Of a stretch of DNA of 64,000 bases, positions 1-64,000 are shown in pieces (position 1 is the first letter of the stretch; each line of letters opens with the position of its first letter). Below the pieces are notes generated by a model. The model made no database searches, was not told the DNA's origin, and saw only the letters and a program-made list of their open reading frames with translations. Position numbers and translations under genes: made by a program. The DNA lies in contig OZ020592.1 of NCBI GenBank assembly GCA_963971535.1, positions 58,874,324 to 58,938,323 of the forward strand. Reading direction: 5' to 3'. The stretch comes from Notolepis coatsorum. Its lineage: Eukaryota > Chordata > Actinopteri > Aulopiformes > Paralepididae.

Positions 1-228
1 GAGTAAGAGCCATAGGATTCTGTTAATCCTAAAATTAAATCTCTCTTTAATAATTTAGACGTCTGTGTGTGTCCGTCTTATCCATATTATGTGTTCGTAT
101 GAGTAGGAGAGATAGCAGCCTGTTTCACACGAATTCACTGGTCTTGTGGACACTGGATAACAATGTGTGTGTGTGTATGTGACCTAACTGTTGAGTAGGT
201 TAACCCTCCTCTCCCGCCTCCTCTCCAG

Positions 229-372
229 GCTGGGTTCGAGCTGGTGTCGGTGGACGGGATGTCCCTGCAGAGCGTCACCCACCAGCACGCCGTCGACATC
301 ATCCGCAAAGCCTTCAGCAACAAGGCCAAAGACCCCATGGTGTTCATGGTCAAAGTCCCCAAACACCCGTGA
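229..372 (+). CDS. pdzd7: Last coding exon of a PDZ-domain protein, probably PDZD7 (3' end only)
   Basis: The exon opens after a pyrimidine-rich acceptor ending CTCTCCAG at 228. It reads in phase 0 for 47 codons to a TGA at 370-372. The peptide [20 protein letters not shown] and what follows form the second half of a PDZ domain: the strand carrying the L-x-V-[DN]-G signature, then the THxxAVxxI helix and a final strand with MVFMVKVP, ending KHP just past the domain. PDZD7 is a scaffold of the Usher complex in hair-cell stereocilia and has a third PDZ domain close to its C-terminus. The name rests on the match of this terminal PDZ half and on the neighbour: LZTS2 lies tail-to-tail with PDZD7 in human. 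The upstream exons are outside the window. Another PDZ protein is possible if the synteny is misleading. The C-terminus ends sooner after the domain than I recall for mammals. Confidence 0.8.
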
Positions 373-1120
373 CCAGGACGCTGACCCGACCCGAAAAGAA
401 CCTTGGATGGAAGTCTTGGGTATTTCGGTGCAAACTGTCTGAGGCCCGGTGCTTCTTCGCTCCGAGGATGACGGCACAGAGGCGACAGGGGAGCGGGGCT
501 CTGACCACAGATCTGATCGGGGAACAGTTTCGCTACTAATGGTGAATGTCTGGAAAGGGAGAAGGCACTAAGAAGGTCCTCTGTAGCTCAACAGGGAGAG
601 CTTGGCACTCACACTGCCAGGGTTGTGGGGTTTTATACCCATCAGAGCCACCCATATTATAAATGTCTATACTAATGATACTGTAAAGTGCTTTGGATTA
701 AATATGTCTTGTGAAAATTACATTGACATTACACGTGACAATTACAAAAAGGTCTGGATCGCACCCAGGTAGACCGCCATACAAGTCATTGACCTGGTCT
801 ACACTGATGAAGAGGGGCTGGGACAACAGGCCAGAGAAGATGGTTTTCGTGGGCTGCAAAGAGTCGGTACCCTGGCCTGCTGTCAGAGAACATGTCTCTC
901 TCCCCCTTACAATGGGCTGCACACAGAGGAGTGAGTTTATTTGCGATTGTCTGTGTTGATCAGAGATCGGTCAGGTGATGACATGGATTTACTACAGGGC
1001 AAAAGTGGGACATTATTGGGGAAACGCAGGAAAACTGGGACCTGAATTACAAATAAACAGGAGTTGTAGGTAAAAAGAAAAAAGCCTAATATTCTGAATA
1101 AAGAAAATCACATACCTGGT
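373..1120 (+). other. Probable pdzd7 3' untranslated region, with an old SINE
   Basis: This non-coding sequence follows the pdzd7 stop. AATAAA hexamers occur at 1052-1057 and 1097-1102, so transcription may end near 1070-1120. The end is inferred from the hexamers alone. A decayed SINE lies at 578-710 inside it. Confidence 0.4.
578..710 (+). repeat. Decayed tRNA-derived SINE
   Basis: The head reads CCTCTGTAGCTCAACAGGGA, a box-A-like start, followed by GCCAGGGTTGTGGGGTTTTA in place of box B (GGTTCGA is mutated). The tail ends in AAAGTGCTTTGGATTAAA. This is the layout of the widespread fish SINEs whose head resembles a tRNA and whose tail ends near 'gctctggataa'. It is heavily diverged and lies in the probable pdzd7 3' UTR. 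Confidence 0.55.
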
Positions 1121-1577
1121 ACTACTGTACCTAATACTACTGGAGCCAGACGATCAATGTGTTTGTTGCTTCACCATATGAGGTTCAAGAGCCAACGAAT
1201 GCTTATCTTCGTACTTCCTTTTATGTCAAACATAATATTTATGACTTTGGTCTTGTGTAGCTCAATGTGCAGACCCTCCCGCTGGAGACCACCTAAACGA
1301 AACAATACTGTAACAGTGAAATCATTCAGTAAATATGATCACATAGTACAAAAAGATATTTTATACTAGTATATAGACATTTTATGGAGCTGCAGTGCAT
1401 CCCGCTGTTGTTGAATTATTAAATGTGCAGGGCAGGCTAATAAGTGCAAAGTGTAACCCGAGTGCCTTCCAGAAACCCTGCGGACTGAACATGTAGAGTC
1501 TGACGCCATGAGGGGAGTTGGCCTGGAGACGAGGAGAAGAGGCCGGTTCTTCACCGTGACGCGCTCCACGGCCTAGG

Positions 1578-1998
1578 AAGGTTCAGTCAATATTTGTGTA
1601 CGGGAGCTACTCCCAAAGCCAGAATCCCAGGGAAGTAAGACTCAGAACTGTGTGATATCATCAGGTATAAGCTGCTCTTTTGACAATGAACGGGGAGACT
1701 GATTGTGTGGAGCCACAGAATGTTTGTTTTATTTTTACATCCAAATGAGTTTTATTCTAATAGTAGTGTTCTCTCAGTCCTGAAACAGAACATGTACCTG
1801 TGTACTATTAACATTCCCCTGGGTTCTCTCAGAGTAATCTAGGCTACCTTACACCATCTTCACCAATGGATTGTCTATGGAGCAGCTTCATGCTTTAATA
1901 TACCTGATGACATCACACATTTGAGTTTTAGCACTCTAGTTTGTGGATTTGGGAGAGAGCCGTTTGTGTTTACCAATATTTCTGGACTGTCTTAGACC
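1578..1998. repeat. Old inverted-repeat MITE, same family as 13505-13905
   Basis: The left end carries GGTTCAGTCAATATTTGTGT and the right end is its diverged reverse complement (ACCAATATTTCTGGACTGTC). The ends and the interior phrase 'gacaatgaa...gggg' match the better-preserved copy at 13505-13905. No coding capacity is seen. Confidence 0.5.
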
Positions 1999-3282
1999 AT
2001 GGGGATTATTAAATTGGGTGTAGTAAATCAACTGTAAGGGGATAATTGTAATTGTTAGGGTAGTTATACCAGACTGTCTCTGGTTATACACTTGAGGGCG
2101 TTGGGCAGTGTACAGTAGATTCAGGCAACAAAGTGAGACAAAAACCATGTAACGGTACCTCAGAAATCTGAAATGTTTCCTGGCAACAAATTGTTTTTCT
2201 AAGATTAAATCTTCTGGCAGCTCCTTAGACACTGTTGCCCGTCAGTCAGGAGACATTCCCTGGTGTTTCACTGCCCTACGGATGCATTTTAGACGCGCAG
2301 GCCACGTGGCTAAATGTGATCTTTTATTTGCATTTGTTTTATAATATTGGTCTATAAATGTCTGTCTCTGTAACAACAGCTCAGTCTGCAGGCCAGTATC
2401 TTTGGCCCCACATTTCCCTTTTAAGAAATAAAATGGATCGGAAGAAGAAATTATTTGGCCAGATAAACTAAATTAAATTCCTTATCATATTTTGAGAATA
2501 TGATACTGCATAGGTTCAATAACCTGCCCAGTACCTTGCTGTAACATTAATATCTTATCTTAACAATACTTATTTATTTAATTTGACTCTCTACTTTGTG
2601 TATATTCATATAATTTCACATATGAAGAGTTTGACTTGTAGATTTACTTAATTTTTTATTTCACTTTATTCCTTTACTTTCTTGGCCCATGGTAACTCAA
2701 AATTCAGGGCTGTTTTACTCCATTGTCAGTCCTTGCATCAAAAGGTCTGACAAATAAATGTATATTCAATCCAAAAATACATCTTCAATCCAATAAATCT
2801 AGGAGTGGGGCAACAAGTGTTTTCAAACTGAAATCGCAGACTGTGCCTTTAAACAGCATTAAAGAGATCATCTGTACCAAACACTGTCAGAAAAATTTGA
2901 TTTGGTTTACATCTGTAAATCCAGTTAATGATACATTCTCTCAACAAGTAATATGGGGGTATTAACCTACTACCCTTAAGCCGTGTGTATGTTATATCCG
3001 ATTATAAAACGGACAATATCAGCTACTGTGCATGTTGTACGTACTGTAGATCAAACTATACAAGTTGCCATCTGAATAAAAGACCAAGCCAGATCAGATT
3101 GTTTTAAATTGTGTTTAGTTGCAAGAACTATGTATCTGATAAAGTGTAACTGATTATTTTTACTGCAATGCTCAATGTTCAAAGTCTAAAAGATTAAATT
3201 AAATTTAAGTGTAAAATGTTTGTGTAGTAGTCTCATTGATGAGTTTCAAGGTCCATTAGTTTGAAGCCTGTTGAGTTGGGAA
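1999..3282. other. Intergenic sequence, nothing recognised
   Basis: AT-rich sequence between pdzd7 and lzts2. I see no exon with splice signals, no clear repeat family and no RNA gene. Confidence 0.4.
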
Positions 3283-3706
3283 TTAAAGCAGCAGTAGGCA
3301 AACTTCTGAGAAATTAGCAAGAGTGAGTTTACCCAGCAAAAATAGAGCACGCTCTCCATCACTTTTCAAGCCCATGCATTGAAAACAAAAGGTTTTCCAC
3401 AGACTCCCAGAGGCACCAGCAGCTTTAAGCTGAAATAATAAAGACGAATAATAAACATTTCCCAGCCTCTGATCGGCAGGTAGTTTTACGATGCGACCTC
3501 GGGAACACCACTGCCAAAAACATCTGATTGGCCAAAAACAACAGCTCCCTGCATCAATAACCAAGATGTTTTTGGCCTGCCAAGTGGCGTTCCCGGGGTC
3601 TGTGGAAAACCTTTGTGGGGCGTGCATGGGCTCAAAAAGTTAAGCAGAGCTGGGCAGGTAAACTCACTCTTACCAATTTCTCCGAAGTCGCCTACTGCAG
3701 CTTTAA
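3283..3706. repeat. Fold-back MITE with TTAA at both ends
   Basis: The left end reads TTAAAGCAGCAGTAGGCAAA. The right end is CCTACTGCAGCTTTAA, the reverse complement of nearly the same sequence. The inverted repeat extends about 65 bp on each side (GAGAAATT...GAGTGAGTTTACC). The interior has no coding potential. TTAA at each end suggests a TTAA-target DNA transposon relic, though the TTAA could also belong to the terminal repeat. Confidence 0.65.
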
Positions 3707-4711
3707 AGCCGGCATGAAGAGAGTCCCATCAGGTAGGAAATCGAAAAAGCTCCTGAAACGCAACTGTTCATTTCCTCATTCTTTTTTATTAAAAACATAG
3801 TAAGTAGGTACAAGAAATCTACAACATGAAAAATATACATTTAATGTCTTCATACAAATACTGTGGATTAAAAAATTATAATATACTGAAGAACCAGGGA
3901 AAGCGTTCACACACAATAACTAATATACAGGTGTTGTACTGAAGGAGCAGAAGAGGACGTGTTGCTTTGGTCTATTCACAGTGGCTATGTTTTGAAATAG
4001 ATAACATCTCTGTAAGAAATATCTTATACCTCACCATATATGATGTTTCAGTTATTAGGGATCATATACAATGAAGGATTAACGAATAAACAGCAACAGA
4101 GGGATATAAAGTGTCTTGCTTTTTCTTTCTTTTTTTGCAAAGGGGTATGTCTTTGTACTGTATAGAGAAGTAAATACATATGAGAGACAGATACTCTACT
4201 ATAGGACTATAGGAGTTAATGGAAAGATAACAGTCATGTCATGGTCAAACTAATTCGACTTGTCTTTTGTCTTTTACAAAAAGCACTTCCACAAGCGGTT
4301 ATTAGTGTGGAATACAAACATTGATCAAGAGTAAACAAAACCCATACAGAGCATTCCATGTCGTAGTCGCTTATTCTAATAATAGAAAAGTATATTCTCT
4401 TTACAATAATAGATGGAAAAGCCTTTATATGGGGTGTGCTTTAGTGATATTTTACCATTTCCTTCAATATACAATATATGTTTTGCAGGCAAAAGTATAG
4501 TACTTTTTTGTGAGAGAAAACGTAGTTACTGTATAATGCACTTGTATAAAATGCCCAGGGGACTTCTGGTAACATCAAAGAAATTCCTTCTTGGCAAATG
4601 AACCTCAGGGGCATTCAAAGCAAAATGATTCAATTAGCCAGATAATAACTCTTCACAAAGTAATTCTTCTCTCATTATAAAACGACACTTAAGTTATTGA
4701 GTTTTGTAGAG

Positions 4712-4820
4712 GAGTAATTGACCTATCTCTAAACCCTGCCCTCTTTTCTTGATCCTCCAATCACAACTGCTGCTTCTGAAGGATCCCGAAAAGAGGGCGG
4801 GGTTTGAGGTGGGTCAATAG
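4712..4820. repeat. Small fold-back repeat
   Basis: The arms 4712-4755 and 4780-4820 are imperfect inverted repeats of about 40 bp. TTGACCTATCTCTAAACCC pairs with the reverse complement of GGGTTTGAGGTGGGTCAA, and CCCTCTTTTC with GAAAAGAGGG. It looks like a MITE reduced to its terminal repeats. Confidence 0.55.
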
Positions 4821-6494
4821 CGCTCTTTGAAATACCCAGTCTGTATCGTAGAGAATGACATGCCACACAACTCCTCGCCATTATTTAGTTAGGGAACAAG
4901 GAAGTACACATTCCTTGTGGAACTCTCGTTTACATGCCATTCACAGTTATTTCAAGAAAAGCTTGAGTAAATCCTTGTGTCGTATCAAATATGGATCAGC
5001 GTGACATGTGGATGGTTGCCAAGCTAACACACTGGCCACCATTGTAAACAACAGGAAATCCAACAAAATAAATATTACTGGTTAATCTAGCTTACTAACA
5101 CAATATTAGCCATGTTACCCTGCTAGCTAAGAAAAGCTTTAACATTACAGCCTACCCCATTTTAGTGTTATTTGTTTCAGTTTGAATGGTTTATCCATCA
5201 AGATCAACTCCAGGATATGTTTTAATTTGGTTGTACTGTATGTGATTCCTCCATATTCTGGTTGTTTGATAATGTGAACAATAAACATACGTTTTATATA
5301 TCCAGAAGTGATCCATATTTCACGGCCCGCTGTCCATATTTAATATGACACCTGTGTGTGTTGAAGAAGCATGTTGACTGTAGATGGATATTAACAGTCA
5401 GACTAATGAGCACTGTTTGGACAGAGACGGTGGAAGAACAATGCTGAAGATGTGAAGACCGCACACACACTCCTGCAGTTAAAAGACATTTATTGGAAAT
5501 GTCAATGGAAAAGATAGTGTATAGACGTAAACAAAACATTTCTGATAATGCCTGGGGACCGTTTGTGTACTTCTTAAAACATAATACAAATGTTGGGTGG
5601 GACAACTCTTATTATTGTGTAGAAACAACAAGAAACACCCTTTATTCAATGTGTAAAACATTTTGATTGTATTATTAATTTATTATTTATTTTATTTTAC
5701 CTTTGTGAACCTGTTTTTGAAGTTAATTAATATTTTGTTTGGGGCAGGGTTATGGGAGGGGGAACAGGGTGAAAATGTTTGCAGAGTATTGCTCTGCTGA
5801 TATACCTGTAATTTGCAAACCAAAACCCAATAAGGCCTTATGACTGGGTGTAAACTCAGTCATACTTTATTGACCATGGTTCACTGGGTAATTGAATTGT
5901 ATCTTTTAGCATCATCTCTCTTTAGATAAACACACCATAGACCTACACGTATGCATTACTACAGAGAGGTCACAGGGGGGAAAAGAGAGGCTGAATAGGG
6001 TAGGGGTTCGTAAAGGCTACAATGGACATATATATGTTTGTAAATGTTTTACTTCTGCAGCTTTGGAACTACATTTAAGAAATATAGTCAATAGTCTTAA
6101 ATATCACTCTCTCAAGAGTTGGACTCTTAAAAACACATGGGTGCTCTTGTCATGTTGGGGGACAAAGTAGGTTGTGACCCACTTTGGATCCCAAACGATA
6201 CTTCCAAGAAACCAGGGAACTGGGTAAAATTGCCCATAGACGCTGATCTGTTGTAATGCAATTTCCTCACTATGGTTTCTGATTCCTAGCTATAATCTCT
6301 AGGCCCTTCTCAAAGGAACAAACATCAACAGACATATTAGTGGAAGGTTTGAAGGCAGGGATGACCTACTAACTACTAAAAGAGGCTGTTGGCATCCCAT
6401 AAGAACTCCTCAGAGACTAGTGTAGCAGAAACTATGGCTTACACTGCAGTCTCAGGTCTGCCACACAACCCCCTCCTCCTCCCAGTCCGTGAGG

Positions 6495-6635
6495 CTGATC
6501 TGGGCCTGTATTCACAAAGTGGGAGTACTGATCTACGGTAAGACCAAATCAGGTCTAAAAGACACATCGTCCTGGTCACTGACACCAGATCAGCACTCTT
6601 ACTCTGGCAAACTTTGTGAATAATGGCCCTGATGT
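6495..6635. repeat. Small fold-back MITE
   Basis: GGCCTGTATTCACAAAGTGG at the left is mirrored by CTTTGTGAATAATGGCCCTG at the right. Internal GAGTACTGATCT pairs with AGATCAGCACTC. The layout matches abundant fish MITEs with 'ttcacaaag...tgatct' ends. It sits about 140 bp downstream of the lzts2 stop codon, so it is probably transcribed in the 3' UTR. Confidence 0.55.
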
Positions 6636-6772
6636 TCTTTTCATTGCCGTCTAAACATGAAAATAGCCCCACAGTGGATTTCACTTTTTACCTGTTTAGA
6701 CAGTAGTTAGTGGAGATCGGACCACGTGGAGCTGACAGTGTAAGTCCAGAGAAGCAGCGGGACACTGGAGGA

Positions 6773-7480
6773 TCAGATCTCAGTGGCGGCGATCTCGTCG
6801 AAGTTGATCTCGTTCCCACTGCCCTCGTCTTCCTCTCTGTTCTCCAGTTCCTGACTGAGCTCCCTCAGAACCCGCTCCAGCTCTCGGTTCCTGCGGTACA
6901 TCTGCACGTAGTTCTGCTGGAGCTGCTTCTGGTACTGGATCACCTTGTCCTTCTCCTCCTGCCAGACCCGGCGCTCATCCTCAAAGCCGCCCCCCTGCTC
7001 CTCGGCCCGCTGCCGCTCGAAGGCCAGCTCGGCTCTCATCCGGTCCATCTGCGCCCTGGTGCTCTGCAGAGCCTCCCCGCCCGCCTGCCGCTGGGCTTTG
7101 GCCTCGTCGCTCTCGTAGGCCAGGAGGTGCTCCTCCGCCTCCCGGAACACCTGACACTGGCGGTTCCCCGGGCCCTGATTGGCCAGAGCATCTCTGAGGC
7201 GGGTGGACTCCTCCTCCAGCCGGCCCACCTTCTCCCGGAGGAGCTCCGCCTCGCTCTTCCGCCGCTGCAGCTCATTCTCGCAAACCTCCAGCTCCAGGGT
7301 GCGTGTGCGGCCGGTGCCGTGGGCGTCCTGGAGCAGGGCCTGGGTGTTGGTCAGCTCGCCGCGGCTCTCCCTCAGCTGGCCACGCAGGGAGACGATCTCC
7401 CCGACGCGCTGGGACAGCTCCCCCTGCACCTCCTTCAGCTGCTGCTTCAGCAGGGAGATCTCCCCAGACTTCTGACACAC
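6773..7480 (-). CDS. lzts2: lzts2 coding exon 5 (C-terminal Fez1 coiled coil)
   Basis: Residues 465-699. The exon opens in phase 0 after acceptor CTCCCACCAG and ends at a TGA at 6773-6775. It begins VCQKSGEISLLKQQLKE, a block nearly invariant in LZTS1, LZTS2 and LZTS3. It continues as a long heptad coiled coil with LELEVCENELQRRKSEAELL and KVIQYQKQLQQNYVQMYRRN. Fez1-domain coiled coils mediate self-association, and in LZTS2 they bind beta-catenin and promote its nuclear exit; the protein also acts at centrosome and midzone microtubules. The last four residues, ATEI, are the family-wide C-terminal PDZ-ligand-like end. The exon is intact and GC-rich, which explains the long open frames on the opposite strand here. 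Confidence 0.96.
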   Translation of the reverse strand: MCQKSGEISLLKQQLKEVQGELSQRVGEIVSLRGQLRESRGELTNTQALLQDAHGTGRTRTLELEVCENELQRRKSEAELLREKVGRLEEESTRLRDALANQGPGNRQCQVFREAEEHLLAYESDEAKAQRQAGGEALQSTRAQMDRMRAELAFERQRAEEQGGGFEDERRVWQEEKDKVIQYQKQLQQNYVQMYRRNRELERVLRELSQELENREEDEGSGNEINFDEIAATEI

Positions 7481-7678
7481 CTGGTGGGAGGGAGAAGCAG
7501 AGGCACACTCAGGACAACTATTCAGCAGTATCATTATAGCAGGAGGAATGCATTGTCTTTTGTTGCTTTGGTCTACAATCAGCCAATGGGACCTTATAAA
7601 AGAAGCCATATGATTCAAGTTAGAAGCAGCTGTATAATTCTTAATAAAAAAAATAAAAAAATAAAAATAACATTTGTC

Positions 7679-8007
7679 TTAACTCCTTCAGCGCCAATCA
7701 CGGAAGTAGTCGGGTTAACTCGCCATCGCTTGAGCGCCAATCACGAGAAAAGTCGGGTTTTAATCGCTATTTCTTTTATTCGCTATTGCCATTCATAATT
7801 AAATCGGGGCAGCCTGTGCATACTGTTCTGAATGTGTCTGAGCTGGCAGACGGTCAGGCAACTCACTGACAATCGACAGTGTTATTAGATCCATAGCTAT
7901 AATATTTCATATATTTTAAGCACTCGCAAGTTTGGCTTTCTCCCCATTGAACAAAGTGCTGGCATTCTACCCAGAAGGTAAACGACCCCTAGCGCTGAAT
8001 GAGTTAA
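7679..8007. mobile_element. TTAA-target non-autonomous element A (329 bp)
   Basis: It starts TTAACTCCTTCAGCGCCAAT and ends AGCGCTGAATGAGTTAA, an inverted repeat with TTAA at each end. A second copy of the terminal motif (TTAACTCGCC...GAGCGCCA) lies about 45 bp inside. Integration at TTAA is typical of piggyBac, Kolobok and Sola3 transposons; which superfamily applies cannot be told without a transposase. Its right TTAA is shared with the next element. It lies in lzts2 intron 4. Confidence 0.75.
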
Positions 8008-8835
8008 CACATTCTGCGCCATAAACGAGTTAACTCGTTATTGGCCGCCATGCGTTGAGCGCCAGAAACGAGTTAACTCATTTTTGGGATTGTTATTTCA
8101 TTTATTCACTATATCTATTCATAATTCATAGCTGCAGCCTCCGGTATCCTCTTCAGAGCCTGTCTGAGCTGGCAGACGGTCAACACCGCCCTCTACTGCC
8201 AGGCGGAGCTATTGAATCTCATTGAAAATGGGTTGGTGTGTTTTAGGAGGCGATCTGAGCCGGGCGGGTTTTGCATTACATCTCTTTGCATCTCTTTTGC
8301 ATTACATCAGATACAAGGTAAGAAGATTATATATAAATTTTATAGTTGATCTGACATTTATTTCTACCGCGATCACAGCTATATGTGTGGACCGTGTATG
8401 GCTGTTTACGGTTGGCTGCGGTGGGGGTGGGATCGCCCCGGTACGACAGTCATTTCATGTATGGACGAGGAGACATACTAATGATAATCTAGCGTTGATT
8501 TTTTAGGATGATTCGATAATCAGCCGAAAAATTACAACGTGATGACTGGATTACAGTAAAACGCCTTTTTCCTGGAATTACTGAAAAACACCCAAACCAT
8601 ACTCTATTCAAAACGGTATAAAACGGAAATGTACAGATGAAAAAACAATCCGTCTCGGGCATGTTGACTAGAAGCAACTCACTGAGACCCGACGGCGTTA
8701 TTAGACCCATAGATATAATATAAGATATATTTTAAGCACTCGCAAATGTCACAGTCTAAAACTATATCCATTGAATAAAGACCTGGCGATGAATGGGGTA
8801 TCAGCGCCCCCTGGTGCTGGCGGTCAATGTGTTAA
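8004..8835. mobile_element. TTAA-target non-autonomous element B (832 bp)
   Basis: It starts TTAACACATTCTGCGCCATA and ends GGCGGTCAATGTGTTAA. Its interior, from 'gataatctagcg' through 'caaaacggtataaaac' to 'aaacaatccgt', matches elements at 49995-50931 and 51340-56240. A donor-like AAG|GTAAGA near 8319 may correspond to the exon-like block of the family. No long ORF. Confidence 0.75.
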
Positions 8836-9378
8836 AGTGGCACTTCACCAAAAAAAACAATGCTGATTTATTTTGCACATGATCTCACACACATACAAAA
8901 ACTCTAAAGAATTTTGCACACATTAATTTAGTTTGAGAGCTATTGAGAGTAAATTAGTTTGAAGATGGCCATCAGTGATGTCATCGGGGACATTAAATCC
9001 TTATGTTAATTACAGCTCCGTGACACAAAACGCCCTTTTCCCTCCCTCTATGGTGGATGAAACCTTCAGCAACTGGTTTAAGAAGGGCATTCTGAACATT
9101 TATGATTTGTACCAAGACAGTTCATTTATGTCTTTCACACAACTGTCCCTAAAGTTTAACTTACCAAATTTTTTTTTTCAGATATCTACAGATACGTGAT
9201 TTTGTTAAGAGCAAATTTGACCAGTTCCCCCATACACCCCCAAAAACTTTGATCGATCGCATCCTGGAGGTGAAGGTTGTAATCAAAGGCTCAATAACTA
9301 AACTATATAACATCATATCCCTATCCCTACACTCCTCAGTATTGGCTATAAGACAAAACTGGGAGTCCGATCTAAATC

Positions 9379-10137
9379 TATGCTGTGGCATGCTGGGGAG
9401 GCTACATCAACTCAAGGGACACCAACAAGCTCAACAAGCTGGTGAGGAAGGCTAGCTCCGTGGTGGGAGTCGAGCTACCTAGACTTGAGGTGATGGTAGA
9501 GAGGGGGATGATAAGGAAGCTGGATGCCATCATGGAGAACCCCTACCACCCCCTCTACGACGAGCTAGTCAAGATGAGAAGCTCGTTCAGCCACAGACTC
9601 ATTCCCCCCCGACACTCAACTAACCGCCTCGGACAGTCCTTCATACCAGCGGCCATCAGGCTCCACAACAGTGGGCAGCGACTAGCAGCCTCCAGGCTCC
9701 ACAACAGGGGGCAGCGACAGCGACTGCTACCAGACATTGACCTGGGACTTATAGGAACCCAAGGAGGACAACCTACACTACCTTAGGCTTACTGCACCCT
9801 ATGTGGATACTGTGATACTGTGAATAATGTATATTTCAGTGGATACCGTGATACTGTGAATAATGTATACTCAGTAGATAGTAAATTATAACACTACCTC
9901 ATGCATACTGCACCTTATGTGACACTGTGAATAATGTGAATATTCCTCAGCTAGTCAGATAGTAAATTATATTGACCATATTGATCAAATTGTTTACACT
10001 GCCTGTGTTGTTTTTTACTACCTGTATACTGTGTTGTTTTACTACCTGTACCCCTCCCCCCCTCCCCCCCATGCTGCTATGATGCCTGAATTTCCCCAAG
10101 GGGATCAATAAAGGAATATCTTATCTTATCTTATCAT
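9379..10137 (+). mobile_element. 3' fragment of an L2-like LINE inserted in the LINE at 9024-11213
   Basis: The reading frame 9385-9786 encodes the C-terminus of a non-LTR reverse-transcriptase protein: VRKASSVVGVELPRLEVM, then HPLYDELVKM, then SFIPAAIRLHNSG, a pattern common to L2/CR1-type fish LINEs. The 3' UTR ends CCCCAAGGGGATCAATAAAG and then TTATC repeats, the usual tail of this group. A roughly 30-bp segment (CCTCCAGGCTCCACAACA region, about 9658-9710) is duplicated near the end of the frame. Confidence 0.75.
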
Positions 10138-10139
10138 CA

Positions 10140-10704
10140 ATTTACAGACAAAGAATGGGAAAATGCTCTTGCCCGAATACACTCTTCTTCAATATGTGCC
10201 CGCCATTCACTGTTCAAGCTCCTCCACCGTCTATATTGGTCAAAGACTAGACTGGCGAAGATAAATCCTGGCATGGATCCCACATGCGACCGGTGTCACC
10301 AAGCCCCTGGCTCACTTATTCATATGTTTTGGCATTGTCCAGTACTGGCCCCTTTCTGGACTTCCATTTTTAAATCTTATTCAGACATATTTTTTATGAA
10401 CATTGACCCATGCCCTCTTATTGCACTATTTGGCTTGACACCGGAAAACGCTGCAATATCTATTGGGCAATCCAATGCCATGGCCTTTGCCTCACTCATT
10501 GCCAGACGCCTCATCCTATTCAACTGGAAGGCAGCCACTCCCCCTTCACACTTACACTGGATGAGGGATGTCATGTCTCTTATACATATAGAGAAAATCA
10601 GATTTACTACACAAGGCCACACGGATATCTTCCACAAAACATGGCAGCCCTTCCTATCTCATTTCAAAACCCATATGACTCCATCCAAACTTGGGACCCC
10701 ATGA
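10140..10704 (+). pseudogene. L1/Tx1-like LINE ORF2 C-terminus
   Basis: The frame from 10273 reads MDPTCDRCHQAPGSLIHMFW and HCPVLAPFW, the C-x2-C...H-x4-W-x-C zinc-knuckle-like motif at the end of Tx1/L1-type ORF2 proteins, and continues to a natural stop at 10702-10704. Upstream, 10140-10272 encodes FTDKEWENALARIHSSS in the same element. The endonuclease and reverse transcriptase domains are missing because of 5' truncation, so it is inert. Confidence 0.75.
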
Positions 10705-11258
10705 CCCCCCTCCTCCCCCTATTTATCTATCATCATGACACTGCTAGCCCACGCATGGCTGGGGAGATGGCATTGTGGTGGTCTGCTAAGGGTGTTAAAT
10801 TTACTTTCCATTTTATTTGTTTTACCATCTGGAAATTACGCTACTAAAATGGAGAGTATCACTTATATTATATATTATTATTACGGTGTATATATATATA
10901 CATATATATATATATAAAAATCTCTTTGTTTTATTTTAATTTTACTTCATTTTTCTTTTGCGTAGCTTTGTCTGCCACATCCGTACTTTTGTTTAATTAT
11001 TTAATTTAATTTAATTTTTTCTTTTTCTTTTTATCTCTTTTCTTTTCTTTTTTTTATTTTCTTTTTAATACATGTATGTTTGTCGTCGCCCTCACTGGGT
11101 GGGATGGGTGGGATTAGGGGATAGGAATGGGGAAGGAAATGGAAGTTGTATAATTTTGATAACTGAAATGTATAAATATGTACTAATTCTTCGAATAAAA
11201 AAAAAGATAAATCTAATTACAGCTCCGTGAAATGATGTAGATGAAAAAACTACAATAC

Positions 11259-12674
11259 GTTTTTTTTTTTTATCCACTTTTTCTCCCATTTTCTACATTT
11301 TCCTCCCATCCCAATTTTCGTATCATCCAATTCAACCCTCCCCTGTCACGGACGCTGTTTCTTGCCTCCCACAAGCCGGCTGCAATGTGGACTAAGTCAT
11401 ACATAGCACAAGTCCCCTCCGGTACTTGAGGTAACAGCAGTCGCATCTTTTCACCTGCGCAGCTCGATCTCTCAGTGGCGAGGAGTAACGCGTGGGAGGC
11501 AGGGTTTCCGTTAGAAAAAATTGTTGCCGGCCTCAGTGTCCGGTAGATTTCAATTTCAATCTACCGGTCAAATGAGAGAAATTCCGGTCAGAGTTTATTG
11601 AGCTTAAAAACAATTGATAGGCAAAATAATGACAACAAAACAAAATAATGACATCATCAAGGCATGTAGATTTATAATATTTTTACTTAAAACTAGGCTA
11701 CTTTTGCGTATAAAGCCATTATATTCCAAATAAAATAAGTCCCGAGACTCGTGCTGCTGCCGACTTTAAATCAAATAGGTGTCTGTGGGCAGTCGCCCGA
11801 CAATAATAAACAGCAGTCTGTTATAATCACATTTTTATGAGCTAACGAATTCCGTTATATTGGACATTTGTATTAATTATATCAAGCGAAGAACTGAGAA
11901 ATTTGGCAGAGAGAGACGGCAACATTATCGTGGGTTTGCGTGACGACTCTCTCTCTCTCCACCTCCCAATGACTTATTTGCGAGAGTATGTCGATGCAGA
12001 GCAGCAGATTCAGCGGTTATTGGCTCTTTTCTGGCTCTATCTGGGGACCGCACAGCAGCGCCCTCCACCCAACATTGAATTGCCAATGGCTGAATTGGAG
12101 TACTGCAATGGCCGCTGTAATGGCCGCTGCTGCTCCGGCTCTGCAGCTACACATGCACTCGCAAAACCCAGCACTAAGCTCTCGCTGACAACATTATTAT
12201 ACCTGCTTGGTGAAGCAACGATGAAACAAATGTAATGATTGTTTCGTTCATCGCATAGGCTATTTAATTTTAGCCTATTTTAATACAATTCAAATAATCA
12301 AATTGTGCTTAGACTCAGGGAATTATTTTCACCGGACATTAAGACCGGAGAGATTAAATATGTCGGACTTCAACAGATTTTGCCGGTCAAATACCGGTAA
12401 TTACCGGCTAACGGAAACGCTGGTGGGAGGCTCACGCTGCCCCCGACACTTCCTGATTCTACTGCGCAGGCGCACCAACCGACCTGTAGGAGTCGCTGTC
12501 CACAACGCCCGATCCCCACCCATCAGTTTCCCACCCCCTAATACGGCCAATGTGTATTAGTACGGACGACCAGCTAAACTGAAAGCAAATGTGGAGCGCT
12601 GGGCTCGAACTGATGAGCCCAGCGTCTCCAGCATTTCGTGGCGAGCGCCTTGCCCACTACGCCACGTAGCCGCC
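11259..12674 (-). mobile_element. tRNA-derived SINE, about 485 bp, split by a hAT element
   Basis: CTACAATAC flanks it at 11250-11258 and 12675-12683 (target-site duplication). On the minus strand the head at 12590-12674 is tRNA-like, with GTGGCGTAGTGGGCAAGGCG as box A and CAGTTCGAGCCCAGC as box B. The tail ends GAGAAAAAGTGGATAAAAAA. Intact and truncated relatives lie at 14312-14785 and about 51072-51308. The hAT element 11500-12422 divides it into 241 and 244 bp halves. Confidence 0.85.
11500..12422. mobile_element. Non-autonomous hAT element (923 bp) with 8-bp duplication
   Basis: It starts CAGGGTTTCCGTTAG and ends CTAACGGAAACGCTG. GTGGGAGG flanks both sides (11492-11499 and 12423-12430). 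An 8-bp duplication and CAG/CTG ends are typical of hAT transposons. Subterminal regions are rich in CCGGT/ACCGG motifs that could bind transposase. No transposase ORF; the 110-residue frame at 11903-12235 shows no family. Confidence 0.85.
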
Positions 12675-12850
12675 CTACAATACCTTGTTTTATACGGACT
12701 GCTACCGTATCATTTAATTGAGCCTTTAATTAACACAACACAAGGATCCAATGTCCCCGATGACATCACTGGTGGCCATATACTCTCAATAACTGTCAAA
12801 CTAAATGAAAACTGTTTAGGGCATTTCAAAGTGCCCATTTAGACAAAGTC

Positions 12851-13504
12851 AGTTTTACGACAACTTCTTTTATTGTGCAAACACGCTTTAAGATGTCTGA
12901 CCTCCTAGAACAAAATGAGTCCCTCCCCGAGGCCAGCATTAAAATCGTTTTAAGAGTGAGAGAGATTCTTTATTTTTTTGGTATTGATTGCAGTGTGGAC
13001 ATTACAAAAGACTTAACGGCAGCCAGCCAGCCAGGCCATTCCATTGTTCCATGTGATTGATGGCAGTGCCGCCCTGCGCTTGACTTTAACCTGCATGTGC
13101 CCGCCTGCGGCAGCATCTCACCCTGGGTCTGTCCGCTCTGCCTCTCATCATCCCTGCCGTTGTACAAACAAACCACACTTTAAATCGCCTGTCGGAGTAC
13201 GGTGAGGGCCACATAGTTCAGCGAGAACCCATTAAACCAGTCCACAATGAATGAAAGACACAATGTGTACATAACCCACAATGCCTCTGGCCAGACTAAA
13301 ACTACATCATGAGTTGATCACGGTGTTGTTGTCATTTGAGAGGATTTGAGTCTAACTTTGCTAGACATGTAAAAATAAAAATAAATTTCTTTGACTGCTT
13401 TTCCCAAATCATACCTTTCCTTGATGATTCTCTTAGTAATATATAATAGAATGTTGTATGTGATGAGAAATGGTATGCCACCCATTTAAAGAATTATTTT
13501 GTGG
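12851..13504. other. lzts2 intron 4, nothing recognised
   Basis: Unique-looking intronic sequence with no exon, RNA or repeat family that I recognise. Confidence 0.35.
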
Positions 13505-13905
13505 TCTTCCTGTGCCCCAGAACAGTTCAGTCAGTATTTGTGTACACGCACCACCCTCCAATAAGACAGAACCGTCCAATTGGTGATGTCAAATCTGAGG
13601 CTGCTCTATAGACAATGAATGGGGCCATAACATGTTTGTGTGAGCTCTTACGCCAATGAGGTTTATATTCTAGCATTTCGAGAGGGTCAGAACCAGAATG
13701 AAATTGGGTGTAAGAGCTCACAAAAACATTTTATGGCCTCATAAAGCCAGAGCTCTATTCATTATCTATGGAGCAGCCCCAGATTGTACACTCCAATTAC
13801 ATCACCAATTGGGGGGTTCTCTCTCTGATTTCTAGCTTTAGGAGAGAGTGGTGCGTGTTCACAAATACCGACTGAACTGTCTTGGGGCACAGGAAGAACA
13901 TATGT
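13505..13905. repeat. Inverted-repeat MITE
   Basis: The left arm CTTCCTGTGCCCCAGAACAG and TTCAGTCAGTATTTGTG are mirrored at the right by AATACCGACTGAACTG and TTGGGGCACAGGAAG, giving about 45-bp ends. The interior has a second symmetric pair (GAGCTCTTACACC / GGTGTAAGAGCTC). A decayed copy of the family is at 1578-1998. Confidence 0.65.
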
Positions 13906-13933
13906 GAATTCTTAAAATGGGTGACGTTGCCTC

Positions 13934-15357
13934 AACTCAATCAGCGCCAGAGGGATATGTGTAATGTGTGGTTAAAAGTCCAGCATTCTAAAGTATAGGA
14001 ATACGTGGCGGTGTTTGCAGAGCTATAACTATATTCTATATTATAGCTATGGATACAATACTATGGCCCATTTGACATCGAGTATCTATCGTTCAATGTG
14101 AAAAATAAATAATTTTTTCATCCATACATTCCCGTTTTATACCGTGGTGAATATAAGTATGGTTTTAGAGCGGTCTAGGGTAATTCCTGGGAGGCTGATA
14201 ATAGCCCGCAACGTGCATTATACTAAATGCATTGGCGTTCCGTCCCTACACACGCTACAATAAAAAAATCAAATGCATATGATAGGTATTATGTTCCATC
14301 ATGAATGCATGAAAGGGTGGCGGCTGGGTGGCGTAGCGGAGATTGCGCTCGTCACCAATGCAAGAGACTCCGGTATCGAATCCCAGTCTCAGCATTGCCT
14401 TCGGCTTGGGCCGGCCGTCGTACTGGCTCATTTGGCAGAGTCAGCGGGTGGAAGTCGATGGGTGAGGATTGGACGTTGTGGACAGCGACCCCTACAGGTC
14501 GATTGGGAGACGCCTGCACAGCAGAGACAGGAAGTGGTGAGGGTAGAGCCTTCCATGCGTTACACCTCGCCAATGAGAGTCCGCGCTGGCAGGTGAAAAG
14601 ATATGACAGGCTGCCTCCTCGTGTGCCGGAGGGAACACGTGATGCAAGGCTTCTATCCTCTCTACAACCGACCAGTGGGGGGCATAGTCGAGCAACGTTC
14701 AAGACAGGGGAGGGGAGAATTGGATACACGAAATTGGGATGGGAGAAAAATAGAAAATAAGGAGAAAAAGTGGATAAAAAAAATTAATGCATGGGGGGGT
14801 CGTTTTTTTATGCTTTGATCGTCACCAACGGAATACGTTATGGACTAGCGTTACACACATACGCTCGGATCACAATGAAGACATTCTTTGATCAACGCAA
14901 TATTGATATCATATAGCCCTTACCTTGACTAGGATGTACCCCAAAAGAATATTCCAATTATCTGATCGCCATTCCAAGTATTGATGTCCATCGTGTCGCC
15001 AACATAATCCTCCACAAAACACTGATCGGGAGTCCTAGATTCTTCTCAATCCGAGCGCTATAACCGCTCGGCCTGCCCGGAGAAAAATAGCCGAACCGGA
15101 CCCATATAATCGACGCACAGCCCAAGACACAAGGTTTCAAAGGGTGCTCGATACCGCCGCCTGGTAGGATGCGGCCGGTATTGCACTTTTGTGATCTCAG
15201 ACTCATTCCCTATGATAACACCAGGCTCCCTGGATGGATAATGAATGGAAATATCGAATAAAAGAAATAATGATGAAAACCCGACTTTTCTCGGGTTTGG
15301 CGCTCAAGCGTCGGCGAGTTAACCCGACTTTATTCGGGTATGGCGTCCATTGAGCAT
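13934..15357. mobile_element. Decayed TTAA-family element C, interrupted by a SINE
   Basis: The interior matches element F at 23562-25850 over long stretches, for example the TTTTATACCGTGGTGAATAT region, the 'cacacgctacaat' region and 'gtatgtccatcgtgtcgcc'-like sequence. The right part carries the subterminal block GAGTTAACCCGACTTTATTC and ends GGCGTCCATTGAG. Both outer TTAA sites are mutated, so the exact limits are estimates. The SINE at 14312-14785 is a later insertion. Confidence 0.65.
14312..14785 (+). mobile_element. Full-length tRNA-derived SINE (474 bp)
   Basis: AATGCATG flanks it at 14304-14311 and 14786-14793. The head has GTGGCGTAGCGGAGATTGCG as box A and CGGTATCGAATCCCAG as box B. 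The tail is GAGAAAAAGTGGATAAAAAA. The related element F lacks this SINE at the corresponding site, confirming an insertion. Confidence 0.85.
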
Positions 15358-15499
15358 TTCCTGTAGTTATCGAGATCAATAAAAAGCCCTATATCAACAC
15401 TCACCTGCTTATAATCCCCTTGGTAAAATCGGAGTAAAATGTTATATATAGACCTTTTAATGAGCGCCACGGTCAGTTTTAAATATAACACTCCCCATG

Positions 15500-15562
15500 G
15501 ACCATATTCACACGGCAGCCATTTTGCCATAAGAGCAAAATGGCCACCGTGTGAATATGGTC
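15500..15562. repeat. Near-perfect hairpin beside lzts2 exon 4
   Basis: GACCATATTCACACGGCAGC at 15500 and its continuation CATTTTGC are answered by GCAAAATGGCCACCGTGTGA and ATATGGTC ending at 15562. The arms are about 27 bp with one or two mismatches and an 8-bp loop. It is probably the collapsed remnant of a fish MITE with this terminal sequence. It lies in intron 4, 48 bp beyond the exon 4 donor. Confidence 0.7.
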
Positions 15563-15609
15563 AATAATGTCTTGTCCTGGTTTCATTAGAGCAGTGCTCC
15601 TCAAGTCAC

Positions 15610-15756
15610 CTCCCACTTGCTCTCCTCCAGGCGGGGTCCGATCTGGATCTTCTCGTGCTCGTAGGAGGTGCAGCGCTCCTCCAGCTGCTCCCTCTCCTGC
15701 AGCAGCTGGGAGAAGTCCTCCTGCAGCTTCTTCTTCTCCTGTTGGAGCTGGTAGAC
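15610..15756 (-). CDS. lzts2: lzts2 coding exon 4
   Basis: Residues 416-464 (49 codons, phase 0 at both ends). Acceptor TCTGCCACAG precedes VYQLQQEKKKLQEDFSQLLQ. The exon ends PRLEESKWE at donor GTGACT. The coiled coil continues without a break from exon 3 to exon 5; the joined sequence ...LEESKWE|VCQKSGE... matches the family. No ORF longer than the exon shows it, so it was found by frame and splice sites. Confidence 0.95.
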
Positions 15757-16132
15757 CTGTGGCAGACAGACGGTGTTTAGTCCTTCACTTCACTGGCAGA
15801 TGCTATGTTAGCTCCACAATTCTGTGATACATACTGTAAGTGGATAAAATACCTTAGTGACTGTATTTTATACCAGACGATTATAGAACGGCCCTGTTTC
15901 ACTAGAAAGGTTGTGAATGAGATATGGCAATTCACGAATTTAAAGGTGCTATAGATCAGGAGTTCTCAAACTTTTTTATACCATGAGTCATGACCCCATT
16001 TTATTTAGGATTTTTTTGGTGACCCCACACTTAATGTATCGCGTAATTTCAACGTGGAATTGGGATGTTGTTGAACTTGATCATTCATATTTATTAGAAC
16101 ATTTTATTACAGCACTATGTTATCAATACACA

Positions 16133-17891
16133 TTAACACATTGGCCGCCATGCATTGTACCCATCTTTGGGCCCAGTCTGCCAGCGCTGTAAGCCTATGG
16201 AGATGTTTACCTTCTTTGCAGGGCTATAACTTTTTAAATATTATAGCTATATCGACATTACTATGGCCCATTCAACATCGGGTATCTATCGTTCTGGATG
16301 TGGGAACATTCTATTTTTTCATTCATACATTGTTGTGTTAATACCGTCGTGAATATAAGTATGTTTTTAAGGTTTTCTGCAATAATTCCTAAAACGCGAG
16401 TTATAGGCCCAACGCATTTGATTGATTATCGATTGGCGTTTCTTTCCTATACACGCTATATTAACACTTTAATCGCCATGGGTTAAATTCATAATTTACC
16501 ATCCCTCGCCAGCTCTATTTGTCTATGGAGAAGTTCCCCTTCTTTGCAGGGCTATAACTTTTTAAATTCTATTGCTAAATTGCCATTATTATGGCCCATT
16601 CAATGTCCTATATGTATTGTTCAGGGTGTAGCAACGTTAAACTTTTTCATTCACATATTCATACTAAAATATGGTCTAAAGTATAAGTATGTTTTTATCG
16701 TTTTCTGCAGCTTTCTCCAGAACTTGATTTATAGCTCCAAATGCATTATATTGATGATGAAATACAGTTTGATAGCAATCGGCGCGAGATAAAAAATTTC
16801 AACTGGACGTGATTCTAGAAGTTTCTACGTATCATCTGATGATGACCGGATGGGCGGGGGATCGTTTATAATTCCGTGGGCAGCGTTAGATGATTCATCC
16901 AGAGTGGGTCATATGTTCATCAGATCAGTTAGTATAGAAGACGTTAGAAAATAACGTTGAAACTCACCGTGGCTTCGTCGCGCCGCTGGCAGATGAGCGT
17001 GGAACAGAATTTTTTCTATTATGGGATGGAGAAATGCCCGATCCATTTCCAGGTTGTATAATAGTATATACGTCCAAATCATGTTGTTTTTTCGAGTTAT
17101 TTGCACCGATCGATGTTCACTGTATCAAGACGGAGTCTCTCTAACGACAGCGAGTGCCCGGACCACATATGGATGAGCACTTCCGTTTCAAAGGTTCATT
17201 TCCGGTTGGCGATCTGCCGATCGGCCACCAGATGGCGCTCTTGAACCGCTAGAGAGTTGAGAGGAGATCAGCAGTGTGTCTCAGGGCTCCGGAAAGGAAA
17301 TATGATTTCGATGACAGATATTTGAAATATTGACATCAAAGACGAGTTACGGCGTCTTCGGCAGAATGAGCATGGCTAGGAATGACGTGTACACTCGTCC
17401 CCGGCGATCATAGTGTTAAAAAATTCAAATGATTATGATCGGTATACATTATGCTTCATCATGCGTGAAGGAAAGGGGGGGGGGGGGGTCGTTTATAATT
17501 CCTTGATCGTCAGTGACGGCTTTATTTAGTATGGGTTGATACGTTGATCAGACTGATTGCAAACAAAGAAATGGACAATCAAGCTGAAAATAACGTTAGA
17601 TTCCTCTTACCGTTCGCCGATGAGACTGGAGGAAAAATATTCCAATTATTTGACGTCGATCTGCTAGATCCATTTCCAGTTTGTATGACGCAATAAACGC
17701 CGAAATCATATTGATTATTGCGTTTCGAAAGCGATCCCAATGCACTCGATTGTGTATCTAGACCCACGTTACAATATATCTCTGGCGGAGGAATTTCCCT
17801 GATGCACAGAGCGCCACTTCCGGTTTGGTGTGGAGTGTAACTCGCACGAAATCCACCAGGCGGCGGTACTCGTTAGCGTCCAAAGTGTTAA
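16133..17891. mobile_element. TTAA-target element D, host of nested element E
   Basis: It starts TTAACACATTGGCCGCCATG and ends GTCCAAAGTGTTAA. The interior is collinear with elements C and F: 'cgctatattaa' at 16455-16466 continues at 17416 with 'aaaaattcaaatgattatg', which is contiguous in C and F. Between these points lies element E. On the minus strand 17579-17767 encodes an exon-like stretch ending at a GTAAGA donor. Located in lzts2 intron 3. Confidence 0.8.
16463..17419. mobile_element. TTAA-target element E nested in D (957 bp)
   Basis: It starts TTAACACTTTAATCGCCATG and ends GGCGATCATAGTGTTAA. It sits exactly at a TTAA of element D and duplicates that site. On the minus strand, codons at about 16965-17103 read QHDLDVYTIIQPGNGSGISP. 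The same pattern of conserved residues (VY..IQ.GNGS) occurs in D, suggesting both descend from a coding exon. Confidence 0.8.
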
Positions 17892-17899
17892 AACGAGGC

Positions 17900-18328
17900 A
17901 TATTTTGCCAGAACATTACAAAAATATATATATATCATCATCATCTTCGTTTTACGTCCCTATTTTCCCACTACAGTGAGGTTGGACAGGCGATGACTCC
18001 ACGCCACTAAAGTCATCATTTTTGGTTTGTAGCTAGTTTTATACCTCGGATGCCCTTCCTTACAGGTAACCCTGTCGGTGAGGACCTAGCCTTTGCATAT
18101 TCCTACACACACACACACACAAGGCAGTCCGGTTTTCTTTCAGGGTATTCTCCCTTAGCCTTTGTGTATCCCTACGCACACACACAAGGCAGTGCGGCAC
18201 CCTGTATCCTTAGGTAGGGAGGCTAGAGAGGGTACTAACACTTCCCTCAGTGTTACCCTTAGACTAGTGGAGGGAAGGAGTTGTCTTACTTCTCCATTCT
18301 AGTTCAGCTTCCGCTAGAACTAGCCACT
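17900..18328. other. lzts2 intron 3 sequence with CA tracts
   Basis: It contains short CA repeats at about 18103-18120 and 18174-18187 and a partial duplication: CCTAGCCTTTGCATATTCCT near 18085 and CTTAGCCTTTGTGTATCCCT near 18155. It is probably a dispersed repeat, but I could not assign the family. Confidence 0.3.
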
Positions 18329-18329
18329 G

Positions 18330-18330
<1 letters not shown>

Positions 18331-18394
<64 letters not shown>

Positions 18395-19031
18395 GGCTGA
18401 CCTTCAAAGCTTTTTTTGGCAATCGAAGCTTCGGGGCCGAGCTTCGATTTTAATTCGAAGCTTAAAAAAAAAGAAAAGAAAAAATATATATATATTAATT
18501 ATAATATATATATATATATTTTTTTTTAATCTTATGTTGTGGGACTTGTACAGCACTTGGTAAACTTTGTTGTTTTTAAATGTGCTCTATAAATAAAGTG
18601 GATTGGATTAATTAATTAAGTAGCCCCTTTCGTGACTGTGACGCAGCCAACAAGGTTTCACTCGGCTGCGCTGCCTGGGTGCAGTAGGGCTGCTCTCACA
18701 GCCAACGACATGACATTACATAATTATGTTGCAACCTTCGTCTATCAAGCAAACAATTATATTATATTTAATTTATAATTATATCAGACAATGCACCTAC
18801 AAAAGCAGATGATTACAATTAAATTAGCCAACTTGGTAACACATTAGTCATAGCAGCATAGGCATAGCCTTATTAATGTTTTGTGTGGCATCGCCGTCGT
18901 GTACAACTCCAAGGGATATTCCCTTGGAGATGCATTTGAGGCAAAAAAAATTTTACACTTCGATTTTTAATTTTTTTTGAAACTCATGCCATCGAACGAA
19001 GCTTTGAAGCTTCAAAGTATTTAAGACAGCC

Positions 19032-19083
<52 letters not shown>
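18331..19083. repeat. AT microsatellite carrying a hAT element
   Basis: Runs of (AT)n at 18331-18391 and 19035-19083 are the two halves of one repeat, separated by the hAT element 18392-19034. Confidence 0.8.
18392..19034. mobile_element. Non-autonomous hAT element (643 bp) in an AT repeat
   Basis: It starts TAGGGCTGACCTTCAAAGCT and ends with the inverse pattern, GCTTCAAAGTATTTAAGACA then GCCCTA. Subterminal regions are rich in TTCGAAGCTT-like motifs. The flanks are (AT)n, so the expected 8-bp duplication cannot be told apart from the repeat. Inside is GTAGCCCCTTTCGTGACTGT, which recurs as a hairpin at 22919-22975. Confidence 0.75.
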
Positions 19084-19088
<5 letters not shown>

Positions 19089-19631
19089 TTATATATATAT
19101 ATATTTAGATTAAAAAAAAATTTACATGCCAATGTGCAACCCCACTGTCACCTACCCACGACCCTACTTTGGGTTGCGACCCGTAGTTTGAGAACCGCTG
19201 CTATAGATAACACTAGAGCATGTTGTTTATCCTATCAGGTGCATTCTACACGGAGAAATGGGAAGTAGGGAGGGCGGGATACATGCATGCAACATGTATC
19301 CCGCAAAATAATAAATTAATTAATCCAAAAAAGAAATATGTTTATGCCGCAGCGTTCTAAAAGCTCTGTGGATGCATTCTTTTTTCTTTATCATTATTAT
19401 TTAAGGTTTTTTTAATGATTACTCTACATAAAATGTTATCTATAACAACTTTAATTTCAATACAGCTCTTTTACTAGTCCTTCATGTCCTTCAGGATAAA
19501 AATGTTGTCTGTTCCACAAATACAAAATTAAGCTCAAAGCAGAGTGCTGGATCTTCTCCTTGTTTCCTATGTAGGTTATTATTACTATTCATAGGGACAG
19601 TCGACATGTATCGGCTGTGAGTGGCTCTGAC

Positions 19632-19754
19632 CTGCAACTGCAGCACCTGCTGGGCGCGCTGGGCCTTCTGGGAGGTGGCCTGCATCCTGGTCGCACAGCT
19701 CTGTCTCAGCTCCTCCAGCTCCAGTTCACACCGCTTCTGCTTCTCCTCGTACAC
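19632..19754 (-). CDS. lzts2: lzts2 coding exon 3
   Basis: Residues 375-415 (41 codons, phase 0). Acceptor CCCTGGCAG precedes VYEEKQKRCELELEELRQSC. The exon ends SQKAQRAQQVLQLQ at donor GTCAGA. The QRAQQ-L-LQV block is a family hallmark just before the main coiled coil. The acceptor is preceded by a pyrimidine tract that merges into a long (GT)n run on the coding strand. Confidence 0.95.
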
Positions 19755-19771
19755 CTGCCAGGGGAGAGGAG

Positions 19772-19778
19772 AGACACA

Positions 19779-19826
<48 letters not shown>
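19772..19826. repeat. CA/GT microsatellite at the lzts2 exon 3 acceptor
   Basis: About 27 dinucleotide units. On the coding strand it reads (GT)n ending 17 bp before the exon 3 splice acceptor, so it occupies the place where the branch point would usually be. Confidence 0.9.
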
Positions 19827-19828
<2 letters not shown>

Positions 19829-19960
19829 TAGTGTTTTTATTGACCTCACAGACAGACCCATTGATAGAATATCAAACAGTATGCAAAGGCTAAACGTAGG
19901 CTACGTTTTGAAGTTATTTTTATGTTAACAAGCATTTTCTAGTTCCCTCTCACACAAATG

Positions 19961-20395
19961 CAGGGGAGAAGGTGGTGTGATGAGGTTAGAGGTCACAGGG
20001 GGAGAAGGTGGTGTGATGAGGTTAGAGGTCACAGGGGGAGAAGGTGGTGTGATGAGGTTAGAGGTTACAGGGGGAGAAGGTGGTGTGATGAGGTTAGAGG
20101 TTACAGGGGGAGAAGGTGGTGTGATGAGGTTAGAGGTCACAGGGGGAGAAGGTGGTGTGATGAGGTTAGAGGTTACAGGGGGAGAAGGTGGTGTGATGAG
20201 GTTAGAGGTTACAGGGGGAGAAGGTGGTGTGATGAGGTTAGAGGTCACAGGGGGAGAAGGTGGTGTGATGAGGTTAGAGGTCACAGGGGGAGAAGGTGGT
20301 GTGATGAGGTTTGAGGTTACAGGGGGAGAAGGTGGTGTGATGAGGTTTGAGGTTAGACAGGGGAGATGGTGGTGTGATGAGGTTTGAGGTTGAGC
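19961..20395. repeat. 36-bp minisatellite filling lzts2 intron 2
   Basis: About 11-12 copies of a 36-bp unit (GGAGAAGGTGGTGTGATGAG then GTTAGAGGTCACAGGG), with C/T and A/T variants. It fills roughly 430 of the 714 bp of intron 2. Because 36 is divisible by three, several long repetitive open frames appear on both strands; they are not genes. Confidence 0.95.
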
Positions 20396-20468
20396 TACTG
20401 AAACACAGTGCCCATCATGTGGTCGACTTATAAGAATACATCTGTACCGATTAGCCCAACCCACTCAC

Positions 20469-21062
20469 CTGGCAGATGGCGGCCTCGTTCTCGTCCAGGT
20501 TCTCTCGGAGCTGCTGCAGCTCCAGGTCCCTCTCCCTCAGCTTGTCCTCCAGGTCCCTCATGATCCCCTCGTAGCCCTCTATGGGGGCGGGGGAGCGCCC
20601 GGTGGAACCGCTGTCCGACAGGGGCTGCCCCCGCCCACTCAGCGACCCGGAGCCCGTGCTCTTGCTGGAGGACGAGCGCCCGCTGTCCGAGTTGGTGTGT
20701 CCGTGGTGTCCGTTGACCGGCGGCACGCTCTTCACGGGCTCCAGGTGGCCGCCGGGGTTCTCGGCGGACGCCAGGCCGTAGCCGGCGCCGCCGTAAGGGG
20801 GCAGGCTGGACAGAGAGTTCCGCCCGGAGTCGGACAGCGAGCAGGACTGGCTGCTGCTGCCGTTACGCCCCCCGCTGTAGGAGCTGCGCTTCTCAGAGCA
20901 GGAGGGAGAGCCCTCCCTGTGGGCGGGGCTGAGCAGGTTCAGGTTGTTCTGGCTCTCCGATAGGCTGGCGCCGTGGCGGGGGGACAGGTACTGCATGGCG
21001 TTGCGGCTCTTGGGGATGACGGGTTTGAAGGCGGTGGGCCGCAGCACCATTTTCTCCATGTT
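20469..21062 (-). CDS. lzts2: lzts2 coding exon 2
   Basis: Residues 177-374 (198 codons, phase 0). After acceptor CTGCTCTCAG the exon opens NMEKMVLRPTAFKPVIPKS, which continues KLIPVSGKLEK of exon 1 exactly as in LZTS2 proteins. A Ser/Gly-rich disordered stretch follows, with LSDSGRNSLSSLPPYG (residues 252-267) and DSGRSSSSKSTGSGS (302 onward), both family-conserved. From about residue 341 a coiled coil begins (DLEDKLRERDLELQQLREN) and ends ...ENEAAICQ at donor GTGAGT. The two DSGxxS sequences resemble beta-TrCP phosphodegrons. The rest of the exon is low-complexity and likely regulatory. Confidence 0.96.
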
Positions 21063-22033
21063 CTGAGAGCAGAGAAAGAGAGATCAATCAACGCTCCCCC
21101 TTCTCCTCCATCTTGCACCACCCCCCACAATGCTGAGTGTGAGTGGGGGGTGAATACATGGGAGGAATATTAAGTGGGGAACTGGGGATATTAATGGTAG
21201 GCGAGTCGTGCATATTCGAAAAGTAGGTGTGACGGACACTTTGATTCATGTTCATGCGAAACATTATTAATATGTCAGGCAGAGAACTGATGTCTTTTAA
21301 AAAATGATAGATTTACTGTGTCTCACACACTGCATCTGGCTAATTGTGCCCAGCAGGAGAAAAAAAAAAGCTGATTCACTCAAAAGAGAGCAGAGCTGTC
21401 TTAAATCAGTCTCTCTAGAGATTATTGATGCAAACTAGGCTTGGCTACATTAAGGCCATTTGATTGATGTATACCGTCCCTGTTAATTGGATTAAAAAAT
21501 AAATAGGAAAGTGCATACATAATTTCATGAGATGTAAACAAACTGCAGACGGCTGTCATCACAACATGACAACAGCGGTCAATGGAGCCCCGGACAAAAA
21601 GCTCCAAATAACCCCAAAGCAGCTCGTCAATTCCTGCAGTTGTTTGAGGTGGTTTATGTCAATTAATTTGTTATTAAGTAACATTAAGAAAATCTCAACA
21701 ACTGATGTGTACATGAAGATCATAGGTTGATTGGAAGCACACCTTAAATGTATAATCTGTAATGCCATCAAACAGCGACCTCTAGGCAAAGGCTTGGTAT
21801 TGCACTTTGTTTACTTCAGGAGTCTAGTAACAGACCTCCCTTGGCAGAGCTTGACGTTTGGCCAGCAGTAGCAACCCCTCCCCTATACCCACTGGGTGAT
21901 TGAATGAATGAATGAAAACTTTATTTAACAGATTGCAGAATTGGTACAATACAGTACGGCTCAATACACACAATTGTTAAGGGGATGCAGACCAGAGAAA
22001 GACGTTTGTCTTGTTTACATCAGGGTCCCCCAT

Positions 22034-22254
22034 TTTTTTTTTTTTTTAAACTTCATTTTTTAGCGTTTATCGCTTTTTCTGGTCAAGCATGACCGACAGA
22101 AACAGGTTGAATGGGATATAGATCAGGGGAAGACACTCTGAGAAAATACGGCGAGTCCGGGAGTCGAACTCGTGTACCCCAGATCCGTGACGAGCACGGT
22201 TGTCCCCGACGCTGAAATAGCGCAGAGATACGCGGTGAGCTACGGGAGCTCGCC
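22034..22254 (-). mobile_element. tRNA-derived SINE with 13-bp duplication
   Basis: CAGGGTCCCCCAT flanks it at 22021-22033 and 22255-22267. On the minus strand the head reads GCGAGCTCCCGTAGCTCACC and carries box B GAGTTCGACTCCCGG. The tail is poly(A). It was inserted into the LINE at 21904-22795. Confidence 0.85.
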
Positions 22255-22285
22255 CAGGGTCCCCCATTTTCAATTCATAGTGGGG

Positions 22286-22512
22286 GTGACAGTGGCTCGG
22301 GAGGTAGAGCAGTCGTCTGGTGGAACCGATGTTCCTGGTTTGATTCCTGCTCCTCCCGTGCAGCGCGTCGAAGTGTCCTTGAGCAAGACACTTAACCCCT
22401 AATTGCTCCCGATGAGCAGGTTGGCACCTTGCATGGTTGCCTCCGCCGTCGGTGTGTGAATGTGTGAGTGAATGGGTCAAATGTGAAGAACAAATTGTAA
22501 AGCGACTTGGAC
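22286..22512 (+). mobile_element. tRNA-derived fish SINE with conserved core
   Basis: The head reads GTGGCTCGGGAGGTAGAGCA with box B GGTTTGATTCCTGC. The core GAGCAAGACACTTAACCCC is followed by GGCACCTTGCATGGTTGCCT and CCGCCGTCGGTGTGTGAATG. The tail reads TGTAAAGCGACTTGG. This core occurs in many teleost SINEs. Confidence 0.85.
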
Positions 22513-22525
22513 TTCGTTGGACTTC

Positions 22526-22572
22526 GTTTTCCCGTGATAACAAGATAATTATTGTGTTATCACGAGAAAACA
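22526..22572. repeat. Palindrome GTTTTCCCGTGATAACA / TGTTATCACGAGAAAAC
   Basis: The 17-bp arms surround an AT-rich centre. A related sequence recurs at 23031-23118, where the GTTATCACGAGAAAAC unit appears with GTTTTCTCGAGATCGAGAAA. It is probably a small fold-back repeat. Confidence 0.6.
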
Positions 22573-22918
22573 AATTAAATCTGATTAATTTATTTCAGGG
22601 GGGTACATGACATACAGGTATACACAGTACTGTTACATTTGCGACATACAAGATATGCAAATATACAGTACTGTTTAACAGAAAATATACATACGATGGG
22701 GAGGAAACTGTACATTAGGAGGGGGTGGGAGGGGTTTGGACATACAGGGGGCAGTTTCGCGTTGCAGCCTCCCATAGCCAGGTGCTCTTTGAGAGCTCAC
22801 TTTGAGGCACATTAATGTGTATATATATTATCTGTAACAGCAAGGCATAAAGCTATTTCAGCCTGTGTCAGGCCTTGATTGAAGAGATATGTGACGCGGT
22901 GATCAATATCCTCCTGTT

Positions 22919-22975
22919 TAGCCCCTTTCGTGACTGTGATGCACCGAGTGCATCATAGTCACGAACGGGGCTACC
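22919..22975. repeat. Hairpin of 26-bp arms
   Basis: TAGCCCCTTTCGTGACTGTG then ATGCAC pairs across a 3-bp loop (CGA) with GTGCATCATAGTCACGAACG then GGGCTA. There are two mismatches. The arm sequence also occurs inside the hAT element at 18392-19034 (about 18620). Confidence 0.75.
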
Positions 22976-23561
22976 TGCTCCTCTGACATCACTGAATGAT
23001 GTTTCCTGCAGTGATTTAATATAGACTATCGTTTTGTTTTCTCGAGATCGAGAAAATTATCGCGTTATCACGAGAAAACAAATTAAATTAACTCGTTAGT
23101 CGTTATCACAGGAAAACGGAGCAAATAAAATGTATGAATGTACGGCCTCTCAGAGCATATTACTGGACACTACAAATAAATGCAGTGTAAATACACCGGA
23201 TTTAGCAAGGATGCTAATTTTCATTCGCAGTCCCCACACAAAGCATAAAAAACGAAACATGCAGGCAGTGAGACAAGGCATAAAAACATACATACAGAAA
23301 AAAATACAAGGTATAAAGTGTGCACTACAATACTATTTGACTATACATGGTCACAGGTTTGGTTGTCGAGTAACCATTTTTTTTTAGATTGAATTTAAAA
23401 GATGGAAATGATGTACAATCTCATATGGTCAGTGGTAGATCATTCCAGATTAAACAGCCCTGGACTGAGAGGGTGTTTTTAGCAAAGGCGGTTTGCTGGC
23501 CGGGCAATGATATATACATACAGTGAAAATATATATACATACTGTATATTTAATACACATG

Positions 23562-25850
23562 TTAACACTTTGAGTGCCAGCTATTAGCCGCAGCCGCCTG
23601 TTGCAACGCCACCAGTAGATAGATAGGGATCCGTCACCTTGTTTGTAGAGCTATAACTATATTCTATATTATAGCTATGGATACAATACCATGGTCATTT
23701 GACAGTAAGAACCTTCCATTCAAGATGCAAAAAAGAAATCATTTTTTCATCCATACGTTCCCGTTTTATACCGTGGTGAATATGAGTGTTTTTTCTGAAT
23801 GATCCGGGCTAATTCCTGGGAGGCTGGTTATAACCCGCAACGTGTATTATACTAAATCCATTGGTGTTTCGTCCCTACACACGCTACAATTAAAAAATCA
23901 AATGCATATGATAGGTATTATGTTTCATCATGCATGCATGAAAGGGGGGGGTTTGATGCTTTGATCGCCATCAACGGCATACGTTGTGGACTAACGTTAC
24001 ACACACACGGTCAGATCGCATTGAAAACATGCTTGGATCAACGCAAGATTGATATCATATAGCCCTTACCTTCACTAGGATGTACCCCAAAAAGAATATT
24101 CCAATTATCTGATCGCCATTCCAAGTATTGATGTCCATCGTGTCGCCAACATAATCCACCACACATCATGAATCGGGAGTATTTGATTATTCTCAATCCG
24201 AGCATTATAATAACCGCTCGTCTTGCCCGGAGAAAAATAGCCGACCCGGACGCGTGTACCACTTCCGCAACTTATTTGATTTCCGGGGTTGGCCTGATTG
24301 GCCGCGACGGCCACGTGACGCGCGTGGCACGCCCCCGCGGCAGGATGAGAGAGCGTAGATTTAGCTGTGTATCATTTAATCATTTAATATTTGAAAGGCA
24401 TACATTGTTGTCATACAGAAGTACAGAATACTTTTATCCAAAATGCTTCTTACTGTTACACTGTTAGAGACTGTGCTAGACAAATGAATGACTAATTCGG
24501 TCTGAAATAACGTAACTAATAACGTTAGTAAGCACTGCTTATATGCTTATTATGTCTGCGGGGTACAGTAAACGTTTCTCCCGGTACATTCTGAAGAGCA
24601 CACCGCTGTATGTTGGAGAACCAGCGGTCTTCCGCTCCTCCTCACTCGAGTGAGAGCAAAGCCGTGAGAGGGGGGCGGCACCTCGGCACAGCTCAGCCCT
24701 GTGTGAGACGCGAGCAGGAAGGAGGAGATGGGAGTCCTTCCAATCGGAATATGTTGTTTCTTTACACATATGTTGGATTATGAATATGTCTTTATAGCTA
24801 TGCTGCCAGGCTGGAATATGTTGTTTCTTTACACATATGTTGGATTATGAATATGTCTTTATAGCTATGCTGCCAGGCTGGTCCGCGACCCTCCGTGCTG
24901 CGATCACCAGCGGGGAGAATATGCTCACGCGAGCGGCATCGCTGAGCTCTGGTGACGGTCTTATTGGGGCTTATGCCGAGAAGCAGTAACACAACATTGC
25001 AACTGTTGTGTTACTGCTTTCTGACCGAATTAGTCATTAATTTGTAGCTATAAGACATATTCATAATCCAACATATGTGTAAAGAAACAACATATTCCGA
25101 TTGGAAGGACTCCCATCTCCTCCTTCCTGCTCGCGTCTCACACAGGGCTGAGCTGTGCCGAGGTGCCGCCCCCCTCTCACGGCTTTGCTCTCACTCGAGT
25201 GAGGAGGAGCGGAAGACCGCTGGTTCTCCAACATACAGCGGTGTGCTCTTCAGAATGTACCGGGAGAAACGTTTACTGTACCCTGCAGACATAATAAGCA
25301 TATAAGCAGTGCTTACTAACGTTATTAGTTACGCTATTTCAGACCGAATTAGTCATTCATTTGTCTAGCACAGTCTCTAACAGTGTAACAGTAAGAAGCA
25401 TTTTGGATAAAAGTATTCTGTACTTCTGTATGACAACAATGTATGCCTTTCAAATGTTAAATGATAAATGATACACAGCGAAATCTACGCTCTCTCATCC
25501 TGCTTTCGCCAACGGCAGCGCGCTTGCCGCTGCGGCTGCCGCAGGGGCGTGCCACGCGCGTCACGTGGCCGTCGCGGCCAATCAGGCCAACCCCGGAAAT
25601 CAAATACGTTGCGGAAGTGGTACACGCGACCCGGACCCATATAATCGACGCACAGCCGAAGATACAAGTTTCAAAGGGTGCTCGATACCACCGCCTGGGA
25701 GGATCTGGCCGGTACTGCACCTTTGGAGTCCCAGTATGCCTTTTACAGGCAACATACAGCTCCCTGACATTGAATAGGGTATTCAAATCGAAAAAAAAGG
25801 AAAAACGACCCAGAAACAAGAATTCTCATTTATGGCACTGAAAGTGTTAA
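23562..25850. mobile_element. TTAA-target element F carrying a long-inverted-repeat element
   Basis: It starts TTAACACTTTGAGTGCCAGC and ends GGCACTGAAAGTGTTAA. The interior is collinear with element C. The 1.4-kb element 24252-25627 interrupts it between 'agccgacccggac' and 'ccatataatcgacgcac', which are adjacent in C. On the minus strand at about 24063-24120 it carries the family's exon-like block (YLEWRSDNWNILFGVHPSEG) ending at a GTAAGG donor. Confidence 0.85.
24252..25627. mobile_element. Mutator-like non-autonomous element with ~550-bp inverted ends
   Basis: The ends are GCGTGTACCACTTCCGCAAC and its exact complement GTTGCGGAAGTGGTACACGC, apart from one base further in. The arms run about 24252-24800 and 25045-25627 and are nearly identical. 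The right arm has a GC-rich insertion of about 38 bp near 25510. GACCCGGAC flanks both sides (24243-24251 and 25628-25636). A 9-bp duplication with inverted repeats of hundreds of bases is typical of Mutator-like elements. The 76-codon open frame in each arm (24539-24769, 25075-25305) is one sequence seen twice. No transposase. Confidence 0.8.
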
Positions 25851-25875
25851 TCAAAAGAGAGTTGTATTACAAGAT

Positions 25876-26231
25876 AAGGCCTAACAAAATTAATAGTTGG
25901 TTTCAGGTTGGTTGTCAGTTTGGCCATGGGTAGGTAGGGAATTTATTTTATTTAATTTTTTTATTTTATTCTTTCCCACGGCGACTATGGATAGGGAATT
26001 TCTTTATTTAATTAAAATGTTCACAACAACATGGATGCATGTACTCTGCCAGCATGTTTAATATCCATAATACTAAATGTTTGACTAAGATTTCTATGAA
26101 ACTATATTCTAAAAAAAAAAGAAAGAATTTTTTTTTTTTTTTTTTTAAACTCATAAAATATATTGGGTCGCACCTAAATCGGCAGGGTCGGTCGGCAACC
26201 TGAAACCAACTATTAATTTTGTTAGGCCTAA
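25876..26231. repeat. MITE with 33-bp terminal inverted repeats
   Basis: GGCCTAACAAAATTAATAGT continuing TGGTTTCAGGTTG at the left is matched exactly by the reverse complement at 26199-26231. The interior is AT-rich. It is about 200 bp from lzts2 coding exon 1, inside intron 1. Confidence 0.75.
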
Positions 26232-26433
26232 AGACAAAAATGACATTGTAATTTGTACTGGAAAAACAATACTCTCAAATACCATTATACCGTCAAAACT
26301 AAGACAAATATTGTGATATATTATTTTAGGCTTATCACCCAGACTTAGGTGGATGTATCCGTTTTCCATTGTGGCAGAAAACATCTCACATTCTGTGTGT
26401 GAAGAAACGTGAAGTAGTGCCTTAAAACCTCAC

Positions 26434-26961
26434 CTTCTCTAGTTTCCCTGACACAGGGATGAGTTTGGGGGGAGGTCCTCCTACGTTCCCGTTCAGCCCC
26501 GGCCCGTCCCGAGCCTCGTCCACTTCGCTCCCAGGACTGGTCGGCGTCACGTGGTTGTCGTTCCAGTCGCCCACGTAGTCGTCGTTCAGATAGGTGTAGT
26601 TCGCGACCCCGCCCTCTTTATCCACGCTCTTGCTGGAAGATGTGGAGGTCTTCCTCTTGGCCGGCGGGGTGCGGCTCAGCAGCATGGAGTCCTGTTGGGG
26701 CGAACTGGAGCCCAGGCAGGTGGTGGCGCCCGGCGTGGGCCGCCGGATCCTCGCTCCCAAGTGGCGGTCGTGGCAGGCGGTCGGGCGGGTGGCGATCAGG
26801 CTGCTGACGGAGCCCATCGCCTCCAGAGAGGAGGAGGAGGAGGGGGCGGCAGCGTTGGGGGGAGAGTGGGGAGCGGAGGGGTGACGGCCGCGGGCTCCTC
26901 CTCCGCTGAGGCCCGGCGCGTGGTGCTCAGCAGATACGGGAAGGGCCTGAACAAGGGCCAT
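26434..26961 (-). CDS. lzts2: lzts2 coding exon 1 (start codon)
   Basis: Residues 1-176. The start MALVQALPVSAE agrees with the LZTS2 N-terminus, and a second in-frame start opens MGSVSSLIATRP, the motif at the start of LZTS1. ANYTYLNDDYVGDW and SPGSEVDEARDG are further LZTS2 landmarks. The exon ends GPPPKLIPVSGKLEK at donor GTGAGG in phase 0. Upstream, acceptor CTGTCTCTTCCAG at 26989-27001 shows that a 5' untranslated exon lies further right. The LZTS2-type N-terminus, as opposed to LZTS3 or LZTS1, decides the paralogue; whether it is teleost copy a or b cannot be told. The full reading frame is 699 codons, close to the roughly 670 of human LZTS2. Confidence 0.96.
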
Positions 26962-26988
26962 GGAGGCAGCTCAGTGGGCCCCCTCGCT
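26962..26988 (-). other. lzts2: lzts2 5' UTR portion of coding exon 1
   Basis: Twenty-seven bases between the splice acceptor (AG at 26989-26990) and the ATG. The short leader contains an in-frame-independent TGA and no upstream ATG. Confidence 0.75.
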
Positions 26989-27071
26989 CTGGAAGAGACA
27001 GGAGACACGCGGTTAGTGTCATTCAGAGAGAGCAGGTTTATCAGACACTAAAAGAGCTAAATAATTGTGCC

Positions 27072-27235
27072 CAGAGAAGTCGTGTAGTGGTTCATATCCC
27101 GCCCTGTGGAACCACATGTACCCACTGCTGGTCCGGGATAAAATCCTGCCTGAACCATCTCTCCTGTGTGTCCCCTACTCAGTCTCCCTCTCAGCCTTCC
27201 TACTGTCTAAATAAAGAAAAAGTACTATTTTCACA
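27072..27235 (+). mobile_element. tRNA-derived SINE
   Basis: The head is AAGTCGTGTAGTGGTTCATA with CCCGCCCTGTGG. The body CCACATGTACCCACTGCTGG is followed by a CT-rich stretch and the end CTACTGTCTAAATAAAGAAA. The design matches a known type of fish SINE. It lies about 80 bp upstream of the acceptor of lzts2 coding exon 1. Confidence 0.6.
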
Positions 27236-29062
27236 AGTGTTAAACATCCTGATTCTGGCTCGGCCATGTCAGCTCTTGTTATCATGGCTCATGCGGTGTT
27301 GGAATTTCGACCAAGCGCACAAACAAGCGGTGTTATGAATCTCCACCAGAGGGCGCTTTCAAAGACGTCTCATCACTCCAGGACAGGACCACACAGCGAC
27401 TCTATCACAGAGGCGAAACGGGAGATGATATAGATCGAAGCGTACAGATATCCTACAGGAGCCATCGGGGGCCACACACGCACAGAAGGACAGGCCAGAT
27501 CATTCATCCAGTCCATTCAAGCAGCACAAAGTGGGCCTGAGGCGTCCTGCCTGTGATGCATGAGACAGCGAAGGCACAGGGTCTTCTTTTCATCTACGTC
27601 TACGAGATGCAAAATGGCTCCCGACATGCCAGCTATTTCCTACTGACAGCAACAAAGGCCACGTCTCCTCGCATTTCATCCGCCTCATCTGGTAAGTGTT
27701 GTGGTAAAAGTCCCTCAAAAGGGAAACAAGCAGCCAAATACTGTAAGAACCAAACAAAAGTCCTAATGATTTGGTAATGATTTTGTAATGCTGTAGCTGT
27801 TGAGATTACCAACAAAATGCTGGTCTTTACTGGTGCAAATAGAAAATAAATCACATTATTTAGAGATAAGAGTGCCACAAGCAAATGCACACACACACAC
27901 ACACAATACAGTGTGCTTGAGAGACGAGAGCCATAGATAGACTGTGACATCATTGATTTGTCCCACGGCAAACCATCTGGTATCACTGTATCAGAGTAGA
28001 GAACAATCGCAGAAGGGGTGTCACTGAGTGTCGCTCACTGACAGGAGATTAGCGCTAGAACCAGCTGTGTGCTAAATACATCATCCTCATCCTCATGAGT
28101 CACTGAGGATGTCCACCTGACAGGTGTGTCCCGTTTCCAAGAGCCTCATCTCCTCCGATGGGTCACTTTAAGCTGTGAAGTCTTTTAACAGTTATAGAAG
28201 GTCGTCCAAGACAGGATGAGCTACTGGTATTGTGTGCGGTACAAGTACTGAAGGATATTAGCAGTTTCCCCAGCGCGCCACTCATGCCCTTGTATTGAAT
28301 CCTAGAACTGTTCTCTCTTGAACCTCCTCTACTTTGCCTCCTTCTCTTGTTTTTCCGGCTTTTCCGGCCAGATAAAATACCCGGGGGAAAGGAGCCGCCC
28401 GACCTCGACAAATCACTGGCCAAGGTGGTGAATAAGATGGATATAAGGCCGGTAGTGTGCCGCCAGGTAGCCAACCCTTATTACCAAACCCCTGCCAGCC
28501 TGGAACCAGCAGGCCTCAACACTGCCAAGCCCCTGCCAGCCTGGCACCACCCTGCCAAGAGGGCCGGCAGCCTACTGAGGTTTAATTGGGATTATCTCTG
28601 ATTATTACTCAGACTTTAATTAGTAGTGCTGCTCAAAATCAGTGTGATCCCTACTACTAATGCATTCATAATAACTGACTTTGGGAGAAAAATCGGACCA
28701 TACAATATGGCATCCTAATATTTGTCGAGTACAATAGTGTACAAAAAACACAAACAAAAGATTCATGCATGTTGTACCACATACACAATGATATTCTGTG
28801 TAGTCTGTAATCAGGAAATGTAATGATGTATTTTCCACACGAAAAAAGCACACTTAACTTCTGCACAATTCAATCACTGTATTCACCGCCACAATCAAAT
28901 TGACCTACAAATCACCTCAGCTCAAGTCAACAGTGTATAAACGGGTTATTTGGAGGCAGGATTAAGCATGGTCCAACTGAACTGAGCCTGTGGGCTGATG
29001 CTGAGGAGAGTCAATGCATGCAGAGCAAGGCTAATTAGTCCATGGCCATGTTTGATTCACTT
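27236..29062. other. lzts2 upstream intron or flank, nothing certain
   Basis: Mostly unique-looking sequence with a CA tract at 27888-27904. A GC-rich tract at 28460-28575 has repeated CCCTGCCAGCCTGG phrases. No exon of lzts2 can be demonstrated here. Confidence 0.35.
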
Positions 29063-29395
29063 AAAAAGGAACACTCCCAACATTTTGGGAAATACAGTAA
29101 ACTTACTTCTCATCTTCTCCAGTCAATTATGTCAAGTTGCATGAGCTAGGCTAGCAGACCCATACTGCTTCCAGGCCTTCTGCTAAACTAGGCTAGCTGA
29201 TCCCTACTGCTTCCAGTCCTTCTGCTAAGCTAGGCTAGCTGATCCATACTGCTTCCAGTCCTTGTGCTAAAATAGGTTAGCATGCACCTGCACCTCTCTC
29301 TGGGGCTACTGGACACAAAGAGATGAAACTGATATCAATATCTTTGTCTTGACTCTGGGGAAGATGGGAAATAAATGTATGTCCCCAAATTATTA
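29063..29395. repeat. Dispersed fish repeat with three ~51-bp tandem units
   Basis: It opens AAAGGAACACTCCCAACATT then TTGGGAAATAC. At 29137-29285 there are three tandem copies of CATACTGCTTCCAGTCCTTC with CTAGGCTAGCTGATC. Both parts are hallmarks of a common teleost dispersed repeat. Confidence 0.6.
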
Positions 29396-30241
29396 TTATG
29401 TTTTATAGTTTAAAAATACCCTGGAAGAGACTCATTCTCATTTAATCCGACAATACGGCACCTTGTTGCAGTTTGGTGCATTGGTGAGGATGGGTCATTT
29501 GTGTGACATGCTGTGAGCTTTTTAACGCCCCATCAATGTCTGATCATTAGATGTGAATGAGACCCAGGTCCTCTGCCCTCCAGTCTTCCTCACTACAAGC
29601 CCATATAAGAAATAGAAACATACAGCGATGTCCAGTGAAGCTTGTGACGTGTCCTACAGAGCAGCTTTGTCAAGACATACTATTAGAAGCCCTCGTTCTC
29701 TCCGTTATCAGTGTTTCCCATACATAGATTTATTTGTGGTGGCTCACCACAATATCAGAGACCCACCATAAACAGATTCCCCTGACAGTCACAGAAACAT
29801 ATTAAAAGGTTAATTCCAACTTCACATTGTTCCTTTGTGAAATTGTTGGTGAATATGCACCTGCACCACAAGCTCAGAGAGAGAACCCTTAAATGTGTGG
29901 ATGTGAAATCTGTCTCAATTAGGGATGTCCGATATTATCGGCCTACCGATATTATCGGCCGATATCGGCATTCAAATGTGATATCGGAAAATATCTGTAT
30001 ATATTTTTTTTCTATAACTTTATTTACCCAGGCAAGCAAGTAAGAACAAATTCTGATTTTATTTATTGTCAAAAGTATGCATAATGTTGTGTTAATTTCA
30101 CATAAAGAGATATGTAATGTTAATTACCTGAAATTATAAAAAAAAATTGGGGGGGGGGGGGGGGGGGGACCCTGCATATATCGGTATCGGTTGATATCGG
30201 TATCGGAAATTAAGAGTTGGACAATATCGGTATATCGGTAT

Positions 30242-31000
30242 TAGTGTTGTCAAAAATATCGAAGTATCGATACATATCGATACTGAATATTTAAAACGGC
30301 TTCGATACTCATTTCCCGAAGTACCGATTCCTGCAGAATCGGTACCAGCTGGCGAGTGTTCTACCGCAAGTTGTTGACGTGCTGTTCAGAGCGCTCAGCG
30401 CGCTTGCCCCCCGGCTCCTCCGAGTCCAGCCCTCCCCCTCACAGAGTCACAGAGAGCCGTCTTCTTCAGTTAGTAAACAAACATTTTAGCTGAAGATGGT
30501 AAATGCAGAGCCTCCGCAACTTGTGCTCGTCGATAAAGAAAACAGCAGAAGTGCTGTTTGGAGGTACTTCGGGTTTCAAGTAAACAACGAAGGACAAGCT
30601 ACAAATGCCCCAATGCTATTTGCAAGCGGTGTTAGAGCAGTGCCAGCGCCGATCTCCATAGAGAAATGAAAGAGGTTCGTGACAGCTGCTCTTTCAACGT
30701 CACTGTGACTGAAGCATTAAACCATTAACTCTAGTTTAATACATGATACGTTGTCTACTGATGGCGCATAATATCAACAGCTGATTCGTTGTAACGTTAC
30801 AGCTACCAGCTCCGTTAGCTACTGCTAGCTCCGTTAGCTTTAACTGCATGGAAACGGAGTAACGTTAACGTTTAAACGTTATGTCGAGGTCATACAATAC
30901 TACAGTCGACATAAGGTTAACGTTACCCCGTTTCCATCAAGTGTTTAAATAGCAGCAATCTTGTTGAAAATGTAACGTTACTAAAATGCTCCGAGCATAG

Positions 31001-31039
<39 letters not shown>

Positions 31040-31284
31040 CTTTAAATAAAAACGAAACGGTTACTAACTGTAATACAAACAGTTCAGTTTGTCAGGTACA
31101 TGCAACACAGATTACAGTGTTTACATCTGTCTGCTTGAGAAAATACCATGTTCTGCATTTGCAATAAAAATGATTGAAGTGAGATGAACAGTTATTTTTA
31201 AATGTGTGATCTAAAGATAAACAAAGGGTTTTAAAATTGTTATATGTATCTTCTCTTATAGTACCAGAGAGAAGCTAAATTTGT

Positions 31285-31332
<48 letters not shown>

Positions 31333-31412
31333 GATATCGAAATAATATCGAAGTATCGATACTTTTCAAGGTATCGTATCGAAGTCGAAATTCCAGTATC
31401 GTGACAACACTA
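30242..31412. mobile_element. hAT element (inner), 1171 bp, perfect 8-bp duplication
   Basis: It starts TAGTGTTGTCAAAAATATCG and ends GTATCGTGACAACACTA. ATCGGTAT flanks both sides exactly (30234-30241 and 31413-31420). It contains a remnant of the transposase first exon (30496-30635), a (CT)n run at 31001-31034 and an (AT)n run near 31300. Confidence 0.9.
30496..30635 (+). pseudogene. Remnant of a hAT transposase BED zinc finger
   Basis: From an ATG at 30496 the frame reads KENSRSAVWRYFGFQVNNEG, the start of a BED-type zinc finger (aromatic WRYF motif). One frame shift later the CxxC knuckle (AICKRC) is still visible before a stop. BED fingers bind DNA in hAT transposases and in host ZBED proteins. 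The rest of the transposase is missing, so this is a relic. Confidence 0.75.
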
Positions 31413-31450
31413 ATCGGTATAGGTAAAAAAGCCAATATCGAGCATCCCTA

Positions 31451-34139
31451 GTCTCCATACTTTCTTTCTGACTTTCTGGAATCATAAAACGTTGAGTTCT
31501 TCTCACACACATGAGGGTTTCTACTCTCTAGCATTGCTAATAGGTCTGAAGCAGCGTTTAAGAGCTCACACAAACATTGACAGCTCACACAAAATATTAA
31601 TTCATGCGTGCATTCCCACAGTACTTTCACAGTCCTTGTGCTGCACGCATACAGTTCATTCCACTGCCTGACTCCATGCCCCGATGTAACCCGCCGTACC
31701 GCTACCCAGCCCTGTACCGACCACCGCAAACAACACAGGAACCTGTGGGAAGGACTGTCAGTCGCTGTAAGATTTAAGGTCATCTGAACCTCCTCACAAA
31801 AAAAAGTGTGTTTGGGAGTTCTGGACATTTCTGTGCATTCCGGAGTGCAGTCAGGAGGAGTCCGATCTTTACCCTCTACCCCTCACCCTCCTTCCAGATA
31901 AGTATTTAAGCTCTAATCCCAGTGGACTCGAGGCAGCGGAGAGACTTGCAGAGACTGAACTGGAGGGCAAACCACAGCAGAGAAGGGGTTTTCTTCAAAC
32001 TATTTTAAAGCCCCCTCGATGCAGGCGAGGCCACCCGTTTCCCTTGGTTGTCACGGCGATGGGGGCTCGGCTATTAGAAGAGAAGAAAAGGGAGAGGTGG
32101 GTCAGAGGGCTGACAGAGAGGGCAGGACCCCTCCTTAGCATCTTAAAGCCTCTGGTCCCTATAGGAGAACATGAGGAGTGAGCTCTATGGATCCGACAAA
32201 CTCCCATACGCTCCAGAATGAGATAAATGGGCATCAATTGAGGGAAAGAGCCTTTGGTCAAAATGGTCTATGAATGAGGGAATAATGAGAGGGAATACAT
32301 ATAAATGATAAGAGTTATATTTCACATTTTAGACATAATGTCTGAAATGGGAAATATAAATCCTATGAGTTATGTACAATAAATTCAATCATCAGGAAGA
32401 GGGAAAACCTCACAACACATCAGCTTTTAAACTAAACGCATTGCAGGTGCAAAGAAAATCTGTGAATAGTTTTCATATAAAAGTTGAATTAGCTCATATA
32501 ACCTCCACAGTCTCAGCTGACTGCTGCTATTAGTCTTTAGTGAAGGTATTCACTGTGTGAGCAGGTTGTTTTTCTTTCTTTGTGTCTGGGGAAAGTCCTT
32601 GGAAGTTATTAATGCCTCCTTAGCCCAGCTGCAGACTGAGCGAGCCAGGCAGTCACTCCCTCCGGCAGCAGGAATGTGCAGCACACAAAGGCTAATTAGA
32701 GTTTAACTTTAATGTGGGCAGGGCATGAGGAGGAGGGGGGGGGGGGGTAGTGGTGGTCAGCGGGTCCATTTGTTCCATAACACTAACGGGTGGCGGTGAA
32801 TGGCGGAGCACCCAGGGAGAGGCTGGTAGTGGATGAACACCTTTTTCTCACTTGACTGAGCAAACACAGTTTCCCCCCAGACATAGATTTACCACTATAT
32901 CAAAACAGAGCCACCACAAGTAGACGTCCCACACTGACACAAGTGCTAGAAACTCTTCTTCACGCAGTCCTGTCCTCTACTCAACCCGTTCCAGTCTGCC
33001 TCTGCTACAAACAAACCAAAATAACCTATAGAAAACACGGGGCCGGTCCACTGCGGTCTTAAATTGGGCCTTTTCCGGGTGCATTATCTGCTCTGGTACA
33101 GCTAATGCAACTTAGCTACCGTATCATTTTGATAATGCGGTCATAGAATAGAAGGGCATGTGGTTGTGTGTGTGGACGGTGCACAGTGCATGAGACGCAA
33201 AACTGTTGAATGTTCGACATAATGGCCAGTCGGATTATCACCTTTCTAAATCTCATGATCCAAAAAAAATCCTATTTCCACAAAAACATCAGATTTGTCC
33301 ATTCTACCCGTTCAAGTCCAGTGATTTGAATTCTCTTGAAGGCCAACGTCATCTGTGGTGCCGGCAGGCTGCAAGCGGTGGGAAGAGGTCTGCGTGTGCA
33401 AGAAATATAACTATTAATGTGTTCAGTTCGAGAGATCTGCTTAGTGTTGCACTTTTCCGATATTGTGACAGAGCAGGATGTCTGTGGTCTCAGAAGTTTA
33501 AATTAAGAAGATAGCAGTGCTCTCAGATGCTATCCCTCAATCTTTCACTCTGGGGCAGTAGGGGTAGAAATTGTACAGATGGGCATATTTCATCACAGCC
33601 TTCCGCACAGATCCAGACTGTGGACCCGGTTGAAGATTCTTTTATAACCTTGAGTTGTGGTCACACTCTAATGATCTCAGTGGGTTCAGTCCAGAACACT
33701 TAGTGGTCGATACAAGTCTTTCCCGCAGGTTCTTGGGGTTCTTCTACATTATGTGCCACACTGCCACTGTCAGGTGAAAACCTTGCATCTCCAAAAAGGT
33801 AACTTTTCAGGAATGAGGGGAAAACAACCTCATTGTCATATTGACACATGTGTATTTTTGGAAATCTACATTGGGTTTTGAATGGGTTTCGTGATTTCTA
33901 GGGTCCTGCAATATACTCACAACACAGAGGACCATGTAAACCATCAACTCAAGTATAAACATGAAAATTACCAAACTCAGACATATAAGGTTTTCAGACA
34001 GTGACGTATGTAAGGTTAAGTATGGTAGTAAGCTGACAAGGAGTGGGTAGAGGGACACAGGGTCTTCTCCAGAGTCAGAGAAGTCAGACATGTTGGCGTG
34101 TTCCTATATGTAATTTAAGTCTATATGACGATATCACTT
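31451..34139. other. Upstream lzts2 intron or intergenic DNA, nothing certain
   Basis: Unique-looking sequence. A G-run at 32737-32747 and a TAATTA-containing stretch at 32690-32700 stand out, but no exon, RNA or repeat could be supported. Confidence 0.3.
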
Positions 34140-36265
34140 ATGCATGAAGGAGTCAAGTACGTAAACAAGTGTAAACAAAACAAAAATGTTCAATAGTAAT
34201 ACAACAATATACAGTGCAGAGTAGAGAAGGTAGCTGAGTTCCCAATGTGATGAGGTACAACTTAGCTTAGCTTGTGGTGCCACCTTGTGGTGGTGAGGTG
34301 CAATGAGGTAAAATATACAGATACCAATAAATATAAAGTGTGTTAAGTGTCTAAAGTGGGTCAAGCGGGTGCTACAGTGAGTTGTTTACAATGTGTGAGT
34401 GTATTTGATGGTTTGTTACATAGTGTTATTTTCATTGATTGTCATTGAGCATCCTGATGGCCTGGTGATAGAAGCTCCTTCTGAGTCTCTCTGTACTGGT
34501 CATGAGACTCCGGTATCGCTTGCCTGACCGCAGCAGTTCAAAGAGGCAGTTGTTTGGGTGACTAGAGTCTTTGATTATTCTCTTAGCCTTACCCATGCAA
34601 GGCTTGTTGTAAATGTCTTGGAGAGTGGGAAGCCCACCTCCAACTATACACGTTCCCTAGCTTGCTCTGACCCTAATCTTTTTTTTTTTTTATCATTTTT
34701 TTTAAAATTATTATTCACATGAAACAAGACAACACATTAAACACAATCACAATACATAGAACTTCACAAGAAAATAACAAAAACAATAATAATACAGAAT
34801 AACAATTTATACAGACAAAGAGAAAAGAAAACAGAGTTCAACCTTCTACATTTTAAATCCAAGGGGTACTATCTAATAAATGGTCTTTCCCAGTGTTCAG
34901 CCCCGATTCCCGGCTGTGTGACCTTATATTAATAAAACGTACATCTCCAATTCACCACAAGGACCACTTTTTGAGAACACGACCCGAAAACAGAACCTTC
35001 ATGAAAAAACAAAAACCTGTAGAGATGTTCCATAGACTCACAGAGACCGTGTAAAAGTGACCAAACAGTGAAGAAATAGTTAAATAGCTGCCCCCCCATA
35101 AAATCCCCAGCTAAACTCAAGAGGACAAGACAAAAGACAAGACAGACAAAACATTTCCTCCTCCCCCTCCCAAGAGACCCCCGGACTCACCCGAACACGC
35201 ACCACAACCCCGCTCAGCCGCACACGGCGGTCCTGACCTTTTCGGCTGCTGCAAACCACAGGTCAATACCTGCCTGTCCCACCCCAATCACCCGCGCCGT
35301 GGATATCTCAAGATAAATCACATCCAATAGTGTTAGGGACCAGTTAATCACTGTAAGCTTCTCAGGCTCCTTCCATCTCATTGCTATTAGCTTCTTCGCT
35401 GCTGTGACACCCGCTAGGACAACCCTTTTTAGTTGAACGGACGCAGGTAGTGTCGTTATATCGTTCAGGAGTAGCGTAACAGCTGTGAATGGGATAGTTA
35501 AGCCACACAGATCTGAAAGTTTGTCCGTTATTGACCTCCAGAAGCGGGCCACTGGTGGGCAATTGAGCATCCTGATGGCCTGGTGATAGAAGCTCCTTCT
35601 GAGTCTCTCTGTACTGGTCATGAGACTCCGGTATCGCTTGCCTGACCGCAGCAGTTCAAAGAGGCAGTTGTTTGGGTGACTAGAGTCTTTGATTATTCTC
35701 TTAGCCTTACCCATGCAAGGCTTGTTGTAAATGTCTTGGAGAGTGGGAAGCCCACCTCCAATTGTGCGTTCGGCTGAGCGGGCCACTCTCTGTAGTCTGC
35801 TGCGGTCTTGTGCGGTGCTATTCCCAAACCAGGAGGTGATATTGCCTGTCAGGATGCTTTCTATTGTGCATGAGTACAAGTTCTTAAGGATCTTCTGACT
35901 CACGTTGAACCTCCTTAGGCGCCTAAGGAAGTAGAGGCGTTGTCGTGCTTTCTTCACTACACTGTCAATGTGTGTGGTCCATGTCAAGTCCTCGGATATG
36001 TGGACTCCGAGGTACTTAAAACTGTTCACTCTCTCGACCGGTGCCCCGTCGATGCTGAGGGGGCTGTAGTCCCTGACCCCCGACCTCCTAAAGTCCACAA
36101 TCATCTCTTTTGTTTAGCTGACGTTCAGGGAGAGGCTGTTCTCCTGGCACCATCCCGCCAGAACCTCTACCTCTTCCAGGTAGGCCCTCTCGTCGTTTGC
36201 AGAGATCAGGCCCACCACTACTGTGTCGTCAGAAAATTTGATGATTGTGTTGGGAGAGAGTACAG
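34140..36265 (-). mobile_element. L2-like LINE 3' half, disrupted by a templated insertion
   Basis: On the minus strand the frame 36265-35562 encodes the late part of a reverse transcriptase: FSDDTVVVGL (variant of the FADDT catalytic box), EMIVDFRRS, FKYLGVHISEDLTWTTHID and RLYFLRRLRRFNV. There is an in-frame TAA at 36114-36116. The true C-terminus continues at 34444, with a stop soon after RMLNDNQ. Between them lies 921 bp of foreign LINE DNA with 200 bp of the L2-like sequence duplicated. The 3' UTR runs to about 34140. Confidence 0.75.
34643..35563 (-). repeat. Exact 921-bp copy of 37715-38635 inserted in the L2-like LINE
   Basis: Every stretch I compared is identical at a constant offset of 3072. 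The copied segment contains the 3' end of the L1/Tx1-like LINE, its poly(A), its target-site duplication and about 20 bp of flanking DNA. The L2-like host shows a 200-bp direct duplication on each side (34444-34643 = 35562-35761). Confidence 0.9.
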
Positions 36266-37003
36266 CAACTTGCAATGGGCCTGGTCTACAAGATACACTA
36301 TACGACCGGGTACCCATGTACATGTCAAAATACTTCCCAAAGGTCAGTGAATACCACAACCACTACACCAGAGGAAGCTCAACAAATCATGTAAAACCCA
36401 GATTCGGCTCAAACAAGGGACTAAACACGTTTCGCAATTATGCCACAACAATGTGGAACGCCCTACCCAAAGCTGTAAAGAAATGTGAATCACTACCCAC
36501 ATTCAAAACCGCTCTTAAAGAGCACCTACGGGAGGCTGCAATTCGAAACTGGCCACCGTAAATGCCCAAAACCCCCACCAACTCCTAATAGACAGTCTCC
36601 TCCCCACCGCATGTATATATTCCCTCCCCGCCGTATGTATATTTCTCTCCCACCCACCCACCCCCTCCTAATGTACAGTCCCCTCCCCATCATATATACT
36701 CTGTCAGGATCTAGGGGTAACAGTACTGTATATTTGAATACCGTTTATGTCACAAATGTATCAGTACTAAATACCTATATGTCCCTATGCCATAAATGTC
36801 ATGTATGTTGTGTATGTCATAAATGTCTATATGAATTGAAAATGGGGGACCCTGATGGAAACAAGACAAACGTCTTTCTCAGGTCTGCATCCCCTTAACA
36901 ATTGTATGTATTGAGCCGTACTGTATTGTACCCATTCTGCAATCTGTTAAATAAAGTTTTCATTTATTCATTCATTCATTCATTCATTCATTCATTCATT
37001 CAG
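36266..37003 (+). mobile_element. 5'-truncated LINE 3' end
   Basis: The frame ending at 36561 encodes VPMYMSKYFPKVSEYHNHYT and NYATTMWNALPKAVKKCESL, the WNxLPxxxK...LPTFKxxLKxHL pattern at the C-terminus of many non-LTR ORF2 proteins. The 3' UTR runs to GTTAAATAAAGTTTTCATTT and a (ATTC)n tail. The same family occurs on the minus strand at 21904-22795. It abuts the L2-like LINE head to head. Confidence 0.75.
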
Positions 37004-37714
37004 ATAAATCTGAAACTCATAGAAGTGGGAAAATTCTATGGTATGGTATATTTTCACAACTAAATAAACAAACTGTCCTGGGGAAGGAAACAGTGGGCCC
37101 TGCTACAACACTGTTTGAAGCCACAGTATAGAAAGATACCTGAAGTTATGTTTTTTCAACTGATTACCAGATTTACCACCACTGTTCAAAGAAGTTGCTT
37201 TGATTCATGATGACTAACAAAACTACATAGTGTAACTTTAACAAAACGACAGTGCACAAAACTTTAACAGCACCACTAAAGAATAATTATTTTTAATTAC
37301 CGTTTTAATGAGATGGATATCTCATAGATTTTGTTCTATGATGAGAAGTGAACCAACACAGTGGAGAAGATCTATGGTAAATTCATGTATTTAATAAAAT
37401 TTTCAGTTCATCAGAGCACATTAGGAAGTAAACTTTTTTTTGGTCCTAATGAATCCTAGATGGGCGTGAACATATTCATCAGGTACACACACACGCACGC
37501 GCGCACACGCACGCACGCACACACGTCTGGATGGCCAAACTGCTATCAAATAAACTGACAAGCATGGTCAGTTTACAGCTAAAACCACTGCACTATGAAA
37601 TAGAATGAAAGCCTCATTCTCTCTCTCTCTCTCTCGTTTATGGATGCTGTTGTATTTATTCATAACATGTCCCTACAGACAGACAGACAGACACACAATA
37701 CTTGCGAGGACTGG
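37004..37714. other. Spacer with CA, CT and CAGA short repeats
   Basis: Unique-looking DNA with a mixed CA/CG tract at 37485-37523, a CT run at 37618-37635 and a CAGA run at 37676-37692. No gene. Confidence 0.5.
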
Positions 37715-38285
37715 ACTATACACGTTCCCTAGCTTGCTCTGACCCTAATCTTTTTTTTTTTTTATCATTTTTTTTAAAATTATTATTCACATGAAACAAG
37801 ACAACACATTAAACACAATCACAATACATAGAACTTCACAAGAAAATAACAAAAACAATAATAATACAGAATAACAATTTATACAGACAAAGAGAAAAGA
37901 AAACAGAGTTCAACCTTCTACATTTTAAATCCAAGGGGTACTATCTAATAAATGGTCTTTCCCAGTGTTCAGCCCCGATTCCCGGCTGTGTGACCTTATA
38001 TTAATAAAACGTACATCTCCAATTCACCACAAGGACCACTTTTTGAGAACACGACCCGAAAACAGAACCTTCATGAAAAAACAAAAACCTGTAGAGATGT
38101 TCCATAGACTCACAGAGACCGTGTAAAAGTGACCAAACAGTGAAGAAATAGTTAAATAGCTGCCCCCCCATAAAATCCCCAGCTAAACTCAAGAGGACAA
38201 GACAAAAGACAAGACAGACAAAACATTTCCTCCTCCCCCTCCCAAGAGACCCCCGGACTCACCCGAACACGCACCACAACCCCGC

Positions 38286-41200
38286 TCAGCCGCACACGGC
38301 GGTCCTGACCTTTTCGGCTGCTGCAAACCACAGGTCAATACCTGCCTGTCCCACCCCAATCACCCGCGCCGTGGATATCTCAAGATAAATCACATCCAAT
38401 AGTGTTAGGGACCAGTTAATCACTGTAAGCTTCTCAGGCTCCTTCCATCTCATTGCTATTAGCTTCTTCGCTGCTGTGACACCCGCTAGGACAACCCTTT
38501 TTAGTTGAACGGACGCAGGTAGTGTCGTTATATCGTTCAGGAGTAGCGTAACAGCTGTGAATGGGATAGTTAAGCCACACAGATCTGAAAGTTTGTCCGT
38601 TATTGACCTCCAGAAGCGGGCCACTGGTGGGCAATCCCAATACATATGCATATAAGTGCCAGTGGCCTTTTGAGAGCACAAAGTGCACCGAGAGTCGGTT
38701 ATCAGGCCCATAGCAAATAGCTTCCTAGGTGTAAGATAGGTCCTATGAATATAATTAAAATTAATTTGCTGGTGATTGGGGTTGCGGGAAGATAATGCCA
38801 CATTTGCCCAAACATCATCCCAGTCAAACTTGGGGTCCAACTCCGGGATATCCACACGCCAGATTGTATCCAATGATACATTTTTATACGTGGATTGAAT
38901 TAAGAGCGTATAAAAGTCTGAGACAAACCCTCTGGATGTCGTCCTGTCCACTATGAGCCTGAGGAAGGGGTGTGGGTGCAAAGCTTGAGCCCACGGCACG
39001 CCATGCGCCCTCAGTGCTGACCTTAGTTGAAGGTAAAGAAAGAAGGACTCGCCGGGTAGATCATAAAATTCTCTTAAGTCCTGAAACGCACGGAGGCCGT
39101 TTCTTATCATAAATATCCTCCAGAGTATGAACTCCCCTCCTTTGCCATTGAGGAATATTAACCGGCTTGTGCCCAACAAGTAATTGCTGGTTATTAAAAA
39201 TTGGAGAGTCCAGGTGCCATGGGCATTTAACCCCACACGACCTCTGTACATTACGCCACGTTTGGATCACGTGAGTTATGATCGGTCCATACCTCAGCCG
39301 GCATTTCGAAATAGAGACAGTGGAGTACACCACATCCTGCAATCTTAGCGGTGAGACCGCCGCCGCTTCTAAGGAGCGCCAAGATACAGTATCTACAGGG
39401 TCTAGCCAGCACATCAGAGGTCTCAGTGAGAATGACCAGAAATAAAGCTTAAAATCAGGGATTGCGAGGCCCCCATCTTGTTTCCTACGTTGAGTAGTAG
39501 CCCTTTTGATTCTCGGGCGTTTGTTATTCCAGATAAACTTAGATACCATCGATTGTACCTTGCGCCAGTGATCTATTGGGGGGGGCAGGGGGAGCATTGA
39601 GCTAACAAAATTTATCCTAGGCAGGACGTTCATTTTGATTATGGAAGCCCTGGCTTGTAAGGAGTTAGGAAGGGACGACCACCTGTCTAGATCCTGGCGT
39701 ATTTTATCATAAGTACCCGTGAAGTTGTACTTAGTAGTTTGATTCAGCGTGGGGAATATCTCTATGCCCAAGTATTTAAAATGTTCTACTATGGGGATAT
39801 CAGCTGGTAGTCGTACCGCCTTGGCCAGCTCATTAAGAGGTAGGCAGGCTGATTTGTTCCAGTTAATATTAAAGCCTGACATTTTACCAAAGTCGTCGAT
39901 TATTCCCAATAATTTTGTGGCCGACCGGGAGGGGTCGTCCATAAAAATCAGCAGGTCATCCGCATAGAGAGCAATTTTGTGTGGAGTATTATTGACCATT
40001 ATGGGGACGATGTCCTCCGATTGCCTAATAAATTGGGCCAATGGTTCGAGGGAAAGCGCGAACAGTCCTGGGCTCAGAGGACAACCCTGTCTAGAAGATC
40101 TGGAGACTGGAAAGAGTGTGGAACAGTTTTTGCCTGTCAGTATCATCGCAGACGGCGAGGCATACAGGACTTTAATCATATGAATAAAACTCTTTCCAAG
40201 ACCCATAACCTCAAGTACCTTCCACAGGTATGACCACTCAAGTCTGTCAAACGCCTTCATGGCATCCAAAGACAGAACTGTGGACGGAGCTGTATTGTCT
40301 TTACTGTTATCGATTACATGCAACAGCCTCCTAAGATTATCTGCAGCCAGGCGCCCCGGGATAAAACCAGTTTGATCGCAGTGTACCAATACCGTCATAA
40401 ATCTCTGCCAGCACCTTGGCAAACACTTTTAAATCGGCCCAGAGAAGACTCAAGGGCCTATAGCTACCACAATCATTGGGATCTTTGTCCTTCTTGAGAA
40501 GTAAGGAAATCAACGCCATGTTGACATCTCTTGAGAACTCCCCTTTTTATATAGCATAATTGATCATATCGAGCATCAATGGACCCAGTTGGTCCCAGAA
40601 AGCTAAATACACCTCGGGTGGAATACCATCCCAGCCTGGTGCCTTACCCCTCTGCATTTCAGCAATCGTCTCCCTCAATTCCATAAGAGTGATCGGTTTC
40701 CCCAGTTCCTTGGCCTCTTCCTCAGAAATGTGGGGTATCTCAAGCCCGCCAATGAACGATTCAAATTTAGAGTCGTCGAGATTAACCTCTGAGCTATATA
40801 ACTGAGTAAAACTCTTTAAAAGTGTCGTTGATCTTTTTCGAATCAGTAGTGACTGTACCCTGTCTCGTCTTGATCGAGGGGATATCCGAGAAATGATCAT
40901 TCAAGCGTATTTTCATTGCCAATAGATGGCTAGGCCTGGAGCCGTGAAAGTAGTAATTTTGTCTTGTCCTATGTATCAAGAACTCAGACTGTTGTTTAAG
41001 TATGGAGTTTATTTCTTTCTTGACTATCTTACGTTGTGTGTTTAGTCGTTCACTATAGTTAGTTTGCAAGGATGCGTATAGGTCCGCATATAATGTTTCC
41101 AGTCCTTCTAGTTTTTTTGACTGGGATTTTTGCAAATTGGAGGCGAAAAGTGTGACATGACCCCTGATAAATCCTTTCAATGCGTTCCACAGGACCCTAG

Positions 41201-42043
41201 GGTCTTCGACCGTGCCAACGTTGATCTGCAAGAATTCAGCTAGTTTACTCCTGAACTCAGAACAGAAATCATCGTTCTTTAACAAGGTTGAGTTAAAACG
41301 CCATCTGGGAGCTCTCATGGAGAGCCTGCCAAAGGTTGCGTAAGGAAAATCCCCTTGTGGTCCGAGAGAGCCAGGGGAACCAATGAGACGTCGAAACTAT
41401 CAAACATATTAGGGGACGCGAATGCATAGTCTATTCGAGAGAAGGTTGTGTGTCTGGCTGACAGGTGAGAGTAATCCTTGAGGGTGGGATTGGATATGCG
41501 CCATAGGTCTGTGAGCCCAGTGTCCTGGGCCCACATCCTGAGGGCCTTAGAGGACCGTTGTTGGTCGCTTGTTTCAGAGGACCCGGACCTATCCATCTCC
41601 GCATCCCAGCACGCATTAAAATCGCCACCCACAATAAGAGCGTATCCAGTAAGTTCCAACTAATTCTTCGTGATTGTATTATAGAACGCTGAATCAAATG
41701 TGTTAGGGGCATACAATGCTATTATTGCCATCTTCCTATGAGAGAACTCAACTTTTGCTATAGTAATCCTTCCCTCCGTGTCCGACCACACGTCCAGGAC
41801 TTTGATATCAAGGTTACGTCTTGTAACTATGACGACTCCTCTCGTCTTATCATCGGCTGAGGATGAGGAGATAACATGATATTGTCGATTTGCCAGCCTT
41901 GACACATCACCTACCAATAAATGCGTCTCACTAAGGAGAGCAATGTCAATATTTCTTCTCTTCAATAACCAAAGGACACTGGCACGCTTGTGAGGGGCGT
42001 TAAGACCCCCAGCGTTCCAAATAAAAATATTCAATTTAGCCAT
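38286..42043 (-). pseudogene. LINE ORF2 (endonuclease and reverse transcriptase), inactivated
   Basis: Order on the minus strand: an APE-type endonuclease from 42043 (IFIWNAGGLN, ALLSETH, then GGDFNACWD and a terminal SDHKG), a linker, a reverse transcriptase (KAPGWDGIPPE, YRPLSLL, FIPGR, SLDAMKAFDRLEW, QGCPLSPGLF, YADD at about 39970), and a C-terminal CTLCSQKATGTYMHMYWDC knuckle. Damage: in-frame stops at 41660-41662 and 40547-40549, and frameshifts near 41320, 40800, 40410 and 39090. The gene would have made the enzyme for target-primed reverse transcription. It cannot do so now. Confidence 0.9.
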
Positions 42044-42454
42044 GGTCGAATTTGTCTAAATGCATAGAGAACATACCAGTGCAGCTAGGCTGAGGCTCGA
42101 GGCGCTGATCCAGGCGGGCCCAGACGGTCAATCTCAGGAGTTCAGAGGAGGAACAATCACACACATATAAGACAACAGTACATAAAACACAGAACAATAC
42201 CACCCCAGTTACAACCCACCCTCCTTCTACTCTAAACCCTAACCCACCAGTCCTATTATTAACCCTCCTATACCCACTCTCCAATCCCCTCCCTATGCCC
42301 CATCCACTGAGGATGGTCATCTTCCTCTCATTACCCACTGGAGTCATGGATCCAATAAGACGCTCTCCACTCCGACCCCCCTCTAGATAAACCCCTGATT
42401 AAACCCCCACTAGTCCAATAAACACAAATAAAAATAAAAATTAATCTCAATAAA

Positions 42455-43140
42455 GATATCGGTCGAAAACCACCGTGAGCCTTGGCTCTAACACGAGACA
42501 ACTATAATGGAAAAAATAGCCATTATTATATAATAACTCAACATCAACCCTGTGATCATCTACTACCGAGTCTGCGTATCAATGGCGCAACGTTATAGCA
42601 TAAATGGATAAAGGAAAATTCAAAACAAAATCAAATTAAAGCATACCAGCAGATAGTCTAAGGCAGGATCGGATCTCAGTTAAATTGCGCATACAGATGT
42701 CATTAAAACAGCGACAATAAGAAGAAAAGGAAAGAGGGTTATGGCTAAAGTGCAAGCAAAGCTAAACCTGACCGAACCTGTTATCATATATTTTGTATGT
42801 ATATTCGGTCGAGAACCACCGTGAGCCTTGGCCCTAACATGAGACAACTATAATGGAAAAAATAGCCATTATATAATAACTCAACATCAACCCTGTAACC
42901 ATCTACCTCAGAGTCTGCGTATCAATGTCGCAACGTCATGGCATAAATGGATAAAGGAAAATTCAAAACAAAATTAAATTAAAGCATACCAGCAGATAGT
43001 CATTTCGGATCGCATTTAAATCGCGCATACAGATGACACAAAAACAGCGACAATAAGAAGAAAAGGAAAAGAGGGTTATGGCCAGAGTGCAAGCAAAGCT
43101 ATACCCGACCCAACCTGTTATCATATATTGTATATGTATA
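42455..43140. repeat. Tandem duplication (~350 bp unit) between LINE ORF1 and ORF2
   Basis: GAGACAACTATAATGGAAAA, AAATAGCCATTAT and AGCATACCAGCAGATAGTC appear twice in the same order, at about 42459-42800 and 42807-43140, with scattered differences. A third partial start lies at 43130. This is inside the LINE's inter-ORF spacer. Confidence 0.75.
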
Positions 43141-43555
43141 TTCAACCGACCTTCTACTATTGGAGCCCAAAGCTCAAAACATCCTGGATATAAAAATAAA
43201 AGCATACAAGAAGTTAGTTAAGGACCCGATCACCATTGAATTGTGCAAACCAATGTCACTTTGAACAGCAACAGCAACCAAAATACGTAAACATTAACGG
43301 GTCTCGAATGTCACGGCGCAGACGATAGACGCAGCCCGCTAGCCAGCCCGAGGCCAGCGTGTAAGCTAGTGATGAATCCGGCTAGCACGCTAGAATCTGT
43401 CATGTACATTGTTCAGTTAGCTCGTTAGCCTCCATAGAGCTCGGATGGGCAGCTGGTAGTTAGCCTGTCTGGGCCTGATAACAAGCAATTGTGAGTAGTC
43501 CGCCCTAACAATGTATTTAGGTCCACAACGCCAAGCCACTCACCCGACAAAGCTA

Positions 43556-44446
43556 TCAAGCCACCGTCTCGACCAACCCCCCGAGATATTCCTCCGCTTT
43601 GGCCAACGACCAAAATGAGCGACGATCATCGCCCTTACATAGCACAGACAATCTTGCGGGGGCGAATAGCGTAGGCCTCAAGCCCAGTTTCCATAGCTTG
43701 GCCATGACCAGTTTGTATTCGCCCCTCTGTGCCTGAACCTCCGGTGTGAAGTCCTCGAAAATGGCCACTTTGTGATTGTCGAGACCCAGATCCCCCCTTC
43801 TGGCCCGGGCCGACCGCATGATGAGTTCTCTCTGCTGTAGCCTGTTTAGCTTGACAATGATGAGCCTCGGCTCCTTGCTCACATCAGGACTGGTCTTGCC
43901 CGCTCTGTAGGCCGATTCACATAAGGGCGGGTCGGGAAGAACATCTTTCCCCAGTATTTTCTGCAGCAGCTCCGGCATGTTCTCCGAGAGACGTCCTCCC
44001 TCACTGCCCTCCGGTACACCGACAATCCTGATGTTGTATCGTCTCTCCCTGGACTGCATTTCCGCAATTACAGACTGTAATTTGGCTACGTCAGCCTGCC
44101 TAGCCAGCAGGGAACACTCCAGACCCTCCATCCTCTCGCCCTGTCGAGAGGCCTCAACAGTTAGCGAAGCTAGTTCGTTAGCGTTAGCTGCGGCGGCAGC
44201 GTGTAGCGACTCCATCTTTTCTCTCAACGGACCTACCGCCAGCCTGATTTCCTCCGACATTGCCCGATGGAAGGTATCAAAAAGTTCCGCCTGTGCTTTC
44301 ATTTGTGCATCAGCGAAGCGTACCTCAAAGTCCGCATGGAGTTTGGTCACGACCGAGAGAATTTCACTTATCTCAGGCGAAAGCGAGGACGGGCTCGGTG
44401 CCATTTTGTCGGCTGTAGCGTTCATGGCTCTGGTTCCCTTCGACAT
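43556..44446 (-). CDS. LINE ORF1 protein, intact (296 residues)
   Basis: The likely start is the ATG at 44446 (MSKGTRAMNATADKMAPSPS), because the open frame upstream to 44494 lacks a family match. Residues about 30-135 form a coiled coil. RYNIRIVGVPEGSEGG follows (residues about 137-152), the RRM-type opening of L1 ORF1 proteins. The C-terminal domain has RLIIVKLNRLQQRELIMRSA and ends GGLVETVA. Such proteins trimerise and bind LINE RNA as chaperones. It is intact while ORF2 is broken, which suggests a moderately recent insertion. Confidence 0.85.
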   Translation of the reverse strand: MSKGTRAMNATADKMAPSPSSLSPEISEILSVVTKLHADFEVRFADAQMKAQAELFDTFHRAMSEEIRLAVGPLREKMESLHAAAAANANELASLTVEASRQGERMEGLECSLLARQADVAKLQSVIAEMQSRERRYNIRIVGVPEGSEGGRLSENMPELLQKILGKDVLPDPPLCESAYRAGKTSPDVSKEPRLIIVKLNRLQQRELIMRSARARRGDLGLDNHKVAIFEDFTPEVQAQRGEYKLVMAKLWKLGLRPTLFAPARLSVLCKGDDRRSFWSLAKAEEYLGGLVETVA

Positions 44447-44662
44447 CGTGAAAAGTTGAAAAAAGGTTGATGAAAGTAGTAGATGCTCGACCACTCAACA
44501 AAAAGACCAATAACAAATAAAAATAAAATAAAGACTAGTGGGGTGACAGTGTTTTCCGCACGATAATAGGGAGCTCCCGTGAAACACGTCTCACCCCATG
44601 AACGCCTGGCTCCGCCCCCCCCCCCCCCCCCCCCCCCCCTATACCGCTCTGACCCTAATCTT

Positions 44663-45269
44663 AACCATCACCACCATTACATTAAGATTACATTACACAA
44701 ACCTCAACTTAAACCAAACCCTCAACAGTCTAAACCTTAACATAACCCCGGCCCTAACCCTAAAAAGTCCTTATTTCTCATATCAAACTATCAAGTATAG
44801 AACTAACAAGTGCAGTAATACATGGCCGCACACACACACACAGTACATGCACTGTACTGGCCGGCCCTACTGGACGGAAGCAACACCACACAAATGTGCT
44901 TCGAGACTGAGAGGTACAGACTAGGTGCTCTAAATCCCTCTTTGTAAACCGCCAGCCATAAACACACAGCCATAAACACACAGGCGTAGGAGTCTAAAAA
45001 TACTCCCCCACCCCCAACAGGAGGTGATGTGTCAGGACTGCTAGAAAGAGACGTTCTGTTTTCCTGTGGCCCTCGCTGGAGGCTGAGGTGCCATGAGCAA
45101 CACCACCTCTGATTCAGAGAGAGAGAGAGAGTGAGAGCGAGAAAATGTGTGGGAGAGATGGGGACAGAGAGTGAGAAGTAGAGGGTGAGAGAGATAGACC
45201 AACGGACAGAGAGTATGGGTAAAAGAATGTCAGTGCCTCACTCTCCAACAGGCAGTGATGATGATGAGC
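44663..45269. other. Unique DNA with GA-rich tracts
   Basis: It contains CA (44829-44843) and GA (45113-45200) tracts and no gene. The 5' end of the LINE on its left carries a C-run (44609-44638). Confidence 0.4.
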
Positions 45270-45380
45270 ATCCCTCCTCCACCCTCTCTCATTTTACCTC
45301 CTCCACTCTCCTCCTTTGCCTCCTCCACTATCCCTCTCATTATTTGCCTCCTCCACTCTCTCCCTTTCTCTATACCTCCT

Positions 45381-45591
45381 TAGGGATGGGAATTGATAAG
45401 ATTTTATCGATATTATTTAGGTTTTCCTAGTCAAAGAATCAAATGCTGCATGCATGGCGCTAACGTTAACGTTATTGTTTTAAAATGCGCAACTGTCGGA
45501 AAAACATGGCATCGATAAGAGGAATCGATGTCACGGAGGCATGCCATTCCAGGAATCGGACAATTAGGACAGTTCTCGATTCCCATCCCTA
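45381..45591. mobile_element. hAT MITE (211 bp), perfect 8-bp duplication
   Basis: It starts TAGGGATGGGAATTGATAAG and ends CGATTCCCATCCCTA. TACCTCCT flanks both sides (45373-45380 and 45592-45599). It was inserted into the CT-rich repeat around it. Confidence 0.9.
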
Positions 45592-45752
45592 TACCTCCTC
45601 CACTCCCTCTCTACATCCTCCACTCTCATTTTCTAACTCTCTATCTCCTCAACTTCCCCTCCTCCACTCTCCTTCTCTACCCCCCTCTCCTTTTCTGCCT
45701 CCTCCACTCTCTCTCTCCCTCATTCTCTCTTCCTCTACTCCCTCCCCCTCTC

Positions 45753-46045
45753 TAGGGTGGCATGGTGGTGGTCAGCACTGTTCCCTCACAGCAGGGCTTT
45801 CTGTGTAGAGTTTGCATGTTCTCCCTGTGTTTCTGTGGGGTTCCTCCAGGTACAGCGGTTTCCTCCCACACCATAAAAAGACTTGCAAGCTAGGTACACA
45901 CTCCTGCCATCGCCCTTGACCAAGGTACTGGCATCACAACTGGAGTTGGTCCCTGGGTGATGCACTGTGTGGCTGCTGCTCATCATGAGTCAAATGCAGA
46001 GGACTAATTTCCCCCAGAGGGGATTAATAAATGTATGCAAAAATA
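45753..46045 (+). mobile_element. Fish dispersed retroelement ('gcatgttctccc' type)
   Basis: GTGGCATGGTGGTGGTCAGC, CTGTGTAGAGTTTGCATGTT, CTCCCTGTGTTTCTGTGGGG and CGGTTTCCTCCCACACC follow a very common teleost repeat. The end CCCCAGAGGGGATTAATAAA resembles an L2-type tail. It sits inside the polypyrimidine tract. Confidence 0.65.
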
Positions 46046-46555
46046 CAAATACCGCCACTCTCCCTCTCTACCTCCTCTCTCCCCCTCCCTTTATACCTCC
46101 TCCACTCTCCCCCTCTACCTCATCTACTTTCCCTCCCTTTATACCTCCTCCACTCCCCCTCTCTACCCCCCCCCCCACTCTCCCTCCCTCTCTACTTCCT
46201 CCACTCTCCCTCTACCCCTCCCTCTCTCTCTAACTCCTCCACTCTCCCTCCCTCTCTACCTCCTCCTCTCCCTCCTCCACTCTACTCTCATTTTCTCCCC
46301 CTCTACCTCCTCCACTCTCCATCCTCCACCCCTCTCATTTTCTCCCTCTCTACCTCCTCCACTACTCTCCATATCTACCTCCACCACTCGCTCATCTCTA
46401 CCTACTCCACTCTCTCCCTCCTCCACTTGCTCCTCTCTACCTCCTCCATTCTCCCTCCATTCTTTCTTCCTCCTTCTCTGCCCCTCTCTCTCCATTCTCT
46501 TCATCTCTCCCTCTCCATTTTCTTCCTCAGTCTTCCTGTCTCTCCACTTCTCCTG

Positions 46556-49373
46556 CCCTGGACCCTGTGAAAAGTAGAACACAGAGGCAAAAGTGTGACA
46601 AAGCTATTTTGGTTATTCAGACAACCTAGCTCGTCTTGGGCAGAGAGTCCTGTTGTGCCAGATAGCTAGCGTGCGCGCACACACACACAGGTACCACGCC
46701 AAGTTCTAACTCTGCCAAACCCCACAACAGAAGCTGATCGATTGTCCTACTATAAAGTAGAGGATTCATACACATTTTGTCCTAATCAGATTCCACAACT
46801 TTTCCATGATATACTGTATATAACCTTTTCATGATATGTATATAACTTTTCCATGACATACTGTATATAACTTCCATCACCAAGAGCTGTTGGCGACTGC
46901 TTTGAATGTCTCAGTTCTGGTCTCTGGACTAGGGGAAAACATCATTTTATTGTGCCAAAGCAAGTCACTTTGGTGCATTTTTTCCTATTGCTAGGTTTTA
47001 GTGAGTTCTTCCTTACCTTCGCGTGGGGCATGTCTGGGACTGTTGCATTCATTTATTTTAAATGTTTTGGACTTCATGGTGTTTTTGTTTTGTTCTTGAT
47101 TTATTGTGATGTTTCTTCTTGACTTGTTTAAAGAAGACGTGTACGGCCCATGGGGACATTAACGTGTGTTGTCGGGTCTTACAAATAAATTTGATTTTGA
47201 TTTGATAAATTTGTTACATGTTATAATCATAGTTCTTGGTATCAGTTCTTGGATACCGATATACCGTTTTGGCCTGGTATAAGACTGTTTTGGCCTGGTA
47301 TATGACTGTTTTGGCCTGGTATAAGAGAGTTTTGGCCTGGTATAAGACCAGACCAATACCATTATCAGTTTGTGCCTCTCTCATTTTGACGAGCTAGTAC
47401 AACTATCACTGTAGGCTTGTGCAATCACAACATTTGGTACGTGGGTTGGGTTGTTATTTCATCAAAGTTAAACCGATCTACAAACATTAACTGACATTAA
47501 AGACTTAAAGAAAATATTTTTAACACATTTTCCAAGACATTTCCAAAACCTTGTGGACATGTTTCATTTTCATCCATAACTTTTCCAGGCCTGGAAAACA
47601 CAACTTTCAAATTCCAATACTGGTTTCACGTGACCGTATGAACTATGTGCGATAGCCATTCCCATTGGACTAACAAAACTGGCAGCACTGTGGCACAGAC
47701 ACACACACTTACAAAAGAAGCCGTTAAATAAATAGGCATTTCCCTCATAAAGGCTTATCGCTCTCCACTTGGATCTAATGATGCACTGAAGGACAGAAAC
47801 AATGATTACGGCAGGGGTGAAAGAAGAGGCCTCCCATCTCTCTCACACACTCACATTCCTGGAGAACTTTCCCCAGCCTGTCACTGTCTTTGTTTTTGTT
47901 TCAGATAGACAGAGGGAGAGAGGGAGAGAGAGAGGGAGAGAGAGAGAGAGAGCTCTCCCACGCTACAGAGGAGAAGAAGAGGACTGGAAAATGTTGTTTC
48001 CTATTGAAATGTTTGACCTTTCTGCCTCACAGACAGACCACTGTGATGACGTCCTTAACATGCACACCAACACACATGTATTATTGACAAAAAAAAAAAA
48101 AAAAAAAACGTATTTAAGACTTCATGAAGTTTTAAGTCAAATAATGAATGAAACAGAAGCATCTCATCAACTACTCTGCCAAATACCAACATACAAACAG
48201 ACAGTAAAACGAAATGCCTAAAAATCTATGTTTTGTATTTTGCATCGGACTTCGCCATCTCGTCAGTCACGGCAAAGGAACTGAATCAGCCGACTTCCCC
48301 CTGTTCTCCTGCTTCCCATCCCAGACTCCCACCCCCGGGTTAGTCAAAATACACAGATACAACATGACGGTATCGTGATACTTTCCCATGCGATATCATA
48401 TAGATACAACATGTACCTGATGACCGGCATCGTGGTATTTCTTCAGAGTACATTTCCCAGGCCTTTAATGAAAGGTCATATACACGCGCCGAAAGAATGT
48501 AGAACATTACAGCGTGGATCTTCAAACATTCTTAAAACGCATATCTATTTACTCTTATGTAAATGTTTATATACTCATACTATATGTATGAAGGTGTTTT
48601 CCTTATATACTATGACTTTTTTCTCTTATTTATTTTACATTGACACAATTTTACAACATATTGTAGTTTAAAATATCACAATATATTACATTATAAAGTA
48701 ACCCCTGTATTATCTATATATTGTGGGCTTCTTGCCAACACAGCGCCCTCGTTACTCACGCACCCCGGGACGAGCCTCGCATGGCTGTGGTCTCTGCTCT
48801 GGATGCCTCCTATTAATCATCCATGTTCAGGTCCAACAGATTCACTGAGATCCACTAAAGACACAGAGCAGCGTTCCTGTGTGTCTAGCTGCGTCTGACC
48901 GGCCCTCCTGAGGAAAACTTCACCACCAAAAACGCAGCTCATTCTCAAGACCAAATTCCGCCAGTGTGAATGGGAGCCCAGTCCCCTCCCCTTCCTCTAC
49001 CACAATCAGCACAGCCCTCCCTCTCACTGACACCTCCTCTCTCCCAACTCCACTCTCCTTTCTCTCCCCTTCTCCTCGACTGTTTCCTTTGAGCAAATAG
49101 GCTTCACTCTGCGTGCAGTGTGCTTCATAGCCTTTGACGAGCATAGAAAAAGTAGCATTGAAAAAGTAGAGTAGATAGAGTGTGAGAGAGAGAAAAGGTA
49201 GAGAGAGAGAGAGTAGAGAGGGGGGGGGCTAGCAGTGAGTGAAAGGCTATGCAACTGGACAGAGTCCACGCAGAGACAAATGGAAAGTGACAAAAATACT
49301 ATAGGTTTGTGTGAAGACATCGGCTCATTTTACAACGTCTATGGCTCCTGCTGCTTAAGACGTAGGCTACTTA
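46556..49373. other. No gene; LINE tail, short repeats and unique DNA
   Basis: At about 46990-47215 the sequence ends CTTACAAATAAATTTGATTT with TGATTT repetition, the tail of an L2-like LINE on the plus strand. At 47260-47345 a ~21-bp unit (TTTTGGCCTGGTATAAGACTG) is repeated about four times. Other tracts: GA at 47918-47952, poly(A) at 48089-48108, GA at 49180-49220. No coding exon. Confidence 0.5.
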
Positions 49374-49506
49374 GTTTCAATCAGAGGTGTGGACTTGAGT
49401 CACAAATTTGATGACTTCAGACTCGACAACGAGACTTGCAACTCGACTTTGACTTAAACACCAATGACTCGTGACTTCACTCAGACTTGAGCCTTATGAC
49501 TTGGAA

Positions 49507-51060
49507 TTGTTGTTTATTGTTTAAAAGGATCCCCATTAGCTGCCACCTAAGTGGCGAGCTAGTTTTCCTGGGGTCCACACAGAAAGACAGCAGAAAACAC
49601 AAAACATAACAACATGAGATACATATGACAATCACAATTAACAATGATAATGTAAAAACAGTAAAACATTGTAGACATCATCAACATCAGAATATTTTGC
49701 TCACATATTTAAGTAGTGCATTCTCAAGTGGTATTTGAAAGACACTTTGCTATTCAATTTACTTATGTTCAGTGGGCAGTTATTCCAATGATTGATGGCA
49801 CGATAAACAACAGTCCTCTTTAAAGCATTTATTTTGGACGTGGTAATATAATCTGTCCATCATCGGTTGACCTAGTAAAATAAGAATGAACCTGACTGCA
49901 TCTGACAATTTGTTTGTCAAGAAAACAGGTTGAGATGAAAAGACAGTGTTCCTGAAAAATGTAACTGTGTTGAAAACCAGCCTATTCTCTACCGTTAACC
50001 CATTCAGTGCCAACCACGAGATTAGTCGGGTTAACTCGCCATGCGTTGAGTGCCAAGACCCGAGAAAACTCTGGTTTTAATCGTTATTTCTTTTATTAGC
50101 AATATCCATTCATTTTTCATCCATCCAGCCTGACGTTATCATTGGGAATGGGTCTGAGCTCGAAAAGGGCAAATACCGCCACCTATCGTCTCCCGGATGG
50201 TATTGCACATCATTGGATTGGATTGGGTGGGACTGTGCATCAGAAAGAAATTCCGGTCCCGGGGTTTCCCATCTCGGGCAAGCAGTATCGTGTTATCACA
50301 TTCACTGGCGAGGCTGGGAGAAGGGTCGATTAGGTGTTATAATGTTGGATCAATAAACGCAATCAATATTTGGAATGGCGATCAGGAATTGGATTAATCT
50401 TTTGCAGAACATCTGATGTGAGGTAAGGACTCTATTTTACCAGTCTTGGGTTAATCAGATGTTTTTTTCTCTGCCATCGCAGCATGTGTGTGTGTGCGTA
50501 ACGTTAGCGCTGACCACGGCATGGATAATCGATTTTCAGCCTGCTTCTCTAGCGTGCATAAATACACATATACTATCGATAATCTAGCGTTTATTTGAAA
50601 ACGATTCATAAATCAGCCGGAAAATTATGACGTGTTTTGTGTATTCCAGTAAAGGGCGATTATCGCAGAATTTCTCTGGAATTACTAGACATCTCCAAAA
50701 AACTATACTCTTATTCAAAACGGTATAAAACAGAAATGTAACAATGAAAAAACAATCCGTTTCGTATGTTGACTGCAAGCAAGTCATTGATAAGCGAGGG
50801 GTGTTTTAGACCCATAGCCATAATTTAAGATATACTTTAAGCGTTCGCAAATGTCCCCGTCCTCCCATTGACTTCCTTATTGGCACGCTAGCCCTAATAT
50901 GGTCAAAGGGGCGTGGCTCTGAATGAGTTAACCATGAGAGTTGCCGGTGCATAGTGATAGTGTTTGTTCTCATGGAACAATGTAAGACTAACCTTGCAGC
51001 TCTGTTTTATGCAAGTCTCTGGGAGACTTGATTCTCTCCACCAAGCTCCAAAATGTAAAA
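49507..51060 (-). mobile_element. LINE 3' end, split by TTAA element H
   Basis: On the minus strand 49850-49700 encodes AINHWNNCPLNISKLNSKVS, a LINE ORF C-terminus, then a stop. The 3' UTR has GGGGATCCTTTTAAACAATA. The element continues on the other side of H (50932-51060). The family is uncertain. Confidence 0.55.
49995..50931. mobile_element. TTAA-target element H (937 bp)
   Basis: It starts TTAACCCATTCAGTGCCAAC and ends GGCTCTGAATGAGTTAA. A second terminal-like motif (TTAACTCGCCATGCGTTGAG) lies 35-45 bp inside. It carries the exon-like block with a GTAAGG donor at 50369-50428. Its right half (50500-50931) matches the right ends of elements B and G. Confidence 0.85.
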
Positions 51061-51071
51061 AATGGTGAAGG

Positions 51072-51308
51072 TAGTGTGACCTCCCACGCGTTACACTTCA
51101 CCAATGACTCACTGACAGGTGAAAAGAGGCTGCTGGCTGTCTCCTATGTATCGGAGGAAGCATGTGATAGACTTCAGGGCTCCCTAGACCGACCAGTGGG
51201 GGCACATGCGCGCAACGACCAGGAAGGGGAGGGGGGAATTGGCATAACGACTAAATTGAGATGAGAGGAAAATACAGAAAAATAGGAGAAAAAGTGGATA
51301 AAAAAATT
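51072..51308 (+). mobile_element. Truncated SINE, same family as 14312-14785
   Basis: TGACCTCCCACGCGTTACAC, GACCGACCAGTGGGGGCACA and the tail GGAGAAAAAGTGGATAAAAA match the 3' half of the SINE at 14312-14785. The tRNA-like head is missing. Confidence 0.8.
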
Positions 51309-52525
51309 TGAAATAACATTACATTTTGTAAAGAATGCATTAACACTTTGAGTGCCAGCGACGTGTATTGTCGTCTTATCATGCCCCCCTTGAGTGCCGA
51401 CGACGCAAAATGTCGTTTTTATTTTTTAATAGCGATCTGAATTCATATTTCATCAACCGAGTCTCCCGTTGGTACAGCAGCCCCTCCAGGAGCTCAGATG
51501 GGAAAAAATCGTCTATCCCTGTGTATATGCAGGTAAGTCGATTAGACTGACCTGGGATCTGTAGATCTGTAGAGGTGGAGCCAACTGGCTCCATTGTGCT
51601 GGCGAGCTGTCTGATCAAGAGGGATCTGATCGCGAGACGGAAAACAACGTGGAATATATATTTACAGCAGCCAATAATCAATCAATAATCGTGATCGATA
51701 TTTGGAATGGCGATCAGGAATTGGAATAATCTTTTTGGATAACATCTGATCTCAGGTAAGGAATCTATTTTACCAGTCTTAGGATAATCAGACCTGTTTT
51801 CACGGAGATATAACGTCACAGTGCCCAAGTGCGTCCACCTTTTTATAGGATTCTATCACATTTGCATAACAATAGCGAATATTACGTACCTTGCGCCGTT
51901 TTCATTGGAGTTTTTTACAAAACAACGCTGTTTTATTTGTCCTATATATGCGGATATCATTTAAAAACTTAAATTTTACCATTTTAGTTCCCTTTAGACA
52001 ACAAACATAATGCTAATGATGCACTTTAATTATGATAATTAGGTGGCCATTCACGGTCACTGTACTGAGGTGACGTGAGGGCGCATTCATAGTTTAACGC
52101 TCCTGTGTTCAGATCGCATTTTCATCAACTTTTACCGTCCTGCTGACCTGTGAACTGTGAAAAAAGGTCTTGGAAAATGGAGTTCTTTAGTTTGAACCTG
52201 TTTTCATCCTTTAAAATCAATGCTGCCATCTACTGTCAGCTGGAAGGTAGTGTCGTTTGTCTACCATCTCATCTCAGGAGCAAACAACATCCCCATTTTA
52301 TTTGTCTAACAAACAAAATATTAATCACAATCACTTGTCACATTAACATTTGTGAGTACATGTGTTTTCAACAAAAATATGACAAATTTAACACAACAGC
52401 CAGCACTTCATAAAATTTTATAAACATTATATAAAAAATACAATAAACATAACTTAGAACAATAACTATTTACAGCACACCATACATATTTATAAATTTT
52501 TTCATTCGCTCACTCATTCATACAC

Positions 52526-52728
52526 TCATTCATCCAAACACCAGTAACACCAGAAACTAGCATCTTCGTCCTCCTCCTCCTCCCACTGGACACACATGGT
52601 GTGGAACCATTTGTGACAGTTGTCACACTGGACCCACGACACCAAACCCTCAGAGTCCACAGGGGGGTTCGCCTTTTTACACCGGCCACACCGCCAGATC
52701 CCCAGCTTCTGCCTCTTGGTGGTGTGAC
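52526..52728 (-). CDS. PHD-finger exon (C-terminus of a transposon-type gene)
   Basis: After acceptor TTTTAACTGCAG the exon reads HTTKRQKLGIWRCGRCKKAN and ends DASFWCYWCLDE at a TGA. The ligands follow the PHD C4-H-C3 order: C-x2-C, 17 residues, C-x2-C, 4 residues, H-x2-C, 14 residues, C-x2-C. PHD fingers usually read histone tails; fish pogo/Tigger-like transposases also commonly end in such a finger. Together with the Psq-type domain upstream (54545-54698) it looks like the end of a defective pogo-like gene. It is intact, and no ORF longer than the exon covers it. Confidence 0.7.
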
Positions 52729-52798
52729 CTGCAGTTAAAAAGAAATTTATTATTATGACGCTGCTTGATTACAATATACCAAGGTCCAATAATAAGTA

Positions 52799-53284
52799 AG
52801 GGATAATGTATAGCTACGAGGTCATTGTCGCAAAATAATTGACCGACACGGAGTTTAAAATACCGAGGCGCAGCGCTGAGGTGTTTTAAACGTCAGTGAA
52901 GGTCAATTATTTTGCGACAATGATCGAGTAAAGCTATACATTATCCCGCTTATTACATGGCTAACTTACTAACAATATACCTAATTCATCGACAAGACTA
53001 GATCAAATGAAGACGCAGTTGTTCTGTGGCTCTGTCAGCCCAAATAAAGTGATTATTATTATCGGCAGCCGGCAGGTCTCTGGTCTGATTGCATGACTGA
53101 GTGCAGCTGTGCATATGCTGAGCAGCACTGATACAGTGTTGTAGTGGGCTTGATTGCGAACAGCTGCGCACAGCGGTCATTATTGTCCCACAGCGGTCAT
53201 TATTGTGTGATAACGGACCTCTGACACGGGCTATTGACCAATCACAAGCAAGCATTTCGGCGAATGTGAAAACGCCATGTAATA
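52799..53284. repeat. Fold-back repeat inside element G
   Basis: GGGATAATGTATAGCTACGA then TTGTCGCAAAATAATTGACC is mirrored by GGTCAATTATTTTGCGACAA then AGCTATACATTATCCC. ATTACATGG at 52953 and CCATGTAATAA at 53275-53285 form an outer pair. The segment includes CACAGCGGTCATTATTGT repeated twice (53171-53206). It lies in an intron of the Psq/PHD gene. Confidence 0.65.
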
Positions 53285-53439
53285 AATATGAATAACTATC
53301 TATATAGTACTTTTCACACATGGACCACAGTTCAAAGTGCCCCACAGCAATTTGTATAAAATCAGCAAATTTTTTACAAAATAAATAACAATTCATAAGT
53401 TTGCCCTGACAAACTCAAAAAACATAAGTAACATGCCGA

Positions 53440-54420
53440 TGGGTGTCGTGGGTCTGGCGTGGGAGGAGGAGGATGTCGATGCTCCTGTTGGTCCAGGAAT
53501 ACAGGAGGCTGCAGACACAAAAAGGGAGCACCACTCAAAAAAATTATTTTGTTTGGTTTGGTAAATATTGCGCTATGAACAGTCTATCAGTGTACTGTGT
53601 GTGTGTGTAGGCCGTAGGGGCAGGTACAATAAGAGTTTTTCTTCCTGTTCCTTTTGGCCATGGACATTTGTAGATCGTGTTTTTTTCACAGTTGTTTGAA
53701 AAAGCTTACGGTGGGAGGGAGAGGAAGTTGGCTGGGACACCCGGTGGGACTGCGGTGGGACTGCCGGCTCTGAGAAAATGGTTAAGAAACAATAAAACAT
53801 GATTATTTATTCATAAAAAAATGTATACTTTTTTGCTAACTGAGAATGTTGTCTCCCAAATAACTGTTAAAAGAAAACAAATAAATAAATACCATCCATT
53901 ATGGCTGTTGGGGAGGAAGAGGTGGAGGGGTGGTGATCTTCCCCTCTCAAAGCAGGCAGGCGAGTGCTGGTGTGGAGGCTAGAGGCGGGCAGCAGACTGT
54001 GGGAGGCAGAAGAGGGGGGCATGGAGGCTGAGGCTGAGGGACCGGCGATGGAAAGACCGGAGCTGGTGGTGGGAGCGGCCCCGGGGGACACTCCTCTTCT
54101 GCGGCTGGGGAGAGAGCCACCACGCGGGGTACGGGAGGAGGTTGTGGGAGTCCTTAAAGTTTCAGCCCGCTGCCGCTGTCGGTCTGCCCTGGCCAGAGCT
54201 CCTGCCTCGGCGCGGGCGGCGCGGTCCTCTGTCTCATCGATGGCATCCGTCATCTCCTGGGCGGTGAGCAGGCGGGCCTTGGTGGTGTTCCTCCTGACCT
54301 TTCCAGATCTTCTTGTGAACTCTATCTGGGCCAGGAGTTGTCCCAGGTCCGCTGTGATCCTCCCTGCTGTTACAAGGGGGTGGTTGAGGTAGGGGTTGGG
54401 GGGTGAGTCCTGGACTAGAG
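53440..54420 (-). pseudogene. Middle exons of the Psq/PHD gene (Ser/Pro/Arg-rich)
   Basis: From 54420 the frame reads NPYLNHPLVTAGRITADLGQ, then LLAQIEFTRRSGKVRRNTTK, then EMTDAIDETEDRAARAEAGA and a Ser/Pro-rich tail to donor ATGGATG|GTATTT at about 53893. A short exon EPAVPPQSHRVSQPTSSPSH lies at 53709-53772. A further one (53440-53520) contains PGPTGASTSSSSHARPTTP. Fish pogo/Tigger-like transposases have a similar post-catalytic region. The DDE catalytic domain expected between the helix-turn-helix and NPYLNHP is missing; in its place is a minisatellite (54420-54545). Splicing to the PHD exon is not proven. Confidence 0.5.
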
Positions 54421-54545
54421 CACGGGGGCTGGGTGGGGGGCTGGGAGGGGGGCTAGGAGCACGGGGGCTGGGTGGGGGGCTAGGAGCACGGGGGCTGGGT
54501 CGGGGGCTAGGAGCACGGGGGCTGGGTGGGGGGCTGGACTTAGAT
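54420..54545. repeat. ~27-bp GC-rich minisatellite at the missing DDE domain
   Basis: About four to five copies of GCACGGGGGCTGGGTGGGGG with GGCTAGGA. It joins the end of the helix-turn-helix exon to the post-catalytic exon. It probably expanded at the deletion junction. Confidence 0.8.
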
Positions 54546-54698
54546 CAGGCTGGACTTAGGGACCTCGAACAACGTGGCTGCCCGCCTCGCACTCCACCTG
54601 CCTGCTCTGACCTCTGCAATGGCCTGATCCATGGCCTCCTGGGTCCACAGACGCACCTTCCTCTCCCTCTTCCGCATTTGCCGGATATTAGGCATGCT
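54546..54698 (-). pseudogene. Psq-type helix-turn-helix exon
   Basis: After acceptor TTTGCAG at 54699 the exon reads SMPNIRQMRKRERKVRLWTQ then EAMDQAIAEVRAGRWSARRA then ATLFEVPKSSLI and a stop. W-T-x-E-x-M-x-x-A-I...G-x-x-S-x-x-x-A-A-x-x-F-x-V-P-x-S is the Psq/CENP-B N-terminal DNA-binding pattern of pogo-like transposases. A possible first exon ATG (MLNWVK at 55115-55098, donor GTAAGG) joins in phase. Premature termination follows directly at the minisatellite. Confidence 0.7.
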
Positions 54699-55097
54699 CT
54701 GCAAACACACAAAAATATTTTAAACAAGAAAGTAAAATAATATGAACTTTATTATTATTGTACGACTGACGAGTTTATTTTATTTGATTTATTTAGCACA
54801 TTATTTAAAAAAAAACAGTGCTAGGAGGGAACTTATGTGAGTGATTTATGATGAAATTAAATTAGATTTGAATTGTTTTTTTGAATATGGATAAGGAGGT
54901 TGTTGACCTCAATGATGAATTTAGTTTATTGCTATGGTTTGTTGGATATGAGTGAAATTCTGATGAAAAGATGCAGAACAATGGAAGGTATCAAGAACAT
55001 CTTGCCTTTTGTTAATGAACTTGAATATGAATGAGCATGAAACCAAAATGATTATGCTGAAATATTACCAGACATGCAAACACACACACAACCTTAC

Positions 55098-55115
55098 CTT
55101 CACCCAGTTCAGCAT
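55098..55115 (-). CDS. Possible first exon of the Psq/PHD gene (6 codons)
   Basis: ATGCTGAACTGGGTGAAG ends at a good donor (GTAAGG) and joins in phase to the acceptor at 54699, giving MLNWVK|SMPNIRQ. Support is only the splice signals and frame. Confidence 0.35.
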
Positions 55116-55243
55116 GGCAGCCTCACACACACACACACACACACACACCTCCATTCACCTGTAGAGAAACAAACAAGCACACACAAACCTACCGTGTCTG
55201 CTGTCTGACTTTGTCACTGCTTCAGATGTTTTTTTATACAGAG

Positions 55244-55283
<40 letters not shown>

Positions 55284-56371
55284 CCAGTTCATTATTTTCC
55301 CCGCGAAAATTATTGTTCTCCCTTCGATTATTTTCGCGCAACCTCAGTTCATCACTCGTTCAGACAAACTTAGATCTCTTATTAAGATTACAAATGTACA
55401 ACACATTTCGTCGGACAAAACACTGGCTATATATGCTAGCAACATAACCAAACAATCTGACTTCATCTTGGGGCGAGTGGGAGTTCGTGTTTAAGGAACA
55501 GGAAGCTACTTTTACTTGGAAATCAGCGTCGCCCCGAACACATTCGAACAATTATAACGTTGCAGTGGTACAAACGTTCACATCTAGTAGTCTTTAGATG
55601 ACTAAATATAGATGAATACTCATGAAATTTGATATATATACTCTAAAATAAGTATGATTTCATATCACCTACCTTTCGACGTGAAAATCTGGTGGGGCTG
55701 TGAGGAAAGATCCAGAATGCCGCGCAAGATGGGGCGTGACCGAAGTTGGGTTTGGGCGTTCCCAGATAAAGAGGGTGACCGGGATTGGTTTACGTTCCGT
55801 TAAGCGTTTGCCCTATGCTGTGTGTGGCTGTGATCGCTGATGAGGAAATAAGAGAATAGATATTTCAGCCCGCGTCTATAGCGTGCATAAGTACACATAT
55901 ACTATCGATAATCTAGCGTTTATTTGAAAACGATTCATAAATAGGCAGAAAAATTACAACGTTTTTGTGTATTCTAGAATATTCCAGTAAATGCCTTTTA
56001 TCACGGAATCTTTATATTTTCGAGGGCTTTTCAAAATGATATAAAACAAAAATGAACCGATAAAAAAACAATCCGTTTCGACAATGTTGACTGCAAACAG
56101 GTCATTGATAAGCGACGGGCAGATTAGACACATAGCCATAATTTAAAACATAGATTAGGCGTTTCTAACGCTAACATTGAAGTGGATGATGGCATTCAAC
56201 GGGGTAAAAAGGTAAACAAGGTAGGCACTGATAGTGTTAAGCGTCATTTAGTACTCAAAACCCAAAGTCTCAGACTTGTGACTTGCTTGAGACATGCCCG
56301 TCTTGACTTGGGACTTTACTTGGGAATTGCCAGTCTTGACTTAGGACTTGGGTCCCACCTCTGGTTTCAAC

Positions 56372-59007
56372 CAATAGACAGAAGCATCCGATGCATACTG
56401 TTCTCAACAAATACCGATCAGACCGATCCCAGGCTACAAGGGGGTCGTACTGGTATAAGACAATCTCCTTAACACTAAAATATCATATACCACACCAAGA
56501 GCCATGTGTAACACAAGACAAAAACAAAGCAAAGTGACTTAATTGTATGCATTTCTTTTTGGCACATGGAAACATGTTAGATCTCTCTAATGGAGGAAAA
56601 TAGATTAAATGTCAATCGTTTTTGTCCAATGACCTCAAAGTATTGGTCTTATGTTGTCTATTCACCTTATTTTGTCCTAGTCCACTTTTGTGGGGGTAGT
56701 ACAATTTCCAGCTGCTGATGCCAGAGCCAGTGTTGATCTTCGCAAACTGAATCAATAATACATCTAGACAAAACTGCTTAGCTAGCTCGTTCTCCTCAAC
56801 ATAGAAAAATGTGAAAAGAACAAATGGCTTGGTGTTTTTCATTCAAAATTGATGAGTCAAAGGCTAATATCCCTTTCTAGATAACCTACTATTGTGCCAC
56901 AGGAAGTGGAATCACAAGAGCACCAAAGCTAGCAATGTCCTTGGTACCTAGAAACATGAGGCGAATACTGTTCAGTAGAAGTAATGGATTGGATCCGTAC
57001 TCCGTATTAAATGAGTGCTAATCTCCTGATAATGCACTCGTAAGGCTGGCTTTACATGGTGAAACTTCCAATGCGACTTTAGTTGCATAGTGTAAAGCCC
57101 TCTGCAACACACTTGAAACTTCTTTGAAACTCAGCTGCAACATCTGAACTTCCAATCAAAACGGCCATAACGTGCCAGGTGATGATGTCAAGCTAATGAC
57201 TGTTGATATCTTTTCAACTGATCAACTCTCGAGTAGCCTTTGTGGGTCTTTCACCCACATGCATAGGTTGTGTTTCTTCCTCTAAGCATATCAACAAGCA
57301 TTAGTGCACAGATAGCTTTCACTGCTGTGATTTGATTTATGAATGTAAAACGATTATGTTGGACAAATATCCTAGTCTTTCGAGACTGAGCTAGCATGGC
57401 AGTGTCAGTATTAATTTAGACATAATCACTAAGTTGCCACTTGGGTAAACAATACCGGCTCTCCCAAAATAAAGCATGTGTCAAATTTGTTCATAAACAT
57501 TATTCATTTGGGGACTGAGATTTCTGGCAAGCAAGCCAGCCTTGTTGTCAAACATAATGTGAGATTATATTTACTGTTTGTCAACCATAATATAATATAA
57601 TAATAATAATGCATAGGCAATGTTATTGACAGAAAGACTTGCTAGCATAAAGTTAGCTGCAGGCAAATTTTCACTGTGAAGAGGAGGTGGTTCTCGGGCA
57701 GTTCTTACATGGGAAAGCCAAATTACCTGCTCATTCCATGTAATTGTTGACTCAGACATCAACCAGTCAGGCACCTTTCCTCGTGGCCCTGGTGGATCCA
57801 GTAAATTATATATAACCAATATAGCTAGCTAACAGTCTAGTAACTGTTACACAAAGTGATACAAATTGTTGTGATTAAAGTGTCACTGTATAAAGCCAGC
57901 GTAACCTAGCAACGCCCTACATTTACCACTACACTTCCGTCCCACACCGGCAAAACAGCAGAAATAAGTGTCACTTGTTTTTTTTATTAGATTAGATTCA
58001 CATCACAGCAGTGTCAAAAAATCTCATGGTATAGCACTCTTCACTTTAATTAACTGGCCAATACTTCGAATCGTTATCTGCAGTGAAAATATTTTGTTCT
58101 CAGGCGTCAGAAGCAGTTTGAGTCTGTGTCTAGAGCGCATAAAAGATGCAAAGAGATACAAGAGTGAAGATAATAGGAAAGTGAAGGGGGAATTCTAGGT
58201 TCAGCTTAGGCAAATCTCCCTTTCATTTCAGCAGTTTAGAAGTAGGAGTGGGAGTCCGGCAGGCTGGATAATAATTCCTGGAAACTGGGATCTACAGACC
58301 GGAGTTAAGTGGATGTTAGGGCTGAAAGAAATCTTTCATTGGCTGCAGAACATTTTATAACAACTTCATGAAGCCTCCGCAGACAGACATGTCCTCCTGG
58401 ATCTGATTCCTCTATCCATTCAGACAGACCGTGTGCATGCACACACAATCACGCAAACACACACACACATATTCCCTGTGGAGGACCTTGTGAAAGAAAT
58501 ATGGCCATGTGTACGCACGTTCATGCATACATTACACTATAGGAGTACTGATCTAGAATTACTGTCCGACTGCCCATGACCATCTGTGACAAGGCTATCC
58601 ATACCTTGTGCACTGAAAGGCTTTAAAACACAATGAGAAGCGTTACTACAAAAAGCACTCTCACCATGAACACACCTGATTTTAAATCAAGGCTTTGTTG
58701 ATCAACTAATCAAGAGCACTTGCATCAATTAACTCCTAACAAACAAAGACATGTCCAGTTACTGTTTTAAAATGAATGTAGGGCTGAACTATTGTGATAT
58801 ATGAATAATGAAATACAAACCACCACCCACAAACTTGCTCAAACTATTTACAATAAGATTTAACATGTGGATGTATGAAGGAACCCCCATGAAGGAGTCT
58901 CTCCTTCACACACCATCTCGTTCAGAATAACAGAGAACAGAAGATTGTACAGATCAGCATGAATTTATGAAGACAAACACAGCCACAAACCTCATGATAA
59001 TTTAAAG
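56372..59007. other. No gene; a possible old DNA element at 57050-57900
   Basis: GGCTGGCTTTACATGGTGAA at 57050 and CACTGTATAAAGCCAGCGTA at 57880-57900 form imperfect inverted ends, a pattern known from fish DNA transposons. No transposase. Otherwise unique-looking DNA with CA tracts near 58440-58470. Confidence 0.4.
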
Positions 59008-59015
59008 GGATAGCA

Positions 59016-59692
59016 TAGGGCTGGGCGATATGGCCAAAAATGATATCGCGATAACGATATCAATAAAACAAATCTATACAAAAAAATAGAATATACAAAA
59101 ACAATTTTTTATTTTATTTTTTTAACAGCAGATGTATCTTTATTTTGCAGCAATTCTTTGTTGTTGCCGCCATCTTTAGTGTTACATCCCCTCACACTCC
59201 AGTTCTCAGGCTGCAGCTGGTTTGAAAGCGAAAGTAAACCGGCTTCTCTGCTGGCTGTGGCTCCAGGGGAGTTGAACAGTTCTGGCTCTGCTAGTTTCTT
59301 TTCTATCTTTCGGTGCTTTTTTGGTGGACAAACCACCGGACATGTGCACCGTGACTCATGACTGGAGACTAGCTCTGCTACCACACATAGCCTACTGTGT
59401 ACAGACGGTTTCAAACTGTATTTTAAATTAGAAAGCAAACAAAATAAAAGAGAAAAATAAATCTCAATTTGGTCAGTATTGTCATTTGGACAAGCAAAGC
59501 CATTACTTTAAGTTGCAGGCAAGAAAGACAAGTCTGTCCACTGTCTCTGGTTTTAAAACTGCCCTGTTGCAGGTATAATAAAAAAAATAAAAATAAAAAT
59601 AAAAAATTATTTTTTCTATATATATTTTTTCCTATATTGATTATTAAAATATATCACAATAATTATCGTTATCGTTATATCGCCCAGCCCTA
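59016..59692. mobile_element. Non-autonomous hAT element (677 bp), perfect 8-bp duplication
   Basis: It starts TAGGGCTGGGCGATATGGCC and ends GTTATATCGCCCAGCCCTA. GGATAGCA flanks both sides (59008-59015 and 59693-59700). No transposase frame. Confidence 0.9.
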
Positions 59693-59700
59693 GGATAGCA

Positions 59701-60388
59701 CGTTGGCAGGTAAAGGGGGCTGTATAATGGTCAAAACCTAAATGTAGCGTGCTCCCCAATACAGACAGGGGCCAATACTGCAGAGGCTCCCTCGAGCAAG
59801 AGAACCTAGCATTAGTACTGTATAGCCTACTAAGTATAGCCTGTGTGTAACAACTTGCTGCATGGATGAGTGCTAAATAAATACTGTGATGCAATTCAAT
59901 ATAGCATTGTTGTGGTCGTACCTTCTTATAGAAATAAACCATAACGGGCAATACATAAAGACACAGAACTGCCAAAAGATCAGCATTTTTATCCCTGGCG
60001 GAGGGAAATAAGATGGTCAAGAAGGATTTTCAACAACTAACACATTGATACCCGGAGTTCTGTGCTCCGTTTATGTTTATGAAATTGTCCCACGTTTTCC
60101 CTTCCAATCCCGTTCCAGGTCATCATGAAATTGGGTGCAGAGGAGCATACAGTATTCTCTAGAGACCGTATCAGCAGCCAGGCCCCTGATCTGTGGAACA
60201 CAAGACACACTGCCGCCACGACGGGTCACATGAGACGTGTCAAGTACTGCTCCCGAGCACCAATAAGAAGTTCCACTCTGCAGCACGTCAACAGGAAGAA
60301 ACTAATCTCTTCTCATCCATTGTTCTACACACACAAGAGACAGTGACGGCAAGAAGGGATGAGTGGAAGTCAAGCTGACACAGGAGCA
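59701..60388. other. Unique DNA, nothing recognised
   Basis: No exon with splice sites, RNA or repeat family could be supported. Confidence 0.35.
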
Positions 60389-60805
60389 GGAGGAGGAGGA
60401 GGAGGAGGAGGAGGAGGAGGAGGAGGAGGAGGAGGAGGAGGAGGAGGAGGAGGAGGAGGAGGAGGAGGAGGAGGAGGAGGAGGAGGAGGAGGAGGAGGAG
60501 GAGGAGGAGGAGGAGGAGGAGGAGGAGGAGGAGGAGGAGGAAGAGGAGAAGAAGAAGAAGAAGAAGAAGAAGAAGAAGAAGAAAGAAGAAGAAGAAGAAG
60601 AAGAAGAAGAAGAAGAAGAAGAAGAAGAAGAAGAAGAAGAAGAAGAAGAAGAAGAAGAAGAAGAAGAAGAAGAAGAAGAAGAAGAAGAAGAAGAAGAAGA
60701 AGAAGAAGAAGAAGAAGAAGAAGAAGAAGAAGAAGAAGAAGAAGAAGAAGAAGAAGAAGAAGAAGAAGAAGAAGAAGAAGAAGAAGAAGAAGAAGAAGAA
60801 GAGCT
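60389..60805. repeat. Compound (GGA)n-(GAA)n trinucleotide repeat, ~415 bp
   Basis: About 50 GGA units pass at about 60545 into about 80 GAA units with a single interruption at about 60583. The tract is a pure purine strand. Imperfect ~40-bp repeats (GAGCTACTGGAGCAGAGAAG-like) follow to 60880. The Gly/Glu/Arg-only frames are artefacts. Confidence 0.95.
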
Positions 60806-61182
60806 ACTGGAGCAGAGAAGAAGAAGAAGAGCTGCTACTGGAGCAGAGGAGAAGAAGAAGAGCTGCTACTGGAGCAGAATAGTTTATTTATTAACGTTAT
60901 ATACCACGGTGAAAAGCAAGCAACAAACAAGTAAATAACATGTAGTTGGACCAACATTGTATTGAAGTATAAAAACTGCTTTTTCTCTCAATAGGGGCGG
61001 CCGTCGACTGCAGTGTATTTCGCCCTTAATCCACCATCTGCCCACAATCGCTGCAAAGAGAAAGGGAGAGATGCTTCAATCAGGACTCTGGTCCACAGCT
61101 GCCTAATGAAGAGAGGAGGAAAGTAGGGTAGGAGAAGTAGGCTACTGTACACACACGATCACATTCACGTGCTTTCTCTTTT

Positions 61183-61355
<173 letters not shown>

Positions 61356-61564
61356 CTCTTATCTCTTCCTCTGTGTCTCTCTTATCTTTCTCTTTCTCTC
61401 TCTCCAATTGGGTCACACTGGTTATGGTTTGTCCTCCAGGCACTAAGGTAAAGAAAGAGGTGTTGGTGGTGGAGAAGAAGGAGGAGGGGTGGGGTTTCCA
61501 GAAGTGAGAGTTCAAGGTCACAACTTGGGTCTGTTTCAATAATACAGGCCTGGAGAGAGAACAC

Positions 61565-62050
61565 TCAACGTGTCTAAAGCATTAAAGCAATGGAGAACAC
61601 TCAACGTGTCTAAAGCATTAAAGCAATGGAGAACACTCAACGTGTCTAAAGCATTAAAGCAATGGAGAACACTCAACGTGTCTAAAGCATTAAAGCAATG
61701 GAGAACACTAAACGTGTCTAAAGCATTAAAGAAATGGAGAACACTCAATGTGTCTAAAGCATTAAAGCAATGGAGAACACTCAACGTGTCTAAAGCATTA
61801 AAGCAATGGAGAACACTCAACGTGTCTAAAGCATTAAAGCAATGGAGAACACTCAACGTGTCTAAAGCATTAAAGCAATGGAGAACACTCAACGTGTCTA
61901 AAGCATTAAAGCAATGGAGAACACGCAACGTGTCTAAAGCATTAAAGCAATGGAGAACACTAAACGTGTCTAAAGCATTAAAGCAATGGAGAACACTCAA
62001 CTTGTCTAAAGCATTAAAACAATGGAGAACACGAAACTTGTCTAAAGCAG
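61565..62050. repeat. 36-bp minisatellite, about 13 copies
   Basis: The unit is AACGTGTCTAAAGCATTAAA then GCAATGGAGAACACTC, with few differences between copies. A 36-bp unit is a multiple of three, so both strands show long repetitive open frames. Confidence 0.95.
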
Positions 62051-62737
62051 GGTCTCATACACCCCCCCACCCCACCACCGCAGCCACAGAGGAAGAAAAG
62101 CTCTCAGTGTGTGTCCGTGACTGGACGACCAACGCCATCAATCAGCCAAGGCCACCAGCACGGGGATAAAGAGACAGGCTGCAAATCACCCCTCAAGATG
62201 GGTACCGTTAACACAACCTCTTTATAGGCCAGAAGCGGGGCAGGGGGGCTAACGTGACTCAGCCCCTTTAGAGGGGGACCGGATGATTTACAGGCCACAG
62301 CAGCAAAGTAACCAATCTGTGGCTTCCTTCCTTTTCTCTCTCTCAATCTCTCTCTCTCCCAGCCCTCTCTCCATCACTATGTGTGTGTCTCTCTCTTCCT
62401 CTCTCTCTGCTTCTCTACAGCGCGGCCAAGGGCAGAGTCATGAGGGAAATCAAAGTAAAACGCTGGCTAAATAAAATAACTGCGGCATGGTTTTCCCTTA
62501 ATGGTGGTTACAATGGTCTGGTGGTTTCTGGTTTGTACTGGGTCATATATAACGCTCATTATTATCCTGGACTGAACCAACACATTACACAGTTGCCCTT
62601 CATGAGACAATTCCTGATAAAAACACAACTTGTTCTTCTATGTTTGTCCTGGAAGTTGTTTCTCTGGGAGCTATTATCCTACTACTATAATTGGAAAGTG
62701 GTCAGTGTGCATGTTTGTTTGTCTGTAATTGGAGAGC

Positions 62738-62877
<140 letters not shown>

Positions 62878-63042
62878 CAATGTAACTCAGGTTCCAAACA
62901 TGAAGGAGTGTGTTAGCCACTCACCTGTTCAGCCTTCCGAGTCTATTCCAACCATGATATCCATCAGTGATATGAATTCACACTTTATAATCCTCTTTGT
63001 CTCAGGGTTAAGATCCTCTTTGTTACAGGGTTAAATACTAAC

Positions 63043-63135
63043 ATAGCTAACACAACTGTGGATTATGAATGAAGAGCTAACACAACTGTGGATTATGAAT
63101 GAAGAGCTAACACAACTGTGGATTATGAATGAAGG
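63043..63135. repeat. 30-bp tandem repeat, three copies
   Basis: The unit is GAGCTAACACAACTGTGGAT then TATGAATGAA, repeated three times with almost no change. Confidence 0.9.
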
Positions 63136-63185
63136 TCTGGTCCAGATCACGATGCAAACACAAACAATACAGTTTGTATTGTAAA

Positions 63186-63600
63186 CCTTAATACAGTTAG
63201 CTAGTAGTGAATGGGCAGACAACTCCTTAATAAGTTAATACAGTTAGCTAGTAGTGAATGGGCAGACAACTCCTTAATACAGTTAGCTAGTAGTGAATGG
63301 GCAGACAACTCCTTAATACAGTTAGCTAGTAGTGAATGGGCAGACAACTCCTTAATAAGTTAATACAGTTAGCTAGTAGTGAATGGGCAGACAACTCCTT
63401 AATAAGTTAATACAGTTAGCTAGTAGTGAATGGGCAGACAACTCCTTAATACAGTTAGCTAGTAGTGAATGGGCAGACAACTCCTTAATACAGTTAGCTA
63501 GTAGTGAATGGGCAGACAACTCCTTAATAAGTTAATACAGTTAGCTAGTAGTGAATGGGCAGACAACTCCTTAATACAGTTAGCTAGTAGTGAATGTGAA
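63186..63600. repeat. Minisatellite with two alternating unit lengths (~39 and ~50 bp)
   Basis: The common unit TACAGTTAGCTAGTAGTGAA then TGGGCAGACAACTCCTTAA is followed either directly by the next unit or by an extra TAAGTTAA-type spacer. There are about ten units. Confidence 0.9.
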
Positions 63601-64000
63601 CCAAGATCACAATGACTAGAGTGCAGTCATTCATCAACAGATGCCTGAGGCGGATCCTGAACATCCACTGGCCAGATACCATCAGTAACAATGATCTCTG
63701 GCAGAGAACGGGCAAACAACCAGTGGAAGAACAAATCAAGAGAAGAAAGTGGGGATGGATCGGCCACACACTACGCAAACCAAACACCAGCACCACCAGA
63801 CAGGCCCTTAGATGGAACCCCCAAGGCAAAAGGAAGAGAGGCCGGCCCAAGAACACCTGGCGCAGGGACTTGGAGACAGACATCACACAGAGCGGACTGA
63901 CATGGAAACAGCTGGAAAGCAAAGCACAGGACAGAGGACCCTGGCGAACTGTTGTCGACGGCCTATGCTCCCCCAAAAGGAGCGATAGGCGTAAGTAAGT
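63601..64000 (+). pseudogene. C-terminus of a non-LTR retrotransposon ORF2
   Basis: The frame 63612-63998 reads [52 protein letters not shown] and [15 protein letters not shown], then a stop. This is a familiar end of the 'endonuclease-reverse transcriptase' proteins of animal LINEs. Its catalytic domains are absent on the left, so it is 5'-truncated. The window ends in its TAAG repeat tail. Confidence 0.75.

Follow-up and report, generated by a model that had tools for sequence, protein, structure and literature searches.

In the sections drawn on here of a paper on pogo elements (PMC7386202), the size range of the superfamily is given as 1.20-5.20 kb, and Fot/Fot-like elements, found in fungi, Chromista, protists and algae, are described as combining HTH_psq and HTH_Tnp_Tc5 domains with a DD35D catalytic core. 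The DD35D pogo elements described in fishes, in those sections and in the corresponding ones of a second paper, are the Passer elements, which carry a BrkDBD domain (PMC7386202; PMC9976928). Neither paper uses the term "PHD" in its main text, and the portions of the literature searched, PMC10799480 included, describe no pogo or psq transposon that carries a PHD finger.

We analyzed 64,000 nucleotides of Notolepis coatsorum DNA (C24:58874324-58938323), referred to as a whole as the window, from an assembly of 3.42 Gb. The original prediction had placed at 51340-56240 a member of a TTAA-target family whose middle held a minus-strand gene with Psq and PHD domains, and had offered either a captured pogo-like unit or a new Psq/PHD-type transposase of TTAA elements as the explanation. 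The observation was confirmed and the interpretation was supported in part: the locus is almost certainly a young, non-autonomous pogo transposon nested in an older, small TTAA-target element (Table 1), and ordinary nesting replaces the more striking claim of a Psq/PHD transposase for TTAA elements.

Table 1. Coordinates of the nested elements and their parts, in window positions
Feature	Position	Strand	Basis
Left part of the TTAA element, including the TA where the insert starts	51340..51812		Genomic copies 90-95% identical
TA target duplication, left copy	51811..51812		Uninserted copies have a single TA
Internally deleted pogo-type transposon, 3,988 bp	51813..55800	-	Ends shared with L029:331-5391, a copy of 5,061 bp
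Terminal region, arm 1 of degenerate inverted repeat	51813..51844	+	End comparison in the full-length copy
PHD-finger exon, 66 residues	52529..52726	-	PHD, E = 1.2e-5
Remnant of the transposase tail (proline-rich and basic), in a frame different from that of the stub	53867..54544	-	Protein as in the 645-codon frame of L029
Internal-deletion junction with short filler	54536..54545		Alignment to L029
Psq helix-turn-helix stub, 51 residues and stop codon	54540..54695	-	HTH_psq, E = 6.8e-8 (its frame)
Terminal region, arm 2 of degenerate inverted repeat	55769..55800	-	End comparison in the full-length copy
TA target duplication, right copy	55801..55802		Window versus uninserted copies
Right part of the TTAA element, beginning with the second TA	55801..56240		Continuity with the left part in other copies

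The predicted ends of the outer element are real. The end sequence TTAACACTTTGAGTGCC matches at 51340 (plus strand, no mismatches) and at 56240 (minus strand, two mismatches, where the opposite strand reads TTAACACTATCAGTGCC), and the window holds 8 matches with up to three mismatches versus 0.23 expected from shuffled sequence. Another TTAA element of the window is similar in its subterminal regions, at 50349-50465 (87.5%) and 50524-50845 (77%). When the left 461 bases were used as a genome query, all 40 scored candidates (of 3,409) matched at 90-95% identity, the window copy being one of these 40. We took 20 other copies with 9 to 10 kb around the element start, and in 19 of them the left part (to about 51813) is followed within 40 bases by the right part (which starts at about 55801); three of these 19 have inserts elsewhere in the element (L013, L022, and L027). 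One copy, L009, carries an insert that differs from the pogo insert of the window but lies at almost the same site. Copies of the TTAA family without interruption are 0.89 to 0.94 kb long. Among 17 tabulated copies, 15 have TTAA on both sides, as expected of a piggyBac-type target duplication, and the left TTAA is missing in L010 and L016; L019, L023, and L025 were omitted from the tabulation because the match stopped before the right end.

The 4-kb middle of the locus has no match in any of the 20 other copies, so that neither a cargo-bearing TTAA family nor a longer TTAA copy with a Psq-DDE-PHD gene, which the original prediction had suggested looking for, emerged from this set. No transposase gene was found inside the TTAA container, and Pfam returned no domain for four frames, two of which belong to the shared subterminal block. 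PiggyBac genes are plentiful in the genome (116 matches scored), and at none of the six piggyBac loci examined were the ends of the TTAA family the gene's own ends. A copy of the TTAA family adjoins the gene at one piggyBac locus (L057).

We compared the insertion site with its uninserted counterparts. Six of 11 aligned uninserted copies contain exactly GATATAAGCG, with one TA, and the other five depart from it slightly; across the ends of the insert, the window reads GATA-TA-ACGTCACAG...GTTCCGT-TA-AGCG. Since TA is present twice in the window and once in the uninserted copies, the insert is delimited as the 3,988 bp at 51813-55800, with the TA duplicated. The middle has no matches in the window beyond short or simple repeats, in agreement with its predicted uniqueness there; across the genome it is a high-copy repeat, and the ends TA-ACGTCACAG...GTTCCGT-TA are found again in unrelated flanks. 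L029, a copy of 5,061 bp, shares these ends, with TA on either side. In 10 further copies, drawn from genome matches to the insert's coding middle, the left end was detected in seven and follows TA in all seven (the other three left ends fall outside the sequence taken), and the right end was detected in all 10, with TA next to it in nine. The copy at C8:203.2 Mb has no TA after its right end. When the left 300 bases of the insert served as the query, all 40 matches scored (of 1,586 candidates) were full length at about 100% identity. With the coding middle as the query, 40 of 350 candidates were scored and gave many loci at 95-100% identity; apart from that of the window, the matches start at query base 181-215, which is the deletion point of the window copy, and part of the Psq stretch lies close by in just 3 of the 40. 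The inverted repeat that the insert's ends form is a degenerate one: an end-anchored comparison in the full-length copy gave agreement at 19 of 32 positions, a score also reached by 8 of 20,000 pairs of 60-mers drawn at random from the window, and strict local alignment of one end with the other returned no repeat.

These boundaries bear directly on the idea that the TTAA family is moved by its own Psq-DDE-PHD transposase, with the window copy as one of its autonomous members in a decayed state. Termini of its own, bordered by a TA duplication, are what the middle shows, and this is the outcome that the original prediction had named as refuting. Intact TTAA ends do enclose the gene, but it is carried by none of the 20 other TTAA-family copies, it has TA-flanked ends of its own at unrelated sites, and in the flanks of 22 other pogo copies (taken on one or both sides) no match to either half of the TTAA element was found. 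The insert is, moreover, far younger than its container: the container is 93.0-96.0% identical to the 11 uninserted copies, whereas the insert is 99.8% identical to L029 (9 mismatches in 3,993 aligned columns, gaps aside), which indicates that the insert arrived later, as nesting demands. We regard an own transposase of the TTAA family as close to excluded. Both cargo capture and the idea of a new TTAA transposase were rejected, as the middle is in 0 of 20 TTAA copies and has its own TA-flanked ends elsewhere. The suggestion of a captured pogo-like unit fared better: the unit is real, as it has ends of its own, lies between duplicated TAs, and is present in many copies elsewhere, but it would have arrived by ordinary self-insertion. 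The sequence of events would then have been that a TTAA-target element, non-autonomous and about 0.9 kb long, first occupied what is now 51340-56240 and that a pogo-superfamily transposon later entered at a TA inside it, duplicating that TA.

The inserted copy is an internally deleted derivative of the 5,061-bp family. It lacks L029:3057-4143, a stretch of about 1.1 kb that contains the second helix-turn-helix and the catalytic core. At the junction, GGCTGG is followed by the filler ACTTAG and then by ATCAGGCTGGACTTAG, so that the filler is a copy of sequence close by. Interrupted gap repair with template switching has been proposed as the origin of internal deletions in cut-and-paste elements; the junction resembles template switching of this kind, and the deletion probably arose when gap repair after excision was interrupted. 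Both domains of the predicted minus-strand gene, HTH_psq and PHD, score above the Pfam cut-offs, but they do not belong to one open gene: a stop at 54540 limits the Psq frame to 51 residues, and the part that follows is in a different frame. The window copy therefore has no working Psq-PHD gene. Because both insert ends are kept, transposase from other copies could still mobilize it.

We also considered whether the composite now behaves as a unit, either with the TTAA ends carrying the pogo remnant or with the Psq stub acting as a repressor that binds pogo ends. Truncated transposases of other families act as repressors by binding element ends. Both pairs of ends are retained here, and the HTH_psq match in the stub-bearing frame covers profile positions 1-33 of 45, so most of the domain is kept; against this, no second composite is present among the 20 TTAA copies, the stub has no second helix-turn-helix, and the stub protein is itself hypothetical. 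Such a role is very unlikely, and we return to simple nesting of a pogo insert as the account of the locus.

Next, we looked at the full-length family behind the insert. The minus strand of L029 can be read through 645 codons without a stop (637 when counted from the first ATG), and this frame has matches to HTH_psq (E = 7.8e-8), HTH_Tnp_Tc5 (E = 2.8e-5), and DDE_1 (E = 1.3e-18). The motif-based spacing of the catalytic triad is DD35D, and the core is followed by a tail that is first proline-rich and then basic. Features of the pogo superfamily were found as follows: the DDE_1 domain with its aspartate triad is present in L029 and lost in the window copy, the paired N-terminal helix-turn-helix domains are present in L029, the TA duplication is present in the window copy and in copies elsewhere, and of terminal inverted repeats there is only the degenerate one described above. 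On the catalytic domain, the paired helix-turn-helix domains, and the TA duplication, we assign the insert and its full-length relatives to this superfamily. Among 68 scored candidates, at least 29 genome matches, L029 included, span residues 1-645 without a stop, and 10 of the 29 share an identical top score; judged from these copies, the family is very young, with many apparently intact frames. A search for solved structures related to the transposase frame returned a sole match (E = 0.088), in low-complexity sequence. Between L029 and its older, decayed relative L050, omega was 0.38 over residues 1-345 and 0.61 over the tail; the PHD exon, in which the pair differs by just six changes, gave 0.43. 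Non-coding stretches of the same pair are 88% to 99% identical, so the coding sequence is not clearly better conserved.

The PHD finger lies in a separate exon. In L029, this exon has 65 residues, is about 1.1 kb past the transposase frame, and is preceded by a plausible splice acceptor; 27 of the 29 uninterrupted transposase frames have such an exon downstream in the same orientation, and it is present also in the decayed relatives L050 and L051. We examined L051 as a possible host gene cluster and rejected it, as it is a fragment with just the PHD exon plus part of an intron. That the Psq and PHD domains come from a host gene captured as cargo might be proposed from the way the PHD exon stands apart, as an exon of a spliced gene would; full copies encode a DDE transposase, however, and the gene is present in no fewer than 29 copies that are uninterrupted and almost identical, with TA-flanked ends, leaving a captured host gene with a negligible probability. 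The parent family instead encodes a Psq helix-turn-helix, a Tc5-type helix-turn-helix, a DD35D core, and a proline-rich and basic tail, with the separate PHD exon downstream. We infer that this exon is spliced to the transposase. Psq-DDE-PHD architectures are present in protein databases, and the combination may already be known.

The zinc ligands of the C4HC3 pattern and the tryptophans of the WVxC and KWFH motifs are unchanged in all four aligned copies of the PHD exon. The closest solved chains are those of KDM5B (2ma5, E = 7e-5) and KDM5A (2kgg, E = 3.7e-4), with which the WVQCD and WFH motifs align; the overall similarity to these PHD fingers is weak, and the finger here lies within a transposon. 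AlphaFold gave no usable model of the exon (mean pLDDT, 46). KDM5-like PHD fingers bind H3K4me3 via two tryptophans, and we take the two conserved tryptophans of the exon to be these cage residues; the PHD finger may read histones. A bold reading is that it would steer integration to H3K4me3-marked chromatin. A crude test of promoter targeting by CpG content gave no support for this: 20 right flanks of 1.2 kb had a mean CpG observed/expected ratio of 0.64 and a GC content of 0.43, versus 0.65 and 0.43 for 199 background tiles. L061 is a CpG outlier among the right flanks (1.58). The broader proposal, that this is a currently active animal pogo clade whose transposase gained a histone-reading PHD finger via splicing and uses it to select or tolerate the chromatin into which it inserts, is speculative, and we consider it doubtful. 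If it were true, a cut-and-paste transposase would have a built-in epigenetic reader, and if the PHD finger is spliced on and is a reader of histone H3, it becomes directly testable whether chromatin guides the target choice of such a transposase. The interest that remains lies in the pogo family itself, with its uninterrupted frames, many of them nearly identical, and the PHD exon behind most of them.

Compared with known systems, the container resembles piggyBac and other TTAA-target elements in having TTAA at both ends in 15 of the 17 tabulated copies, and it differs from them in that no transposase was found in it and that none of the six piggyBac loci examined owns its ends. The 5,061-bp family, as compared with the sections of PMC7386202 used here, falls inside the size range of the pogo superfamily and has HTH_psq, HTH_Tnp_Tc5, and DD35D in common with Fot/Fot-like elements, part of which also duplicate TA. 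In the same sections, Fot/Fot-like terminal repeats are typically 40-60 bp, as against the degenerate 32-bp repeat of the insert family, and the hosts are fungi, Chromista, protists, and algae (PMC7386202). Passer elements, as far as the portions of the two papers used here describe them, are like the insert family in DD35D, TA duplication, short terminal repeats, and young fish copies, and they have BrkDBD with HTH_Tnp_Tc5, a transposase of 400-500 residues, and a length of 1.6-4.0 kb (PMC9976928; PMC7386202). The insert family is unlike Passer in having HTH_psq, a frame of 637 residues with a PHD exon, and a length of 5.06 kb.

A match to the PHD exon was found downstream of 27 of the 29 uninterrupted pogo transposase frames detected among the scored genomic candidates, and none was found for the other two, which lie 17 kb apart on one contig (G000:C4:72970570-72972504 and 72987381-72989315). 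Set against the rest, this pair could serve as a ready-made contrast for asking what the PHD finger does. Elsewhere, five divergent PHD-exon matches (76-85%) fall inside 1 Mb (G000:C1:311606077-312567619); the only one of them that we fetched, locus L051, is a fragment with neither Psq nor DDE parts. Three further matches (G000:C29:62514195, 62518746, and 62523281) are spaced about 4.5 kb apart, as in a tandem array.

Within the window's pogo element, a near-palindrome of about 166 bases (52790-52955) lies inside the presumed intron and is also present in L029, the locus holding the full-length copy. Another copy of the TTAA element at 51340-56240, in locus L009, carries a 4.2-kb insert (L009:988-5230) that is unlike the pogo insert and sits at approximately the same spot. 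Its 640-codon frame, judged by eye, reads like a LINE reverse transcriptase. The window also holds a 2.3-kb TTAA element containing long inverted repeats, tabulated below with the duplications and tandem arrays.

Other repeats in the window
Feature	Position	Detail
TTAA element	23562-25850	inverted repeats 24245-24800 vs 25045-25634, 92%
Exact duplication	34444-34643 and 35562-35761	200 bases
Exact duplication	34643-35563 and 37715-38635	921 bases
Tandem array	19963-20391	36-base units; 90-97% matches across the three arrays
Tandem array	61557-62049	36-base units; 90-97% as above
Tandem array	63186-63596	~39-base units; 90-97% as above

Transposase frames of piggyBac type are numerous in the genome. 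Most of the 116 scored were stop-free, and many were about 560 residues long with equal scores; together, these sequence features suggest that piggyBac has been recently active in this genome.
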